This document shows positions 1 to 64,000 of a stretch of DNA of 64,000 bases, piece by piece. The DNA is from Aureibaculum luteum. GTDB taxonomy: Bacteria > Bacteroidota > Bacteroidia > Flavobacteriales > Flavobacteriaceae. Within the stretch, counting starts at the first letter, position 1. The number at the start of each line of letters is the position of its first letter. Under the pieces are notes generated by a model. It had not been told where the DNA came from. It ran no database searches and worked only from the letters and a program-made list of their open reading frames with translations. The translations under genes and the position numbers were made by a program. The stretch lies in NCBI RefSeq assembly GCF_003449015.1, contig NZ_QRGD01000013.1:1-64000 (forward strand). The letters run 5' to 3'.

Positions 1-248
1 CAGCCGTTCTTAAAATGGTTGAAATCAAGTCAATTATTGATTTAAAAGAGTGTTTTTACTGCTTGTGCAACGATTACCGGTGTTGCCCACAGTATTTTTC
101 CGTTCTCAATTCCGCTAAATTCAATCCTAAAATTTATTAGTCTTGAATTTAATCCGCTTAACCGTTTTAATATGCCTATTCAACATTTTCCAATTGCATA
201 CTTAATCCTAACGTTTTATTTTCGACAAATAATTCTAAACGGTTCATA
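1..248. other. Leading non-coding stretch, no gene recognised
   Basis: A frame is open from the window edge to a stop at 138-140 (46 codons, plus strand). It could be the tail of a gene outside the window, but I recognise no family in it. The remainder is AT-rich. Positions 81-91 hold TGTTGCCCACA, whose exact reverse complement recurs at 4471-4481, on the far side of the four-gene block that follows. Confidence 0.3.
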
Positions 249-1439
249 ATGAAAAGTAACATTCTCAAAGTCGTTTTAATTGCTTTAATTCTCACAAGTT
301 GTTCAGATAATAAAACCAATGAGATTGACAGTTATATTGGTTTTGGCATTCCAAAAGATTCCATTGACCATTACCTTGATTCTAAAATGAAGGAACTAAA
401 CATTCCTGGGTTGTCATTTGCAATGATAAATGATGGCGAGGTCGTTTACCAAATGAATAAAGGTTATGCGAATGTTGAGCAAAAACAACCAATAACAAAC
501 GAAACCATCTTTGAAGGAGCTTCAATTTCTAAATCTGTTTTTGCCTTTTTTACTATGAAATTTGTTGAAGAAGGAAAATTGGATTTGGATATGCCTTTAT
601 ACAAATATCTGCCTTATCCTGATATTGCTTATGATGAAAGATATAAATTGATTACTGCACGAATGGCTTTGAGCCATAGAACTGGTTTTCCTAATTGGCG
701 AGAAAATGAAGATGATAAAAAACTGAAGCTATTATTTGAACCAAATACAGATTATGGATATTCTGGAGAAGGTTATCAATATCTCGCTATGGTATTAAAA
801 GAGATTGAAAAAACCGATTGGAATGGATTGGAGGAATTATTTCAGGAAAAGGTTGCTGTCCCACTCGGCTTGAAACATTTTGTATTTATTCAAAATCCAT
901 ATACAAGAGAACTTAAAGCCGAACCTTATGATGAAAACGGAAACTGGATAGATTGGAAAAATAATTATTGGTTTCAAAAGGAAGATAATGTTTTTTATGC
1001 TGCTTCATCTTTGCATACGGAGTGTACTGATTTTTCTAAATGGATGATTGCCATTATGAACAAAGAAGGATTAACTGAAAAAAGTTGTACCGAATTATTC
1101 AAGCCACATTCCAAAGTTCCGTATGATGGTGTTAATGTTCATTACACATTGGGTTTTTTGGCCATAGATTTTCCATTTACGAATATAGTATTGCACTCTG
1201 GCAATAACGAAGGTTTTACTTCTTGGTATGCTTTGGATAGTGATAAAAAATGGGGTTTTGTTCTCTTTGCAAATTCTGAAAATGGAGAACAATTAGGGCA
1301 AGAATTATTTTTCTATTTACTTACAGGTCCAAACTTGTACAAATTATACATCATTATTGGAACTGTTTTAATCATAATCATTATAGTAATATTCTATACA
1401 GTAAAATTCATTCGAAAAAAATTAAAACGAACAAAATGA
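249..1439 (+). CDS. Serine hydrolase lipoprotein (class C beta-lactamase-like fold)
   Basis: This 396-residue protein begins with a lipoprotein signal (lipobox LTSC, Cys18), so it is probably anchored in an envelope membrane. The penicillin-binding/beta-lactamase family signature SxxK is at Ser92-Lys95 (SISK). A YSGEGY block stands where these enzymes have their Tyr-Xaa-Asn loop, and HSGNNEGF resembles the C-terminal HxG motif. A hydrophobic helix near residues 366-388 followed by basic residues suggests an extra C-terminal membrane anchor. Family members include esterases, D-aminopeptidases and peptidoglycan enzymes, so the substrate cannot be assigned. The stop codon overlaps the next gene's start by 4 bp (ATGA), which points to translational coupling. 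Confidence 0.9.
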   Translation: MKSNILKVVLIALILTSCSDNKTNEIDSYIGFGIPKDSIDHYLDSKMKELNIPGLSFAMINDGEVVYQMNKGYANVEQKQPITNETIFEGASISKSVFAFFTMKFVEEGKLDLDMPLYKYLPYPDIAYDERYKLITARMALSHRTGFPNWRENEDDKKLKLLFEPNTDYGYSGEGYQYLAMVLKEIEKTDWNGLEELFQEKVAVPLGLKHFVFIQNPYTRELKAEPYDENGNWIDWKNNYWFQKEDNVFYAASSLHTECTDFSKWMIAIMNKEGLTEKSCTELFKPHSKVPYDGVNVHYTLGFLAIDFPFTNIVLHSGNNEGFTSWYALDSDKKWGFVLFANSENGEQLGQELFFYLLTGPNLYKLYIIIGTVLIIIIIVIFYTVKFIRKKLKRTK

Positions 1440-2638
1440 AAATTAAAGCCATTTTTATTATAGTTTTTAGCGTAGCACAATTAAGTGCTTTTTGCCAAAC
1501 AGCATCAGATTCTTTAACATTGAAATTGGAGAATTTAGCGAAGCACAATTCTGTACAAGGTTTCGGTGTTGCCATTTATACCAAGGATTCCGTTTTGTAT
1601 AAAAGTGGATTTGGATTTGCTGATGTTGAAAATAATAATCCTTATACAACGCAGACCGTACAGAAAATAGCTTCTATTTCAAAATTATTGTTGGGTGTTT
1701 CTATAATGAAAGCACAAGAAATGAACCTTTTGCATTTGGATGATAATGTAAACGATTATTTGCCATTTAAACTGATAAACCCAAATTTTCCAAAGCAAGT
1801 TATTACGATTCGGCATTTAGCCACACATACCGCTGGACTTAAGAAATTACCAGAATATGATTTAAAAGCATTGTATTTTCCAACGCCTATTCCCAAAATC
1901 AAAGATGAGTTGCCTTTTGGTTTGCGAAGAACACTATTGAATAAACTTTCAAAAAGAATCAATAAAAATGAAGATGTACCACTCAATGAATTTCTTCAAA
2001 ATTTATACGACCCAAACGGTAAATGGTATAACAAAAACCATTTCGAGAATGTGAAAGCTGGCGAAAAAGAAGTTTATAGTAATGAAGGAGCGTCTTTGTT
2101 GGCGCTAATTATTGAAAAGGCAAGTGGTGTATCTTATTCGGAATTTGTACAAACACATATTTTATCCGCATTGCAAATGAACAATTCCGGTTTTGATTTC
2201 AATATGCAAGGTTATCTAAAAGATAAAAAATCGTCTTTATATCACGCAGGAATTAAAGTTCCGAATAACTACAAACTTATTCTATATCCAGCTGGTGGTT
2301 TTGAAACGAGCATTGATGATTTTAACAAATTTATGCAGTCAATGGCAAGTGGTTATAATGAAAAACCTTCTATTTTAACGACAGCGTCATTTAATGAAAT
2401 GCTTAAAGCCCAAATCAAACCCGAATTTGAACACGGAATTCTTTGGGAAGTATATCCAAGTAGTACAGTTGGACACGAGGGCGATATTGTTGGAGTGCTA
2501 ACGTATGCCTATTATAACAAGAAGCAAGCTAGAGGTTATATGTTGTTTTGTAATACATCAACCACCAAAACAATTTATAAGGATACCAATGAAATTATTG
2601 AAACCCTTAAAAATTATTATGGAAAATTAGCTCCATAA
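1436..2638 (+). CDS. Secreted serine hydrolase (beta-lactamase family)
   Basis: A second, divergent serine hydrolase of 400 residues. It has a signal peptide ending around SAFCQ (residues 17-21), the nucleophile motif SISK at Ser80-Lys83, a canonical YSNEGA tyrosine motif and HEGDIVG near the C-terminus, the usual three catalytic blocks of the family. It overlaps the preceding hydrolase by 4 bp, and the sensor kinase starts 22 bp downstream, so the four genes probably form one operon. The pairing of two paralogous periplasmic hydrolases with a LytS/LytTR system suggests envelope or cell-wall related work, which is inference. The substrate is unknown. Confidence 0.9.
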   Translation: MKIKAIFIIVFSVAQLSAFCQTASDSLTLKLENLAKHNSVQGFGVAIYTKDSVLYKSGFGFADVENNNPYTTQTVQKIASISKLLLGVSIMKAQEMNLLHLDDNVNDYLPFKLINPNFPKQVITIRHLATHTAGLKKLPEYDLKALYFPTPIPKIKDELPFGLRRTLLNKLSKRINKNEDVPLNEFLQNLYDPNGKWYNKNHFENVKAGEKEVYSNEGASLLALIIEKASGVSYSEFVQTHILSALQMNNSGFDFNMQGYLKDKKSSLYHAGIKVPNNYKLILYPAGGFETSIDDFNKFMQSMASGYNEKPSILTTASFNEMLKAQIKPEFEHGILWEVYPSSTVGHEGDIVGVLTYAYYNKKQARGYMLFCNTSTTKTIYKDTNEIIETLKNYYGKLAP

Positions 2639-2660
2639 ATATGTATATTGGTGCTGAATT

Positions 2661-3674
2661 ATGGATGCTTTTAAATTAAACAAATCAGACTATAAAATTA
2701 TTGGCGGTTATCTTTTGGTAGCCACGATATGGCTTATTTTCAAGTTTTATATTGACAAATATACATTAGTTGAATTTCTTATCGATATCCCCGTTTTTTG
2801 GGTACAAACTATTATATTGTTGTATGTCAGCAAAGTGTTAATCAATGCCTTTCTTATAAAGAGTAAATACTACTTTGCCTTAATTATTTTTGCCCTTTTT
2901 AGTTTTTGGCTTTTTGGTTTTTTGGCATCAATATCAGGCGAGATAACACGTTCTGGAATGATTAAATGGAATGAATTACCGTCTTTTATTGAATTGATTT
3001 TCATCAACATAAACGGTTCTGCTGCAAATCTGGCAATTCCTTTGACAATTATTTCAGCAAAAAAATATTATGAGTATCAATTGCAATCTGTTGAACTTTT
3101 AAGTACGCAGAAAGAACTGGAACTTAAAGTATTGAAGTCTCAATTCAACCCACATTTTTTATACAATAGTCTCAACACCATTGACGCATTGGTAGATTAT
3201 TCTCCTAAAGAAAAGGTTAAGGAATATATTTCTAATCTTTCAGGTTTATATCGCTATTTGATTGCAGTAAAAGATGAAGATATTGCAACTTTGGAATCAG
3301 AAATAGCTTTGGCAAAAAATTATTGTTATTTGATAGAAACACAATTTGAGAATGATTATCAGTTTAATTTTGAAGTTGAACAAAGTTATAAAGATAAATA
3401 TTTACCAAATGGAGCATTGTTGTCAGCTTTGGAGAATGTTGTAAAACATAATAGACCAGTAAACAATATAAGTGTTGTAACTATGATATTTGTAAATCAA
3501 AATGAAATGAAAATATCTAATACTATTTCAAAAATTGCTGTGAATGAATCGTTAGGAACTGGATTGAAGAACTTAAAAAAACGTTATAAATTATTATCGG
3601 ATAAAAAAATGGAAATTAAGCAAACAGGCCGAGAATTTGTTTTAACGTTGCCATTTTTAAAAATTGTAGATTAG
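2661..3674 (+). CDS. LytS-type sensor histidine kinase
   Basis: This 337-residue protein has about four membrane helices in the first 135 residues, a short linker helix, then a LytS/YehU-type histidine kinase domain. The phospho-acceptor motif FNPHFLYN places the histidine at 165. The ATP-binding half has a divergent N-box (LENVVKHN) and a GTGLKNLKKR glycine motif. There is no large extracytoplasmic sensor domain, so sensing is probably through the membrane part. The response regulator starts 6 bp downstream, which makes them a cognate pair. The upstream hydrolases are the likely co-transcribed partners. Confidence 0.93.
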   Translation: MDAFKLNKSDYKIIGGYLLVATIWLIFKFYIDKYTLVEFLIDIPVFWVQTIILLYVSKVLINAFLIKSKYYFALIIFALFSFWLFGFLASISGEITRSGMIKWNELPSFIELIFININGSAANLAIPLTIISAKKYYEYQLQSVELLSTQKELELKVLKSQFNPHFLYNSLNTIDALVDYSPKEKVKEYISNLSGLYRYLIAVKDEDIATLESEIALAKNYCYLIETQFENDYQFNFEVEQSYKDKYLPNGALLSALENVVKHNRPVNNISVVTMIFVNQNEMKISNTISKIAVNESLGTGLKNLKKRYKLLSDKKMEIKQTGREFVLTLPFLKIVD

Positions 3675-3680
3675 TCATAT

Positions 3681-4433
3681 ATGAACATCCTAATAATAGA
3701 AGACGAAATTCCAGCATTTAAAAAGTTACTTGCTTACGTGAATGAATCTTTAAATTCAGATTTTAACTATACACATACACGTTCTGTTGAAGATTCCATA
3801 AAGCATCTTAAAGAAACGAGTTATGATTTAATTGTGTCAGATATTAAAATAATTGGAGGAACATCATTCGATATATTTGATTCGATTAAAACTTCTACAC
3901 CGATAATTTTTTGTACCGCTTTTGATGAACATCTTTTAAAAGCGTTTAAAACCAATGGAATTGGCTATATTTTAAAGCCTTATACACAAAAGGAAATTGA
4001 AAACGCATTAATAAAGTATAAGGATTTATTTGATAAAAAATTCAATGAAACTAATTTTTTTCAACAGTTCAAAACTTTAATTGAGCAAAAAGACACTTAT
4101 AAAAAACGTTTTGCCATTAAGAAACCTGAAGGTATAAAATTGGTCAATACCGAAGCAATTAGTTATTTTGAAGCTTGTGGCGATTTTTGTAAACTAAAAG
4201 ATAGTGATGCCAATTTGCATAGTATTTCAGCATCTTTAGGTTCGCTTTCCGCTGAATTGAATCCAGACCATTTTTTTAGAATCAATAGAAGCTATATAGT
4301 TAATATAGATTTTATTGAAAAAATAGTTCCATATAGCAAAAATAGATTATCTCTAAAGGTAAAGGGATTGTCCGTTTCTATAATCACAAGTACATCTTCC
4401 ACTAAAGATTTTAGAAAATGGATAGATAGATGA
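3681..4433 (+). CDS. LytTR-family response regulator
   Basis: 250 residues. The N-terminal receiver domain has the acidic pair IEDE and a probable phospho-acceptor Asp54 (IVSDIK). The C-terminal LytTR DNA-binding domain runs from about residue 145 to 245, recognised by FFRINRSYIVNIDFIEKI. LytTR proteins bind direct-repeat DNA sites instead of using a helix-turn-helix. This is the last gene of the four-gene block; a perfect inverted repeat lies 50 bp past its stop. It probably controls its own operon, but I could not identify binding sites. Confidence 0.93.
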   Translation: MNILIIEDEIPAFKKLLAYVNESLNSDFNYTHTRSVEDSIKHLKETSYDLIVSDIKIIGGTSFDIFDSIKTSTPIIFCTAFDEHLLKAFKTNGIGYILKPYTQKEIENALIKYKDLFDKKFNETNFFQQFKTLIEQKDTYKKRFAIKKPEGIKLVNTEAISYFEACGDFCKLKDSDANLHSISASLGSLSAELNPDHFFRINRSYIVNIDFIEKIVPYSKNRLSLKVKGLSVSIITSTSSTKDFRKWIDR

Positions 4434-4483
4434 AACCAATTTTAATGCTATGTAGGATGTTTCTTTATATTGTGGGCAACAAA

Positions 4484-4511
4484 AGTATATAGATACCATT
4501 ATCTATATACT
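4484..4511. terminator. Perfect 12-bp inverted repeat after the LytTR gene
   Basis: AGTATATAGATA (4484-4495) and its exact reverse complement (4500-4511) are separated by CCAT. The stem is all A/T except one G:C pair and no T-run follows, so a classical terminator is doubtful. It could be a regulator site or a weak transcript-end hairpin. Confidence 0.45.
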
Positions 4512-5105
4512 CCAAATATAAGAAATATAGTTACCAATAATTTTGAATATTTACACCTTTTTAATTGAGTATTAATAATTAAGTTTCTTTGTCCCCTAGA
4601 ACGGTCGTTTTACGGAATTAAGAAATATCTCAAATTACTTTTAGAATATTAGTTCCATTGACCTTTCTTTTTAGAAGTTTTGTTAATTAACCTTTTACAG
4701 AACTAAATTGAATTGTAATTATAATCAATTATTTAAACTTTTTACTCAGTTCCTGTTAACACTTTGATTTGCATTATTTCTCCTTAGTGATGTAGAACAA
4801 ATGAAATATATTGTTTATGAAAAAAGTTTTTATATATACTTTCAACATTTTTACAATAAAAAAGTAGCTCTAATGCATGTTGTGAATTACTTCATTTGGT
4901 GGTCACTTGGATTATCATAACACACGAATCAAGGGTTTCAATTTTACTTGATGTTTCAATTTTAGTGGAAATATCTTATAGTACGAAGATCGTAGGTTGT
5001 ATTGAATTTCTCCTGCGAAACCACTAAAGTTATTTGCGATCGCGTTGGTAACAATCTTTTATTATAATTGTAACTTAAGTTAATAATAAAGTTCTTGTTG
5101 TAATA
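4512..5105. other. Long AT-rich intergenic region
   Basis: No convincing gene. A minus-strand frame from about 5100 down to 4962 reads like the last strands of an outer-membrane barrel (aromatic, alternating pattern with NLSYNYNKRLLPTRSQ). It lacks a proper start and overlaps the next gene's promoter, so at most it is a decayed fragment. Confidence 0.3.
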
Positions 5106-5113
5106 TAATTTTG
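5106..5113 (+). promoter_or_regulatory. -7 promoter element (TAATTTTG)
   Basis: TAATTTTG matches the Bacteroidota -7 consensus TAnnTTTG and ends 23 bp before the ATG of the START-like lipoprotein gene. No TTG lies at the ideal -33 spacing, so this rests on the -7 box alone. Confidence 0.4.
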
Positions 5114-5136
5114 CACCGATAAAAGCATTATTTCTA

Positions 5137-5814
5137 ATGAATAAAAAAGCTACAAAATTTACTAGACTCATTTTCTTGTTTGGATTTGTAATATTCTTTC
5201 TACAAAGCTGTGTATCAGCAAGGGATAGAAACATTAAAGAATGGGGAAAGTATGAATGGCAGATAGTTAAAGTAAATAAAACTAAAGATCTTACTTGGAA
5301 AATCTATAAACGAAAACTAAAAGAAACAAATTTCTTAGAGTATAAAATTGAAGGGGATATACAATTATCTCCAGAATCTTGCCTTAAGGCGTTCAAGAAA
5401 GATATTCATAAACTAGCTAATGGTACTGAAAATAAAAAGTACCCCACTTATGAGATTTCAGATCAGTCTGAAGATGGTCTTTTGACTTATCTGATACATA
5501 ACGAACCTTTTCCCTTAAAAGATACAGAAATGAGTGTCAGATATCTGTTTTTTAGTGATGATGATGGTAGTTTTGGTGCAAGATGGAATGAAGCATGGGA
5601 AGAATCTCAGATTAAGCCCTCGAAAAAACTAAATCGTGTTAAAACTTTTAGGGGGACTTGGAGTTTCTCTCCAATTACGAATAACTCAAGTAAAGCAATA
5701 AATAGCGTGCAATTTGACCCAAAAGGAATGCCACTTTGGTTGATTAACCCTATGGTGTATAAGTTTTTAAAAGAAGGATTGGAAGACATTAGAAACACTT
5801 CAAAACAAATATAA
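5137..5814 (+). CDS. START-like domain lipoprotein
   Basis: 225 residues with a lipoprotein signal (lipobox LQSC, Cys25). The mature part resembles START/SRPBCC lipid-binding domains: an internal segment with NEPFPLKDTEMSVRY, then an invariant-looking GTWSF strand and a C-terminal amphipathic helix (LINPMVYKFLKEGLEDIR) that typically closes the hydrophobic pocket. It is probably a periplasm-facing lipid or hydrophobic-ligand binder. The two genes downstream follow at 5 and 9 bp, so the three form a likely operon. The ligand is unknown. Confidence 0.75.
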   Translation: MNKKATKFTRLIFLFGFVIFFLQSCVSARDRNIKEWGKYEWQIVKVNKTKDLTWKIYKRKLKETNFLEYKIEGDIQLSPESCLKAFKKDIHKLANGTENKKYPTYEISDQSEDGLLTYLIHNEPFPLKDTEMSVRYLFFSDDDGSFGARWNEAWEESQIKPSKKLNRVKTFRGTWSFSPITNNSSKAINSVQFDPKGMPLWLINPMVYKFLKEGLEDIRNTSKQI

Positions 5815-5819
5815 ATTAG

Positions 5820-6242
5820 ATGATAAATAATAAAATTAAACCTCAAACGCTGCTTTCAACTTTATGGATATTTGTATTGCTCAATATAATTTTTAGAGAC
5901 CTACATCAATTCGTCAAATCGGGATTTATCGAAGAGATAATGACTGGAACTGTTAATGGTATCGAAATAACAGACGAATTAATGTTATTGGGTGGGTTTT
6001 TAGCAGAAATACCCATTTTGATGGTACTTCTTTCCAGAATATTAAGTGATAATGCAAATAAATGGGCTAACATAATCGCTGGTATAATCACATTAGGAGT
6101 ATTTGCAACAGGTATATCTTCGCTAGATATCGATGATGCTTTTCATATGACTATTGAGACTGCAGCTATTTTATGGATATTCCGAATTGCATGGAAATTG
6201 CCAACTCATGATAATATTAATAATACTGAATCTCATGTCTAA
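5820..6242 (+). CDS. Small membrane protein (DUF6326-like)
   Basis: 140 residues with four predicted membrane helices (about residues 11-27, 55-77, 84-102 and 107-124), short loops and a polar C-terminal tail. The pattern, including FRDLHQF after helix 1 and GGFLAEIPILMVLLSR in helix 2, is what I associate with the DUF6326 family of uncharacterised Bacteroidota membrane proteins. It lies between a START-like lipoprotein and a quinone oxidoreductase with very short gaps, suggesting joint expression. No function can be assigned. Confidence 0.7.
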   Translation: MINNKIKPQTLLSTLWIFVLLNIIFRDLHQFVKSGFIEEIMTGTVNGIEITDELMLLGGFLAEIPILMVLLSRILSDNANKWANIIAGIITLGVFATGISSLDIDDAFHMTIETAAILWIFRIAWKLPTHDNINNTESHV

Positions 6243-6251
6243 TTTAAAAAA

Positions 6252-7238
6252 ATGAAAGCAGTATTATGCACAAAATATGGACCGCCAGAAGTTCTACAAA
6301 TTCAAGAAGTAGAAAAACCTGTCCCAAAGGATAATGAAGTACTTGTGAAGGTTTATGCTACTTCGGTAAGTGCTGCTGATTATAGGGTGCGGAGTTTTGA
6401 TATCCCAGCCTCTTTCTGGCTTCCTGCTCGATTAATGGTGGGGATTAGAAAGCCTAGAAAATCTATTTTAGGGATGGAACTTTCTGGTAAAATTGAATCT
6501 ATCGGTAAAGATGTTAAGTTGTTTAAAAAAGGAGATAAAGTTTTTGCAGCTACCTTGCAAACTTTTGGCGCTTATGCAGAATACATATGTTTACCTGAAG
6601 ATGGACCGATTGCTTTGAAACCAAATAATGCTACTTATAAAGAAGCTGCCGCAATACCTATAGGAGCTCGAACGGCATTTTATTATCTCAAAAAAATAGC
6701 AAATGTAAAACCGGGGCAAAAAGTGCTGATATATGGAGCTTCTGGAAGTGTAGGGACCTATGCTGTTCAACTCGGCAAATACTTTGGAGCAGAGGTAACA
6801 GGAGTCTGCAGCGAGGCTAATTTAAATTTGGTGAAATCTTTAGGAGCTGATAAAGTAATTGATTACGAAAAAACTGATTTCACGAAAAACTTCGAAACTT
6901 ATGATATTATATTTATAACTGTAGATAAATGCCCCTTTAAAGTTTGTATAGCGGCACTTAATAAAAATGGATGCTATTTAAATGTAGGAAGACCAATGAA
7001 AAGTATTTCTATGATTTGGACTTCCTTAATAAGTAGTAAAAAATTGGTTGTTGGAAAAAATTCTCCAGAGACCGCTGAAGTACTATTAAAATTGAAAAGA
7101 TTAGTTGAAGAAGGACATCTTCAAATTGTAATTGATAGAAAGTTCTCAATGGATCAGATTGTTGAAGCACATAGATACGTTGATAAAGGACATAAAAAAG
7201 GGAATGTTGTAATCACAGTAAATGAAGATGTTAGTTAA
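6252..7238 (+). CDS. NAD(P)-dependent quinone oxidoreductase / alcohol dehydrogenase (MDR superfamily)
   Basis: 328 residues of the medium-chain dehydrogenase/reductase fold: a GroES-like N-terminal domain (residues ~25-125, including GMELSGKIESIG) and a Rossmann domain with the nucleotide-binding motif YGASGSVGTYAVQLGKYFGA around residues 158-177. It lacks the cysteine cluster of structural-zinc ADHs, so a zinc-free quinone or enone reductase is more likely. The start is the ATG nine bases after the previous stop. It is the third gene of the START/DUF6326 cluster. The physiological substrate is unknown. Confidence 0.88.
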   Translation: MKAVLCTKYGPPEVLQIQEVEKPVPKDNEVLVKVYATSVSAADYRVRSFDIPASFWLPARLMVGIRKPRKSILGMELSGKIESIGKDVKLFKKGDKVFAATLQTFGAYAEYICLPEDGPIALKPNNATYKEAAAIPIGARTAFYYLKKIANVKPGQKVLIYGASGSVGTYAVQLGKYFGAEVTGVCSEANLNLVKSLGADKVIDYEKTDFTKNFETYDIIFITVDKCPFKVCIAALNKNGCYLNVGRPMKSISMIWTSLISSKKLVVGKNSPETAEVLLKLKRLVEEGHLQIVIDRKFSMDQIVEAHRYVDKGHKKGNVVITVNEDVS

Positions 7239-7450
7239 TTAGTCTGTATTAAAGAATGGAAGTTAATAAATCAATAACACAAGTAATTATGCGATTAATA
7301 AAGGATATATCGTTTTATGCATTCTACAATTTTTTGATGATTTCATTGAAAATAGAATATCTAAAGTTGAAACTAAAAAAAAATGTTCATCAATAACAAA
7401 TTCTATTTGAAGGATGATTATGCATAGAGATAAAATTAAGTATAAGTAAA

Positions 7451-8112
7451 ATGAAGCGAAACAGTATACGATGGTCAATAGCTCCAATGGCATTTTACGC
7501 AGTGTTAACATGGCTTTGGCACATGGTAAATGTCTATAATTTTCAAGGGTTCAATTAAAACAACCATTGATAATTCAATTTTAGAGGCTTAGATCATTCC
7601 AACATGGAATGATTCATCCAAATATGAAGAATACAGAAAAACGGACTGGAAAGGGTTTTCCTATAAATATAATCTGCCTGATGACTGGGGTATTTCTTAT
7701 GCATTATATAGTAGCCCCAAAGGGTGTTTAAATAACGGATTTATTTTGCTTGATATGAGTGAGCTGTTCAGTACAATTAAAAATAGACGTGGTGGTTACA
7801 AATTTTCTGGATCAGATATTTATCAAACGAAGGACACTCTTATCATTGCCGTCTCCAAGTGTAAAAAACAAAGCAGAAATGGAAAGACTTGATGATGGTC
7901 GAATTGGAAAAGATGATTTTTACCGCATTTATACAGAACCTCAAACAAAGTTTCAAGGATTTAGTATTAATTTAGATAATTTGAATATAAAAGAAATTGA
8001 ATACTTGGCCATTCAATTTAATATAAAATCTGGAAGTAATGAAAATTATTACTATGGTATATCTGATACAGTAGTAGATAACTTAACCTTTGGTTTTATA
8101 AATTCAAAGTAA
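7451..8112 (+). pseudogene. Degraded gene of unknown family (two frameshifts and one stop)
   Basis: Three overlapping pieces of one protein can be read. From the ATG at 7451 one frame begins MKRNSIRWSIAPMAF and ends at 7558. A second frame picks up just before that stop (SIKTTIDNSILEA), is interrupted by TAG at 7590-7592, and continues through WNDSSKYEEYRKTDW to a stop near 7888. A third frame continues from about 7865 (KNKAEMERLDDGRIGKDDF) to the stop at 8112. The pieces join head to tail, so this looks like one ~215-residue gene with two frameshifts plus a nonsense codon. I do not recognise the family. An isolated reading of 7759-8112 as a gene would be misleading. Confidence 0.55.
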
Positions 8113-8274
8113 GCATAGTATTAAACCAAAGTTAGAAAATCTACAAGGTTTTGTATTACGAAGCTTTAGTATAGAGAATAAATAGGACGTCTTTTCAATT
8201 TTATTGTGATTATTGTATCTATAGTTGGACTCTAAATAAATCCACCAATGATATATACTTTAAGGATATATTAC

Positions 8275-9153
8275 TTATAGTGTTTTCGTTCGTAGGTTAT
8301 CTTCCAAGATTGTTTGTTCAATTAATACATTTTGTTTTTTATTTTGCACGTGTTTAGAGTTTTCAAATAGTTTAGTACTTTTTAAAGAAGGAAAAATTTT
8401 TGATGCTCTTTTAATCATTTTTTTTCCAGGAAAAAGTATGTCGTTTTCTCCAGCAAACAATATTATCGGTGTTTGTATCAAATTTGCTTTTACCTTATTT
8501 ATTACTGGAACAGGTGTAAAATCCATTTTGAAATGTAAGAATACCTTTGATAAATATTTGATTGCAAATTCATCACGTTCTGTAAAAATGGCTGCTAAAA
8601 ATTTTTCAACATATTTGCTTTTTTGCGTTTTCATAAACATTTTCATTGGAATAAATATTTTGAATAATGCTTTGATTGGATTTCCATTTACAATGTATGC
8701 TGGTGCAGATAAATAAACTTTCTTGATTTTGCTTTCATCGAATTCTAGCGTTTTTAATATGATCAATCCACCAAATGAAAAACCTGCCATAATAACATTT
8801 TCAATTTTTAGAGAATCAATTATTTCATTTATCCATTGCCCATAAGAATCATCTTTCATACTTAATCTTGACTCAGCACTTTTATTTGGTTGAGCTAAAA
8901 CATCAATTGCATAAACTCTAAATTTTTCACATAAATTCGGATATGTTTCAAGAGCAATTGGTGCACAACCATTCGAACCGTGAATTATTATAATTGGGAC
9001 ATTTGATGGTGCTCCAGACACAATAATATGTGTATGTCCATAAGTCGTATCAATAGATATGTAATTATGTTTAATATTTAACGCTTCCAATTTTTCATCA
9101 TAAAGATTTAAAATTTCACTTTTTCCTTGTTCAGATTTAAATAATGACTTCAT
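8275..9153 (-). CDS. Alpha/beta hydrolase
   Basis: 292 residues without a signal peptide, so probably cytoplasmic. It has the nucleophile elbow GFSFGG (Ser126), an oxyanion-hole segment IIHGSNG (residues 57-62), a late acidic residue in FAGENDILFP and a C-terminal histidine in ENSKHVQ, which together make a complete catalytic triad arrangement. The gene is divergent from a TetR-type regulator, and the 56-bp gap holds two near-identical 17-bp direct repeats, so it is probably the regulator's main target. Substrate unknown; hydrolases of this type act on esters, lactones or dienelactones. Confidence 0.88.
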   Translation of the reverse strand: MKSLFKSEQGKSEILNLYDEKLEALNIKHNYISIDTTYGHTHIIVSGAPSNVPIIIIHGSNGCAPIALETYPNLCEKFRVYAIDVLAQPNKSAESRLSMKDDSYGQWINEIIDSLKIENVIMAGFSFGGLIILKTLEFDESKIKKVYLSAPAYIVNGNPIKALFKIFIPMKMFMKTQKSKYVEKFLAAIFTERDEFAIKYLSKVFLHFKMDFTPVPVINKVKANLIQTPIILFAGENDILFPGKKMIKRASKIFPSLKSTKLFENSKHVQNKKQNVLIEQTILEDNLRTKTL

Positions 9154-9163
9154 TTTTCTTATT

Positions 9164-9209
9164 TTAGGACAAATTTACTAAAAAAATACATATTAGGACA
9201 AGTTTACCA
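9164..9209. promoter_or_regulatory. Candidate operator: two 17-bp direct repeats between hydrolase and TetR genes
   Basis: TTAGGACAAATTTACTA (9164-9180) and TTAGGACAAGTTTACCA (9193-9209) match at 15 of 17 positions and are offset by 29 bp. The second copy ends directly at the regulator's ATG. Their position in a short divergent gap suits an autoregulated TetR operator. Confidence 0.5.
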
Positions 9210-9842
9210 ATGGGAAATAGACAAACAAATATTTTATCAGCTTCCAGAAAGTTATTTAATAATTTTGGATATGGTAATGTAACAATTAGGATGATTGCAT
9301 TAGAGCTAAAAATAAGTTCAGGAAATTTGAATTACCATTTTAAGAAAAGAGAAGATATTCTAGAAGCTTTATATTTCGAAATGGTTGCAGAATTCGATTC
9401 TCGAATTAAACATTTAGAAGAAAGAGAACTTACTTTAAAAACGATTAAAGAAGATATTCTTTTAAGTATGTTAAGAATGAGCAAATATCATTTCTTTTGG
9501 ACTGATATATATAACTTACTCCGCTTAAATGATAAAATAAAGTCTCATTTTGAGGAAGTCTATAAAACACGATTTAAAGGCTATAACTTTTTACTTAATA
9601 CTTTAATAGAAAAAGGAATTATTATAACTTTTGAATTTAGTAAAGAACGCCAATGTTTAATAGAACGAATGATAGGTTTTAGCAATACTTGGCTATATAA
9701 TTCTATCCTATATCAAAATGAAATTAATCAAAGTTATATAGAATCACAATCTGATAGTTTAATGCTTATGCTCTATCCTTATTTGACCGAATTCGGGAAA
9801 AGTGAATTTAAAGCACTTTTCCCAGACAGTATTATCATTTAA
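9210..9842 (+). CDS. TetR/AcrR family transcriptional regulator
   Basis: 210 residues. The N-terminal ~50 residues form a TetR helix-turn-helix: GYGNVTIRMIALELKISSGNLNYHFKKREDIL, where NYHF matches the family's recognition-helix end. The rest is an all-helical ligand-binding and dimerisation region with no recognisable specificity. It is divergent from the alpha/beta hydrolase, and the shared promoter region carries a repeated 17-bp motif overlapping its own start. It probably represses itself and the hydrolase in the absence of an inducer (inference). Confidence 0.9.
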   Translation: MGNRQTNILSASRKLFNNFGYGNVTIRMIALELKISSGNLNYHFKKREDILEALYFEMVAEFDSRIKHLEERELTLKTIKEDILLSMLRMSKYHFFWTDIYNLLRLNDKIKSHFEEVYKTRFKGYNFLLNTLIEKGIIITFEFSKERQCLIERMIGFSNTWLYNSILYQNEINQSYIESQSDSLMLMLYPYLTEFGKSEFKALFPDSIII

Positions 9843-9887
9843 GGAAGTGCCAACATGTAGAGTTATTAATTTAATAATTGCTTTTAA

Positions 9888-10613
9888 CTAATTTTTACTT
9901 ACAAACTGACCACGAACTGGCTCACCTTTTTCTGTAAATACTTCATCTTCATAGTAATTTGAGAATTGAGCAGGAAGTCCTAATCCTCTTAATTGACCTG
10001 ATGTCCCTTGTAATTGATAATGTAAGTGTGGCCTATCTGAAGAACCACTATTCCCAGCCCGCCCCACTTCTTGACCTTTAACTAGAGTATCACCTTGGGA
10101 AACTATAATAGACCCTTTTTTTAAGTGGGCCAGTATCGAGGTTTCACCGTTTAAATGGTCTATTATAATATAATTGCCACCTGGTTGGTCTCTATTAGTA
10201 GTGCCAACTTGATTATCATCAATAGTATTTACAACTTCTATTATTTTTCCATCACCTGGAGCATTTAAGCGTTTACCAAAACAATAATGGTTTTCATTTT
10301 GTCTCCAATCTCCTGAATAATTTTTCTTTCTTACGGTTCCATCAGCTAATATCGTATCCTGTACGATGAGAAAATCAATTGCATATCGTTCCCCTCCGCC
10401 ACGACTAGTAAAATGATGAGCACCTTCAAAATGTGTTTTTCCACCATTAACCACAAACCATTCGTCTTCAAAAGGCAATTCTAAATCTGTTACAGTTTGG
10501 TAATTTAGATAGATGTCTTCGTCTAGTTTTCCTTGATCACCCATTAAAGTATCTGTGCAAGATGTCATTGCTATAATGAATAAGATATATGTTACTATTT
10601 TAAGATGTTTCAT
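9888..10613 (-). CDS. M23 family metallopeptidase lipoprotein
   Basis: 241 residues with a lipoprotein signal (lipobox MTSC, Cys19). The M23 (LytM-type) domain occupies about residues 70-215. Zinc ligands appear as the histidines of GAHHF with the aspartate of YAIDF, and the HxH pair in RPHLHYQLQ. The APGDGKIIEVV and LVKGQEVGRAGNSG segments are typical of the fold. These enzymes usually cleave glycine-containing or peptidoglycan cross-bridges, acting here on the periplasmic face or the cell surface. It lies 2 bp after an outer-membrane protein gene, a layout repeated at 26.8-28.6 kb with an S41 peptidase. Confidence 0.88.
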   Translation of the reverse strand: MKHLKIVTYILFIIAMTSCTDTLMGDQGKLDEDIYLNYQTVTDLELPFEDEWFVVNGGKTHFEGAHHFTSRGGGERYAIDFLIVQDTILADGTVRKKNYSGDWRQNENHYCFGKRLNAPGDGKIIEVVNTIDDNQVGTTNRDQPGGNYIIIDHLNGETSILAHLKKGSIIVSQGDTLVKGQEVGRAGNSGSSDRPHLHYQLQGTSGQLRGLGLPAQFSNYYEDEVFTEKGEPVRGQFVSKN

Positions 10614-10615
10614 AA

Positions 10616-11323
10616 TTAAAATTTATAGTTAATTCCTAGATTAATTTGATGTTGTAATTCTCTAAACGCATTAGATATTTGAAGCCTATCGTAATTAAAA
10701 TTATAGCTTGCTTTTACAACAAAATGATTAGAAAGTTTATATGAATAGTCAGTACTCCATAAAATACTTTGGTATTTACCTACTGAGTATAAATTTTCTT
10801 CGAAAGTAGAAGTTCTCCACATAACAAGGGGAATTGTTATTTTAGATGATAGTGATTGTTTGTCATCTACCTGAAAAGTAAAGCGACCAGCTATCCCAAG
10901 TTTCTGTTGAAAATCATATTGTTTCCAATCGTAAAAAGAAGATACGTTTGATTGAGTCTGTATGCCTAAATGTATTTTAAGTTTCTCATTTTTATAAATT
11001 TCTTTCAATGAAGAAATGTTCAGTACAATTTTTGAAAACTGGGGATTAGGCTCAGGAATTATATTAGTTTCTAATTCAGAATTCAAATAATCTAATTGCA
11101 CTTCAAAAAGCTTTTCTCTTTTGGTAATACGCGTATATTTTAATTGATAGTTTAGTGCATTGTAGTCATAGCGTGAAAGAGGTGCAAATGTTAAATTTTT
11201 TAAATAGCCAATAGTGTAACCAGTTGAAAATTCTATACTATTTTTTTTTAGTTGAGAATCTTCTTGAGCGAGGGCATTTGTAATTGACAATAGAAAAATT
11301 AAGGATAGAATGGTTTTATTCAT
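10616..11323 (-). CDS. Outer-membrane beta-barrel-like protein, paralogue of the 27.8-28.6 kb protein
   Basis: 235 residues with a cleavable signal peptide (ending NALAQ, residue 20) and a mature region of alternating aromatic/polar strands ending in INYKF, a usual outer-membrane barrel end. It shares a pattern with the protein at 27822-28589: a NLKxxxFxPL segment near the N-terminus, SIxWxxxYxYxxSNxFxxK near the C-terminus, and a conserved NxFxxL before the last strand. It sits 2 bp upstream of the M23 lipoprotein gene. I do not know the family; a surface partner or exporter for the enzyme is only a guess. Confidence 0.75.
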   Translation of the reverse strand: MNKTILSLIFLLSITNALAQEDSQLKKNSIEFSTGYTIGYLKNLTFAPLSRYDYNALNYQLKYTRITKREKLFEVQLDYLNSELETNIIPEPNPQFSKIVLNISSLKEIYKNEKLKIHLGIQTQSNVSSFYDWKQYDFQQKLGIAGRFTFQVDDKQSLSSKITIPLVMWRTSTFEENLYSVGKYQSILWSTDYSYKLSNHFVVKASYNFNYDRLQISNAFRELQHQINLGINYKF

Positions 11324-11384
11324 AAGGCTTATGGTAATAAATTTAGAAATAACTTTTTTTTTGATTTTACTTTTTTAAAGCGTA

Positions 11385-12260
11385 TTATTCTATCCCAAAG
11401 ACTTCTTTTAATATATTTACTCCAGTTCCTATAGCGTCATCATGACCTCCGCCCTCAACGCGGCCTATTTTTGCACCTTTGTCATTTAGAAATTCAAGTT
11501 CTTGAGCCGAAAGTGGTCCGGCGATCTCATCTCTACTACCATAAATATAGGTTACTTTGGAAAGGCTTACGTTATTGTCTAGTCTTTCTGTGTAACGGTT
11601 AAATGCGAACCCTGCAATTAATTTTGCCATATTCCTTTGTTCAATGGTATCAAAATAAGGATCGTTTTCTAATTCAATAGTATAATCTCCATTATCGTCA
11701 TAAATATATGCTACGAACTGTCCTTCGCTGTGATTCTGCCAACTAACATCATCGACAGCTAAACGATTTCCTAGTATGAGATAACCATCAGCGATATCCA
11801 CGCCATGAGCAGCGATTAAATCTTGAACTACAAAGGAACCAAATGAAACTCCAATAACATAAACCGTTTTTCCTTGTTGATTTTTATAAAAATCAACAAC
11901 ACGTTTTAAATAGGCGGTACTTTGTAAATCGAATTGTTTTGCTTGTTCAAAAGTGATGTCTGAATCTGTGAATAGATTTGGATCTTTTGTTTGCACTTGA
12001 TGAACATTTACCCACAATGCTGATTGGGTTTCTGTTTCTTCTATAACTTCACTTATATCCCCATCTTCAAGCGTAGTACTGGGACCTCCCTGAGCAACAA
12101 CGACCACAATATTTCCTTCTAAATTACCATGTTGCGTTGCTATATCTGAAATTTGTTCAAATGGGTTAGACGAAGTATTATCGTCATCGTTATTGCAGGA
12201 CGAGAAAGCGACAATTATAAAAGTGTAAATAATCAAGTTTAAGCGATTCATATTTTTCAT
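11385..12260 (-). CDS. Alpha/beta-hydrolase-like lipoprotein
   Basis: 291 residues with a lipoprotein signal (FSSC, Cys22 counted from the first Met). It has a nucleophile elbow of the GxSxG type, GVSFGSF, preceded by a strand (TVYVIG), and a late GGGHDDAIG that may supply the histidine. EGNIVVVVAQGGPST near the start could provide the oxyanion strand. No closer subfamily is visible. It lies on the minus strand upstream of the OMP/M23 pair with a 61-bp gap, and 130 bp from the divergent LytS kinase gene. It could be part of that regulator's output, but this is inferred from position only. Confidence 0.7.
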   Translation of the reverse strand: MKNMNRLNLIIYTFIIVAFSSCNNDDDNTSSNPFEQISDIATQHGNLEGNIVVVVAQGGPSTTLEDGDISEVIEETETQSALWVNVHQVQTKDPNLFTDSDITFEQAKQFDLQSTAYLKRVVDFYKNQQGKTVYVIGVSFGSFVVQDLIAAHGVDIADGYLILGNRLAVDDVSWQNHSEGQFVAYIYDDNGDYTIELENDPYFDTIEQRNMAKLIAGFAFNRYTERLDNNVSLSKVTYIYGSRDEIAGPLSAQELEFLNDKGAKIGRVEGGGHDDAIGTGVNILKEVFGIE

Positions 12261-12390
12261 ATTATTTATTTTGAGACAAAGAGAATGAAAAAGACACTTA
12301 ATAAAATTATAATTTGATAAGCGTTGCTTAATTGCTGATGAGCGTAGAAAATTAACATAGTATTAATAAATTATATGTTTCTTTGTTGAT

Positions 12391-13416
12391 ATGGGTAAAT
12401 TAAATACATCTAAAATAGCTTTGATTGCAGGTCACATTCTGTTTTGGTTATTTAACTATTGGTTAATAGCTTTTGCTACTAGTCTTAATTGGAATGGATT
12501 TACTCATGATTCAGGTAGTTTTCAATATGCATACCTATATGGACTTTTTTTTAATGCACTTGTATTTTACATACAAATTTTTTGGTTGTTTCCAAAAATG
12601 TACAATCAAGGTAAAAAAAGGATGTTTTATGTAGTATCAATTTTTGTAATTCTTTTAATTTCTATAACCGAAGCTTATTTTGATTATTTACTTCTTATTT
12701 TTTATGGTGTAAATGATATACCGGTAGACGCAAATTTTAATACTAATACAATATTTCATATACTTTATAGTATTGCGGGTTTTTACTATATTCTGAAATT
12801 TGAATACAAAAAATCAAAAAAAATAAGCCAAGCTTTAGTAGAAGAAAATTATAAAACCGAATTAAAATATTTGAAGGCACAATTAAACCCACATTTTTTA
12901 TTTAATGGCATTAATAGTGTTTATCATTTAATTGGGAAAAACGACACCTTAGCGAAAGAAACTTTACTTCAATTTTCAGGATTATTGCGCTATCAACTAT
13001 ATGAAAGTGAAACTTATATTTCATTAGAAAAAGAACTTAATTACGTATTACAGTATATTAAAATCGAGGAAACCCGTAAAGGTTCAGATATTCAATTGGA
13101 TTATGAAATAGAATTTGAGAGTTCCACTAAAAAAATAGCTCCTTTGCTATTAATTCCATTTATAGAAAATACTTTTAAGCATTGTAGTAGTCATGCAGAA
13201 AAGAGTGAGATTAGTATAAGAATAATAGAAACAGGAGGTACACTTACACTAAATAGCACTAATAGTTTTGATAACTTAAATACTGAAAACCCTATAGGAG
13301 GAATTGGATTAAACAATGTTAAACGACGATTGTCGTTATTGTATCCTAATGAATATCATTTAGAAATAGAAAAGGGAAATACCGATTTTATTGTCGATTT
13401 ATCAATTAACTTATAA
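12391..13416 (+). CDS. LytS-type sensor histidine kinase
   Basis: 341 residues: about four membrane helices in the first 135 residues, then a His-kinase domain with LNPHFLFNGIN (His168), an N-box LLIPFIENTFKHC and the glycine motif GGIGLNNVKRRL. Unlike the first kinase in the window, the N- and G-boxes are canonical. It is followed 9 bp later by its response regulator. It is divergent from the hydrolase-lipoprotein/OMP/M23 genes, so those are candidate targets. Confidence 0.94.
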   Translation: MGKLNTSKIALIAGHILFWLFNYWLIAFATSLNWNGFTHDSGSFQYAYLYGLFFNALVFYIQIFWLFPKMYNQGKKRMFYVVSIFVILLISITEAYFDYLLLIFYGVNDIPVDANFNTNTIFHILYSIAGFYYILKFEYKKSKKISQALVEENYKTELKYLKAQLNPHFLFNGINSVYHLIGKNDTLAKETLLQFSGLLRYQLYESETYISLEKELNYVLQYIKIEETRKGSDIQLDYEIEFESSTKKIAPLLLIPFIENTFKHCSSHAEKSEISIRIIETGGTLTLNSTNSFDNLNTENPIGGIGLNNVKRRLSLLYPNEYHLEIEKGNTDFIVDLSINL

Positions 13417-13425
13417 CAATCAGAA

Positions 13426-14097
13426 ATGAAACACCTTAATTGTTTAATCATAGATGATGAGCCCATAGCTCGAGAAGGTATTGCAGAGTACTGTAATGAG
13501 TTTTCATTTTTAAATGTTGTAGCACTTTGTAAAAATGCTTTGCAGGCAAATCAATACCTTCAAACATATCAAATCGATTTAATATTTCTAGATATTAACA
13601 TGCCCATCTTATCGGGAATCGATTGGTTAAAAACCCTAAAAGATTCTCCATTAATAATCATGACTACTGCATATACTGAATATGCTTTAGAAAGTTTTAA
13701 TTATGACGTGCTAGATTATTTAGTAAAGCCCATCTCTTTTGAACGTTTTTTGCACACTATAAATAAAGTAAATAGATATTGTGGAAATGAAAGTGAAAAA
13801 GAAGTCCTATTCATTAAGAGTGATAAAAAAATTAAAAAGGTCAGAATAGGTGATATCTTATTTATTAAAGCAATGCAAAATTATATCAGAATTGTAACAG
13901 TTGAGCATACATTGACTGCTCACATGTCTTTAAAGTTGATTAAAGATATGTTGCCTGATGATTTTGTACAAACCCATAAATCTTATTTAGTATCCAAGTA
14001 CAAAGTTGATAAAATAGTAAAGAATAAAATTATTATAAGAAACTTTAAAATTCCCATAAGTGTGCGCTTGAGAAAGGAAGTATTGAATAGCTTTTAA
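13426..14097 (+). CDS. LytTR-family response regulator
   Basis: 223 residues: receiver domain with IIDDEP and a phospho-acceptor Asp56 in FLDINMP, a conserved lysine in DYLVKPI, then a LytTR DNA-binding domain from about residue 125 (FIKSDKKIKKVRIGDILFIKAMQNY to the end). It is cognate to the adjacent kinase by gap and orientation. It ends the operon; nothing conserved follows for about 150 bp. Confidence 0.95.
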   Translation: MKHLNCLIIDDEPIAREGIAEYCNEFSFLNVVALCKNALQANQYLQTYQIDLIFLDINMPILSGIDWLKTLKDSPLIIMTTAYTEYALESFNYDVLDYLVKPISFERFLHTINKVNRYCGNESEKEVLFIKSDKKIKKVRIGDILFIKAMQNYIRIVTVEHTLTAHMSLKLIKDMLPDDFVQTHKSYLVSKYKVDKIVKNKIIIRNFKIPISVRLRKEVLNSF

Positions 14098-14254
14098 AGC
14101 ATCAAATTGAAAAAAAATGAGTGTTTAAGGGTGAAAGCGAATATGTTTTATACATACTATTATAAAGAGGAAACCAGTTCCCTATATTAAAACTAATTTG
14201 TTCATTTCTCAATGCTATTTCGGTTTTTCTATTTGTTAAAATTCACTGCTTAAT

Positions 14255-14700
14255 TTAATCGTTAAATCTAAACTTTCTTGCATTCTGTATGTTTCGATAA
14301 ACATCTGGATTAAACTTTCTCATATAGATTTCAGGTTTTGCAAGTTTTGTGAATTCGTATTTTTTATAAATCCATTCCGCTGTACTTGTCAATAAAATCC
14401 AACGTCTTAAATTCTGTAAGTCGTTATACTCTAAAATTATTTCCATAAGCTATTTGCTTAAGCCAAGACCTCGATGTTCTTTTAAAATCAATATATCTCC
14501 TAAATATGCAGTTGTAGAAAAATCAGAAATTACACGTGTCTATCCAATTAGTTTTTGATTAAAATAAATTCCAAAATTCAAAGAGGTATCTATGAGTTTT
14601 TTGACCTTTTCATATAAAACACTTTTCCCATACTGGTTTGAGTAATGTGCTACAAGGTATTTGTGAATACTGTGCCGGTAGTAGTTATTTCATGCTTTCG
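14255..14700 (-). pseudogene. GNAT N-acetyltransferase pseudogene with two in-frame TAG stops
   Basis: Read on the minus strand, one frame runs from about 14700 to the stop at 14255 and gives a recognisable GNAT acetyltransferase: IHKYLVAHYSNQYGKSV, then NFGIYFNQKLIG-stop-TRVISDFSTTAYLGDI, the acetyl-CoA loop EHRGLGLSK-stop-LMEIILEY, then NLRRWILLTSTAEWIYKKYEF and the tail AKPEIYMRKFNPDVY. The stops are both TAG, at 14540-14542 and 14450-14452. The second stands where homologues have tryptophan (GKWLME). No proper start codon is visible, so the 5' end is missing or degraded too. The intact 63-codon stretch is only the C-terminus. Confidence 0.75.
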
Positions 14701-14874
14701 CCTAACAAATTTATTTTTTTCAACCACTTTTCTCTAAAGTTAGAACTTGAACTTTTGATTGATGCTATATAAGTTATTTTAATTGGATTTACACAGCAAA
14801 ATTTTAACGTTCCATTTTAAGCATATTAGATGATACTCCTAAAAAAACATTGAGTTAAGTCGTTGATCTTGCAG

Positions 14875-15426
14875 TTAAAATTTATATTTACCGCTCAACG
14901 AAAATAGACTAGGAGTTCCATATGCACCGACAGCAGACTTATTAAAGTGCAGGTCATGGTCAAATTGTATGAAGAGGTTTTTTTCAATATCATAACCCAT
15001 TCCGTTTTTGAATTTTAATTGTGGTGGCTGAAGATTTAACTGTAATTTGTCACTTTCTGATTCTAATTCTATTCCTGAAAAAAGATAAAGTTTATTAGTA
15101 ACATAAAGTTTTGTCGTAATTGGTGTTTTAAAAACATCTGCCAACAAATAAGTGTCGTAAAACCCCTTTAATTCTATTATAAACTTTAACTTTATTTTAT
15201 AGCGGAATACAAAATTAGAATGTTGTTCTTTGTTAAATAAATCTATAGGATATGCAAAATCATGGAGTGTAAACTTGGATTCGGGAATAGAAATATTATT
15301 TCCACTTACTCCTTCTTGCTGTGCATTTATTCTAATTACAGATAAAAAAACTAAGCATAAAATAACAGTTCTAATCATAAATGGATTGCGTGTCATTTTC
15401 GATTTTAAACAATTTTCTTTTTTCAT
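14875..15426 (-). CDS. Small outer-membrane-like protein of the TonB/DUF4249 locus
   Basis: 183 residues. The signal peptide probably starts at the internal Met11 (MTRNPFMIRTVILCLVF) and is cleaved after INAQ. The mature part has short alternating strands and ends in SGKYKF, a barrel-type C-terminus. It follows the DUF4249 gene by 7 bp and is probably the last gene of a receptor-DUF4249-OMP operon. I recognise no named family. It is small for a complete barrel, perhaps 8 strands at most. Confidence 0.7.
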   Translation of the reverse strand: MKKENCLKSKMTRNPFMIRTVILCLVFLSVIRINAQQEGVSGNNISIPESKFTLHDFAYPIDLFNKEQHSNFVFRYKIKLKFIIELKGFYDTYLLADVFKTPITTKLYVTNKLYLFSGIELESESDKLQLNLQPPQLKFKNGMGYDIEKNLFIQFDHDLHFNKSAVGAYGTPSLFSLSGKYKF

Positions 15427-15433
15427 AATTATT

Positions 15434-16276
15434 TTATTGAAACGTGTAATTTGTACGAACCACTTGAGTTAATCTAAAGTACCCATGAGCATAATTGTCA
15501 GTATTGTCTATATTTATACAGTTTCCTTTTACGATGGCAGGTGTTTGTCCAAAAAGACCATTACCTCCAGATTGTATAATAAGTAGTTTCACATAATTAT
15601 AATAATCTCTAGAGATGCCAAAGAAATTAATATCGACTATATCGCCAGGAATAAACTCATCTTCATCCGCCTCCTTATATTTTTCATAAAATACTTCAAT
15701 TCTATTTCCATCTCTGAATTCATCATCAGTATAATCAAGCCTTGGTAATAAATCACCTTGTTCTTTAAATTTGATGAGATAGTAATTATTTATATCTACG
15801 GGGTCATCAAATGAAACATTAACTTCAAGTGCATTGTTATCTAAACCGCCTAAACCTTGATTAGATTGAAAAACTTCTGCTATATCAACCACAGGAGTTA
15901 AAGTTTCAGTAGCCGAGTACCGTTCTCCGTTATATAAGACTTCCAAAGTATAGGATTGGTTAACAACTGGAACGAAACTAGAACTAGTATACGTACCATT
16001 ATTCTGATTTACGAAAACGAATTCATCTAGACTATCATCATTTGTAACCTTTACAGTGGCGTCATTAACACCTGTATTTGAAGTAATATCAAAATAAGGA
16101 GTAGATGTACTTAATTTTATGGTTTGTTCATTTCCTGTAGTACCTTTTTCCCAATCTAAAGATGCTTCTATTGTTAGCCTAGGAGGGACCGTTTGTACAT
16201 CTACATCTATAACGTCTTCACATGCTGTAATTAGCACAGCTGACAGGAAAATTATAATTCTTAAATATCTATTCAT
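15434..16276 (-). CDS. DUF4249 domain lipoprotein, partner of the TonB-dependent receptor
   Basis: 280 residues with a lipoprotein signal (lipobox ITAC, Cys19) followed by EDVIDVDV and PPRLTIEASLDWEKG, the usual opening of DUF4249 proteins. The rest is beta-rich with an Ig-like/carboxypeptidase-like pattern. In Bacteroidota, DUF4249 lipoproteins are regularly encoded directly after a TonB-dependent receptor and are thought to act as its surface accessory, loosely like SusD. Here the gap to the receptor is only 4 bp. The ligand is not known. Confidence 0.9.
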   Translation of the reverse strand: MNRYLRIIIFLSAVLITACEDVIDVDVQTVPPRLTIEASLDWEKGTTGNEQTIKLSTSTPYFDITSNTGVNDATVKVTNDDSLDEFVFVNQNNGTYTSSSFVPVVNQSYTLEVLYNGERYSATETLTPVVDIAEVFQSNQGLGGLDNNALEVNVSFDDPVDINNYYLIKFKEQGDLLPRLDYTDDEFRDGNRIEVFYEKYKEADEDEFIPGDIVDINFFGISRDYYNYVKLLIIQSGGNGLFGQTPAIVKGNCINIDNTDNYAHGYFRLTQVVRTNYTFQ

Positions 16277-16280
16277 TTTC

Positions 16281-18689
16281 TTAAAATTTAAAGTTATAAG
16301 TTACTGAAGGCATAATCCCGTATATTGAACTTCTAGTTGCTTCGTTTACGCTCGTTTCCAAATTTTGTCCAAATGAAACTGCCGCTGCATTTTTACGATT
16401 ATAAATATTGTAAATTCCAAAGACCCATTCTCCTTTCCATTTTTTGTCGAGTTTTCTATTCGGTTTGTAAGTCGCAGAGAAATCTAGTCTATTGTAAGCC
16501 GTCAATCTATCCGAATTTCTATCTGAAAAGTTGGCAATCGAAAGTTCTTCATATTCATATTGACTATCTGGATAGGTTACTGGTCTGCCCGTTTGAAAAA
16601 CAAAATTAGCTCCAAAAGCCCATTTATCATTTAGTTGATAAGTTCCCGTTAAGGAAAAATCGTGAGTTCTGTCATTTGAAGTGTTATACCATTTCCCATT
16701 GTTGATTCCTGGGCCTCTTGCATCGCCACCAGATGTTCTCTGTTCTGATTTTGAGAGCGTATATGCAAACCAACCTGTAAATTTGCCTTGGTTTTTACGA
16801 ATCAATAATTCAAGGCCATAGGCTCTAGATTCTCCCTTTAAAATTTCTGTCTCTATTGTATTTGTAATCAAGTTTGACCCATCTATATAATCGATACGAT
16901 TGTCAACAGTTTTATAATAGCTTTCTATTTCTAACGAATACGATTTATTCTTGAAATTTTTAAAGTATCCTAACGCAATCTGATTAGATATTTGTGGTTT
17001 TATATATTTTCCACTTGGAGTCCATACATCTAAGGGTGAAACTGCGTTTGTATTAGATATTAAATGAATATATTGAGCTGCCTTGGTATATCCCATTTTA
17101 ACTGAAGATGATTCATTTAATTGATACGCCAATGATGCTCTTGGCTCTAGGTTACCGAATTTTTTTATAGTTTTATTATTATCATAATTAGTTAGTCCGG
17201 TCTCAGAACTACGCTGATAAACTCCCAACGTATTGTTGTAAATTACAGGTTGATCGTTTGCGTAGTTTGAGATTTCTTGGCCTCCTAAACGATTAAACAT
17301 ACTATACCTAAACCCATATTGAGCGGTAAGTTTGTCTGTTAGTTTATGTTCAGCATTGATATACAAAGCGTTTTCGAATGCTCTTTTATTATCAAATTTT
17401 AATAGATTTACTTCAGAATTTTCAGATGTTGGTGTAATCTGTCCAGGATTAAAATCGTAATAAATACTACTGGCGCCAAAATCTAATTTAAAAGTATTAC
17501 TCAGGTAGTATTTGAGGTCATATTTTAAGTTAATATTACTTATTGAAGAAATCCATTCAAATTCATCAATATTAAAATCAATGTTATAATCATACTTACC
17601 GTAAATAATAGATAAATTGGAGAACAACTTATTATTAAAAATATGATTCCACCTTAAATTCCCGGATGCATTTCCATAGCCTACACCAAAATCATCTCCA
17701 AAACTCAATTTATCTCTGCCAAAATAGCCTGAAAGAAAGAGTTTGTTATTTTCATCTAATCTATAATTGGTTTTAAGGTTTAAGTCATAAAAACCAATAT
17801 CAGTATCAGATTTCGATGCTTTTAAAAATAGAGTAGCGTAGGAACCTCTACCAGCAACCATAAATGATCCCTTTTCCCCAAATAAAGGGCCTTCTACCGT
17901 AAGTCTACTAGAAATGATTCCAATTCCACCAGTAAGCGCTATTCGCTCACTGTTTCCATCTTTTTGGCGAACATCTAAAACAGAAGAAGCTCTACCTCCA
18001 AATCGTGCCGGAATCCCACCTTTATATAATTTAATATCTTTAACCGCATCTGCATTGAATACAGAAACATATCCCAACAAGTGTGAAGTATTATATATTA
18101 TGGCCTCGTCTAACAAAACCAAATTTTGATCTACAGCTCCACCTCTCACATGAAAACCACTTGTGCCCTCAGCACTACTAGCTACACCAGGCAACATTTG
18201 CAGTGACTTTATGATATCTACCTCTCCCAACACTACCGGTATCTGTTTAATTGTTTTGATATTCAATTTTAATACACTCATTTCAGGTTTCCTAAGGTTT
18301 ATTCGTTCTGTTTCCTCTCCTGTTAGTACTACTTCATTTAGTTTCGTCGAAGCTTCGGTAATTTTAAAATCTAATTTTTGATTTCTGTCAAGTAGAATCT
18401 CTCTGGTTATTTCTGGATATCCTATATAGGAAACGATGAGTGTGTAATTTCCTTTTGGAGCTGTGATTGAATAGAAACCATATTCGTTAGTGACTACACC
18501 ATTTGTTGTACCTTTAAAAAAAACAGAAGCACCAAAAAGAGTTTCTCCATTTTCTTTGTCCAAAATTATTCCACTTACAGTGTAATTTGTTTGTGCTGTT
18601 ATTGGAGGACTAAGTAGTGAAAATGTAAAGTAGGTTAGTATATTAAGTAAAATACATGTGTAGCCATTTATTTGTCCTTTTTTATTCAT
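16281..18689 (-). CDS. TonB-dependent outer-membrane receptor with carboxypeptidase-like domain
   Basis: 802 residues. After the signal peptide (cleavage near ITAQ, residue 33) comes a carboxypeptidase-D-type regulatory domain (residues ~36-115, with GASVFFKGTTNGVVTNEYGFY). A TonB plug follows (residues ~150-245, with GFHVRGGAVDQNLVLLDE), then a large barrel ending SVTYNFKF. It imports a substrate using TonB energy, working with the DUF4249 lipoprotein encoded next. An AraC-type membrane regulator lies upstream on the same strand. No siderophore- or glycan-specific feature is visible, so the substrate is open. Confidence 0.95.
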   Translation of the reverse strand: MNKKGQINGYTCILLNILTYFTFSLLSPPITAQTNYTVSGIILDKENGETLFGASVFFKGTTNGVVTNEYGFYSITAPKGNYTLIVSYIGYPEITREILLDRNQKLDFKITEASTKLNEVVLTGEETERINLRKPEMSVLKLNIKTIKQIPVVLGEVDIIKSLQMLPGVASSAEGTSGFHVRGGAVDQNLVLLDEAIIYNTSHLLGYVSVFNADAVKDIKLYKGGIPARFGGRASSVLDVRQKDGNSERIALTGGIGIISSRLTVEGPLFGEKGSFMVAGRGSYATLFLKASKSDTDIGFYDLNLKTNYRLDENNKLFLSGYFGRDKLSFGDDFGVGYGNASGNLRWNHIFNNKLFSNLSIIYGKYDYNIDFNIDEFEWISSISNINLKYDLKYYLSNTFKLDFGASSIYYDFNPGQITPTSENSEVNLLKFDNKRAFENALYINAEHKLTDKLTAQYGFRYSMFNRLGGQEISNYANDQPVIYNNTLGVYQRSSETGLTNYDNNKTIKKFGNLEPRASLAYQLNESSSVKMGYTKAAQYIHLISNTNAVSPLDVWTPSGKYIKPQISNQIALGYFKNFKNKSYSLEIESYYKTVDNRIDYIDGSNLITNTIETEILKGESRAYGLELLIRKNQGKFTGWFAYTLSKSEQRTSGGDARGPGINNGKWYNTSNDRTHDFSLTGTYQLNDKWAFGANFVFQTGRPVTYPDSQYEYEELSIANFSDRNSDRLTAYNRLDFSATYKPNRKLDKKWKGEWVFGIYNIYNRKNAAAVSFGQNLETSVNEATRSSIYGIMPSVTYNFKF

Positions 18690-18799
18690 TTTTTAATAAA
18701 ACTTATAATTTGGCCACAAATAAATAAACTTACAATGATTTAGGTTGACCAATAGAAGCATTGGTACGTTATATTATGTTAAAAAAGACAGAACAATGT

Positions 18800-19930
18800 T
18801 TATGAAATACTTTTTTTGTAATCGGAAGGAGAAAGTCCAGTTTCTTTTTTAAAAATTCTATTGAAACTGGTTCTTGATTTAAAACCACATTCGCACGCAA
18901 TTCCAAATAGGTCATAATTTATATAACTATCTAAGTTTATCTTTTCTTTTATAGCTTCTACACGATACTTATTTATTAAATCATAAAATGTAGTGTTCAA
19001 GTATTGATTTAACATTGTGGACAGTTTTTTGTCTGTTGTAGAAAGTTGTTCAGCTAATTTCCGTAATGTCAAATCTTCATATAAATATGGCCGTTCGGTT
19101 TTTATAATATGTTCAAGTTTATTTTTCAGGTTTTCAAACTCTTCTTTTTTATCCGAAGATAAAGTCTTATTCTTTTTCTTATTAATTTTAGGTTCTATTT
19201 CAATATCTAATAGAAAGGTTGGTAATAATACTTTAGATTGGTTTAAACCATAATATGCTAAATATGAAACTAAGACAATCATAGCCAATACAGAAATATT
19301 ATCGACATTCCATTGAAAATCACCAAAAAAGGACTCATATATTTTAAGAACTAAATCAACACTTATAATACCCAATGTGGAAAAAAGCATGACCTTTATC
19401 CAATTAAAATCAAACTTCGTCAGGTTCGAATATTTGTATTTCGTTAATTTTTGATACTTTGATAACAATCTTAAAGAAATAATTAAATATAGGATGAAAT
19501 AGAAACTTTCAATTCTAAAAAAAATGAATATAAAATCTTTTAATGCATACGAAAAGATATCTATTTTAAAACTAGTGTATAGCAGCGTTGGAATTGAAAT
19601 TCCAAAGGCAAACAATAAAGTAGGAATAAAGTGTGGTAGTGTATTCCTAACTAAATTCTCTTCTTTTAAAAACAAAGATTTTACATATAGAAATAACAAA
19701 GGACCTAAAGTAATTGTTGTTAAATCATTTGGAATAAAACAGAGTTTTATTAACCAATTTATATTATGTAACAAAGCATAAAAGTAAACAGTCACAAAAA
19801 ATAGAAGTAAAAAAAGCAGTAGCAAAATTTTTTGAGGAAGTTCTTTAGATTTTATTCTTAATAGACGCAATAAAATTATTGCAATAATTACAGTACCACC
19901 CACTAAAAAGAAATCTAAAACTAAATTCAT
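18800..19930 (-). CDS. AraC-family regulator with N-terminal membrane domain
   Basis: 376 residues. The first ~230 residues contain about seven hydrophobic helices, and the last ~100 form an AraC helix-turn-helix (LTLRKLAEQLSTTDKKLS, then GIACECGFKSRTSFNRIFKKETGLSPSDYKK). This layout fits a membrane-bound sensor-regulator. It is immediately upstream of, and co-directional with, the TonB receptor operon, with a 110-bp gap, so it probably controls nutrient uptake through it. Confidence 0.92.
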   Translation of the reverse strand: MNLVLDFFLVGGTVIIAIILLRLLRIKSKELPQKILLLLFLLLFFVTVYFYALLHNINWLIKLCFIPNDLTTITLGPLLFLYVKSLFLKEENLVRNTLPHFIPTLLFAFGISIPTLLYTSFKIDIFSYALKDFIFIFFRIESFYFILYLIISLRLLSKYQKLTKYKYSNLTKFDFNWIKVMLFSTLGIISVDLVLKIYESFFGDFQWNVDNISVLAMIVLVSYLAYYGLNQSKVLLPTFLLDIEIEPKINKKKNKTLSSDKKEEFENLKNKLEHIIKTERPYLYEDLTLRKLAEQLSTTDKKLSTMLNQYLNTTFYDLINKYRVEAIKEKINLDSYINYDLFGIACECGFKSRTSFNRIFKKETGLSPSDYKKSIS

Positions 19931-20101
19931 TAATTAAAATTTAGTTTTTTTAATATTTGTAATATCCATTTGCATTTGTTTTCCTTATGTATAAAGTTTG
20001 GATTGAGGACTGTATTTTAATGTTGTAAAACGAATTTTTGTATGAGTAGTAGCGAGTTTTGCAGAACTACTTTTCGAAAAGCAATTTACGAAATAAAAAA
20101 G

Positions 20102-20135
20102 AATAGCGATTTGAATTAAAACTTAAATCGCTATT
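20102..20135 (-). terminator. Rho-independent terminator for the DUF3995 gene
   Basis: AATAGCGATTT (20102-20112) pairs with AAATCGCTATT (20125-20135) across a 12-nt loop. Read on the minus strand the hairpin is followed by a T-rich run (plus-strand A-tract at 20091-20100). It lies 29 bp past the minus-strand stop at 20165. Confidence 0.75.
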
Positions 20136-20164
20136 ACTTATACATGTCTTAAGTTAACACCTGT

Positions 20165-20584
20165 TTATATCATAAGTTGAATTGTTATTCCAAATATTCC
20201 GATTAATAAACATAAAGGCGAAAAGAATTTAGTGTCAAGTTTTCCAAAATCAGTTCCTTTTACACTTTTAAAAAATCCAATATATCTGAATTCTCCAATT
20301 GCTCGTAAAAGAAACAATATTGGGATTATCCAGCTTCCAAATTTTATTGTCCATTCAGGAAGATTAGATTCAATTAGTCCAGATTTAAAGACATAAAAGA
20401 CACCGAATGAAGTTAATCCAATTCCAACTATTGCACTATCAATTTTTTTCGGATTTATTATTCTCTCTCCATTTTCTTTTGTAGGTAATGTTACCGAAAA
20501 TCCTAATTTTCCTCCAATTGCCCAATTAAAATGAATCATTCCAAGTCCAATTAGAATTATGCTTAATAATAATGATAAAATCAT
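20165..20584 (-). CDS. DUF3995 small membrane protein
   Basis: 139 residues with four hydrophobic helices and the family-like opening GLGMIHFNWAIGG, a central AIVGIGLTSFG helix and a C-terminal LLIGIFGITIQLMI helix. This matches the DUF3995 layout, a family of uncharacterised small integral membrane proteins. A clear terminator follows. The upstream gene is separated by about 140 bp, so this may be a single-gene unit. Confidence 0.82.
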   Translation of the reverse strand: MILSLLLSIILIGLGMIHFNWAIGGKLGFSVTLPTKENGERIINPKKIDSAIVGIGLTSFGVFYVFKSGLIESNLPEWTIKFGSWIIPILFLLRAIGEFRYIGFFKSVKGTDFGKLDTKFFSPLCLLIGIFGITIQLMI

Positions 20585-20725
20585 AATTTAGGGTGAACGT
20601 TTTCAAATTAATATTGATATGCTTTTTATTCCTGTTGCAAAAGCCTCTACGCAGAAAAAGAGGGAAACAACCTACTTCAGAAAATTTTTCATTAAAGATA
20701 AGTGTCCTCTCTTTCTGCAAAGTTG

Positions 20726-21157
20726 CTATTTAGACTTTGCAAATTCTGGCAGGGGTCCCCAAGTCTTAATTCCTATTTTTTTTAAAGTATCTGCTGTATC
20801 CCAATATTCGTCATAACGAATTATTTTATTATCAGATAAACGTACTTTGAAAAAAGCAACGAAAGGCCAATCTACAGTTACATTGTTTTCCCGCCAAGTA
20901 AATTTTAAACGAGAATGTATAGCAAAGCAATCTTCGCCATGCAAATAGGGACCTTCAAACATAGTTGCTCCCCAAGCTGTCGTTTCAGATAGTAAATGCA
21001 TATAATAAGCCTCTATGGTATCTTTACCTTTTAATAAAGGATATCGTGGATCAAAGAAAGTGGCTTCTTCTGAGAACAAGGAAGTTAGTTGAGCAACATC
21101 TTCTTTGTGAAAGCCTGAAACCCAAGCTTCGATAACTTCTTTTGATGTATTTTTCAT
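20726..21157 (-). CDS. SnoaL/NTF2-like domain protein
   Basis: 143 residues without a signal peptide. The pattern EVIEAWVSGFHKEDVAQLTSLFSEEATFFDP, followed by a beta-rich half with KFTWRENNVTVDWPFVAFFKV, is typical of the NTF2-like/SnoaL fold. Such small cytoplasmic proteins bind or isomerise small hydrophobic ligands. The closing residues WGPLPEFAKSK are conserved-looking. It stands in a minus-strand group with a CMD-domain protein and a Crp/Fnr regulator, suggesting a stress or detoxification cassette. Exact reaction unknown. Confidence 0.85.
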   Translation of the reverse strand: MKNTSKEVIEAWVSGFHKEDVAQLTSLFSEEATFFDPRYPLLKGKDTIEAYYMHLLSETTAWGATMFEGPYLHGEDCFAIHSRLKFTWRENNVTVDWPFVAFFKVRLSDNKIIRYDEYWDTADTLKKIGIKTWGPLPEFAKSK

Positions 21158-21323
21158 GTTTGTTAAATTTTAATGATTATAAATTGAATTGTTGAGTAGC
21201 TTAAAAAAGCTGTTAATATAAAGTTCAAGTGCATAGTCTGTTTACATAAGTTTCAAACTTATAAGAGTTCCTTCTATATTATCATTACTAATTCAGCTAA
21301 AAATTAGGTATACATTATCCCAT

Positions 21324-21776
21324 TTATTCGCTTACTATATACTTCCCAGGAGTAAACTCAAAAGTTTTCATCAACCTATTCCAAGTATTACTTTGAGATA
21401 TAGTTAGTGTTAAATAGCAAATTTCTTCTTTAGAAAAATGACTGGTCAACTCATCAAATAATGCTTGAGAAATAGGACTGCTTTTTAGATTTGTTAAGGT
21501 TTCAGTAAATGATAATACAACTCTCTCTTTTTCTGAGAAATAAGGGGTTTCTTCCCAAACACATAAAGAGGATAATCGTAGTTCCGTTTCTCCAAAATGT
21601 TTTAACTCTTTGTAGTGCATATCCACACAATAGGCACACCCATTTATTTGAGCTGTTCTTAACCTTATCATTTCTATCAATTTTCTATCTAATGTAGAAT
21701 TGATAATTGAGTCTTCAATAGTTCTCAAGTTTTCAAACATTCCATTTGGGATGTCTTGATACGTAATTCGTTCCAT
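21324..21776 (-). CDS. Carboxymuconolactone decarboxylase / AhpD-like protein
   Basis: 150 residues of the AhpD-like all-helical fold. The catalytic signature RLRTAQINGCAYCVDMHYKEL contains Cys47-x-x-Cys50 and His54, the redox-active pair used by AhpD-type peroxidase partners. Hence it is more likely an antioxidant protein than a true decarboxylase. The gene runs on the minus strand, 88 bp downstream of the Crp/Fnr gene. That regulator may control it. Confidence 0.92.
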   Translation of the reverse strand: MERITYQDIPNGMFENLRTIEDSIINSTLDRKLIEMIRLRTAQINGCAYCVDMHYKELKHFGETELRLSSLCVWEETPYFSEKERVVLSFTETLTNLKSSPISQALFDELTSHFSKEEICYLTLTISQSNTWNRLMKTFEFTPGKYIVSE

Positions 21777-21863
21777 AATTATATTATTTAAATAAGTTAA
21801 GAAGCAAATTTATCGTTTACCTCTTCTTTAATGATTAAGGTATCTTAAGAAATAAGAAAAATG

Positions 21864-22430
21864 CTATTTTCTTCTTAACTCACTTAAATATTCAGGTGTA
21901 ATTTCTAAATATGATGCAATCATATATTGAGGTACTCTTTGAGCAAAAAGAGGAAAGTGTTTCATAAAACCATCATATCTGTCTTTACTTCTCATTAGTA
22001 GATAAATGTCGTTTCTACGCAGGATAGCAATCAGCATATTTTCGGTAATTATTCTGAAAAATCTTTCAAGTTTTGGAATAGATTTAAATAGCTTTTCTAA
22101 TTCTAATTTATCAACTATAAGAACTGTAGTTTTTTCAATTGCTTGAATAGATGAATAAGAAGGAATATTCTTTATATAACTTTCCATATTAGTTACCCAC
22201 CAATTTTCTAGTGCAAATTGAGTTATTTTTTCATTTCCTTTATTGTCAATATAAAATGAACGAACCAAACCATATAGAAGAAAATAATTGCTTTTGCATA
22301 TTTCACCTTCTTTAAGTAAAAACTCTTTTTTTTCGAAAGTCTTATGAGTTAATTTTGAGTAAATTTCATCTATTTCTAGGTCGCTAAACGCAACATATCT
22401 ACTAAAATGTTTTTTGATTTGCTCTTTCAT
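21864..22430 (-). CDS. Crp/Fnr family transcriptional regulator
   Basis: 188 residues: a cyclic-nucleotide-binding-type beta-roll (residues ~15-125, with EFLLKEGEICKSNYFLLYGLVR), a long connecting helix, then a short C-terminal DNA-binding region (VPQYMIASYLEITPEYLSELRRK). No cysteine cluster for an iron-sulfur centre is present, so it is not an oxygen-sensing FNR. A second, distinct regulator of the same size class lies at 31113-31694. The CMD and SnoaL genes downstream are likely targets. Confidence 0.9.
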   Translation of the reverse strand: MKEQIKKHFSRYVAFSDLEIDEIYSKLTHKTFEKKEFLLKEGEICKSNYFLLYGLVRSFYIDNKGNEKITQFALENWWVTNMESYIKNIPSYSSIQAIEKTTVLIVDKLELEKLFKSIPKLERFFRIITENMLIAILRRNDIYLLMRSKDRYDGFMKHFPLFAQRVPQYMIASYLEITPEYLSELRRK

Positions 22431-22706
22431 TTTTTTTGATTTTTTATTGTTGCTAACGATTTGTTTATCTTGATTAGTTGCTGAATCATGCTACTAATTT
22501 AGAAATAGTGGACGAGCCATAGGAAAACTCAAAGGATTTTCTGTGAAGATCTGTACTAAGCAATTAATTTTAGTCATTATTGTGAGTAGTTTTTTTAGAT
22601 TTTTTATTAATAAATTCAGTTAATAAGAGTTACCCTAATGATGATGAGCTTGTGATTATTGTATTTAATGTTGTAAAAAATATGGTTTGGATAAAGTTTT
22701 AGTACT
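22431..22706. other. Intergenic region, nothing convincing
   Basis: 276 bp between two minus-strand genes. I see no open frame of note and no clear promoter. Confidence 0.4.
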
Positions 22707-24236
22707 TTAATCTCCCCATACAGATATTGCAGCATTAAACCCGAGGACATCGTAATTACTTAAATCATTGCGGTCAAATGGGAAGTAATCATTCAGACCA
22801 AAATAAGCTTCAGAAATTTCAGCAAAATATTCTTGTTCATCATTAAGAGCATAGGCTATTGGCATGATGATGTAATCTTCTCCACCAGTATGATATGAAA
22901 CATTTGTATACAAGCTTTTTGAGGTTGCATTGTTGAAAGCATTTGTAATTGTTGAATTATTATTTAGTTCCCTGTGATGATATGCATGAGTTAACTCATG
23001 CATAACCATATACGGTTGATTTTTATTCGTCCAATTGATGAAATTTGTAATATTGGAAATCTCAACACACATTGCTTTTTCAGGGATATACCCGTTAGTA
23101 ATTAACCATTGCTTACTAGGGTGATACTGAGAACCTCCGGTCGTGGTATTCCAATCCATAAAAATAGGGACAGCTTTTAAAGCGTCCATTTTATCTTGAT
23201 CAATCTTAAATTGTGAGATCTCATGGAGTTTAGTTTTTAGTAAATCAATAGCGGTGTTAGTTAATATTAAATTTTCGAGAAAAGCCCTTTCTTCAACTAG
23301 CACATCAAAACCACTTAAATTATAATTTGTATAGCCATTAACTGACAATTTATTGAATGTTTTATTGAACACTTTTTGTGCAATATCAAAAGACCTATAT
23401 TCTTTGTAAGTACCGTCAGGATTTACAATAAAGTACATTGGTATACCTTCAAAATTCAATGCTCTACTCGTTTTTTTTTGGCTTTTTGAAATCAACTGTA
23501 GCCCAAGTGGTTTTTTAACTTCTAAATATTTAAACCATCTATTTCCTTCGATGTCATCAAAAGAAATGTCAATAAATTTTGTGTTAAGATTATTTTGATA
23601 AGCTACTTTCAGTTTTTCCAGATCTGGTTTTTTTTCAATACACCCAGAACACCAGGTAGCCCAGAAAGTTACAAAATGTGTTTTTCCTTTGATATCTATC
23701 ATATCAAAACTGGAATTGTCTTGATCTAACAGCACATGACTTGGAAGCACTAGAACTTCCTCTTCAGAAAAATCCCATAATATATTGGCATTTATTAATT
23801 CACCGGTATCGTCAAAACCAAAACCTTCCCCTTCTAAAATTAAAGGTTGGGTAAATAAGTGAAATAATATAATACATATAATTCCAGCCCAACCAAATAA
23901 TTTATATATACTAGTTTGATTCTTTCGCGTAACTAATAAGGTTAATATCCCAGTAATAACTAATATTAAAATAAATGGGAAATATGTGAAATTGAACAAT
24001 TGAAAGATAATATATGGCAAGAATAAAAACACAAGAAATTTTGATGGTGTCTCTTTGTTTATGAACCCACTGGCAAGTAAACTAATGACACAAATTAATA
24101 TAGGAATCCATTTTAGTGTATTAGATTCATATATGTTTAACGGGTTGAGGAATAGGAAAAAATAAAATAATAATGCCATTATTAATACCGTAGTAATTAT
24201 ACCCAATATTAATCTTAAAACTGTTTTCTTTTTCAT
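22707..24236 (-). CDS. Membrane-anchored thioredoxin-like protein fused to a HExxH metallopeptidase domain
   Basis: 509 residues with an unusual domain order. Residues ~8-130 hold about four membrane helices. Residues ~155-290 form a TlpA/thioredoxin-like domain with FWATWCSGC (Cys196-x-x-Cys199) and a GIPMYFIVNPDG cis-proline region. Residues ~310-509 carry a zinc metallopeptidase-like region: MHELTHAYHH gives His413-Glu414-x-x-His417, and EYFAEISEAYFG supplies a plausible third zinc ligand (Glu469 or Glu473). Both parts look catalytically complete and would lie outside the cytoplasmic membrane. The role of the combination is unknown. Confidence 0.82.
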   Translation of the reverse strand: MKKKTVLRLILGIITTVLIMALLFYFFLFLNPLNIYESNTLKWIPILICVISLLASGFINKETPSKFLVFLFLPYIIFQLFNFTYFPFILILVITGILTLLVTRKNQTSIYKLFGWAGIICIILFHLFTQPLILEGEGFGFDDTGELINANILWDFSEEEVLVLPSHVLLDQDNSSFDMIDIKGKTHFVTFWATWCSGCIEKKPDLEKLKVAYQNNLNTKFIDISFDDIEGNRWFKYLEVKKPLGLQLISKSQKKTSRALNFEGIPMYFIVNPDGTYKEYRSFDIAQKVFNKTFNKLSVNGYTNYNLSGFDVLVEERAFLENLILTNTAIDLLKTKLHEISQFKIDQDKMDALKAVPIFMDWNTTTGGSQYHPSKQWLITNGYIPEKAMCVEISNITNFINWTNKNQPYMVMHELTHAYHHRELNNNSTITNAFNNATSKSLYTNVSYHTGGEDYIIMPIAYALNDEQEYFAEISEAYFGLNDYFPFDRNDLSNYDVLGFNAAISVWGD

Positions 24237-24375
24237 AATATATTTGATTGTTGATAATGAGATTATATAATTTTAGTTGCTTAGTTTATACACATACTAG
24301 AAAATTCGAGAAGATTTAATCAAGTAGGCTAGAACCGTGCAATTAATTATTCAGTCTTTGTTGTGCATTCCTTTT

Positions 24376-25395
24376 TTATTCATTTTCCTTTATTCGAAAT
24401 TTTTTAATTGTTTTGTCCGAACCATCTGCAACGTATAAGCTTCCTTCATCATCAATAATAATATCGTGATACATAGAAGTTGAATTATCGTAGAATCCTG
24501 TCCTACCGAATTGCATTTGCAGGTTAGTATTTAAATCAAAACGAAAAATATCTGAACCTTTGGGAATTGTGTCATTTTCAATCATTAAATCTATTGCAAA
24601 CAAATAATCATTCTTATTGTCTATAACTACAGATAATAGCATTCCAGTTTCATTATTATTCCAATCCGTAATAAAATTTCCTTCGGCATCAAACTTTTGA
24701 ATTCTATTATTTTCACGATCAGCTACATATACGTTACCCAAATTATCTAAATCAATTCCGTGTGGGACAATGAACTCTCCTCTTTTATTTCCATGTTTGC
24801 CCCATTCAAATAAATATGTTCCGTCTTTAGAGAATTTAACTATTCTTCTGTTATAGTATCCATCGCTCACATAAAATGAACCATCGTCTGATACGGCTAT
24901 ATCCGTTGGAAGATTAAAATGTGAAGAGTCATCTCCATGGACAGTAGCTTCTCCTAATTTTAAAAGCAGCTTTCCTTCTGAACTAAATTTAAAGACTTGG
25001 TGTAAGCCAACATCTGTAACCCAGATATTGTTTTCTTTATCGATTTCTAAACCATGTGGCATAATAAATAAATCAGCTCCCCAACTTTTTAATACTTCGC
25101 CAGTTTGTTTATCGAGAGTCAAAATTGTGTTTTCTTGAATTTTAACTTTAGGGAACTCCTCTTCCCAGACCCTACTTGCTCTGTGAAAAACTACAATATT
25201 ATTATTTGAATCAATTCCTAGTCCAGATGGAAGACCTAAAACATGATTCTTAGATAATTTGGGCCATTCTTCAACTAAAACGTAAGAACCTCTCTTTTTA
25301 GATTCTTTGTTTACTTCTTTTTTCTCAGGTTTTCTGCATCCTAACAGTAAAAATGCAGCAAGAAAATAGAAAATACCTATTTGTTTATATTTCAT
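24376..25395 (-). CDS. NHL-repeat lipoprotein resembling peptidyl-alpha-hydroxyglycine alpha-amidating lyase
   Basis: 339 residues with a lipoprotein signal (LLGC, Cys20) and a six-bladed NHL propeller. The blades align by eye with the catalytic core of eukaryotic PAL, the second half of the peptide C-terminal amidation enzyme: FHRASRVW, MPHGLEI, TDVGLHQVFKF, LPTDIAV, SDGYYNRRI, VPHGIDL, VADRENNRIQKF and YHDIIIDDEG. From memory of the rat enzyme, the zinc histidines correspond to His114, His212 and His310, and the catalytic Arg/Tyr/Arg to Arg72, Tyr180 and Arg227. All are present. No hydroxylating partner is nearby, so the real substrate may be another hydroxyglycine-like compound. Confidence 0.82.
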   Translation of the reverse strand: MKYKQIGIFYFLAAFLLLGCRKPEKKEVNKESKKRGSYVLVEEWPKLSKNHVLGLPSGLGIDSNNNIVVFHRASRVWEEEFPKVKIQENTILTLDKQTGEVLKSWGADLFIMPHGLEIDKENNIWVTDVGLHQVFKFSSEGKLLLKLGEATVHGDDSSHFNLPTDIAVSDDGSFYVSDGYYNRRIVKFSKDGTYLFEWGKHGNKRGEFIVPHGIDLDNLGNVYVADRENNRIQKFDAEGNFITDWNNNETGMLLSVVIDNKNDYLFAIDLMIENDTIPKGSDIFRFDLNTNLQMQFGRTGFYDNSTSMYHDIIIDDEGSLYVADGSDKTIKKFRIKENE

Positions 25396-25892
25396 TTCTT
25401 TATGGTTTTTTCTATTCGCTAAATATTTTTTTCATTTTATGAAGTGATATTTCTGTGATTGACTTGTTCAAGACTCTTTCAAAAAGTGTTATTAATTTAT
25501 CTGTGTTCATTTATCTAATTGTAATGTTTAATTTGAAGTATCTTTAATTAGTAGTTTTCTTCTTCAACATGGCATTTTTTTTCTATTTTGATATATTCTT
25601 GCTCTGCTATACGTTTGAACTGTCTCAACCAATTTGTATTTAATTTCTCTACAATTAAAATTTCTTCTCTTTAAATAATTAATGTTCCTATATTAGTTAA
25701 GCCTCGTATATTTTCAATTGTTTGTGTTTGTGACAAGAAAGAAGACTAGTTACAAACAAAAAAAATAAAAAGGAAAAACAGCATATTGCTTTCCCTTCCT
25801 CAAATGAGTTATAAATGACATAGATAAACCATAAACACTATTTCTTTAGATATTCGACCTTCTTTGATGGATTAATTAATTTAGCTTAAATA
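25396..25892. other. Intergenic region with possible decayed minus-strand frames
   Basis: A 32-codon minus-strand ORF (25412-25510) opens with MNTDKLITLFERVLNKSIT. A further minus-strand frame between about 25550 and 25740 reads TIENIRGLTNIGTLII-stop-REEILIVEKLNTNW and continues to ENY-stop, as a single frame broken by one TAA. Neither piece is recognisable; they look like remnants of a lost gene. Confidence 0.3.
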
Positions 25893-26636
25893 TTAATTAG
25901 CGTTGATTAAATTACCAGTGCCTATAATATTTTGAGTAATTTCAGGTGTTCCTTTATAAAAAACATCACCTCTCCCAGTTAACCTTACATCTAATAAATC
26001 GGTTGCAGTAACCTTTATACTTCCAACTCCAATGGAATTAATAATGCAATTGTCCGTATTAAGCTTAAAACCTAAAAAGTTTCCTCGACCTCTATTATTT
26101 ACATTCAAATTTTCTAAAGTATAAATATCATAATTTGCTTTAAAATAACCAGAACCATTTAAGCTAGCATCAAAATTAGTAAACCCTTCAAATTGATTTA
26201 AGCTAATGTTGCCGCTACCATTTATCTCAATGTTTAAGTTGTTTTGATCCTCAAAATCATTCACTATTATATTTCCAGAACCATTTATTTCTAAATACTT
26301 AATATTTGGAACTATTATTTCAATTGCTAATTTGTAATTTCTATAACAACCTGCTTCTAACCGGATGTCCCAAATATTATTAGAAACCGATGTTCTTAAG
26401 TTTTCTATAATATTTGGGTTTCCTATTACTTTTACTTCTTGTATTAAACCTTGGGAAATCCTAATATTCTCAGAGCCATATAAGTTAATTCCATCAAAAT
26501 CGGAAATTGACAAAACTTGTGTGGTAATGCTTCCCTCTCCTCGAATACAATCTATATTATTGGTATCGCAGGAGGTTAATCCGAGAATTGAAAATATTAA
26601 TAACAATATTTTATTAAAGTCTATTTTTTTATTCAT
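25893..26636 (-). CDS. Head GIN domain (DUF2807) lipoprotein
   Basis: 247 residues with a lipoprotein signal (LTSC, Cys23). It has the putative auto-transporter-like head GIN domain: FDGINLYGSENIRISQG at the start of the domain and repeated turns of INGSGNI, INGSGNISLN, LNGSGYF, RGRGNF and LTGRGDV that form a short right-handed beta-helix. Such proteins are common in Bacteroidota envelopes and have been proposed to bind or adhere, but no specific activity is known. It stands alone between two gaps of over 100 bp. Confidence 0.88.
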   Translation of the reverse strand: MNKKIDFNKILLLIFSILGLTSCDTNNIDCIRGEGSITTQVLSISDFDGINLYGSENIRISQGLIQEVKVIGNPNIIENLRTSVSNNIWDIRLEAGCYRNYKLAIEIIVPNIKYLEINGSGNIIVNDFEDQNNLNIEINGSGNISLNQFEGFTNFDASLNGSGYFKANYDIYTLENLNVNNRGRGNFLGFKLNTDNCIINSIGVGSIKVTATDLLDVRLTGRGDVFYKGTPEITQNIIGTGNLINAN

Positions 26637-26785
26637 TTGATCAGTTTTATTTGCGATGATTTTTTGTCAATTATATATCATAAATACAAGTGAACATATT
26701 TAAGATTGATGATTAAGTCAAATTAAGTGTTCAGCGATTTTCGAAAGTATGTGCTAGTTTTAGTTTAGATTTTACAAGTATTTCT

Positions 26786-27820
26786 TTATTCAATATTGTG
26801 TTCTTCAAAAAGATATTGAATTGCTCTGTCAAAAACTTTATCATTTAAAGCACTAATATCTGCCGCTGTATTTTTTATATAAATATCAGGAACATGACCA
26901 ACACCGTCTAAACTTTCTCCGTTAGGAAATAAAACTTTTTGTATTGAATATATGTAATGCCAAGAATTAGGTAGAAATCGCATATTACTTTGTGTTGAAA
27001 AATCCCCAGCGGTAGTGTCTCCAACCTGAATAACATGTTCATAAGATTTCATGTATGATAAGAGTGTTTCTCCAGCACTTATAGTTGCTCTATCCGTTAA
27101 AATAATTACTGGTTTTACATACGAATTTTCTTGATTTGGATGTGTGTAAAATTCTTTTATTTCATCAAAATCATCATAACTTACGCCATTTCTAGTTTGA
27201 GCTGTATAAATAAAATGCTCTCCATCTGAAAATGCTTGTGCAATTCTAGCAGAATATCTATCATCACCACCCTCATTTTGTCTTATATCAAAGATTATAG
27301 CGTCGTAATCTTTCAATTCCTCTGCTATTTTATCTATAATAGCTGGGTTTTCACCATCCATAACGCCTAAATAAATATACCCGATATTTTTATCTTTTAC
27401 TTTTCCGTAAAGAAGTCTATCTTCTGATGGTATTTCTGTTACAAAATCTAAATATTTTGATATAATAAGCTCCTCACTTATCTCAAATGAAGATTGCTCA
27501 TTCAACAAATAACCCGAAGTATAATGATGCCCATTTCCATCATATAATGTAGTGTGGCTATCGTCTAAATGCTCAATTAGATTAGATAAGATGCTCCATA
27601 GTTCTTCATCTGAGATTTCATCATTTACTTGTGGTCTGTAAACATTATATAATTCATTCCAGTTTATATCTCTTACAGTAAATAAACTATAATGCTGTTC
27701 GAAATCATTCCAAAAAATATCAAAGTTATTTGTTTGTGTATCTGGTTGATCTTCGCCAATAATTGCTACGGAGCAAGATGAAAATAAAATTAGTGCGAAT
27801 AGAAATATTATATTTTTCAT
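26786..27820 (-). CDS. S41 family peptidase lipoprotein (tail-specific protease type)
   Basis: 344 residues with a lipoprotein signal (FSSC, Cys16). The S41 core is visible: NIGYIYLGVMDGENP, then DAIIFDIRQNEGGDDRYSARIA, and the nucleophile block ILTDRATISAGETLLSYMK. Around residue 250 comes VGDTTAGDFSTQSNMRFLP, and the end has DGVGHVPDIYI. No PDZ domain is obvious, which fits the short S41 subfamily. It starts 1 bp after an outer-membrane protein gene that is a paralogue of the one preceding the M23 peptidase. The substrate is unknown. Confidence 0.9.
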   Translation of the reverse strand: MKNIIFLFALILFSSCSVAIIGEDQPDTQTNNFDIFWNDFEQHYSLFTVRDINWNELYNVYRPQVNDEISDEELWSILSNLIEHLDDSHTTLYDGNGHHYTSGYLLNEQSSFEISEELIISKYLDFVTEIPSEDRLLYGKVKDKNIGYIYLGVMDGENPAIIDKIAEELKDYDAIIFDIRQNEGGDDRYSARIAQAFSDGEHFIYTAQTRNGVSYDDFDEIKEFYTHPNQENSYVKPVIILTDRATISAGETLLSYMKSYEHVIQVGDTTAGDFSTQSNMRFLPNSWHYIYSIQKVLFPNGESLDGVGHVPDIYIKNTAADISALNDKVFDRAIQYLFEEHNIE

Positions 27821-27821
27821 A

Positions 27822-28589
27822 TTAAAATTGATATAACAAGCTAGTTGAGACTCTATTGGATAAATTTTTAAATTCGTTTACTGTTTTTACACTTTGAATA
27901 TTCAAATCGTAATCAAACTTTAAATTAAAATTATTTGAAATTTCATATCTATAATTGACATTCCAATGTATTGATTTGTATGCTTTCAACGATGTTAACT
28001 TTCCAGCAAAAATAATATTGAGTGGTTCATCTTGGTTTTCAATAATATACTCATCTATACCGTTATAAGGTGGACGACTTAAAAATTGTAATACTGGTAT
28101 AGCTACTGTACTTTCAATATATTGCCTTGGTGCTAATTGTTTTGATACTGCAACATTCATTGATAAACCGTGTGCAGAAACATAACTAAATGCATCCTGG
28201 TTGAACCAATCCATATATAAAAGATCTAAGTTATACGAGCCTCCAACGTAAAAGTTGGCAGATTCTTGATTAGTAGATAGATTCTTTAAATAAGTAAAAC
28301 CAACGCTTCCCGCATAATATGAAGTTTTGAGTCTATCTGAGCGCCCGGATTTTAAAATGCCATCTCCGTATTTAATATTAAATTTCATTATGTTTTTTGA
28401 ATGTCTCTCATAGAAAACAGAGTAAAAAAAAGAGCCTCCTTTTTGATTAAGAGGCGAGAAATTAGTGTCTTTTAAATTGTCTAAACGATAGCCAATACCA
28501 ATCCCCAAATAATTCTTAGGTATTGGCCCTTGCTGTTGAGCATATATATTAATACTAAATAGAAATATTACTAAAACTGATAATTTCAT
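27822..28589 (-). CDS. Outer-membrane beta-barrel-like protein, paired with S41 peptidase
   Basis: 255 residues with a signal peptide (ending IYAQ, residue 18) and a barrel-like C-terminus (LLYQF). It shares several landmarks with the protein at 10616-11323: GYRLDNLKDTNFSPL against GYTIGYLKNLTFAPL, AIPVLQF against TIPLVMW, SIHWNVNYRYEISNNFNLK against SILWSTDYSYKLSNHFVVK, and NEFKNL against NAFREL. Each copy is followed within 2 bp by a lipoprotein peptidase gene, of different families. The family is not known to me. Confidence 0.78.
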   Translation of the reverse strand: MKLSVLVIFLFSINIYAQQQGPIPKNYLGIGIGYRLDNLKDTNFSPLNQKGGSFFYSVFYERHSKNIMKFNIKYGDGILKSGRSDRLKTSYYAGSVGFTYLKNLSTNQESANFYVGGSYNLDLLYMDWFNQDAFSYVSAHGLSMNVAVSKQLAPRQYIESTVAIPVLQFLSRPPYNGIDEYIIENQDEPLNIIFAGKLTSLKAYKSIHWNVNYRYEISNNFNLKFDYDLNIQSVKTVNEFKNLSNRVSTSLLYQF

Positions 28590-28752
28590 TACTAACTTTT
28601 TTATATTTTTGATAAGCTCATTCCTTGTTTTTTTCTAAATAAGACGAGATGAAAAAAAATGTGACTTGCAAAAAGGTTCAACAATTTCTTTTAAAACTTA
28701 GCATTACGCCTTGTTTATTTAGTTTTAACTAGTTTATTGAATACTTTTCTTT

Positions 28753-30312
28753 TCAATTGTTAAGCGTTGTCATTCTAAAAATCTTACCATTTTCAACTTC
28801 ATAAATAACTATTGCTTCATGACTGTCCTCTGTTTTATCAGAGATCACCTCTTTATCTATGACAGTATTGCCAATTATAATTCGGTTGGATATTTCACAA
28901 TGTAAATCTGGACTACTTGTGAATAACTCAGAAAAGATATCATACAATTGTTTTTGACCATCAACATAAATCTTATTTTGAAATTCATAAACTTTTATAT
29001 CATCACTGAAGGTTTTTACAAAATTATCAATATCCTTTTCATTCCATGTGTCAAATTGTTTTTGAACAATAGCTTCAACTTTAGGAGAACCTTGTTTTCC
29101 TCTAATAAAATACATACTAATAATTTCACCCTTATTAATTTTATAGAGCACAGATTGATGATGTTCTTCTCCGTTAATAGTAATAAGTTCTTCATCAATA
29201 ACTATATTCCTATTACTAATTCTTTTAACTATTTTAATTTTGGATTTAGGGTTGTCAGAAAAGAATTGTTTATAATTTGATTTTAATTTAGAATTACCTT
29301 CGTAAAGTGTGTCATCCGGAAAATTTTTAACCGTTATATTTTCAGAAAAATAAGAAGCAAATTCTTCCCAATTACCTTTATTGTATGCCTCAACTTGTTT
29401 TTGAACTATAATTTCTGGAGATTCTTCTGAAACAAAAACCAAGTGCTTATTGTCAGGACTTATTGAAATTCTTGAGATTTCATTTATTTCTTTCTCTTTA
29501 AAACTATATAACACACTAATATTATCGTCATTGATATTTAATTGAACTATTTTTTTACCATTAGGAATCAAAACTATATTATCGACTAGCCAACAAATAT
29601 CTTTAATCGGAATGGGTAACGATTTTATCGTTTTGATATTTCCAGAAATTGGGTCTAAAGATTTGATTGATGAAGTATTATTCTCATAACTTATAAAACT
29701 TACCAAACCAGAATTTGGAATTTTATGTATTGACCTACCCACGTCATGTGCCACAGTAATGTTGCTGTTATCATCTAGGTTGGACACTACTAAATCCATC
29801 TTGTCGTTTACCAAAACTGATGAAATTAAGATCGTAGAATTGAACCAAACATTATACCCAACTTTTATCTCCTTCAAAAGAACTTTAGATGTTCCATTGG
29901 CCAAGTCATATTGATATAATCGCTGTAATCCGTCATTATCTAAATGAACCGCAGAAATAGCTTCACTATTAGGGATTTTTAATGGAGAATATTCATTTTC
30001 AAATGGAGTATCCGTCAACCAAGAAGTTTCCTGATTATTTATACCGTAACCTCTTATGTCCGTTTGACCATCTCTTGTAGATGAAAACATTACAGTATTA
30101 GCATCGAAAAAATTAGGCTGATTGTCATGGGCTTCATTATTGGAAATATTTTGAAGATTTGCCAATTCAATATTATTATTATTATTATTATTATTGGATT
30201 TAATAATATCAACCAAGAAAACCTCGGTATTTGATTGCGCTTGGACAGCTATCAAGAAGAAAAATAATACAGTATATAATAATATTCTCATGGTTCTATT
30301 TTTTTTATTCAA
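28753..30312 (-). CDS. Secreted WD40-like/PD40 propeller with two NTF2-like domains
   Basis: 519 residues with a signal peptide (AVQAQ, residue 26). Residues ~50-300 look like a TolB/PD40-type propeller (MFSSTRDGQTDIRGYG, then further blades). Two consecutive NTF2/SnoaL-like domains follow, recognised by VQKQVEAYNKGNWEEFASYFSE and VQKQFDTWNEKDIDNFVKTFSD, each about 100 residues and clearly related to each other. An eight-asparagine run near residues 38-45 is encoded by (AAT)8. The fusion is unusual for a secreted protein and its role is unknown. Confidence 0.75.
   Translation of the reverse strand: MNKKNRTMRILLYTVLFFFLIAVQAQSNTEVFLVDIIKSNNNNNNNNIELANLQNISNNEAHDNQPNFFDANTVMFSSTRDGQTDIRGYGINNQETSWLTDTPFENEYSPLKIPNSEAISAVHLDNDGLQRLYQYDLANGTSKVLLKEIKVGYNVWFNSTILISSVLVNDKMDLVVSNLDDNSNITVAHDVGRSIHKIPNSGLVSFISYENNTSSIKSLDPISGNIKTIKSLPIPIKDICWLVDNIVLIPNGKKIVQLNINDDNISVLYSFKEKEINEISRISISPDNKHLVFVSEESPEIIVQKQVEAYNKGNWEEFASYFSENITVKNFPDDTLYEGNSKLKSNYKQFFSDNPKSKIKIVKRISNRNIVIDEELITINGEEHHQSVLYKINKGEIISMYFIRGKQGSPKVEAIVQKQFDTWNEKDIDNFVKTFSDDIKVYEFQNKIYVDGQKQLYDIFSELFTSSPDLHCEISNRIIIGNTVIDKEVISDKTEDSHEAIVIYEVENGKIFRMTTLNN
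30172..30195. repeat. (ATT)8 trinucleotide microsatellite inside the propeller gene
   Basis: Eight perfect ATT units on the plus strand encode eight Asn (AAT) just after the signal peptide on the minus strand. Slippage in steps of three would keep the reading frame. Confidence 0.85.
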
Positions 30313-30531
30313 TTTTTAGTGTATTTCTTATAAAATGTAATGCTTTTATGAGTTTTTGATTATGCTAGTTTCCGAAACATTTGTACAAAATTTATATAAG
30401 AATATTTTTTATTAGTGATTGTTTTAACTTAAGTGAGCATAACAGGTCGTTCATTTTAAACCAACTCTAATTGTCTTAATTGATTAGTTAAAAACTTAGT
30501 CATATTGTTTTACTAATTCTATTTGCATTTT

Positions 30532-30778
30532 TCAACCACAAAAATCAATGTCTAGTCTAAGAATTTTTCTTGTTAAGACATCTATACAATAGATGCTTAC
30601 AGCAGAATTGTTTGAAATTTCATCAGTAATTTCAACCTTCCCAATTTCTCTTTAAGTATATCTCGAAACATAAACCAAGTCAACTGTGATGTTTCAGACT
30701 TGATAATACTTTTACTAACTTTATTATTTAATGGAATTTTTTGGCTAGAGACACTTAAATTAAATTGTAGTATATAAA
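30532..30778 (-). pseudogene. Decayed minus-strand gene fragment
   Basis: Two frames join into one protein-like text. Upstream: VSSQKIPLNNKVSKSII and SETSQLTWFMFRDILKE. Downstream, after a frameshift around 30641-30655: KIGKVEITDEISNNSAVS, IYCIDVLTRKILRLDIDFCG, and the stop at 30532-30534. No start codon is seen and I recognise no family. It sits inside the 800-bp gap between the propeller gene and a Crp/Fnr gene. Confidence 0.4.
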
Positions 30779-31112
30779 GCGTTTTTTTTCATTCATCTAA
30801 TTTTTTGTGTTTATTTTGATTTTTTTTTAATAAAATACACAACGTAATTGCGTTGCAAACCTAAACACTATTAAATTACTTCTTATTAACTAAAGTTAAT
30901 TTATTTGTGTTTCTTTTTATCAATTCTCCCAATAAAACTAATTACTAATTGATGTGAATTTTCTTATCTTATTAAATGATAAGGAAGTTTTGCAATATTA
31001 TTACCTTATTGATGAAGAAAATAATGTCAGGCATGATTCGTTTCTAATTACCTTATGGTACTTGCTATTAAGAGCACGCAAATGGAAAAAATAATATAAT
31101 TAAAAGATATGA
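30779..31112. other. AT-rich intergenic region, nothing recognised
   Basis: Long T-runs and no open frames of note. It lies downstream of the minus-strand Crp/Fnr gene, so transcript-end signals may be here, but no clean hairpin is visible. Confidence 0.35.
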
Positions 31113-31694
31113 TTAATTATCAATAATTCTTTTGCGAATTCTGCTAAGTGATTGTGGTTCCATACCAAGATAACTTGCAATTTGGTGATGTGGTACTCGA
31201 TTAAAAAGTGTTGGTCTAGCTTCTAATAAATTTAGATATCTTTCTTCGGGCGAAGAAGATATAAAAAGACTCCATTCTGTTTTTGCTTTATTCAATTTTT
31301 CTACTGCAATTTGCTGAAAAACAGCATCTAACCTAGGGAGTGCTGCCCTTAATTCTTTTTCAAAAGCCTGATCACTAATCGTAAGCACACAATCTTCTCT
31401 ACATTCCCAGTAATGTTTGGATGGTGCCCCCTTTCCGTTATGAGCAAAAGGTGTAAATGTATCTCCTTCAGTAAAGAAAGCTGTTGATTTTTCTACTCCG
31501 TCTTTAATCAGATATTCTCTTACACAACCTTCAACGACCATATAACACTTGTTTGGAATTTGACCTTCTCTTAATAAGAATTCATTTTTTTTGAATTGTT
31601 TGACGATCGTTTTTTCAACGATAAGTTCAATCTCCCTTTCATTCAATATATTAGAACAACTTACTACCTCCCTAATTTTCTCTTTTAATTTCAT
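31113..31694 (-). CDS. Crp/Fnr family transcriptional regulator
   Basis: 193 residues: an effector-binding beta-roll (NEFLLREGQIPNKCYMVVEGCVREYL, residues ~37-62), then a linker helix and a short DNA-binding end (VPHHQIASYLGMEPQSLSRIRKRI). It is distinct in sequence from the paralogue at 21864-22430. It lies alone, bounded by a long gap and the integrative-element remnant, so a target cannot be suggested. No iron-sulfur cysteine pattern is seen. Confidence 0.9.
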   Translation of the reverse strand: MKLKEKIREVVSCSNILNEREIELIVEKTIVKQFKKNEFLLREGQIPNKCYMVVEGCVREYLIKDGVEKSTAFFTEGDTFTPFAHNGKGAPSKHYWECREDCVLTISDQAFEKELRAALPRLDAVFQQIAVEKLNKAKTEWSLFISSSPEERYLNLLEARPTLFNRVPHHQIASYLGMEPQSLSRIRKRIIDN

Positions 31695-31988
31695 TGAGTT
31701 TAATTTTGTTTTAATCTAATGTTACTTCTAACAATTCAGTTTGCACATATAATATTTTCGCAAGTTAAGTTATTAATTCTAAATCCCGTTGTTGATAGGA
31801 GTTGAGATGACTATTGGATTGTCATGTTTGAAGGGAGGTTTTCAATTTTTGATTTAGTACCTTATTGATTGTATCCTATATTAACTACTCTTTTTAGAAT
31901 TTTGTATTGTTTATTTCTTTGATCCGGTCTTATAGTTATTAAAATAATTAAAGGATGTTTAATACATAGCGTTTTATCAAAATATTAT
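31695..31988. other. Intergenic region, nothing recognised
   Basis: About 290 bp between the Crp/Fnr gene and the gene fragment at the left side of the integrative-element remnant. No ORF, hairpin or repeat was seen, and no copy of the mnmE 3' end. Confidence 0.35.
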
Positions 31989-32155
31989 TTAACGGTCATC
32001 CCATTTGTTACCCAATAATTTTTCCATATATCCATAGCCGCCAACACCTACAATAGCTTTTACAGGGAGGTTAGCATTTCTCGCTGTGTGTCTTGAGAAA
32101 TCATCAGTATTTTTTTTAATCTTTAAGGGGGTAAAGTTCATTGTATATTGGAGCC
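31989..32155 (-). pseudogene. C-terminal fragment of an unidentified gene (mobile-element side)
   Basis: On the minus strand a frame ends at 31989 with NFTPLKIKKNTDDFSRHT and ARNANLPVKAIVGVGGYGYM, then EKLLGNKWDDR-stop. The text looks protein-like, but no start is found and the upstream part is not recognisable. Its position directly downstream of the excisionase-like gene suggests a truncated cargo or mobilisation gene. Function unknown. Confidence 0.35.
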
Positions 32156-32231
32156 CTGTTAGACAGTATAGAATACGGCAAGAAACGCTACCGTTTGATT
32201 TATCAAAAGAATGTTGTAAAATTAGTTTCCT

Positions 32232-32519
32232 CTACCTTCTTTTATTTCTAAAAGAATATGCAATGGCTTCTGCCTCGATTTCATCATTGGATTTGCGTCC
32301 ATTTTGAAGTAGCCACGTATTGAGTTTTTTCTTTTCGAAATAAATCATTTTTCCATTGGGTTTGGAATGTGGGATATTGCCCGATGCTGTAAGTTTGTAA
32401 AGATAACTTCTAGAGATACCAGTATAATCACAGGTTTCTTCAAAGGTTAATACGTCCTTACTTACGGTTAGTAATCGTTCTATTCGATCTAAGCGTTCTA
32501 AGATTAATAAGTTGTCCAT
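32232..32519 (-). CDS. Excisionase-like helix-turn-helix protein
   Basis: 95 residues: an N-terminal helix (LILERLDRIERLL), then a MerR/excisionase-type winged helix (LTFEETCDYTGISRSYLYKLTASGNIPHSKPNGKMIYF), ending in a basic tail. The size and fold match excisionase-family proteins found next to Bacteroidota tyrosine integrases. It lies 330 bp downstream of the integrase on the same strand. Probably a recombination directionality factor or a regulator of the element. Confidence 0.85.
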   Translation of the reverse strand: MDNLLILERLDRIERLLTVSKDVLTFEETCDYTGISRSYLYKLTASGNIPHSKPNGKMIYFEKKKLNTWLLQNGRKSNDEIEAEAIAYSFRNKRR

Positions 32520-32851
32520 TTTATCTGTTTTAGGATTAATAAATGAACAAAAGCACTTTTGTTTTCTTTTATAGAATTCTTAGGATAAATGTAGGGAAAT
32601 AGTAAAGTGGATCTAATTCCACAACTAAATAGTTGTTCACAAATAATTGATAAACAAAGAGTTAATTAATTTTGTGTTGATTTGTTGATGTAATTTTATC
32701 TCCTAATTTTATTTGAAATAAAAAAGGATTAAACGAGAATAATCAATATTTAATCAGAAAATCATGAAAAAATGATTTTGGATAAAAACTATGGGTTATC
32801 TACAAATAGAGATGAGTATTTCATGAAAATACTATATGAAAAAGCTCATGT
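32520..32851. other. Gap between integrase and excisionase-like gene
   Basis: 332 bp, AT-rich and without a supported gene. It is a plausible place for the excisionase-like gene's promoter, but I find no clean -33/-7 pair. Confidence 0.35.
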
Positions 32852-33982
32852 CTAAGAAAATTTTAAGACAGGAATGCTATTTGCAGCCTCTTTCATTTTA
32901 GTATCTATTATTTTGGCATAAATTTCGGTTGTTCTTATTTCTTTGTGTCCAAGTCTTTTGGATACAGTATAAATATCTGCTCCATTTTCTAATAACAAAA
33001 CGGCATTCGTATGTCTGGCACTATGAAAAGTAATATGTTTTGTTATACCTGCACGCATACACCACCGTAAAATTTCTGAATTAAAATGAGCACCGTATTT
33101 GAGACCTGTAAAAACTCTATCATTTTGGTTTTCTCTTTTTCCTAGTAGTGCTCTGGCCTGATCAGATATATACAAATATTCAAGCCCATCAGTTTTTTTC
33201 TGCCTAAAAATGACTCGAGGTTGTTCTTCTTCATCTCTTACTTCTGACCAGATTAGTTTATTGATATCACTCCATCGCAGCCCTGTAAGACAACTAAAAA
33301 TAAAAGCATTTTTTAAAACCGGGTGTTTGCAACTGGCCTTACTTAAAGCTTGTAATTCTGAATATGTGAGATATTCCCTTTTGGATTCCCCTTGGTCGAA
33401 CCCTTTAACCATTCGTACTATATTTGTATCTAAATAACCTTGGTTAAAAGCCTCAGTTAATGCAGCTCTAATTTTATTGAAATAGGTATATTTAGTATTC
33501 TGAGATAAGGGAGTGTTGCCAGTGGTTTTGGCTTCTGTATGTAAGTATTTTTTAAATCCTTTTAAAAAATCTTCATTAACATCCTTTATCATCAAATTAG
33601 CTGGACAATAGCGTTCTAAATGTTTAAAGGCGGCTTCCCAATTATCATAATTGCCTTTACTTTCATATCGGTCTTCTTTAAGTTTGTTGTAATAAGTTAA
33701 AAATAAAATTTTACCTTTTTTATCGTCCTTTATACTGAACTTACCTTTAATATAATCTGATTTCTTAATAGTAAGAATATTCTGGGCTAACTGCATTGTT
33801 TCTTTATTATACTTTTTTTCATTTGCAGTAATTGGATTTTCATGGAGATAAAGTTTTAAGTATTCAAAACTCCTATGGTGTTTCATCTTCCCGTTTTTAT
33901 CAATTAAGTACCCTAAGTAGTATTCTAAAAATAGGGTAATACGTCCGTTTGCAATTTTTCTTTTTCTTAAACTAATCTTCAT
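32852..33982 (-). CDS. Tyrosine-type site-specific integrase
   Basis: 376 residues with the three-part layout of Bacteroidota integrases: an arm-binding N-terminus, a core-binding SAM-like domain (~residues 95-190) and the catalytic domain. The catalytic residues are Arg236 (TGLRWSDI), His320-x-x-Arg323 (FHSARHTNAV), His346 (RLGHKEIRTT) and Tyr355 (EIYAKI), a complete set, so the enzyme may be active. It is flanked by two excisionase-like proteins, and mnmE follows on the same strand. The element around it seems small or eroded. Confidence 0.95.
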   Translation of the reverse strand: MKISLRKRKIANGRITLFLEYYLGYLIDKNGKMKHHRSFEYLKLYLHENPITANEKKYNKETMQLAQNILTIKKSDYIKGKFSIKDDKKGKILFLTYYNKLKEDRYESKGNYDNWEAAFKHLERYCPANLMIKDVNEDFLKGFKKYLHTEAKTTGNTPLSQNTKYTYFNKIRAALTEAFNQGYLDTNIVRMVKGFDQGESKREYLTYSELQALSKASCKHPVLKNAFIFSCLTGLRWSDINKLIWSEVRDEEEQPRVIFRQKKTDGLEYLYISDQARALLGKRENQNDRVFTGLKYGAHFNSEILRWCMRAGITKHITFHSARHTNAVLLLENGADIYTVSKRLGHKEIRTTEIYAKIIDTKMKEAANSIPVLKFS

Positions 33983-34021
33983 AATTGATGTTTTAATAGT
34001 TATTTATGTTCCACAAATAAA

Positions 34022-34381
34022 TTATCGTACTTCGAATAACCTATCTATTACAGATCTTTTAATTCTTGTCACCCTTTGCCCCAAATTAACAGCTTCAATA
34101 TAACCACAATTGATATTGTAGTAAATTACCCTATTAGAACAGTTTAAAAGTGTAGCGGCTTCTTTTACCGTTAAAAATTCTTTAGCTTTTATTACCTCTA
34201 GTGAAAAGGTTATTTCTTCTTTGGACTCTTGATTGCTTTTTGCAATTTTTGTCTCTCTTATTTTCTCTTTATAATGACGACTATTACATTTATGTGAACA
34301 GTATTTGGTCGAAGTCGTTCGTGCCGTAAATTCATTTTTACAGTACTTGCAAATTCTCTGTATTTTAATATTACTACTCAT
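34022..34381 (-). CDS. Zinc-ribbon plus excisionase-like DNA-binding protein
   Basis: 119 residues. The N-terminus carries a four-cysteine zinc-binding motif (CKYCKNEF and YCSHKC, residues ~11-32). The C-terminal half is an excisionase/MerR-type helix-turn-helix (LTVKEAATLLNCSNRVIYYNINCGYIEAVNLGQR). It lies 39 bp upstream of the integrase on the same strand, so it is likely co-transcribed. Upstream is a region with repeated TGGTGTAA motifs that could be its operator. It probably regulates or directs the integrase. Confidence 0.82.
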   Translation of the reverse strand: MSSNIKIQRICKYCKNEFTARTTSTKYCSHKCNSRHYKEKIRETKIAKSNQESKEEITFSLEVIKAKEFLTVKEAATLLNCSNRVIYYNINCGYIEAVNLGQRVTRIKRSVIDRLFEVR

Positions 34382-34457
34382 TCTATTATAAAGAATTAGA
34401 TATCGCTAGATTTCTCTAAGTACCGCTAAGCGACAAAATCGGCGAAATTACCGCAAG

Positions 34458-34520
34458 CGTGGTGTAAATTTTTACACCACGGTTCAAAAAAAGACGACGT
34501 GGTGTAAAAATGGTGTAATA
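34458..34520. repeat. Palindrome and direct repeats of TGGTGTAA upstream of the integrase genes
   Basis: CGTGGTGTAAA (34458-34468) is followed after TT by its exact reverse complement (34471-34481). A further CGTGGTGTAAAA lies at 34498-34509 and TGGTGTAATA at 34511-34520. The cluster sits between mnmE and the zinc-ribbon gene and is the most GC-rich part of this gap. It is a good candidate for an operator or recombination accessory site. Confidence 0.6.
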
Positions 34521-34627
34521 AATGTATGAAAATAGGGGTATTAAAAGAAAGAAATACTAAAAAAGTTATTCACAACTATTTGATTTACAGTCAAATAATA
34601 TCATTTGGCATCAACTAAAATGACTGT

Positions 34628-36040
34628 TTATTTTCCAATACAAAAGTTTGCAAAAATATTACCAAGTAAATCCTCATTAGTTACTGCTCCAGTAATTTCA
34701 CCCAAATAGAGTAGGGCTTGGCGGATATCGATAGCTATTAAATCAGAGCTGATGTTGTTGTCAATACCAAATTGAACATTTTTAATTTCAATTAGAGCCT
34801 TGTTTAACACGGAGAAATGACGACTATTACTCACTATAGTCTGATTATTACTTAAGACTCCAATATTAGATAATGCCGTTAGTTGATTTTTTAATTCATG
34901 AATACCTTCGTTTTCTTTTGCAGAAAGAAATAAGATATTTTTAATTTGGTTTTCAATCTGATTCATTTCTTTTTCGGAAAGTAAATCAGATTTATTTGCA
35001 ATTATCAACATTTTTTTATCAGGAAACTTTGTAGAAACCTTTTCAATTTCATGTTTAATCAAATTCAATAATTCAGTTATTTCACCATCATGTCTACTTC
35101 TTATAATTGAGGCATCAAATAAATAAATTATCAATTGAGCTTGTGCCGTTTTTTCGAAAGTTTTTTTAATTCCGATACTCTCAATTTCATCGGTGGTGTC
35201 TCTAATTCCCGCAGTGTCAATAAAGCGATATGCTACTCCTTCAATGATTAATTCATCTTCAATAGCATCTCTAGTTGTACCCGCAATAGAGCTTACTATT
35301 GCTTTTTCCTCATTTAATAATGCATTTAATAACGTAGACTTACCTACATTGGGTTCTCCGATAATGGCAACTGGAATACCGTTTTTTAGAACATTACCAA
35401 AAGCAAATGAATCAATTAATGCTTTTAGGACAGTTGAGATTTTAGTGACCAATTTTTGGAAATCGTCTCTATTTGCAAATTCAACATCTTCTTCAGAAAA
35501 ATCTAATTCCAATTCAATTAGAGACGCAAAATTCAAAAGGTCTTGTCTCAGATTTTCAATTTCATTAGAAAAACCACCCCTCATCTGTTGCATGGCAATT
35601 TGATGAGAAGCTTTTGAATCTGAAGCTATTAGGTCAGCTACAGCCTCCGCTTGGCTAAGGTCTAATTTACCGTTTAAAAAAGCTCGTAAAGTAAATTCAC
35701 CAGGGTCAGCCATTCTACATCCATTGCGTACAAAAAGTTGCATAATTTCTTGCTGAATATATAGTGAGCCATGACAAGAAATTTCAACCACATCTTCACC
35801 AGTATATGATTGAGGATTCTTAAAGAGAGAAACTAAAACTTCATCAAGCACACGTTCACCATCAATGATATTACCTAAATGAATAGTATGGGTTTTTTGA
35901 TTGGATAATTTTTTATTATGAATAGACTTAAAATAGCGATTGGCAATAGAAATAGCATTACTACCTGATAACCGTATAACGGCAATGGCACCAGAACCTG
36001 ATGGAGTTGCTAAAGCAATAATTGTATCTTGAGTATTCAT
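34628..36040 (-). CDS. mnmE: tRNA uridine-5-carboxymethylaminomethyl modification GTPase MnmE
   Basis: 470 residues. With MnmG, this GTPase makes the cmnm5 modification at wobble U34 of certain tRNAs. Visible are the N-terminal formyl-folate-binding domain (start TIIALATPSGSGAIAVIRLSG), a helical domain split around the G domain, and the G domain with P-loop GEPNVGKSTLLN, the switch region and NKSD. The C-terminal FCIGK contains the catalytic cysteine and is intact. The integrative-element remnant starts 246 bp past its stop; mnmE 3' ends are used as insertion sites by some islands (SGI1 in enterobacteria). Confidence 0.97.
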   Translation of the reverse strand: MNTQDTIIALATPSGSGAIAVIRLSGSNAISIANRYFKSIHNKKLSNQKTHTIHLGNIIDGERVLDEVLVSLFKNPQSYTGEDVVEISCHGSLYIQQEIMQLFVRNGCRMADPGEFTLRAFLNGKLDLSQAEAVADLIASDSKASHQIAMQQMRGGFSNEIENLRQDLLNFASLIELELDFSEEDVEFANRDDFQKLVTKISTVLKALIDSFAFGNVLKNGIPVAIIGEPNVGKSTLLNALLNEEKAIVSSIAGTTRDAIEDELIIEGVAYRFIDTAGIRDTTDEIESIGIKKTFEKTAQAQLIIYLFDASIIRSRHDGEITELLNLIKHEIEKVSTKFPDKKMLIIANKSDLLSEKEMNQIENQIKNILFLSAKENEGIHELKNQLTALSNIGVLSNNQTIVSNSRHFSVLNKALIEIKNVQFGIDNNISSDLIAIDIRQALLYLGEITGAVTNEDLLGNIFANFCIGK

Positions 36041-36055
36041 AATTTAATTTCTATG

Positions 36056-36063
36056 CAAAAGTA
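36056..36063 (-). promoter_or_regulatory. -7 promoter element for mnmE
   Basis: Read on the minus strand, TACTTTTG fits TAnnTTTG and lies 15 bp before the mnmE start codon. No TTG is seen at the expected -33 position. Confidence 0.4.
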
Positions 36064-36073
36064 GCAAATTCTC

Positions 36074-36106
36074 TTGTTTTACGGGTGTTTAGTAAAGCTA
36101 TGTTTG
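36074..36106 (+). promoter_or_regulatory. Promoter of the DUF4870 gene
   Basis: TTG at 36074-36076 and TATGTTTG at 36099-36106 with a 22-bp spacer match the Bacteroidota promoter pattern; the gene's ATG follows at 36164. Confidence 0.55.
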
Positions 36107-36163
36107 TAACATTTTCTGAAATAATGCGTCTTATAAGAAAACAAACACTCTAAAACACAACAT

Positions 36164-36499
36164 ATGAAACGAAATAATCAATTAATCGTAATTACACATT
36201 TAAGCCAACTTTTAGATTTGGTAACCTTAGTAGGAGGATTATTAGTACCATTATTTATATGGATAACAAATAAAGATAAAGTTTTTACTATGGACGAACA
36301 TGGAAGATCAATTATCAATTTTCGGTTAAGTATGATAATTTACATGCTAATATGTATTCCATTAATACTATTTTTTGGTTTAGGATTACTTGGATTTGCA
36401 GTAATTGGTGTCTTTTATTTTATTTTTCCAATAATAAATGCGATAAAAGCAAGTAATAATGAGCCCCCAAACTACCCATTTTCCCTAAAAATTCTATAA
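36164..36499 (+). CDS. DUF4870 small membrane protein
   Basis: 111 residues. The DUF4870 layout is clear: LSQLLDLVTLVGGLLVPLFIWITNKDK (first helix and loop), VFTMDEHGRSIINFRLSM, then two further helices (IYMLICIPLILFFGLGLLG and AVIGVFYFIFPIINAIKAS) and a short tail PNYPFSLKIL. DUF4870 proteins are small integral membrane proteins of unknown function. The coding sequence for the tail contains a 16-mer that recurs at 36623-36638. The gene lies just upstream of the tandem RNA-like array but has its own promoter. Confidence 0.88.
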   Translation: MKRNNQLIVITHLSQLLDLVTLVGGLLVPLFIWITNKDKVFTMDEHGRSIINFRLSMIIYMLICIPLILFFGLGLLGFAVIGVFYFIFPIINAIKASNNEPPNYPFSLKIL

Positions 36500-36667
36500 A
36501 TGATGAAAATTTTTAGAATTAATTTGCTATAAATTTTGATTTTATTTACATCAATGTTCATCCTTAGCATCAAAACAAACGATTGAAGTTATTGAATATC
36601 AACACCTTATAGTAAATCGTAAAAACTACCCATTTTCCTTGATTTTTAAAATCACCCATTTACACTA
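36500..36667. other. Gap after DUF4870 with a copied 16-mer
   Basis: AAACTACCCATTTTCC at 36469-36484 (inside the DUF4870 tail) recurs exactly at 36623-36638, and in the same reading (NYPFSL). This suggests a small local duplication of the gene's 3' end, although the surrounding bases do not clearly match the rest of the gene. Confidence 0.4.
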
Positions 36668-36698
36668 TTGACTGGTATCGTCTGAGAACATACATTTG
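36668..36698 (+). promoter_or_regulatory. Promoter upstream of the tandem RNA-like array
   Basis: TTG at 36668-36670 and TACATTTG at 36691-36698 with a 20-bp spacer are a near-ideal flavobacterial promoter. Transcription would begin around 36704, some 60 nt before the first repeat unit. No protein gene follows on the plus strand until pheT, which has its own promoter, so the array is the only candidate product. Confidence 0.65.
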
Positions 36699-36762
36699 CT
36701 TTATAAAATTAATATATAATAGAAACGAAAATACGACGTTATAATATCTGAATACTAAAATT

Positions 36763-36828
36763 AGGGGAGAAAGGAGAGGAGTGAAAATTATGAATTAAAG
36801 TTCATATCTACAAGTAACTTTTCTCCTT
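36763..36828 (+). ncRNA. Array unit 1, predicted structured small RNA
   Basis: Outer stem AAGGAGAGGAG (36771-36781) with CTTTTCTCCTT (36818-36828), 11 pairs including two G:U. Inner hairpin ATGAAT (36790-36795), loop TAAA, GTTCAT (36800-36805). Its CTACAAGTA block before the 3' arm differs from other units by one base (GTAA instead of GTAG). The reading frame used by units 2-4 is stopped after MN here. Confidence 0.6.
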
Positions 36829-36883
36829 CTATTAAACTAAAATTAGTATAAATATAAAAATATTACTCTTAGGAGTTTAACTC

Positions 36884-36949
36884 AGGGGAGAAAGGAGAGA
36901 AGTGAAAATTATGAATGAAGATTCAAATCTACAAGTAGCTTTTCTCCTT
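36884..36949 (+). ncRNA. Array unit 2, predicted structured small RNA
   Basis: Outer stem AAGGAGAGAAG (36892-36902) with CTTTTCTCCTT (36939-36949), 11 pairs with one G:U. Inner hairpin TGAAT (36912-36916), loop GAAG, ATTCA (36921-36925). CTACAAGTAG precedes the 3' arm. Identical to units 3 and 4 in the core. Confidence 0.6.
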
Positions 36950-37006
36950 CTATTAAAATTATAATTAGTATAAAATATAAAAGTATTACTCTTAGGAGTT
37001 TAACTC

Positions 37007-37072
37007 AGGGGAGAAAGGAGAGAAGTGAAAATTATGAATGAAGATTCAAATCTACAAGTAGCTTTTCTCCTT
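37007..37072 (+). ncRNA. Array unit 3, predicted structured small RNA
   Basis: Core and following spacer are identical to unit 2, so the predicted structure is the same: an 11-pair outer stem closing at 37062-37072 and a five-pair inner hairpin with GAAG loop. Confidence 0.6.
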
Positions 37073-37129
37073 CTATTAAAATTATAATTAGTATAAAATA
37101 TAAAAGTATTACTCTTAGGAGTTTAACTC

Positions 37130-37195
37130 AGGGGAGAAAGGAGAGAAGTGAAAATTATGAATGAAGATTCAAATCTACAAGTAGCTTTTCTCCTT
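37130..37195 (+). ncRNA. Array unit 4, predicted structured small RNA
   Basis: The core is identical to units 2 and 3. The spacer that follows differs (AAAGAATTGTAAGTATAAG), so the unit duplicated and then diverged first outside the core. 3' arm of the outer stem at 37185-37195. Confidence 0.6.
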
Positions 37196-37251
37196 CTATT
37201 AAAAGAATTGTAAGTATAAGTATAAAAGTATTACTCTTAGGAGTTCAACTC

Positions 37252-37316
37252 AGGGGAGAAAGGAGAGAAGCGAAAGGTTAAGTATGAGCTTAACACTACA
37301 AGTAGCTTTTCTCCTT
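37252..37316 (+). ncRNA. Array unit 5, predicted structured small RNA with rewritten inner hairpin
   Basis: Outer stem 37260-37270 with 37306-37316. The inner hairpin is entirely different from other units yet still pairs: GTTAAGT (37277-37283), loop ATGA, GCTTAAC (37288-37294). CTACAAGTAG and the 3' arm are unchanged. The micro reading frame of units 2-4 is destroyed here by three stops. Confidence 0.6.
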
Positions 37317-37598
37317 ACTATTTTAAAATCAAATTTATTTCTTATTATTTTCTACCATTTTTTCATAAAGTCAATAGTACTATTCACGATAGATTCTTTT
37401 CATATTTTTATCAATCATCTTTTTTCGAACATCGTCAATTTTAATTGAAACACTTTTTTTGGAATAAAAAAAGTTGGCAACTTAGAAATGCAACTATTGA
37501 TAGTACACGTAAATTCATTTTATTAGTTAAAGATCTACAAATGTTCTAGCTTCTTTTAAATTATTTGAAGTAATTAGATGAATCGTTTTAATAGCTAT
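37317..37598. other. Gap after the array
   Basis: An A/T hairpin (ACTTTTTTT at 37452-37460 with AAAAAAAGT at 37466-37474) lies between the array and the convergent miaE-like gene. It could end transcription from either side, but the stem is weak. No gene is seen. Confidence 0.35.
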
Positions 37599-38180
37599 CT
37601 AGCCATGTACCTTAGCCGTTTTGCCTCCTGCTTTCATTAACTCTGCTTCATAGGCTAATAATTGATCCCATTTCTTATTCACAATCTCTTTATCCTGATA
37701 TTTTCTTGCAAAACCTAAGAACAAGGTGTAATGATTGGCCTCAGAAATCATTAAGTCTTTATAGAAGTCAGATAATTCTTGATCTTCCAAATTTTCTGAA
37801 AACACTTTAAAACGTTCACAACTTCTAGCTTCTATAAGTGCTGCAACTAATAAACGTTGTATTAAAGCTTCATTTCTGTCCTTTGTTTTTACAAAAAAGC
37901 TTTGTAAATCTTTGGCATAGTTATTTGATTGAGATCTGCCTAATACCATTCCTCTAGCAGTCATTAAATCATGCACCATTTTAAAATGTTGCATTTCTTC
38001 TATGGCAATTTCGCTCATGGCGGAAACTAACTCTGTTTCTTCAGAGTAGTTTATGATAATAGAAACAGCATTAGATGCAGCCTTTTGCTCTAAAAAAGCG
38101 TGGTCTGTTAATATTTGCTGTAAATCATTTTTGGCAATTTCTGCCCATGAAGTTTCTGTTTCAAATTTAAGTCCTAACAT
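37599..38180 (-). CDS. miaE: MiaE-like tRNA-(ms2io6A)-hydroxylase
   Basis: 193 residues of the ferritin-like di-iron fold. Iron-binding helices appear in order: DHAFLEQKAASNAV, SEIAIEEMQHFKMVHDL, LIEARSCERFKVF and MISEANHYTLFLGFA, giving the paired E...ExxH ligands of MiaE. The family hydroxylates the isopentenyl group of ms2i6A37 in tRNA. It is encoded 5 bp downstream of dnaX on the same strand, so the two are probably co-transcribed. The C-terminus looks complete. Confidence 0.9.
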   Translation of the reverse strand: MLGLKFETETSWAEIAKNDLQQILTDHAFLEQKAASNAVSIIINYSEETELVSAMSEIAIEEMQHFKMVHDLMTARGMVLGRSQSNNYAKDLQSFFVKTKDRNEALIQRLLVAALIEARSCERFKVFSENLEDQELSDFYKDLMISEANHYTLFLGFARKYQDKEIVNKKWDQLLAYEAELMKAGGKTAKVHG

Positions 38181-38185
38181 AGTTG

Positions 38186-39898
38186 TTATAAATCGAGTTT
38201 AAATTTACTTTTTAGTAGTGCCAACGCTTGGTTCTTTTCTAATAATTTATTGTACTTCTCCTGCGGCGTATAGGCAAATTTCTTTTGGTTATCTTCATTT
38301 ACATTAATCACCAAATCAATACCGTAATTATTTAATTTTTCACGAAAATAGCGTACTAATTTCGGTTTTACTTTTAAAAGTTCCGTTTTCATCATTGCAC
38401 TAGGCATATCTAACTGAACGCTGTTTTTTTTAACTTTAGGAATATCCGCTTTTAAAATAGCTACCAGGTTACGCACGCCTTTTTGCTCTAATTCTTGAAT
38501 GTATTTCTTCCAATATTCTAAGAATTCAGCTTCAGAAAATTCATCCCTTGGTTTATTAGAATTATCTTCTAATTCATCATCCGTTTTTTTAACGGTTTCT
38601 TTCTTTTTATGAATACTACTTAGAGATAGGGCAGAAGAACGCCTTGTTTTTCTTGTAGATAGCGTTGGTTTTTCCGTAGGTGTTTCTTGTTCTACGTTAA
38701 TTTTAGGTTTTTTTACTACAGCAGTTGTTTTTTTAGCAATTACTGGAGTCACTTTATTTTTTTTAGCAACTGATGTACTTATAAAGTGTATGGCGGGAAT
38801 TATGTAGTTTTTATGCTTTTTTTTTTCGTCCGTATTCGGAAAAGTTATTGACGCTAATTGCATTAATGTTAATTCCACTAACAGTCGTTGATTTTTACTG
38901 CTTTTGTATTTTAAATCGCAATCATTGGCCAAATCAATCCCTTTAAGTAAAAATGATATTTCACATTTTTTACTTTGTTCGTCGTATTGTTTTTTTGTAG
39001 ACTCACCTACTTCCAGTAATGGAATAGTTATGCTATCTTTTGCAACCAATAAGTCTCTGAAATGTGAAGCTAAGCCAGCAATAAAATGATGACCTTCAAA
39101 ACCTTGAGCTAAAATTTCATTAAAAGCAATTAACACCTGAGGGATATTATTTTCAAGAATTAAATCAGTAATCTTAAAATAAGAATCATAATCTAATACA
39201 TTCAAGTTTTCTGCAACGGCCTGCCTTGTAATATTATCATTAGAAAAACTAACGACTCTGTCAAAAACAGAAAGAGCATCACGTAAAGCTCCATCCGCTT
39301 TTTGAGCGATAATATGTAGGGCATCATCATCTGCCTTAATTTTTTCTTCCTTGGTTATTTTATGCAGGTATTCTTTAATATCAACAACACCAATCCGTTT
39401 AAAGTCAAATATTTGACATCTAGATAAAATGGTAGGAATAATTTTATGCTTTTCTGTAGTTGCTAAAATAAATATAGCATGAGCAGGAGGTTCTTCTAAC
39501 GTTTTTAAAAATGCATTAAATGCAGCTTGAGATAACATGTGTACCTCATCAATTATATAAACTTTATATTTTCCTGTTTGTGGTGGTATACGAACCTGAT
39601 CTGTTAAATTTCTTATATCATCAACCGAATTGTTAGATGCTGCATCTAATTCAAAGATATTAAAAGCAAAATCTTCATTAGGGTCAATCGTTTCTGCATT
39701 AGCTTGATTAATTCTTTTTGCTAGAATTCTTGCACATGTAGTTTTACCAACACCTCTGGGGCCTGTAAACAATAAAGCTTGTGCTAAATGGTTGTTTTTT
39801 ATAGCATTTTCTAGTGTGTTAGTAATGGCTTTTTGCCCCACAACATCATCAAAAACCTGAGGTCTATATTTACGTGCCGATACTATAAAATGTTCCAT
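38186..39898 (-). CDS. dnaX: DNA polymerase III subunit gamma/tau
   Basis: 570 residues. The clamp-loader ATPase shows a Walker A motif GPRGVGKTTCARIL (residues ~45-58), a DEVHMLSQAAFNAFLKTLEEPP block with Walker B and sensor region, and a TILSRCQIFDF arginine-finger region. A long charged linker (residues ~375-460) leads to a C-terminal tau-type domain. It loads the beta sliding clamp during replication. The miaE-like gene follows 5 bp later. A palindromic element lies between its 5' end and the upstream acyl-CoA ligase gene. Confidence 0.97.
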   Translation of the reverse strand: MEHFIVSARKYRPQVFDDVVGQKAITNTLENAIKNNHLAQALLFTGPRGVGKTTCARILAKRINQANAETIDPNEDFAFNIFELDAASNNSVDDIRNLTDQVRIPPQTGKYKVYIIDEVHMLSQAAFNAFLKTLEEPPAHAIFILATTEKHKIIPTILSRCQIFDFKRIGVVDIKEYLHKITKEEKIKADDDALHIIAQKADGALRDALSVFDRVVSFSNDNITRQAVAENLNVLDYDSYFKITDLILENNIPQVLIAFNEILAQGFEGHHFIAGLASHFRDLLVAKDSITIPLLEVGESTKKQYDEQSKKCEISFLLKGIDLANDCDLKYKSSKNQRLLVELTLMQLASITFPNTDEKKKHKNYIIPAIHFISTSVAKKNKVTPVIAKKTTAVVKKPKINVEQETPTEKPTLSTRKTRRSSALSLSSIHKKKETVKKTDDELEDNSNKPRDEFSEAEFLEYWKKYIQELEQKGVRNLVAILKADIPKVKKNSVQLDMPSAMMKTELLKVKPKLVRYFREKLNNYGIDLVINVNEDNQKKFAYTPQEKYNKLLEKNQALALLKSKFKLDL

Positions 39899-39950
39899 AG
39901 AAAATTTAAAAAATCAATATTTAAAATTCAAAATTCCAACAAATTTTTTA

Positions 39951-40001
39951 CCTCACCTTCGGAGAGGTCAAGATTATTGTTTTCTATAATCTTGGGTGAG
40001 G
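39951..40001. repeat. Nested palindrome between acyl-CoA ligase and dnaX
   Basis: Outer arms CCTCACC (39951-39957) and GGTGAGG (39995-40001) enclose inner arms CAAGATTAT (39969-39977) and ATAATCTTG (39986-39994). On the minus strand it lies just after the acyl-CoA ligase stop, so it could end that transcript. It could also be a copy of a dispersed palindromic repeat. Confidence 0.55.
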
Positions 40002-40010
40002 ACAAAGGTA

Positions 40011-41786
40011 TTAATTACTATATATCTTATCGTATAAATCTTTATATATTTCTTTTATAACGGCTCGTTTCATTTTCATGGTAGGTGTTAAGTGCCCACC
40101 ATCAATACTCCAAACATCGGGAGTGAGTTCAAAACGTTTAATTTGTTCCCATTTACCAAAGTTTTTATTGCATTTATCTATGTCTTTTTGAATACGTTGA
40201 ATAACTTCAGGATTCTTAATGATTTCTTGATCACTATTGCCGATGGTTGCATTTTTTCTTTTAGCCCATTCTTTTATAAAATCAAAATTAGGTTGGATTA
40301 AGGCAGCTGGCATTTTTTCGCCTTCACCAATCACCATTATTTGTTCTATAAATTGAGATTCTTTTAAAATATTTTCTAATAGTGTTGGTATAACGTACTT
40401 ACCTCCAGAGGTCTTGAACATTTCTTTTTTACGTCCAGTAATTTTTAAGAAACCTTCACTATCTATCTCACCCTTATCTCCCGTATGGAAACAATCTCCA
40501 GTCATAACACTCTTTGTTTTTTCAGGATCTTTATAATAACCCATCATCACATTGGGGCCTTTAATCAATATTTCGCCATCTTCAGCAATAGTTACTTCAA
40601 CATTTCTAATAGGTTTACCAACGGCACCAATTTTAAACATTTTGTCTTTATACATATTAACAGCAACTACAGGAGAAGTTTCTGTAAGGCCATAACCTTC
40701 CATAACATACATTCCTGCCGCACAAAATATTCTTGCTAATCTCGGATTTAAAGCGGCACTACCAGAAACCATTGTGCCTAAGTTACCTCCTAAGGCTTCT
40801 TGCCATTTACTGAAAATTAATTTTCTAGCAATTTTAAGTTTAAATTCATACCACCAGCCATTTACCTCGTAGGGCTCAAATTTTTCACCAATTTCAACTG
40901 CCCAATAAAACAAGGCTTTTTTTATGCCTGTTAATTCTCCTCCTTTGGCATATATTTTATCATATAATTTTTCTAATAAACGAGGCACAACACTCATCAT
41001 ATGAGGTTGAACTTCCTTAATATTATCACCAATTTTATCTAAACCTTCAGCATAATAGACTGTACAACCAGCATATTGATATAAATAAATTAATAATCTT
41101 TCAAAAATATGACAAATAGGTAAAAAGCTCAAAATTCGGGTCTCACCGTCAATTAAAGGTAATCTAGGGTCGCTATCTAAGGCATTGCTAACAATGTTTT
41201 TATGCGAAAGCATAACTCCCTTGGGTTTTCCAGTTGTTCCAGATGTATATATAATGGTAGCCAAATCGGTATATAATACTTCACTTTTTCGTTGATCTAA
41301 TTCGGGTTGGTTATCTAAATCTTTACCCAACTCAAACAGTTCAGAATAATGTTTACATCCTTCGATTTGATCATAACAAAAGACTTCTTTTAAACTGGTT
41401 TTACTTTTGATAGCATTGACTTTAGCTAGCACTTCACTATCAGAAACAAAACAATATATGGATTCACTATGGTTTAATACATATTCATAATCTTCCGCAG
41501 ATATAGTGGGGTAAATTGGAATGTTTTGAGCACCTGTTTGCAAAACACCTATATCAGTAATATTCCATTCCGTTCGATTCGTAGAAGATATTATTGCAAT
41601 TTTATCGTTCTTTTTAACTCCTAATTTAAGTAAGGCTCTACTTAATGCATTCGCTTTATCTAAATATTCTTTTGTGGATGTTTTTACCCATTCTCCATCA
41701 TATTTAGTTACCAATGCGGCGTCTAAATTGTATTTCTCCAATTGATAGTAGGGGAAATCAAATAATCTCGTAATTTCTATGGGCAT
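40011..41786 (-). CDS. Long-chain-fatty-acid--CoA ligase (AMP-binding)
   Basis: 591 residues. The adenylate-forming signature TIIYTSGTTGKPKGVMLSH is at about residues 172-190, MEGYGLTETSP at the A5 motif, and GDCFHTGDKGEIDSEGFLKITGRKKEMFKTSGGKYV covers the A7-A10 region. This is a full-length long-chain acyl-CoA synthetase that activates fatty acids with ATP and CoA, normally membrane-associated. It is transcribed toward dnaX, divergent from pheT. Confidence 0.94.
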   Translation of the reverse strand: MPIEITRLFDFPYYQLEKYNLDAALVTKYDGEWVKTSTKEYLDKANALSRALLKLGVKKNDKIAIISSTNRTEWNITDIGVLQTGAQNIPIYPTISAEDYEYVLNHSESIYCFVSDSEVLAKVNAIKSKTSLKEVFCYDQIEGCKHYSELFELGKDLDNQPELDQRKSEVLYTDLATIIYTSGTTGKPKGVMLSHKNIVSNALDSDPRLPLIDGETRILSFLPICHIFERLLIYLYQYAGCTVYYAEGLDKIGDNIKEVQPHMMSVVPRLLEKLYDKIYAKGGELTGIKKALFYWAVEIGEKFEPYEVNGWWYEFKLKIARKLIFSKWQEALGGNLGTMVSGSAALNPRLARIFCAAGMYVMEGYGLTETSPVVAVNMYKDKMFKIGAVGKPIRNVEVTIAEDGEILIKGPNVMMGYYKDPEKTKSVMTGDCFHTGDKGEIDSEGFLKITGRKKEMFKTSGGKYVIPTLLENILKESQFIEQIMVIGEGEKMPAALIQPNFDFIKEWAKRKNATIGNSDQEIIKNPEVIQRIQKDIDKCNKNFGKWEQIKRFELTPDVWSIDGGHLTPTMKMKRAVIKEIYKDLYDKIYSN

Positions 41787-41905
41787 ATTTTTGTAATTTG
41801 GTAATGCAAAGTATAAAAATTAAAAGGAATATACAAGCGAAAAACAGTGTTTAATATGATCGTAATTATATTAATTTTTAGATGATGAAATTTATACATT
41901 CCCTA

Positions 41906-41937
41906 TTGCAACTAGTAAAATGTATTGATTATCTTTG
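41906..41937 (+). promoter_or_regulatory. Promoter of pheT-pyrD
   Basis: TTG at 41906-41908 and TATCTTTG at 41930-41937 with a 21-bp spacer are a textbook flavobacterial promoter; the pheT ATG follows at 41963. Confidence 0.7.
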
Positions 41938-41962
41938 TGCCGATTTAAAAAAAATAGAATAA

Positions 41963-44395
41963 ATGAAGATTTCTTATAATTGGTTACAACAATTCTTAAA
42001 GATTGATTTAGAGGTAGAAAAGGTTGGTGAAATTTTAACCGATTTAGGCTTGGAAGTAGAGGGTATTGAAAAAGTAGAATCTATAAAAGGAAGTTTAGAG
42101 GGGATTGTAGTAGGAGAGGTATTGACTTGCGAAAAGCATCCTAATGCAGATCGATTAAAAGTGACTACAGTAGACTTGGGCAATGGAGAGCCATTACAAA
42201 TTGTGTGTGGAGCTCCTAATGTAGACGCTGGTCAAAAAGTACCAGTAGCAACTGTTGGCACCACATTATATGATAATGAAGGTAACGGATTTAAAATTAA
42301 AAAAGGAAATATAAGAGGTGAAGCTAGTCACGGAATGATTTGTGCTGAGGATGAGTTAGGACTGGGTGAAGGTCATGATGGAATTTTAGTCTTAGATAAA
42401 AAAGTTAAAGCAGGTACGCCTGCTGCTGAATTATTTGAAATATCGACAGATTATGTTTTTGAAATAGGGTTAACTCCCAATAGATCTGATGCAATGAGTC
42501 ATTTTGGAGTAGCACGTGATTTAAAAGCGGGTTTACTGCAACTAAATATTGATGAAGAATTAATAACTCCTTCAGTAAGTAATTTTGATGTTGACATCCG
42601 TTCCTTAAAAATACAGGTTGACGTTGCTAATAAAAAGCAAGTGCCCCGTTACGCAGGAGTAACAATTACAGGGATTAAAGTGGAAGACTCTCCTAAATGG
42701 ATGCAAGATAAATTAAAGGCAATTGGCGTAAACCCAATTAATAATATTGTTGATATTACCAATTATGTGTTACATGAGTTGGGACAACCGTTGCATGCTT
42801 TTGATGCATCGAAAATAAATGGAAATAAAATTATTGTAAAAAATTTACCAAAAGATACGGAGTTTGTAACCTTAGATGGAGAAACGCGAAAATTACATAA
42901 AGATGATATTATGATTTGCGATGGCGATTCAAATCCTTTATGTATTGCAGGTGTTTATGGTGGTTTAGATTCTGGAGTAAGCAAAAACACAACCGCTATC
43001 TTTTTAGAAAGTGCTTATTTTGATGCTGTTTCTATTCGTAAAACAGCTAAAAGATTTGGTTTAAATACGGATGCTTCATTCCGTTTTGAAAGAGGGATTG
43101 ATCCAAATATTACTGATTATGCATTGAAAAGAGCTGCTTTGTTAATTGAAGAAATAGCTGGAGGAGAAATTTCTTCTGACCTAATTGATATTTACCCAGA
43201 TAAAATAGAAGATCATCAAGTGCGATTTTCATTTGATAATGCAGAAAAACTGATTGGAGAAAGGTTAAAACCAGATACCATTAAAAATATCTTAGCTTCA
43301 TTAGATATTAAAATTAACAATCAAACCGATTCAGGATTAGGATTAACAATACCTTCATACCGAGTTGATGTTACTAGAGAGGCAGATATTATTGAAGAAA
43401 TTTTAAGAGTTTATGGCTATAATAATGTCAAAACTTCACCGAAGTTGAATACTTCAATTTCATATGTTCCTAATCCAGATGCTAATAAATTACAGAATTT
43501 AATTAGCAATCAACTGGCTAGTCAAGGATTTTATGAAATGATGGCCAATTCATTAACTAGTCCTGATTATGTTGAATTTTCAGAACAAATAGACTCGAAG
43601 CATAATGTAACGATGCTTAATCCCTTAAGTGCTGATTTATCCGTGTTAAGACAGACCTTACTTTTTAGTGGTTTGGAAGCTGTAGCCTATAATATCAACA
43701 GAAAAAGTAGTGACATTAAATTGTTTGAATTTGGAAATACCTATCATAAATTTGATGGTAAATATGAAGAACAAAAACATTTTTCCCTTTTAATATCAGG
43801 AAATAGGAATGATAATAATTGGTTGCTTAAAACAAAAAAATCTGATTTCTTTTATGGAAAAGGAATCGTTCAAAATGTTTTAGAAAGAGTTGGTCTTAGC
43901 TCATATAAATCGCTACCACTTGAAAATGATTTCTTTTCAGAAGGCATATCATTACAGGTTGGAAAAGAAACGCTTGTAGATTTTGGTGTGGTTAAATCGA
44001 CCATTACCAAGCAATTTGGAATTAAGCAAGAAGTACTTTACGCAGACTTTAATTGGGATGCGATGCTTCAATTTATAAAAAACAAAACACTAAAAGTTAG
44101 TGGTTTAACTAAGTTTCCATCGGTTAAAAGAGATTTCTCATTATTATTGGATAAGAAAGTGACTTTTAATGAAGTGTATCAATTGGCATTTCAAACAGAT
44201 AGAAAAATATTAAAATCTGTCGATTTATTTGATGTGTATGAAGGTGATAAATTGCCAGAAGGTAAAAAATCTTATGCCGTGAGTTTTATATTACAAGATG
44301 ATAAACAGACGTTAACAGACAATCAAATTGACGGTGTGATGAATAAGTTACAACAAACATTTGAAACCAAATTAAAAGCAGAATTAAGAGCGTAA
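41963..44395 (+). CDS. pheT: Phenylalanine--tRNA ligase beta subunit
   Basis: 810 residues, full length for the family. In order: an N-terminal part with the EMAP/tRNA-binding insertion (residues ~40-150, with EKHPNADRLKVTTVDLG), the B3/B4 editing domain (~215-375, with RFERGIDP at its end), the B5 domain (~400-475), the catalytic-like core and a C-terminal anticodon-binding FDX-ACB domain (~715-808). The beta subunit proofreads mischarged tyrosine and supports the alpha subunit, which is not in this window. pyrD follows 3 bp later. Confidence 0.97.
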   Translation: MKISYNWLQQFLKIDLEVEKVGEILTDLGLEVEGIEKVESIKGSLEGIVVGEVLTCEKHPNADRLKVTTVDLGNGEPLQIVCGAPNVDAGQKVPVATVGTTLYDNEGNGFKIKKGNIRGEASHGMICAEDELGLGEGHDGILVLDKKVKAGTPAAELFEISTDYVFEIGLTPNRSDAMSHFGVARDLKAGLLQLNIDEELITPSVSNFDVDIRSLKIQVDVANKKQVPRYAGVTITGIKVEDSPKWMQDKLKAIGVNPINNIVDITNYVLHELGQPLHAFDASKINGNKIIVKNLPKDTEFVTLDGETRKLHKDDIMICDGDSNPLCIAGVYGGLDSGVSKNTTAIFLESAYFDAVSIRKTAKRFGLNTDASFRFERGIDPNITDYALKRAALLIEEIAGGEISSDLIDIYPDKIEDHQVRFSFDNAEKLIGERLKPDTIKNILASLDIKINNQTDSGLGLTIPSYRVDVTREADIIEEILRVYGYNNVKTSPKLNTSISYVPNPDANKLQNLISNQLASQGFYEMMANSLTSPDYVEFSEQIDSKHNVTMLNPLSADLSVLRQTLLFSGLEAVAYNINRKSSDIKLFEFGNTYHKFDGKYEEQKHFSLLISGNRNDNNWLLKTKKSDFFYGKGIVQNVLERVGLSSYKSLPLENDFFSEGISLQVGKETLVDFGVVKSTITKQFGIKQEVLYADFNWDAMLQFIKNKTLKVSGLTKFPSVKRDFSLLLDKKVTFNEVYQLAFQTDRKILKSVDLFDVYEGDKLPEGKKSYAVSFILQDDKQTLTDNQIDGVMNKLQQTFETKLKAELRA

Positions 44396-44398
44396 ACA

Positions 44399-45415
44399 AT
44401 GTATAAACTCATCAGAAAAGTACTGTTTTTATTTGATCCTGAAAAAGTCCACTATTTTACATTTTCTCTTATAAAAAATGGTTTTAAAATTCCTTTTATA
44501 AAAGCCATAGTTAAAGGTAAATTTAAAGTTGAAGACAAAAAGTTAGAACGTAATTTATTTGGACTAACGTTTAGAAATCCAGTAGGTTTAGCAGCAGGAA
44601 TGGATAAAAATGCCTTTTTATTTGATGAGCTTTCCTATTATGGATTCGGATTTGTGGAAATTGGTACCGTAACACCAAAGCCACAACCAGGAAATCCTAA
44701 AAAACGCTTATTTCGACTTAAAGAAGATGGTGGTATTATTAATAGAATGGGGTTTAATAATGAAGGTGTAGATGCTGCTGTAGAACGATTAAAGAATAAA
44801 AAAACAGATGTTATTATAGGTGGTAATATTGGTAAAAATAAGATTACGCCTAATGAAAACGCTATTGATGATTATATCATCTGTTTTAATAAACTTTTTG
44901 AAGTAGTTGACTATTTCGTGGTCAATGTGAGCTCACCCAATACTCCTAATTTAAGAGACTTACAAGAAAAAGAGCCTTTAACAAAATTGTTAAATACCTT
45001 ACAAGAAGAAAATAATAAGAAAGCCACTAGAAAACCAATTTTATTAAAAATTGCTCCCGATTTAACGGATACCCAATTACTTGATATTATTGATATTATT
45101 GAAACTACAAAAATTGATGGTGTAATTGCTACAAATACTACAATTTCTAGAGAAGGTTTACAATCTGAAAATAAAAATGAAACAGGAGGTTTAAGTGGTA
45201 AGCCGTTAACTAACCGTTCTACAGAAGTGATTCGATTTTTAGCTGATAAATCTAATAAAGCATTTCCTATAATTGGTGTTGGAGGAATTCATTCTGCGGA
45301 AGACGCCCTTGAAAAAATTGAAGCCGGTGCAGATTTAGTGCAAGTCTATACAGGTTTTATCTATGAAGGTCCTGCATTGGTAAAGCGAATTAATAAGTTA
45401 TTAATAAAGCAATAA
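44399..45415 (+). CDS. pyrD: Dihydroorotate dehydrogenase (quinone), class 2
   Basis: 338 residues. The class 2 layout is clear: an N-terminal membrane-associating helix pair ([19 protein letters not shown]), then the barrel with [39 protein letters not shown], the active-site region [10 protein letters not shown] with its catalytic serine, and phosphate-binding [11 protein letters not shown] plus YTGFIYEGP. It oxidises dihydroorotate to orotate with FMN and a membrane quinone, the fourth step of pyrimidine synthesis. It is co-transcribed with pheT judging from the 3-bp gap. Confidence 0.97.
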
Positions 45416-45755
45416 AATAAGTTCTCTTATTTTTTTAGCACCGCTTTTAGGGTGAAGAAAGGGTAATACGGATATAAAGTCAATGCTAATAAAACGATAA
45501 AAGGGGAGTTTGAAAACTTGTAATTTAAAACCCTTTTTAGAATATAATATCTTGGGACTTAATTAGTCAAACCCACGGCCATCCTCCTTCGTCATATGTC
45601 ACCTCTCTTTGCCTAAAGCAAGGAGCTGTTCTCATTGACATTTATTATAAATTGATAAGTAGCAATTTTCAAGTATGGGTAAAAAATAGTGTCTTTTAAA
45701 CGCTTAAGAAATAGTATCACTGTAATAGTCAAAGTCCTTCCTTTTTGGGAAGGAT
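45416..45755. other. Convergent gap between pyrD and purL with hairpins
   Basis: No gene. A hairpin CTCTTTGC / GCAAGGAG near 45612-45632 and a GC-rich block around 45570-45635 stand out from the AT-rich surroundings and may be a dispersed repeat. A terminator-like hairpin lies at 45735-45754. Confidence 0.45.
45735..45754. terminator. Hairpin at the purL 3' end
   Basis: TCCTTCC (45735-45741) pairs with GGAAGGA (45748-45754) across TTTTTG. It is adjacent to the purL stop (45756) and probably ends that minus-strand transcript, although the T-run after it is weak. Confidence 0.55.
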
Positions 45756-48700
45756 TTAGGATGGATTTTTCTTTTCAATCCATTTTCTAGCATTCACAAA
45801 TGCTTCTAGCCAGGGAGAAACTTCATCTTTTCTTCCTTCAGGATAATTAGCCCAATTCCATTGAAAAGTCGAACGTTCTATATGTGGCATCGTTACTAAG
45901 TGACGACCACTGGTATCGCACAACATGGCAGTGTTGAAATCAGAACCATTAGGGTTATGGGGATATTCAGCATAACCATATTTGGCGACAACATCATAAT
46001 TGTCTTCGGACATTGGTAAGTTAAATTTACCTTCACCGTGACTAATCCAAACACCTAAAGTACTTCCTGCTAAAGAAGATAGCATTATTGAATTATTTTC
46101 TTGAATATATACTGAAGTAAATGAACTTTCGTGTTTATGAGAGTCGTTATGTTTCATTTTTCCATGGTTAGTATGATCGGGGTTGATAACTTCCAATTCC
46201 ATAAATAACTGACAACCATTGCAAATTCCAACAGATAAAGTGTCTTCTCTTGCAAAGAAATCGTTGATTACCTTATTGGCTTTTTCGTTGTATTTAATGG
46301 CACCTGCCCAACCTTTAGCAGAACCCAACACATCCGAATTACTAAATCCGCCAACAGCTCCCAAAAATTGAATATCTTCTAAATTTTCACGACCAGAAAT
46401 TAGATCGGTCATGTGAACATCTTTTACATCAAATCCTGCCAAATACATGGCATTTGCCATTTCTCGTTCAGAGTTACTACCTTTTTCACGGAGAATAGCA
46501 GCTTTAGGTCTCTCCCGAATATCTCGGGACGCTCGACCTGACAACCCTGTTATATCTTTCAGCTTACCCGTAAAGTGTTTTGGAAAAACGTAGGCTAACG
46601 GTTGATTTTTATAATTATCAAATCTATCTTGAGCTAAATTATTTGCTGTTTGATGCTTATCTAATAAATACGAAGTTTTAAACCAAACATCTCTTAACTC
46701 AGAAACATTCAACACTAAATCTTCATGTTGATTCTTTATGGAAAGTGTTTCGTTAGAAGTTACTTTTCCTATCCTATAAAATTCAATATTAGCATCAGTT
46801 AATATTTTTTCAACTGAATTATCTTCAGCTTGAAAAACAATTCCTGCATTTTCAGAAAACAATAGTTTGGAAGTGTCTTTTTCATTAATTGCCGATACGT
46901 CTATGGTCGCTCCTAAGCTTATATCTGCAAAACACATTTCTAATAGTGTCGTTATCAATCCACCAGATGCAACATCATGTCCGGCAACAATCTTGTCATT
47001 TTTAATTAGCTTTTGAATGGTATTAAAAATTGTTGCAAACTGCTTCGCATCTTTTATTGAAGGAGCTTTGCTACCCACTTTATTCAATGTTTGAGCAAAT
47101 GAACTTCCTCCTAATTCGTGACTTTCCTGTGAAAGATTGATATAATAAATAGATCCTTTATTGGCTTGTAACACAGGTTCTACAACTTTGGTAATATCAT
47201 TACAATGACCAGCTGCCGAAATAATTACAGTACCTGGAGCGATTACTTCTTCATTAGGATATTTTTGTTTCATTGACAAGGAATCTTTCCCTGTAGGTAC
47301 ATTTATACCCAGTTCAATGGCGAATTCTGAAATAGCTTCAACAGCTTCATATAAACGAGCATCTTCACCTTCATTTCTACAAGGCCACATCCAGTTTGCT
47401 GAAAGTGAAATACTCTTAAGTCCCTCTTCAAGTGGTGCCCAAATAATATTTGTTAACGCCTCAGCAATTGAATTTCTACTTCCGGCAATAGGGTCAATTA
47501 AACCTGAAATAGGGGAGTGCCCTATACTAGTCGCAATTCCTTCCTTACCTTTATAGTCTAACGCCATTACCGCACAATTGTTAAGTGGTAATTGTAACGG
47601 GCCAACACATTGTTGCTTGGCAACTTTACCACCTACACATCGGTCTACTTTATTTGTCAACCAGTCTTTACAGGCAACAGCTTCTAATTGTAATACGCGT
47701 TTAAGGTAGTCTGTAAATTTATCATTATCATATACCAATTCTTCATAATTTCGTTGAATGGTTACATCATTCATTATCGTTTTTGGAGAGCTGCCAAACA
47801 TATCTTCCAACGCTAAGTCCATTGGCTTTTCACCAGTTGTTTTTGACTCAAAGGTAAAACGATTATCCCCTGTAACATCACCAACAGTATAAATAGGAGA
47901 ACGCTCACGTTCTGCAATTCGTTGTAAATTTTCTAAATGTTTTTCACCAATAACCAATCCCATTCTTTCTTGAGATTCATTCCCGATTATTTCTTTGGCG
48001 GATAGTGTCGGATCTCCAATAGGAAGCTTATCTAAATCAATTTTTCCACCGGTATCTTCCACCAATTCAGAAAGACAATTCAGATGACCACCCGCTCCAT
48101 GATCGTGAATAGAAACAATATGATTTATATCGCTTTCTACCATACCACGAATGGCGTTTGCCGCTCTTTTTTGCATTTCAGGATTTGAACGTTGTACAGC
48201 ATTCAATTCAATACCACTTTCAAAGGCACCAGTATCTGCAGAAGATACTGCAGCACCACCCATTCCAATTCTATAATTATCACCACCTAAAAGGACAATT
48301 TTATCACCAGTTTTTGGGGTGTCTTTTAAGGCTTGCTCTGCCTTTCCATATCCGATACCACCAGCTTGCATGATCACTTTGTCGTAACCTAATTTTCTAG
48401 AATGCTCTCCATGTTCAAAAGTTAAAACAGATCCACAAATTAAGGGTTGGCCGAATTTATTACCAAAATCAGAAGCACCATTTGATGCTTTAATTAAAAT
48501 ATCAATAGGCGTTTGATATAACCATGGACGTGCAGGCATCGCATCTTCCCAAGGCTTGTCTTGATTCGAGTCAACCGAATCTTGCTCTAATCGAGAATAC
48601 GAAGTCATATATACTGCTGTTCCCGCTAAAGGTAAAGATCCTTTTCCACCTGCTAGTCTATCACGAATCTCACCACCGGAACCTGTTGCTGCACCGTTGA

Positions 48701-49484
48701 AAGGCTCTACAGTTGTTGGGAAATTATGTGTTTCTGCTTTTAACGATAAAACGGAATTGTAATCTTTAACTTCATAAAAGTCAGGCTTATCAGCTGTTTT
48801 TGGAGCAAATTGCTCCACTTTTGGACCTTTAATAAAAGCCACATTGTCTTTGTATGCTGAAACAATATCGTTAGGATGTATTTCAGAAGTTTTTTTAATC
48901 AATTTGAATAAAGAAGATGGTTTTTCCTTACCATCAATAACAAAAGAGCCATTGAAAATTTTATGACGACAATGTTCACTATTTACTTGTGAGAATCCGA
49001 AAACCTCAGAATCTGTTAGTTTTCTCCCAGATTCTTTATATAATTTTGCAGATAGATTTTCTAGGTATTCTACTTCGTCATCACTTAACGAAAGCCCTTC
49101 TTGTTGATTATATTCTGCGATGTTTTCAATTTCTAAAACGGCTTCTGGTTGTATGTGAACATCAAAAATCTCTTGATTTAATATTATATATTTTTGAAGA
49201 AGCATAGGGTCAAAATCTGCAAATACTTCATTTGAAGCGATGAATTCTTCTATTCTTAGAATCCCCTCAATACCCATATTTTGAGTTATTTCAACAGCAT
49301 TGGTACTCCAAGGTGTTATCATTGCAGCACGCGGTCCAACAAAATAAGCGTCAATAGTTGCTTGTTGTAGCATGGTTTTATTACCAAATAACCAAGTAAG
49401 TTTATTAATGGAATCTGTTGTTAAATTGTTTGCGGTTTGTACTGCGAATACTTTGGTGTGTGACTCTCCAAAAAAATAGATCAT
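45756..49484 (-). CDS. purL: Phosphoribosylformylglycinamidine synthase (single-chain)
   Basis: 1242 residues, the large single-polypeptide form. The N-terminal PurS-like and linker part includes SEVFGFSQVNSEHCRHKIF. Two AIRS-type synthase halves follow, with LKAETHNFPTTVEPFNGAATGSGG and VASGGLITTLLEM. The C-terminal class I glutamine amidotransferase domain has GICNGCQ with the nucleophilic cysteine, and LVTMPHIERS near the end with its histidine. It converts FGAR, glutamine and ATP to FGAM in purine synthesis. The gene is alone on its strand here. Confidence 0.97.
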   Translation of the reverse strand: MIYFFGESHTKVFAVQTANNLTTDSINKLTWLFGNKTMLQQATIDAYFVGPRAAMITPWSTNAVEITQNMGIEGILRIEEFIASNEVFADFDPMLLQKYIILNQEIFDVHIQPEAVLEIENIAEYNQQEGLSLSDDEVEYLENLSAKLYKESGRKLTDSEVFGFSQVNSEHCRHKIFNGSFVIDGKEKPSSLFKLIKKTSEIHPNDIVSAYKDNVAFIKGPKVEQFAPKTADKPDFYEVKDYNSVLSLKAETHNFPTTVEPFNGAATGSGGEIRDRLAGGKGSLPLAGTAVYMTSYSRLEQDSVDSNQDKPWEDAMPARPWLYQTPIDILIKASNGASDFGNKFGQPLICGSVLTFEHGEHSRKLGYDKVIMQAGGIGYGKAEQALKDTPKTGDKIVLLGGDNYRIGMGGAAVSSADTGAFESGIELNAVQRSNPEMQKRAANAIRGMVESDINHIVSIHDHGAGGHLNCLSELVEDTGGKIDLDKLPIGDPTLSAKEIIGNESQERMGLVIGEKHLENLQRIAERERSPIYTVGDVTGDNRFTFESKTTGEKPMDLALEDMFGSSPKTIMNDVTIQRNYEELVYDNDKFTDYLKRVLQLEAVACKDWLTNKVDRCVGGKVAKQQCVGPLQLPLNNCAVMALDYKGKEGIATSIGHSPISGLIDPIAGSRNSIAEALTNIIWAPLEEGLKSISLSANWMWPCRNEGEDARLYEAVEAISEFAIELGINVPTGKDSLSMKQKYPNEEVIAPGTVIISAAGHCNDITKVVEPVLQANKGSIYYINLSQESHELGGSSFAQTLNKVGSKAPSIKDAKQFATIFNTIQKLIKNDKIVAGHDVASGGLITTLLEMCFADISLGATIDVSAINEKDTSKLLFSENAGIVFQAEDNSVEKILTDANIEFYRIGKVTSNETLSIKNQHEDLVLNVSELRDVWFKTSYLLDKHQTANNLAQDRFDNYKNQPLAYVFPKHFTGKLKDITGLSGRASRDIRERPKAAILREKGSNSEREMANAMYLAGFDVKDVHMTDLISGRENLEDIQFLGAVGGFSNSDVLGSAKGWAGAIKYNEKANKVINDFFAREDTLSVGICNGCQLFMELEVINPDHTNHGKMKHNDSHKHESSFTSVYIQENNSIMLSSLAGSTLGVWISHGEGKFNLPMSEDNYDVVAKYGYAEYPHNPNGSDFNTAMLCDTSGRHLVTMPHIERSTFQWNWANYPEGRKDEVSPWLEAFVNARKWIEKKNPS

Positions 49485-49601
49485 TGCTTTGATTTTGTGA
49501 GCAGTAAAAATACATATTTAGATGGTTAAGGATGTGTCAAAAGAAACAAAAATGACAAATGTTTTTAACAAGGTTTTGTTAGTATCTCTAGGTTTCTATA
49601 A

Positions 49602-49631
49602 TTGTAGGGTAAGGGGAATGTATTAATTTTG
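49602..49631 (+). promoter_or_regulatory. Promoter of the PNGase F-like gene
   Basis: TTG at 49602-49604 and TAATTTTG at 49624-49631 with a 19-bp spacer match the Bacteroidota consensus; the ATG lies 23 bp further at 49654. Confidence 0.65.
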
Positions 49632-49653
49632 TAAGGGTAAAATATAACCCAAC

Positions 49654-51336
49654 ATGAAAAAAATATTTGTAACCCTACTTTTTATATTACCTATTTTAGC
49701 TTACACTCAAAAGAAACCTCATAGTTATAAGATTACTTACGACAACATTTCAAATGGAAAAAAGAGTGATAGAACCACCAGTATAGATTATCAAAATCAA
49801 ATCGTTTTTTTATCTAATGCTGATGACAAAATTCAACAATTTATTAATTTTAATACCAGTGAAGTTGTAAGTACGATAACTTATAATGACCAACTCTATA
49901 AACAAGTAACTCTTTTTGATAGCCTTCCAAAACCGATTTTTGAAGATAAGCCAGAAACTATTTTAGGTTTTAAATGTAAATATGCCAAGTATAATTATTT
50001 TTCTAATTCCATAGAAGTATGGTTTACGGAAGATGCAAAAGTGAAGGGGTCACCAAGCCCTATGTTTTTACCCAATAAAAATGCGTTGGTATTAAAAATA
50101 ACAAGAAATGGGAATCGTACTTCACTAGCGAGTGCTATAGATAAAATTAAAAAAGCTGAACCGCGTCAATATACTGCTGATAATGCATTGGAGGTTACTG
50201 CCGCCGAATTTGAAGAGATTAAAATCAATTCAAGGTTTACTAAAGTTACTATTTTTGATAATGAAACGGTCAATTTTGATGGTTCTTTAAAAGCTCCTGA
50301 TACCAATACTATTGAGCTTAATAAAACCTATCATTTAAGTGTAGGCTCTGTAATTGTAAAAAAGATTAAACTAACCCCTGAATTAAAAAAGAGTGGAAAT
50401 GTATTTGCGAAATTACAGTGCCGTTCTAATGGTGATGCCTATGACCGGACAGGTTCGGTCTTTATTGTCCCAGTAGATGAAAATAGTTCTGTGATGGATG
50501 CATATTTAAAAGGGTTAGATCAATTACCAGTTTATACCGATAATACAGGACAGAAATACCAAGGAATTATTAAAGAAGGAAATTATAATCCACCCATTGA
50601 AATCATGCGATTTTTTACATCGTTTGGAGCGAATCATTTTAATGACAAGCGGGTTATTAACAATTACGATTGGGCAGATGATGTTCGCTATAAGCAAGAG
50701 GTAACATCTTTAATCCCAACAGATGTTGATGAAATTTGGGTAGGTGTTTTTGTTGGTAATTATGATAAAGGAGGACATAAAGTGAGTCTTGAACTTAATT
50801 TTTATCCATCATTCGGTGGCAATGATACTGTGGATGTGAAATATATCGAGCCTTTATTCTCTACGGTTAATACATTAGAAATGTCAGGTCAGAATTATGG
50901 AAGATTATTTAAAACGGATACACTTACTGTTGATTTTGAAATCCCTAAAAATATAGAAGACTTACAGATGCTATATACTTCCACAGGTCATGGAGGATGG
51001 GGTGCTGGAGACGAATTTGTTCCGAAAATGAATAAAATATTTATTGATGGTAAAGAAGTATTTACGATAGTGCCTTGGCGGACAGATTGTGCTACGTATC
51101 GATTTTCGAATCCCGCCTCAGGTAATTTTGGAAATGGATTGTCTTCTAGCGATTTGAGTCGTTCTAATTGGTGCCCTGGTACACTAACACCTCCTTATTT
51201 AATTCCGCTAAAAGATTTAGAACCAGGAAAACATATTATTCAAGTTGTAATTGATCAGGGTAACGATGAAGGTAGTAGTTTTAGCCATTGGGGAGTTACT
51301 GGAGTTTTGGTTGGTGAAAAGAGAATTGATAACTAA
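49654..51336 (+). CDS. Peptide-N-glycosidase F-like protein with N-terminal extension
   Basis: 560 residues with a signal peptide (ending LAYTQ, residue 19). Residues ~23-170 resemble a GLPGLI-like domain (ILGFKCKYAKYNYFSNSIEVWFTEDAKV). The remainder matches the two jelly-roll domains of PNGase F. QCRSNGDAYDRTGSV stands where PNGase F has its catalytic WDRY, so Asp264 is the likely nucleophile equivalent. TGHGGWGAGDEF and SRSNWCPGTLTPPYLIPL match the second domain. PNGase F hydrolyses the glycan-asparagine bond of N-glycoproteins. The N-terminal extension recalls the PNGase F-II subtype. It may feed on glycoproteins outside the cell. Confidence 0.85.
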   Translation: MKKIFVTLLFILPILAYTQKKPHSYKITYDNISNGKKSDRTTSIDYQNQIVFLSNADDKIQQFINFNTSEVVSTITYNDQLYKQVTLFDSLPKPIFEDKPETILGFKCKYAKYNYFSNSIEVWFTEDAKVKGSPSPMFLPNKNALVLKITRNGNRTSLASAIDKIKKAEPRQYTADNALEVTAAEFEEIKINSRFTKVTIFDNETVNFDGSLKAPDTNTIELNKTYHLSVGSVIVKKIKLTPELKKSGNVFAKLQCRSNGDAYDRTGSVFIVPVDENSSVMDAYLKGLDQLPVYTDNTGQKYQGIIKEGNYNPPIEIMRFFTSFGANHFNDKRVINNYDWADDVRYKQEVTSLIPTDVDEIWVGVFVGNYDKGGHKVSLELNFYPSFGGNDTVDVKYIEPLFSTVNTLEMSGQNYGRLFKTDTLTVDFEIPKNIEDLQMLYTSTGHGGWGAGDEFVPKMNKIFIDGKEVFTIVPWRTDCATYRFSNPASGNFGNGLSSSDLSRSNWCPGTLTPPYLIPLKDLEPGKHIIQVVIDQGNDEGSSFSHWGVTGVLVGEKRIDN

Positions 51337-51397
51337 TTTGTGATATGACAAATGTCGATTTATTGTTTGTCTTATGAACTTTAGGTAATTAAGTTTT

Positions 51398-52294
51398 TTA
51401 AATAGTAATACTTGGAGAGCAAGTTGCTCTTTTTAATAACATATACTCACCATTGTTCTTAAACTCTCGTATAGAAGTGCCTGCATACCTTTTAAATGTT
51501 TTGGAAAGGTGACTAACATCTGTAAATCCTAGTTCGTCCGCTATTTGCGTTAATGTAAAATCTGAATTTAATAAACGGATTTCAACCAATTTAAGTTTGG
51601 CTTTTAGTATATATTCTCGCAAAGGCATGTGGACTTGTTTCTTGAAAAATTCACTGACATAAGTTGGAGACATCATAAAGACATCTGCTAAGTTTTCGAC
51701 TTTTAACAACGCTGTTTTATCGATGTTTTCGTTAATATAGGTTAGCATTTTTGTTATTCTATCGTCTGAGTTGTTGTTTGGCATTTCAAAATAACTGCTC
51801 TTCTTTATGTTTCTAATCAATAATTCTAAGATGCTTGTCATTAAGCTAGTTATTAGGTTTATAGATTCGTTACCATAACTTCGAGATTCTTCTAAAATCA
51901 TAGAAATTAAGTTTTTCAAATGATTTCGGTCTACATCATTTTTAATAATGTCACCAGGCAATTGATTATAGTTAGATAAGATATAAGAGGCTTCTTTAAA
52001 CCATTCGTTTCTATCAATAGTAATTCTGTTTATATTTTTAAAAAATGAATCCGTAAACTTTAGAAATACAAATTTTGTAGGTTTTTCGATGTTGAACGAA
52101 TGACATTTTAATGGAGGCAATAAAAAGATACTGCCTTTGTTGTAACGGACATCATTATAGTTAATGCATTGCGATCCTTCACCATTTTTTATTAAAACCA
52201 ATTCGAAAAAATTGTTTTTAACAGGCCGTTGTTTCCATTCTGTCAGTTCGATTTCTTGTATTTCAAAAGGTTTATATGCTTCAATTACTTGCAT
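51398..52294 (-). CDS. AraC-family transcriptional regulator
   Basis: 298 residues: an N-terminal cupin-like sensing domain (residues ~20-120) and a C-terminal AraC domain with two helix-turn-helix units (LLKVENLADVFMMSPTYVSEFFKKQ, then LTQIADELGFTDVSHLSKTFKRYAGTSIREFK). It is divergent from the ABM-domain monooxygenase gene with a 172-bp shared region, so it probably controls that gene and perhaps the transporter behind it. The inducer is unknown. Confidence 0.93.
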   Translation of the reverse strand: MQVIEAYKPFEIQEIELTEWKQRPVKNNFFELVLIKNGEGSQCINYNDVRYNKGSIFLLPPLKCHSFNIEKPTKFVFLKFTDSFFKNINRITIDRNEWFKEASYILSNYNQLPGDIIKNDVDRNHLKNLISMILEESRSYGNESINLITSLMTSILELLIRNIKKSSYFEMPNNNSDDRITKMLTYINENIDKTALLKVENLADVFMMSPTYVSEFFKKQVHMPLREYILKAKLKLVEIRLLNSDFTLTQIADELGFTDVSHLSKTFKRYAGTSIREFKNNGEYMLLKRATCSPSITI

Positions 52295-52427
52295 TTTGAT
52301 GTGTATTAGTAATAATTTGATGCGAAATTAGATAAAAAAGAAATATGAAAGCAAAAAATTGTGATTGAAACCTTTAAATGTACATTATTATCCATTTTTA
52401 GTACATTAAAAGATTGGGGAGTCCGTA

Positions 52428-52435
52428 TAGTTTTG
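52428..52435 (+). promoter_or_regulatory. -7 promoter element for the ABM monooxygenase gene
   Basis: TAGTTTTG fits TAnnTTTG and lies 31 bp before the ATG at 52467. No properly spaced TTG is seen, which would fit activator-dependent control by the divergent AraC protein. Confidence 0.45.
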
Positions 52436-52466
52436 CATTATAATTAAACCAATTCAAAACAATAGT

Positions 52467-52766
52467 ATGGAAAAATCATATTTAACAATAGTGGCTAGGA
52501 TTTTAGTAAAAGAAGAACACAGAGAATTTGTGAAAGCTGAATTACTAAAATTATTAGAGGTAACTAGAGTAGAGGAAGGTAATATTAGTTATGATCTTCA
52601 ACAAGATAATGGGAATCCAAACTTCTTTTTATTCCATGAAAAATGGATTAATCGTGAGTTATGGCAAAAACATATGGGTAATAAGCATTTAGCTCATTAT
52701 TTAAAAGTTACAGAGGGTAAGGTAAACGAGTTCATTTTAAATGAAATGACCGAAATAATAAACTAG
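52467..52766 (+). CDS. Antibiotic biosynthesis monooxygenase (ABM) domain protein, YgiN-like
   Basis: 99 residues with the dimeric ferredoxin-like ABM fold: LTIVARILVKEEHREFVKAELLKLLEVTRVEEGNISYDL at the start, then FLFHEKWINRELWQKHMGNKHLAHYL. Homologues such as YgiN act on quinols, others on aromatic substrates. No signal peptide, so cytoplasmic. It is divergent from the AraC gene and upstream of the disrupted BCCT gene. The reaction is not assigned. Confidence 0.9.
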   Translation: MEKSYLTIVARILVKEEHREFVKAELLKLLEVTRVEEGNISYDLQQDNGNPNFFLFHEKWINRELWQKHMGNKHLAHYLKVTEGKVNEFILNEMTEIIN

Positions 52767-52846
52767 GTTTAAAAAGCATAAATAGTGAAATCGTTAGGGA
52801 TTAAGATTTAAATTCTAATCCCTATTTTTGTTTAAAATTAAACTTG

Positions 52847-54336
52847 ATGCTAAAATACATTCAGAAACATTCTATATTATCCATTTCTGTTGGTATTATT
52901 TTTAGCTGTACTTTATTGGTGTTTTTTGCTACGGAAGCTAGTTATAATGCTATAGAAATTGCCTCATTATGGGTACGAAATTATTTTGGATATTTTTATC
53001 TTTATTTGGGTTTAGGTTTAGTTTTGTCTCTATTAGTTATCGCATTTTCTCGTTATGGAAATATTAGACTAGGTAAGCCAACTTCTAAACCAGAACATTC
53101 ACTTTGGGCTTGGACTGCTATGTTATATAGTGCAGGAATGGGATCTGGTATTTTGTTACGTGCAGTACAAGAGCCTGTTTTTATGCAACAAAATCCACCT
53201 TATACTTCTAATTTACCAGCAGATACTTTACACTAGAATTTACCTTTTATCAATGGGGGCTAACGGCTTGGGCTTTTTATGGACTATTTGCAATGATCAT
53301 TGGCTATGGTTTATACATTAGAAAAAAGAAAGTGAGTATTAGTGCCACCATTGAAGATCATATAAAAAGCAAAATTGTAAGAAAAGGAGTTGATGTCATC
53401 ACCATTATAACGACTGTTTTTGGATTAATTGCTGCAATAGGTTTAGGAACCACCCAAATTAATGGTGGTATTAATCATATTACAGATGCGAATTTTGGAT
53501 TAATGACAACTATTTTACTGTGCGTGCTTATTTGTACTGTTGCTTGTTATTCTGCATGGCAAGGTGTAAACAAGGGGATTAAAATATTTTCTAAATTAAA
53601 TATTATAATCACTCTTGCTATTTTAATTTTTGTCTTTGTTACTAGTGATATGAGTGCTATTCTTGCCTCATTTGCTACGGCCACCTTTTATTATATTATA
53701 GATTTTATACCGATGAGCTTGGCTATAGGATCTTATAACCCAGGAACGGAATTTTTAACAGACTGGACTTTCTATTATTGGGCATTTTGGTTGTCTTGGG
53801 CACCTTTTACAGGTATATTTATTGCTCGTATTTCTAAAGGTCGTACCATACGTCAGTTGCTATTAGGTGTTTTAATTATTCCTTCTCTGGGTACATTTTT
53901 TTGGTTTTCTGTTTTTGGCACATCCGCATTTAATTTGATTGATGAATGGGGTGTCTATAACAGCCAATTTAGTAATGTATTCTCTTCTATTTTTGTTTTT
54001 TTTGAACACTATCCTTTTGCTACATTTTTAAATATAACGTCAGCGTTTTTATTAATTAGTTTTTTAATAACGTCTGTAGATTCTGCTGTATTCGTGTTAA
54101 GTATGTTTACAGATAATGGTTCTAAAAACCCAAGTAAAACCCATCGGGTAGTTTGGTCTATTTTTATTCTCTTAGCCACAATTGCTTTGGTGTTATTGGG
54201 TAATTTTAAAACAGATATTAATGTTTTGGAGGCTGTACAACGTCTGTTAATTATAACCTCATTACCCTTTGCTTTTTTTATTATAATAATGCTCAGTTAT
54301 TTTATAATAGGCTTGAGAAAAACAACAAAGGATTAA
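52847..54336 (+). pseudogene. BCCT-family osmolyte transporter disrupted by a single-base frameshift
   Basis: Two adjacent frames give one BCCT (betaine/choline/carnitine) transporter of about 496 residues. The first frame runs from the ATG at 52847 to a stop at 53234-53236 and contains WTAMLYSAGMGSGILLRAVQEPVF. The second continues LEFTFYQWGLTAWAFYGLF without a gap and goes to 54336, including IPMSLAIGSYNPGTEFLTDWTFYYWAFWLSWAPFTG. Restoring a G after 53230 (ACTTTA-G-CACTAGAA) would give TLALEFTF, which looks like the native text. It is thus either a recent pseudogene or a sequencing error. The transporter would take up betaine-like compatible solutes. Confidence 0.85.
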
Positions 54337-54385
54337 GAATATTTTAGTTCTTTTAAAATAATTAACGAATTTAGATTCTTCCAAA

Positions 54386-55015
54386 ATGAATTTATTTAGT
54401 CAAATGGACTTATTTTCTTCAGATGAAATTCTTAAAACGGAGTTTGATTTACCTGGTGCTGATGTAACTTTATTTGAAAATTTCTTTACTACTGACGAAA
54501 GCAATAGGCTTTATGATAGTTTGTTAAATAATACAGTTTGGGAGCAAGATCAGATGATTATTTACGGCAAACAAGTCAATTTACCACGGTTAACGGCTTG
54601 GTATGGCGATACAAAAACAGATGTGTCTTATACAGATAAGAGAAGTAAAATGCATGCTTGGAATGCTGATTTATTATTTATTAAAAACCGAATAGAGCAG
54701 GAGGTAGATATAAAATTTACACGCTGTTTACTCAATTATTACAGAGATGGAAAAGACAGTGTAGATTGGCACCAAGATTATGAAGGTGAACAACGTAAAA
54801 ACACAGTTATTGCTTCAGTGACTTATGGTGAAACAAGACCTTTTCAGTTAAAACATGCTACACGTAAGGATTTGAAACGTATTGATATTCCACTAGCTCA
54901 CGGAAGTTTATTGTTGATGCAAGGTGCTACACAAGACAATTGGAAGCACAAAATACCAAAAACAGCAAAGAAAATTAAACCAAGAATCAATTTGACTTTT
55001 AGATGGATAACGTAA
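54386..55015 (+). CDS. AlkB-like alpha-ketoglutarate-dependent dioxygenase
   Basis: 209 residues. The Fe(II)/2-oxoglutarate signature is complete: WHQDYEGEQRKNTVIASVTYG gives the H-x-D pair, WKHKIPK the distal histidine, and PRINLTFRWI the two arginines for 2-oxoglutarate and substrate. LPRLTAWYGD upstream matches the nucleotide-recognition lid of AlkB proteins. It repairs alkylated DNA or RNA bases by oxidative demethylation. It lies 49 bp downstream of the BCCT gene, possibly independently expressed. Confidence 0.94.
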   Translation: MNLFSQMDLFSSDEILKTEFDLPGADVTLFENFFTTDESNRLYDSLLNNTVWEQDQMIIYGKQVNLPRLTAWYGDTKTDVSYTDKRSKMHAWNADLLFIKNRIEQEVDIKFTRCLLNYYRDGKDSVDWHQDYEGEQRKNTVIASVTYGETRPFQLKHATRKDLKRIDIPLAHGSLLLMQGATQDNWKHKIPKTAKKIKPRINLTFRWIT

Positions 55016-55229
55016 TAATGGAGTTTGTATTATTCAAGGATTATGTTATCCTTTTTGGTATAAAATATTGTTTTTATTGACGTGAATACACTTATGTCAT
55101 ATTAATTTACGGTTTAAATGATTAAAAACCTTTATTTATACCAATATCACCTTTTTTTATACACTTTTAATAATGTATGTGGTTTTACATTTGTACAAAA
55201 TTAAGAACCAATTTATTAAAACATATAAA

Positions 55230-55904
55230 ATGAAGATACCAAACATTGCAAAAGTAGAGATATTAAATGCATTTAATTTTAGACATGCTACTAAAGAGTT
55301 TGATGTTACCAAAAAGGTTTCAGATGAAGACATGAATTTCATCTTAAAAACAGCAAATTTATCGCCAAGTTCATTTGGTTTCGAACCTTGGCATTTTATA
55401 GTAGTTCAAGACAAGGAGTTACGTGAATTATTAAAACCTGTAGCTTGGGGAGCACCTTTAAAATTAGATACGGCAAGTCATTTTGTATTGGGTTTAAGTA
55501 TGAAAGCACCGATGGTAAAACATGATGCAGATTATATTATGCACATGATGAAGGATGTTAAACAATTACCAGCCGATGTAATTGAAATGTATTCTAAATT
55601 CTATAGGGAATTTCAAGAAAATGATTTCGATTTAGATACAGACAAAAAATTATTCGATTGGTCTGCCAAACAAACCTACATCGCTTTAGGTAATATGTTA
55701 ACAGCTTCAGCTTTAATAGGTATTGATTCTTGTCCGATTGAAGGATTTCATCAAGAAAAAGCCGAAGCCTTATTAAAAGAAAAATTTGATATAGATACAG
55801 ATAAATATGGTTTATCATTTATGGCTGCTTTTGGTTATAGAAAAACAGATCCAGAATTTGGAAAATCAAGAAGAAACTTTGAAGATATAGTTACGTTTAA
55901 GTAA
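55230..55904 (+). CDS. Nitroreductase-family NAD(P)H-dependent oxidoreductase
   Basis: 224 residues from the ATG at 55230. An upstream in-frame ATG at 55173 would add 19 residues that do not look like the family, so the later start is preferred. The FMN-binding nitroreductase pattern is clear: FNFRHATKEFD with its arginine, LSPSSFGFEPWHFIVV, and ALIGIDSCPIEGF and FMAAFGYR near the end. Such enzymes reduce nitroaromatics or quinones, here likely in stress defence. It begins a plus-strand redox cluster with the quinone oxidoreductase 28 bp later. Confidence 0.92.
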   Translation: MKIPNIAKVEILNAFNFRHATKEFDVTKKVSDEDMNFILKTANLSPSSFGFEPWHFIVVQDKELRELLKPVAWGAPLKLDTASHFVLGLSMKAPMVKHDADYIMHMMKDVKQLPADVIEMYSKFYREFQENDFDLDTDKKLFDWSAKQTYIALGNMLTASALIGIDSCPIEGFHQEKAEALLKEKFDIDTDKYGLSFMAAFGYRKTDPEFGKSRRNFEDIVTFK

Positions 55905-55932
55905 ACACTTCCATCTAAAAAATACAATAAAA

Positions 55933-56940
55933 ATGAAAGCAATAGGGTATAAAGAGAATCTTCCAATTGAAGATGAAAACTCATTACAAGACATAGAATT
56001 AAACACACCAAAAGCTACTGGAAAAGACATTTTAGTAGAAATAAAAGCTATTTCTGTAAATCCAGCAGATTATAAAGTGCGTGCAGGAATGCCAGTAGAA
56101 GGTGACGAATGGAAAGTTATCGGATGGGATGCAACTGGTATTGTAAAAGAAGTAGGCGAAGAGGTTACACTTTTTAAGGTTGGCGATGAAGTTTGGTATG
56201 CTGGTGATTTTACACGCCAAGGAAGTTATGCTCAATACCAAATTGTAGACGAACGTATTGTTGGCAAGAAACCAACAAGTTTATCTTTTCCAGAAGCTGC
56301 TGCTTTACCATTAACATCACTTACAGCTTACGAAATGTTGTTTGATAGATTACAAGTTTCAAAAGACGATGCAAGTAAATCTATTTTAGTAATTGGTGCG
56401 GCCGGAGGCGTAGGGTCTATTTTAGTACAACTGGCCAAAAAGCTAACGAAATTGAATATAATAGGTACGGCTTCTCGAGAAGAAACGACCAATTGGTTAA
56501 AAGAATTTGGTGCAGATACCGTTATAAATCACAGAAATAAATTAAGTGAGGAATTTGAGAAGTACAATCTTCCTGCTCCTGAATATGTAGTAAGTTTAAA
56601 CGCTACAGAGCATCATGTGGATGAGATTGTAAAGTTGATAAAACCTCAAGGTAAATTCGGTTTTATTGATGATCCAAAAGTGTTAAATGTGATGCCTTTT
56701 AAAGGAAAAGCAGTTTCAACACATATAGAATTGATGTTTACACGATCTATGTTTCAAACGGAAGATATGATTGAACAACACAACATTTTGAACAAAGTTT
56801 CAGAATTAATTGACAAAGGAACTATAAAAACCACTTTAGGTGAGAATTTCGGAATTATTAATGCTGAAAATCTTCGTAGAGCTCATGCATTCTTAGAAAC
56901 AGGTAAAGCAAAAGGTAAAATAGTTTTAGAAGGTTTTTAA
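55933..56940 (+). CDS. Zinc-independent quinone oxidoreductase / alcohol dehydrogenase-like (MDR)
   Basis: 335 residues. GroES-like N-terminal domain (IKAISVNPADYKVRAGM, then GWDATGIVKEVGE) and a Rossmann domain with VIGAAGGVGSILVQLAKKL (residues ~152-170). No zinc-binding cysteines are seen, in line with the zinc-free quinone-reductase branch. It directly follows the nitroreductase gene, so both are probably co-transcribed for detoxification of quinones or enones. It is distinct from the paralogue at 6252-7238. Confidence 0.9.
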   Translation: MKAIGYKENLPIEDENSLQDIELNTPKATGKDILVEIKAISVNPADYKVRAGMPVEGDEWKVIGWDATGIVKEVGEEVTLFKVGDEVWYAGDFTRQGSYAQYQIVDERIVGKKPTSLSFPEAAALPLTSLTAYEMLFDRLQVSKDDASKSILVIGAAGGVGSILVQLAKKLTKLNIIGTASREETTNWLKEFGADTVINHRNKLSEEFEKYNLPAPEYVVSLNATEHHVDEIVKLIKPQGKFGFIDDPKVLNVMPFKGKAVSTHIELMFTRSMFQTEDMIEQHNILNKVSELIDKGTIKTTLGENFGIINAENLRRAHAFLETGKAKGKIVLEGF

Positions 56941-56973
56941 TTTTATTAGGAAGTAATACATAAAAAATCAATT

Positions 56974-57087
56974 GTCACTTCGAGTGTTTTTATTGAAATG
57001 CAATGAAAATAAAAATGTATCGAGAAGCTTATTAGCTCTAATATTTCTAAATAAAAAATTCTGAAAAAGAAGTTCACACGAACTGAC
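56974..57087. repeat. MITE/REP-like palindromic element, copy 1
   Basis: It begins GTCACTTCGAGTG (56974-56986), contains GTATCGAGAAG (57017-57027), and ends CACACGAACTGAC (57075-57087), an imperfect reverse complement of the start. It lies between the quinone reductase and cupin genes. A second copy follows at 57597-57703. Confidence 0.7.
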
Positions 57088-57098
57088 TCAAATAAATA

Positions 57099-57581
57099 AT
57101 GCAAAAAATGAATTTCAAATCAATTATAGCGGCATTAGCGGTCACTACACTATTTGTAGGTAATACGGTAAATGCACAAGTAACAACCAAAGATTCTGTA
57201 GCAATTTCAAAAGTGCAACATTTCAATTTTGATAAAATGGAATCAGAAACTATTGGTGAGGGGATAAAGCGTAAGTGGTTTCATGGTGAAAAAGGTCAAA
57301 TGACCATTTTTAATTTAGAAAAAGGAGCACATATTCCTTGGCACCAGCATCCTAATGAGCAGATTACATATATTATGTCTGGTAAAGTAAAAATCAAGAC
57401 CATTATAGACGGAAAAGAACAATTTGTAGAAGTTGGAGCAGGAGAAGTGATTGTGTTTCCAGAAAATGTACCTCACGAGTTTTGGGCTCTAGAAGAAACG
57501 GTTGATTTAGATGTTCACGTTCCTGTGCGTGAAGATTGGTTAAGCAAAGAATTACCAGCGTATTTAAAAAAGAGTAAATAA
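57099..57581 (+). CDS. Secreted cupin-domain protein
   Basis: 160 residues with a signal peptide (cleavage near VNAQ, residue 26). A single cupin barrel is visible: motif 1 IPWHQHPNEQITYIMSG gives two histidines and a glutamate for metal binding, and motif 2 GEVIVFPENVPHEF gives the third histidine. It is probably a periplasmic metal-dependent enzyme or binding protein of unknown substrate. It is flanked on both sides by copies of the same palindromic element. An alternative start at the fourth residue (Met4) would not alter the prediction. Confidence 0.9.
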   Translation: MQKMNFKSIIAALAVTTLFVGNTVNAQVTTKDSVAISKVQHFNFDKMESETIGEGIKRKWFHGEKGQMTIFNLEKGAHIPWHQHPNEQITYIMSGKVKIKTIIDGKEQFVEVGAGEVIVFPENVPHEFWALEETVDLDVHVPVREDWLSKELPAYLKKSK

Positions 57582-57596
57582 AACTTTAAATAGAAC

Positions 57597-57703
57597 GTCA
57601 CTTCGAGTGAATTTTGAGGTACGAGAAATTAGTATCGAGAAGTTTGGGTTAAGTAAAAGTTCTTGATACAAAATTTTAAATAACGAATGTCACTCGAACT
57701 GAC
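57597..57703. repeat. MITE/REP-like palindromic element, copy 2
   Basis: GTCACTTCGAGTG (57597-57609) and CACTCGAACTGAC (57691-57703) are nearly perfect inverted ends. Inside, GTATCGAGAAG (57632-57642) is opposed by GTTCTTGATAC. It has the same orientation as copy 1, and together they bracket the cupin gene. Confidence 0.75.
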
Positions 57704-57721
57704 GACACAATTAAATTCAAA

Positions 57722-58828
57722 ATGAAAATCATTAATATCACATTTATTATCATCACAACAGTTATGTCAATACAAGCACAAAACACAATAACTGAAGCAG
57801 AGGTTTTTGCCACTACAGATCAAGCTGTTGGTAATATTACGTTTACTAATACTGGAGATTTAGTGTATAGTCATCATCCCTTTTTCTCACCAGATAATAG
57901 AGTAATGCTTATGAATGCTAAAACAAAAATAAGCCAACCGTTTCCTAATAAAGCTTGGAATACACCAAGAACTACCGACGATAATTATTTAAGTAATGTT
58001 TTAGGCATTAGAAACGATAAAAACGGAATTGTTTGGATGTTAGATATGGCACAACGTAATAATGTAACACCCAAAATAGTGGGTTGGAACACAAAAACCA
58101 ATCAATTAGAGCGTATTTATTATTTGCCAAAACCTGTAGTACCTGAGCATGCTCAACCAAATGATATGGTTGTAGATACTAAAAACGGTTATTTTATAAT
58201 AGCAGATGAAGGTATTGGCAATGGAGGAGATGGAACCAGTGGTGCATTTATTATTGTGGATATGAAAACGGGTAAAGCACGTCGATTATTAGAAGGTACG
58301 CGTACAACGTTGCCAGAAAATACACCAACGGTAATTAACGGAAAACATTTAGCGGTTAATGGTGTTGATTTATTAGTGGGTAATGACGGAATTACCGCTG
58401 ATGCTAATTTCGAATACATTTATTATGGTCCGTTAAACGGAACTAAAATCTACAGAATTAAAACCATTGATTTAGTAAATGAGAACTTTACAGAAACAGA
58501 ATTAGATGGTAGAATTGAAATGTATTCAGAGAAACCAAACAATGGAGGAATGAGTATTGATACGGAAGGGAATATTTATCTCACCGCTTTAGAATCGAAT
58601 AGCGTAGCTGTTGTTTTAGCAAAAGATAAAAGTGTAAAAACGATGATAAAAGACCCTAATATGGTTTGGCCAGATGGTGTAAGTTATAATCATGTAGATG
58701 GTTATATGTATGTTTCTGCAGCACAAGTAAATAGAGGAGCCGTATTTAATGAAGGTAAAGATCTCTCTACAAAACCATTTTATATTTTCAGGTTTAAACC
58801 TATAGTAGAAGGCGTTTCTTTTAGATAA
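57722..58828 (+). CDS. Major royal jelly / L-dopachrome tautomerase-related secreted protein
   Basis: 368 residues with a signal peptide (ending SIQAQ, residue 20). It is a beta-propeller of the royal-jelly (SMP-30-like) family: PNDMVVDTKNGYFIIADEGIG, then FIIVDMKTGKARRLLEGT, GITADANFEYIYYGPLNGTKIYRI and MVWPDGVSYNHVDGYMYVSAAQ. In bacteria the family probably acts on small lactone- or indole-like compounds, and the specific reaction is unknown. A decayed copy of its last ~70 residues occurs at 60671-60885, beyond the helicase gene. Confidence 0.88.
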   Translation: MKIINITFIIITTVMSIQAQNTITEAEVFATTDQAVGNITFTNTGDLVYSHHPFFSPDNRVMLMNAKTKISQPFPNKAWNTPRTTDDNYLSNVLGIRNDKNGIVWMLDMAQRNNVTPKIVGWNTKTNQLERIYYLPKPVVPEHAQPNDMVVDTKNGYFIIADEGIGNGGDGTSGAFIIVDMKTGKARRLLEGTRTTLPENTPTVINGKHLAVNGVDLLVGNDGITADANFEYIYYGPLNGTKIYRIKTIDLVNENFTETELDGRIEMYSEKPNNGGMSIDTEGNIYLTALESNSVAVVLAKDKSVKTMIKDPNMVWPDGVSYNHVDGYMYVSAAQVNRGAVFNEGKDLSTKPFYIFRFKPIVEGVSFR

Positions 58829-59020
58829 AACCGAGTTAAATACTTAATGACTTTACATCATCGGTTGCAAGTGGCCAACTTTCGGATAGCCGCCTGTTTT
58901 GGGGATTAATTTGGTGAAATTCCTACGATGAATATCTGGCAATGGATATCATTTAAGAAAATAACAGGGAATTGTTTCAGAAAGCCTTTCAATATATTAG
59001 TAATAACTTATTGAAGGTTT

Positions 59021-59028
59021 TACATTTG
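59021..59028 (+). promoter_or_regulatory. -7 promoter element for the helicase gene
   Basis: TACATTTG matches TAnnTTTG and ends 21 bp before the ATG at 59050. It supports that ATG as the true start, against the upstream TTG at 58972 in the same frame. Confidence 0.45.
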
Positions 59029-59049
59029 CACACTCAAGAAAAAGATATT

Positions 59050-60603
59050 ATGCAACAGCCCCTATTTGAAATACAGGAAAAAAAGACGGACAAAGAACTT
59101 TACAGCTACCAGCAAGGTGCTATTAATCAAATATTTGAAAAGTTCGATAATGAAAGAGATGATTACCACCTCTTATATCAATTACCTACTGGTGGGGGAA
59201 AGACCGTAATTTTCTCTGAGATGGTACGGCAATACCTTAAAAATCACTCAAAAAAGGTCTTGGTCATGACACACCGTGTAGAGCTCTGTAACCAGACTTC
59301 TAAAATGCTCACCAGTTTTGGAGTGGTCAATAAAGTAGTCAATAGCAAAGCCAATTTAGATGACCATGAACGCTACAATTGTTATGTGGCCATGGTGGAA
59401 ACGCTAAATAATAGGCTTAACGACGGTATATTGAATATCTCGGACGTTGGTTTAGTCATTGTAGATGAGGCTCATTATAATTCGTTTACAAAACTGTTCA
59501 AATTTTTCGAAAACTCATTTATTCTTGGGGTTACTGCTACGCCCTTAAGTTCCAATAAGGAGTTGCCCATGAATAGCAACTACGATGAGCTGATTCCTGG
59601 CGAATCCATAGAAAATTTAATTGAAAACGACTTTTTGGCGAGAGCCGAAACGCACCAGTATGACATGGGACTGACTTCTTTGGAGATAGGTTCCAATGGG
59701 GATTATACAGTTAAATCTTCTTCGGACCTGTATACGAGTCCGTCCATGTTAAATAAATTACTGGAAGCTTATATAATACATTCCAAGGAAAAAAAAACAT
59801 TGATATTTAACAATGGTATAGATACCTCAATCCAGGTATACCATACCTTTAACAATGCAGGGTTACCCATTATGCATTTGGACAATACCGCTACCAAAAA
59901 ACAACGAAAACAAATTTTAAAGTGGTTTCATGAAACTCCAGACGCCATACTAACATCTGTAAGTATACTGACGACTGGTTTTGATGAACCCACTATCGAT
60001 ACCATTATTTTAAACAGGGCCACAAAGTCCTTGACCTTGTACTACCAAATGATTGGTAGGGGCTCTCGGGTGTTGAACAACAAATCTAAATTTACCGTTA
60101 TAGATCTTGGCAATAATATCTATCGTTTTGGTCCTTGGGGTGCAGATCTAAACTGGGAGGCCATTTTTAAATTCCCGAATTATTACATAGACCGTATTAA
60201 GGACGATGAAGATATTGAAAGTGCCTTTAAACATGAGTTGGCCGATGACATTCGGTCAGAGTTTTCAAAATCCAAGGACACTTACTTGGATATTAATGCT
60301 TTATATAAGGATACCACCTTTTCCGGAGAATCCTCTAAAGTGGTTTTGGAAAAATCCATTGAACAACATGGCTATATCTGTATAGAAAACAGTGAAGATG
60401 TGTATGATGCCCTTACGTTGGCAAAATTACTTAAAGAAGACATTGATAATAGGATAAAAGTTTATGGCAAGTGTATAAGTAAAAGCACCAATAATTTTAT
60501 AAGTTGGCTAAAACTGGATTATCAAAAAAAGCTTAACACCTATCTTCGTGAAAATTTTGATGCCGTTTTTGAACAAATTCATGGTCATCCACCGGAAGAT
60601 TAA
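59050..60603 (+). CDS. DEAD/DEAH-box superfamily II helicase
   Basis: 517 residues from the ATG at 59050. The frame is open back to a TTG at 58972, but that would place the -7 box inside the gene. Motifs in order: Q-motif-like YSYQQGAINQIF, Walker A PTGGGKTV, motif II VDEAHYN, motif III GVTATPLSS, and in the second lobe ILTTGFDEPTID and QMIGRGSRVL. Helicases of this type occur in diverse defence and repair contexts; no partner gene is visible. The sequence is visibly less AT-rich than its neighbours, and it separates an intact gene from a decayed copy of that gene's 3' end, suggesting recent insertion. Confidence 0.9.
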   Translation: MQQPLFEIQEKKTDKELYSYQQGAINQIFEKFDNERDDYHLLYQLPTGGGKTVIFSEMVRQYLKNHSKKVLVMTHRVELCNQTSKMLTSFGVVNKVVNSKANLDDHERYNCYVAMVETLNNRLNDGILNISDVGLVIVDEAHYNSFTKLFKFFENSFILGVTATPLSSNKELPMNSNYDELIPGESIENLIENDFLARAETHQYDMGLTSLEIGSNGDYTVKSSSDLYTSPSMLNKLLEAYIIHSKEKKTLIFNNGIDTSIQVYHTFNNAGLPIMHLDNTATKKQRKQILKWFHETPDAILTSVSILTTGFDEPTIDTIILNRATKSLTLYYQMIGRGSRVLNNKSKFTVIDLGNNIYRFGPWGADLNWEAIFKFPNYYIDRIKDDEDIESAFKHELADDIRSEFSKSKDTYLDINALYKDTTFSGESSKVVLEKSIEQHGYICIENSEDVYDALTLAKLLKEDIDNRIKVYGKCISKSTNNFISWLKLDYQKKLNTYLRENFDAVFEQIHGHPPED

Positions 60604-60670
60604 CAGAGTCTTATAATCCAGAAATTAGATTGTATTTTTGTTTATTTAACGCTACTTAAAATAGGGTAAA

Positions 60671-60885
60671 AGTGTAGTCGAGGTTTTGGCAAAAGACCGT
60701 AGTATACACAAGATGATCATTTAATTTTGCCCGATGGTGTAAGTAATAACCACACAGATGGTCATATGTATGTATCCGCCACGTAAGTAGACAGGGGTGC
60801 CACTTTAATGATAGGCAAAGCGTAGCGACGAAACCATGTTGTATATGCAGTTTTATAACTAGTGTAGAAGGTGTAAATCATTTAG
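60671..60885 (+). pseudogene. Decayed 3' copy of the royal-jelly-type gene
   Basis: The segment reads VVEVLAKDRSIHKMI, then after a frameshift LPDGVSNNHTDGHMYVSAT-stop-VDRGAT, matching VAVVLAKDKSVKTMI, WPDGVSYNHVDGYMYVSAAQVNRGA of the gene at 57722-58828. The stop at 60784-60786 replaces the Gln codon. DNA similarity extends to the last codons (GTAGAAGG). It shows that a second copy of this gene once existed here, and was truncated and inactivated. Confidence 0.7.
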
Positions 60886-61024
60886 CTTTAAACTTAAGGT
60901 TCAATACGATGAATATGGACGTTACTTTAGAGCGAATTGCAAAAAAGGTATTGCCAGAATTTCATACCAAGGTTCAAAAAAAAATAAGAAAATGTAAGTA
61001 TGTATATAGTCGACAACTAAAAAG

Positions 61025-61050
61025 ACCTTTCGACTATGCTCAAAGTGACA
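61025..61050. repeat. REP-like fragment ahead of the SDR gene
   Basis: ACCTTTCGACTATGCTCAAA followed by GTGACA is a familiar flavobacterial repeat sequence (TTTCGACT...CTCAAAGTGACA). It explains the spurious upstream extension of the SDR reading frame. Confidence 0.4.
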
Positions 61051-61073
61051 TTAGAATAAAACAAATAAAAATC

Positions 61074-61880
61074 ATGTCTAAAGTAATAATAGTAACAGGA
61101 AGTACAGACGGAATAGGTAAAATTACGGCTTTAAATTTAGCGAAAAAAGGTCATACCGTATATGTACACGGAAGAAATGAAGCAAAAGTGCTTCAAGTAA
61201 TTTCGGAAATTAAAGAGGCTTCAAATAATGAAAATATAGAAGGTTTTGTAGCTGATTTTTCAGATTTAGAATCCGTTATAAAAATGGCAGATAAAATTAA
61301 AAAGGAAATTCCTAAAATTGATATTTTAATCAATAATGCAGGTGTTTTTAAAAGTAAAGCAATAGAGAATAAAGATGGTTTAGATATGAGAATGGTGGTG
61401 AATTATTTAGCTCCTTATGTATTAACGAATGCTATTCTTTCGAACATAAAAAAATCGGAAGCACCACGAATTATCAATTTAAGTTCTGCAGCACAAGCAC
61501 CAGTTTCAGAAGCTGTTTTAACAGGGAAAGAACAACAGTCCGAAAATTCAACCTACGCACAAAGTAAATTAGCATTAACGATGTGGAGTTTTAATTTAGC
61601 AAAACAAGAGCCAAATATTACAGTTATTGCCGTAAATCCCGGATCGTTGTTAAATACAAAAATGGCTAAAGAGGCGTATGGTCAACATTGGTCACCAGCG
61701 GAAAAAGGGAGCGATATTTTGGTTGATTTAGCATTGTCTGAAGACTATAAAAATGATTCAGGTAACTATTTTGACAATGATAAAGGTGAAGTTAAAGGAC
61801 ATTTTTCTCCTGCACATCCAGATGCGTATGACGAAGGTAAAATCGAAAAGTTATTAAGTATTACCAACGGTTTACTATAA
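61074..61880 (+). CDS. Short-chain dehydrogenase/reductase
   Basis: 268 residues from the ATG at 61074. The frame is open back to 60909, but the extra 55 residues come from a repeat element and have no SDR character. Motifs: VTGSTDGIGK (nucleotide binding, residues 7-16), LINNAGVFKS, INLSSAA with its serine, and STYAQSKLAL with the catalytic Tyr-x-x-x-Lys. An NAD(P)-dependent oxidoreductase of unknown substrate. A strong terminator follows at 61943. It may belong functionally with the nearby redox genes. Confidence 0.92.
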   Translation: MSKVIIVTGSTDGIGKITALNLAKKGHTVYVHGRNEAKVLQVISEIKEASNNENIEGFVADFSDLESVIKMADKIKKEIPKIDILINNAGVFKSKAIENKDGLDMRMVVNYLAPYVLTNAILSNIKKSEAPRIINLSSAAQAPVSEAVLTGKEQQSENSTYAQSKLALTMWSFNLAKQEPNITVIAVNPGSLLNTKMAKEAYGQHWSPAEKGSDILVDLALSEDYKNDSGNYFDNDKGEVKGHFSPAHPDAYDEGKIEKLLSITNGLL

Positions 61881-61942
61881 ATAGTTCTTTAAGTTTTACC
61901 AATCTTTATTAGGCAGTATAGGTTTAAATAGATTTAGTTTAT

Positions 61943-61980
61943 AACTCCGAGAGCAATAGCTCTCGGAGTTTTTTATTTTT
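61943..61980 (+). terminator. Strong Rho-independent terminator after the SDR gene
   Basis: AACTCCGAGAGC (61943-61954) pairs perfectly with GCTCTCGGAGTT (61959-61970) across AATA, followed by TTTTATTTTT. Confidence 0.9.
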
Positions 61981-62055
61981 AGGGGTTCTTATTTCTTTAT
62001 TTTTCATATTTATAATTCAATGTGAGTATGTTGAAATTTACAATCAAAAAATAGA

Positions 62056-62063
62056 TACTTTTG
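62056..62063 (+). promoter_or_regulatory. -7 promoter element for the AraC gene
   Basis: TACTTTTG fits TAnnTTTG. A TTG lies 22 bp upstream at 62031-62033. The presumed GTG start follows at 62088, in line with the usual promoter-to-start distance. Confidence 0.5.
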
Positions 62064-62087
62064 TTTTATAAATAAACACCACTATAC

Positions 62088-62951
62088 GTGACATCAAATA
62101 TTAAAAAGTATGGGTTTAAAGAAGGGGTGCCTCATGAGTTTGAGCTTTTAGACTTGGGCACGCATTATGCGAATCTTTTTGATGATTTAATTATACCACA
62201 TAGAACAGATTTCTATCAGATTATTTGGTTTAAAAGTGGAATGCCAAAGCATATGGTAGATTTTCATCCTATAGAAATACAACCAAATTCTATCTTATTT
62301 GTCGATAAAAATAGTGTTCAATGTTATGATAGTAAAGAGCCTATAGACGGAGAAATACTTTTATTTACGGATAACTTTTTTTGTAAAACAGAATATGACA
62401 CAAAGTTTTTAAGAAGTAGTATGCTTTTTAACGATTTATATGCTATTTCTAGTATTGAGGTGAAAAGTTTAACAGCTGTATTTGATAGCTTTATGAAGCT
62501 TATTAAAACGGAATTAGCTTCAGATGTAGATAACTATCAGTCAGATATTCTTAGAAATTATCTTCAGAACTTATTACTGTTGTCTGAGAGAGAAAGACAA
62601 AATCAAAATAGTACACAAATAAATAAAGGGTCAGATTTAGAATGTGTAATTAAGTTTAGAGATTTTTTAGACAAACAGTTTCAAACACAAAAATCGGTTA
62701 GTAAATACGCAATTCAACTCAATGTTACGCAAAAGCGTTTAAGTAATGCTACCTTAAAAATAATGGATATTACACCAAAGCAAATGATAGATGCTAGGAT
62801 AATATTAGAAGCTAAACGTTTGCTAGTCCATACTACAGATAGTGTAAAAGAAATTGGATATACGCTTGGTTTTGATGAACCTACAAATTTTGTGAAGTTT
62901 TTTAAAAAACATCAACATATTACACCAATAGAATTTAGAAATCGATTTTAA
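62088..62951 (+). CDS. AraC-family transcriptional regulator
   Basis: 287 residues with a GTG start: no ATG occurs before residue 50, and the N-terminal domain needs the preceding residues. The N-terminal half is a cupin-like sensing domain (HRTDFYQIIWFKSG). The C-terminus is a two-part helix-turn-helix (VSKYAIQLNVTQKRLSNATLK, then VKEIGYTLGFDEPTNFVKFFKKHQHITPIEFRNRF). It lies immediately downstream of the redox gene cluster and might control it, but it has its own promoter and a terminator separates them. Confidence 0.9.
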   Translation: MTSNIKKYGFKEGVPHEFELLDLGTHYANLFDDLIIPHRTDFYQIIWFKSGMPKHMVDFHPIEIQPNSILFVDKNSVQCYDSKEPIDGEILLFTDNFFCKTEYDTKFLRSSMLFNDLYAISSIEVKSLTAVFDSFMKLIKTELASDVDNYQSDILRNYLQNLLLLSERERQNQNSTQINKGSDLECVIKFRDFLDKQFQTQKSVSKYAIQLNVTQKRLSNATLKIMDITPKQMIDARIILEAKRLLVHTTDSVKEIGYTLGFDEPTNFVKFFKKHQHITPIEFRNRF

Positions 62952-63069
62952 TATTTTAAAATGGCGTAAAATTACCATTTATAGCTGCTTTTTTATCATA
63001 ATATATTAATGGTCTTAGAGCAATTTTGCTTCATAGTTTAACAACAAAAAATGAAACAAATTAAGAGAA

Positions 63070-63399
63070 ATGAAATTAGTAATTGATATATTAGGATGGT
63101 CAGGTTCTGGCTTTTTAATTCTTGCTTACGGACTAACACTTATTGAAAATAAAAAGTATTTTGATTATGCTAAGTACTTAAATCTTTTTGGAGCACTTTT
63201 AATTGCAATAAATTGTTATTATTATAATGCCATCCCTTCATTTGTGTCTAATTTAATATGGAGTATTATGGCAACTTTTACGTTATACAAAACGAAGCGA
63301 AAAGATCAAACTTTTAATAAAGAAAACGTGCATGGAAATCTTTATTTTTATCAACGTTTACAAATGCTAATGATGCGATTAAAATCAAGGGATTATTGA
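63070..63399 (+). CDS. Small membrane protein of the CBU_0592-like family
   Basis: 109 residues with three predicted membrane helices: ILGWSGSGFLILAYGLTLIE, YLNLFGALLIAINCYYYNAI and FVSNLIWSIMATFTLYK, followed by a basic tail. The motif order (GWxGsGxxxxAY, then a helix with LN.xGA) is what I associate with the CBU_0592 family of unknown function. A bidirectional terminator hairpin lies 49 bp downstream. Confidence 0.78.
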   Translation: MKLVIDILGWSGSGFLILAYGLTLIENKKYFDYAKYLNLFGALLIAINCYYYNAIPSFVSNLIWSIMATFTLYKTKRKDQTFNKENVHGNLYFYQRLQMLMMRLKSRDY

Positions 63400-63447
63400 A
63401 GGTTTGTAAGTATTTAATGCATACAAAATTGTAATTTATGATGTATA

Positions 63448-63474
63448 AAAAAGGCAGCCAGTGGCTGCCTTTTT
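63448..63474. terminator. Bidirectional terminator hairpin
   Basis: AAAAAGGCAGCC (63448-63459) and GGCTGCCTTTTT (63463-63474) pair perfectly across AGT. With A- and T-tracts on either side it can end transcription from both directions. Confidence 0.85.
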
Positions 63475-63607
63475 ATGCTTTTAAAGTTCTTTTATTCATC
63501 AAATAAAATTCACCTTTAGTTTCTGCTGCCTGTAAACCCCATTCTATAATCAGTTCTAAAATGGGAACCATTAAGGGTGTTGTACAATAAATAAATAGAA
63601 CATTCAT
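63473..63607 (-). CDS. Possible 44-residue ORF of unknown function
   Basis: A minus-strand ORF begins MNVLFIYCTTPLMVPILELI and ends YLMNKRTLKA, stopping inside the flank of the terminator hairpin. The placement of the hairpin right at its stop is suggestive. There is no recognised homology, no clear promoter and no conserved start context. It could equally be the tail of a lost larger gene, as a stop lies only two codons upstream of its ATG. Confidence 0.3.
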   Translation of the reverse strand: MNVLFIYCTTPLMVPILELIIEWGLQAAETKGEFYLMNKRTLKA

Positions 63608-63705
63608 AGGGGCTTAGCTGAAAGTAAACGAGATTTGAAATTTCGTAGTTTGGTTAAAAAATAGAAATAAATCCGGAAAAGTTTTTTTATTACTAACCGA
63701 TTGTT

Positions 63706-63713
63706 TAGTTTTG
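63706..63713 (+). promoter_or_regulatory. -7 promoter element for the TetR gene
   Basis: TAGTTTTG fits TAnnTTTG and lies 17 bp before the ATG at 63731. No clearly spaced -33 TTG was found. Confidence 0.45.
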
Positions 63714-63730
63714 CAGCGTAATTAGAAATA

Positions 63731-64000
63731 ATGGCAAGGAAAAAAGAATATAGAGAAGATGAAGTTGTTGAAAAAGCAATGAAGCTTTTTTGGAAAAAAG
63801 GCTACGAAACAACATCAATGCAAATGCTTGAAAAAGAAATGGGCATTAATAAATTTTCTATCTATTCTAGTTTTGGTAATAAACACGGTCTCTTTCTTGA
63901 AAGTTTAAAGTGTTATAAAACGAAAGTTGGTGCTACGCTAGATAAATTAAAAAAAGCATCAAGTGGTGTAGAAGATATTAAACAATTTTTCTATGACTCT
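63731..64000 (+). CDS. TetR/AcrR family regulator, cut by the window end
   Basis: The first 90 residues of a TetR-type regulator. The DNA-binding domain is complete: EDEVVEKAMKLFWKKGYETTSMQMLEKEMGINKFSIYSSFGNKHGLFLESLKCYK. The start is the ATG at 63731, following a -7 box. The ligand-binding half extends beyond the window, so specificity and the regulated neighbour cannot be seen here. Confidence 0.92.
   Translation, partial: MARKKEYREDEVVEKAMKLFWKKGYETTSMQMLEKEMGINKFSIYSSFGNKHGLFLESLKCYKTKVGATLDKLKKASSGVEDIKQFFYDS

Follow-up and report, generated by a model that had tools for sequence, protein, structure and literature searches.

A tandem array of small-RNA-like units in Aureibaculum luteum and a second array carrying the complement of its conserved 13-mer

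A stretch almost free of protein genes in the genome of Aureibaculum luteum (assembly GCF_003449015.1) holds five related structured units in tandem, which raises the question of what such an array encodes and with what it might interact. The window analysed here is the whole stretch of 64,000 nucleotides from contig NZ_QRGD01000013.1 (positions 1 to 64,000, forward strand). A sequence-only reading had described the units as small-RNA-like and of a family that it did not recognise. The array, called A below, was found at the place claimed, as five direct repeats on the plus strand with spacings of 121, 123, 123 and 122 bp and unit lengths of 64-65 nt. Pfam and ORF analysis identified its neighbours as MnmE plus DUF4870 on one flank and MiaE on the opposite one. 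Its features are listed as follows.

36668..36698, plus strand: predicted promoter of array A, TTG-N20-TACATTTG, of the type TTG-N20-TAnnTTTG
36764..36828, plus strand: unit 1, with the 13-mer at 36764-36776 and the outer stem 36771-36782 with 36817-36828
36865..36876, plus strand: possible small hairpin ACTC-TTAG-GAGT in the spacer ahead of unit 2, read by eye
36885..36949, plus strand: unit 2, 13-mer at 36885-36897
37008..37072, plus strand: unit 3, identical to unit 2, 13-mer at 37008-37020
37131..37195, plus strand: unit 4, core as in units 2 and 3, 13-mer at 37131-37143
37253..37316, plus strand: unit 5, the last of the array, followed by ACTATTTTA, 13-mer at 37253-37265

Each unit opens with the 13-mer GGGGAGAAAGGAG, the strongest constraint in the unit, of which the earlier reading had named only the part lying in the stem. 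The outer stem that it proposed, AAGGAGAGAAG/CTTTTCTCCTT, together with one further pair, was present in the predicted fold of all three distinct cores, whose z-scores against shuffles were -2.70, -2.46 and -4.55. The proposed inner hairpin also forms in these cores, but it is not general, RNAalifold on 20 Aureibaculum units retaining the outer stem only. The block CTACAAGTA, thought to be invariant, was found in 5/5 units of the window but is missing from the Lutimonas-type units described below; the conserved spacer end GGAGTTnAACTC occurs in all four spacers. Units 2 and 3 had been called identical with their spacer: units 2, 3 and 4 have one and the same core, and the 123-nt copies at 36850-36972 and 36973-37095 share 99% identity. 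Hairpins like that at 36865..36876 also precede units 3-5, and ACTC(C)..(G)GAGT-like pairs occur in the spacers of many relatives. The absence of a protein gene holds for most of the stretch, the only ORF of at least 50 aa over the array being one of 54 aa (37284-37448) that overlaps the array end. Small peptide genes within the units (unit 1 reads ATGAATTAA) were rejected because stops between units break the overlapping frames. Elsewhere in the window, two minus-strand ORFs adjoining mnmE (32852-34381) resemble, by reading, a tyrosine recombinase and a small HTH protein. A sixth A-like unit, longer and divergent, lies outside the array in the same genome (L026:3203-3284; G000:C16, minus strand).

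In Rfam, the whole window gave no matches, the best hit at a loose threshold in 36500-37800 had an E value of 0.74, below gathering, and eight related loci gave one tRNA and nothing else, so the family was indeed unrecognised. A literature search, partly too broad to tell, found no description of the array. An 80-nt unit query matched 16 of 17 Aureibaculum genomes, the window genome included, and had no match in 43 genomes from other genera of the family and order. Covariance model R1 was positive in 9/397 genomes drawn from the family (six strong, three with single weak hits) and in 2/296 drawn from the order, both Aureibaculum. Within the genomes searched, the RNA family was found only in Aureibaculum, Lutimonas and uncultured Flavobacteriaceae. 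Seven of 36 stretches (L118, L120, L126, L130, L140, L147 and L150) were discarded as chance matches, each a single match with no array, at GC 0.41-0.51 and in foreign taxa. The search for a phage or plasmid origin of the array found no match; five pattern hits in IMG/VR, each single and in other sequence, are at about chance level by estimate. One of these five, in a contig of 48% GC (L176:2575-2628), has a single 13-mer with CTTCTCTCCTT and the longer 3' arm, probably by chance.

Among the unit-bearing contigs of the genus, 16 of 18 have mnmE, DUF4870 or miaE as a neighbour. Copy number at the DUF4870-miaE locus differs among relatives, with five units in the window genome, four in G009 and A. 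flavum, and two in A. marinum and G016. This variation among close relatives, the near identity of copies 2-4, the contigs of several relatives that end within the array and the two contigs in another context (L026 and L042) are what would be expected of an unexpressed repeat, either an assembly-prone tandem duplication or a mobile repeat. Such an origin is very improbable in view of the shared neighbours, the conserved stem, the lack of a phage or plasmid match and the promoter motif described below.

Arrays of the same frame also occur in Lutimonas (including G291) and in uncultured relatives, with 4-7 units by the model in uncut contigs. These Lutimonas-type arrays occupy another place at 14/14 loci, flanked by rho/DUF4293 on one side and on the other by a response regulator and histidine kinase. 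The former two were seen in 13 and the regulator in 7, as the other stretches may end short, and L134 has the regulator and the kinase. Their first and last units differ from the middle ones (e.g. L109:3742-3797 and 4854-4930), the first carrying GGGGGGAAAGGAG and the last AGGGAGTTAGGAG after a strong hairpin, as if the order of units were fixed. The same rho/DUF4293-response regulator locus in Aureibaculum holds a single degenerate unit, C, in 6/6 cases (L060 by Pfam; L090, L093, L094, L097 and L102). An older array next to the two-component system may have been moved or copied to give the mnmE-miaE array. Unit C of the window genome is located as follows.

L060:4894-4954 (G000:C1:201893-201953), minus strand: unit C, at the rho/DUF4293-response regulator locus

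The motif TTG-N20-TAnnTTTG, which we take to be the Bacteroidetes housekeeping promoter type, was found on the unit strand at 29/29 array starts, 86-116 nt ahead of the first unit and with a spacer of 20 throughout. On the opposite strand it occurred at 0/29, against an expectation of 0.49 from letter shuffles or about 1.3 from the whole-loci rate (0.044 per 220 nt); the shuffles used for the promoter, cofolding and duplex tests preserve single-letter content only. The count omits five of 34 loci, namely L026 (missed by the search rule), L134 (array starting at the contig end), L060 and L093 (C) and L059 (B), and the 29 starts are not fully independent, as L037 and L038 share one genome. Given the RNA-family relatives and the promoter motif at all array starts examined, the window array is very probably a multi-unit small RNA, which bears out the first reading of small-RNA-like units.

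No intrinsic terminator was detected inside A or in the 250 nt after it in 22 arrays, and no internal TTG-N18..22-TAnnTTTG in any of 28, so that A is probably a single multi-unit transcript, perhaps cleaved afterwards. This bears on the likeness to sibling sRNA arrays noted by the sequence-only reading. The tandem siblings PrrF, OmrA/B, AbcR and csRNA also consist of adjoining related copies, two to six of them, whose number varies among species, as given in the available part of PMC4211561. Array A does have at least two related copies side by side, but a single motif of this promoter type was seen, and no terminator inside the array, in place of a promoter and terminator for each copy, so that one RNA with many sites is a closer likeness than a set of independent siblings.

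The 12-pair stem was examined in 73 distinct units, a set picked by likeness to the 13-mer and the 3' arm, so that column and pair counts lean towards conservation. The stem is kept in this set, with 98.5% of cells paired, a value reached by 38/500 shuffles (mean 98.1); sliding the stem partner lowers pairing to 52-68%. The covariation score was reached by 39/500 shuffles, and two pairs change on both sides, which 7/500 shuffles matched. The stem of A is supported, and its covariation is modest. Pairs 9-13, inside the 13-mer, are invariant in all 73 units. Outside it, pair 15 is GC in 34, GU in 31, AU in 3 and other in 5 units, and pair 19 is UG in 37, UA in 19, CG in 10 and other in 7. Since the invariant pairs all lie inside the 13-mer, something besides pairing fixes the base of the stem.

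We counted 86 exact copies of GGGGAGAAAGGAG in the 17 Aureibaculum genomes, with 0 for the control. By place and reading these are 50 in A, 29 in a second array (B), 6 in C and one in a stray A-like unit (L101); a match in A, G013:C172:6-18, runs off its contig, and two G015 matches may be one unit assembled twice. The window genome has 12 exact copies and 15 within one mismatch, the backwards control having 1. The A, B and C groups have little in common besides the 13-mer. Units found by the model, a search less biased than the 73-unit set although 7/50 Aureibaculum units come from loci fetched through the 13-mer (L060, L101, L104 and L107), contain it exactly in 50/50 cases in Aureibaculum loci and 40/64 in Lutimonas-type loci. 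From this model set 33/147 rows had been dropped, mostly opposite-strand or cut matches, plus two first units with variant 13-mers. Among 299 family genomes, leaving aside Aureibaculum, Lutimonas and G184, 14 had one copy and none had more; these are regarded as background, because the backwards control likewise gave one copy in each of 9 family genomes.

Array B is an element beyond those of the earlier reading. In the window genome it is located as follows.

L059:5255-7198 (G000:C46, about 191254-193197), minus strand: array B, with five units next to a CBS-domain gene and the complement of the A 13-mer in each

At 12/13 loci B has a CBS-domain gene no more than about 1 kb away; the thirteenth, L091, is a contig start, and L099 has the gene on the opposite side. 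B copies number 1-5 per genome and are 351-510 nt apart, and five of the 17 genus genomes, with completeness of 79-91%, lack an exact B (G001, G006, G010, G013 and G015). A GC hairpin with a T-run follows the anti-13-mer within 160 nt in 23/29 B units (3/5 in the window genome), and none was found in the first 160 nt on the 13-mer strand in 29. The T-richer side of 20 such hairpins was the B side in 16 and the other side in 0, with 4 tied, and a forward terminator after the last B unit was absent at 12/13 loci and present in L089, some B loci ending less than 470 nt beyond the last unit. These terminators speak against a reading of B on the 13-mer strand, which was dropped, and the B RNA would therefore carry CUCCUUUCUCCCC, perfectly complementary to the 13-mer of A. 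The hairpin adjoining the CBS-domain gene may also be the terminator of that gene, or simply that. No A-type promoter fitting B was found on either strand, and a looser motif about 42 nt ahead of the GGGGGAA end of B is suggestive only. Short peptide frames in B were rejected, as they differ from unit to unit; the consensus structure has only 4 pairs, computed in the orientation later rejected. The best Rfam hit at a loose threshold in the B region had an E value of 0.005 and 28 bits, where the gathering score is 50. Within B, CUCCUUUCUCCCC is only partly open: taking the first B of each of 12 genomes, its mean unpaired probability is 0.16-0.56.

Cofolding of A with B (three distinct A units with two of the five B units) gave a gain of -14.4 to -20.5 kcal/mol, against means of -2.1 and -3.4 for letter-shuffled B (sd 1.9, best -9.0) and -8.2 and -9.5 for the other B strand. 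Contiguous A-B pairing is 14 bp in seven genomes, that of the window included, 13 bp in G014 and 17 bp in A. marinum, and with G-U it reaches 19-21 bp in G002, G004 and G005. A units from any genome, however, pair about equally well with the B of these last genomes. Matched and swapped A-B combinations gave means of 15.70 and 15.67 bp, the matched mean being reached in 323/10,000 permutations, so that any sign of coevolution outside the core is very slight at most, and coevolution of the A and B flanks was dismissed as a candidate with nearly no signal. Duplexes outside the 13-mer fall within the range of shuffled B in the window genome, and some of those from G002, G004, G005 and G011 beat all 30 shuffles among the results listed. 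Copy numbers of A and B were correlated (Spearman 0.80, p 0.005; kinship uncorrected) in 10 of the 12 genomes with both, G002 and G005 being omitted for arrays cut by contig ends and G012 counted as 2, with a third unit on another contig.

We lean, by a little, to the reading that A is a multi-copy sponge that would inactivate complementary B RNAs through a 13-mer toehold. A single promoter of housekeeping type would drive array A (36668 to about 37320), giving an RNA made up of five hairpin units, each with a free 5' tail GGGGAGA beside a 12-pair stem whose 5' strand starts with AAGGAG, tail and stem base together forming the 13-mer. Array B would be read from the other strand into RNAs of about 200-250 nt, if they start near the GGGGGAA end, with CUCCUUUCUCCCC ahead of the terminator. 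The free tail of A would serve as a toehold that nucleates on UCUCCCC of a B RNA, extends to 13-14 bp and opens the A stem, and A would in this way inactivate the B RNAs. This toehold is suggested by the fold of A, in which unit positions 1-7 are mostly free (unpaired probability 0.61-0.99) and positions 8-14 lie in the stem (0.06-0.18). That half of the 13-mer is buried in the A stem counts against the reading. As in sponges that act by extended complementarity to a separately encoded sRNA, the complementarity here is to a separate locus, B being an sRNA by prediction. From features seen at the sequence level (the array, promoter motif, stem, 13-mer, its complement and the B terminators), we infer expression, pairing in the cell and the direction of A acting on B.

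A is preferred as the sponge because it looks multi-site and most B units own a terminator. The complementarity is symmetric, and with 9 of the 12 B-holding genomes having two to five copies of B, the roles could be exchanged, A units being the regulators and B RNAs the sponge; we find this doubtful, as A resembles one continuous multi-unit transcript in which terminators are lacking and 23/29 B units have their own, as expected of an independent sRNA, which is a weak argument.

The closest studied case found for a working A-B pair is the CrfA sponge of Caulobacter crescentus with its four siblings SisA-D (PMC12559287, as far as the available text goes), where one RNA likewise inactivates a sibling sRNA family by base pairing. 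The action of CrfA, with Hfq, was shown there, whereas the sponge proposed here would be a tandem hairpin array against a second tandem array, as predicted from sequence. Structured sRNAs of Flavobacteriaceae are also on record in Flavobacterium psychrophilum (Rfp1-89, e.g. Rfp18); the available part of PMC9723704 reports no such array.

The conserved 13-mer would also lend itself to another explanation, in which the A units act in trans as ordinary sibling sRNAs, or serve as ribosome decoys. Its part AGAAAGGAG resembles an extended Shine-Dalgarno (SD) sequence and would bind the 16S tail of bS21-less ribosomes or compete with the rpsU SD, and B, with CUCCUUUC, would imitate the 16S tail and attach to the leader of rpsU. 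The rpsU gene of this genome has GAAAGGAGGTG ahead of its ATG, and CUCCUUUC can pair with GAAAGGAGG in that leader. In Flavobacteriales, the extended SD of rpsU is read by bS21-free ribosomes, according to the accessible text of PMC9976891. We nevertheless judge this unlikely: the 13-mer fits the 16S tail at only 9/13 positions, leaving GGGG unexplained, and the stem of A hides half of its SD-like part. Both this fit of 9 nt and the B likeness use a sequence that we presume to be the 16S 3' tail, and a search of five assemblies for the 16S 3' end pattern found none, its three matches being other sequence. The five further CTTTCTCCCC sites in the same genome all lie in ORFs, four of them antisense. 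Antisense action on mRNAs through the 5' tail was rejected on these five sites as well, none being in a leader, with a control count of 3.

A protein site on RNA or DNA, placed in opposite orientation in two otherwise unrelated arrays, would account for the 13-mer being nearly all that A and B share. Some A units (L029, L101, L104 and L107) have (U)UCAUAGCA in the loop, and UCAUAGCA lies on the 13-mer strand of 18/29 B units, its complement UGCUAUGA falling at the collinear antisense position of the B RNA. With UCAUAGCA in both arrays, two shared protein sites fit as well as antisense pairing does. Still, a protein site is decidedly improbable: G-U in place of G-C in the stem fits RNA better than a DNA palindrome, and the anti-13-mer in G184, a genome of another genus, sits in a terminator loop. 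CsrA, the textbook binder of GGA, is absent from the A. luteum genome (the control finds it in 3/14 genomes), and titration of CsrA by A was rejected for that reason. Sponge RNAs of the Csr/Rsm type carry repeated GGA motifs in one RNA. Array A has repeated GGA too, but in the 5' tail and stem and not in loops.

Partners of the Lutimonas-type arrays were sought in two Lutimonas genomes (G291 and G064), with no exact 13-mer or complement outside the array. Their spacers have GGAAAATTGCTATGAATTCC-like hairpins in the same sense as the B RNA (e.g. L109:3805-3840, L151), which complement UUCAUAGCAAUUUUCC of the A-sense B strand and, in part, some A loops; ATTGCTAT is on the array strand in 14/14 of these loci, with a few matches outside the array. 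The G184 hairpin (L112:2282-2343), a terminator with a stem of 12 bp (z -6.35) behind a protein gene, displays the exact anti-13-mer in its exposed loop of 19 nt. It may be a 3'UTR-derived partner RNA, and since about 1/20 of family genomes has one such match, it could also be chance.

The sponge reading can be carried one step further, tentatively and with rather more doubt than confidence, to a two-array riboregulatory circuit in which a 13-nt toehold duplex would open the A stem, the joint rise and fall of A and B copy numbers would act as dosage and B may link to rpsU and bS21-free ribosomes. To our knowledge, little is known of sRNA regulation in Bacteroidota. If the two arrays pair, they would constitute a natural toehold-displacement system and a sponge of array against array. 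Arrays with the promoter motif and the conserved stem are carried by two genera with cultured species, and Aureibaculum has in addition a perfect 13-nt partner, so that type strains such as those of Aureibaculum marinum and A. flavum allow direct tests of binding, sponge action and dosage.
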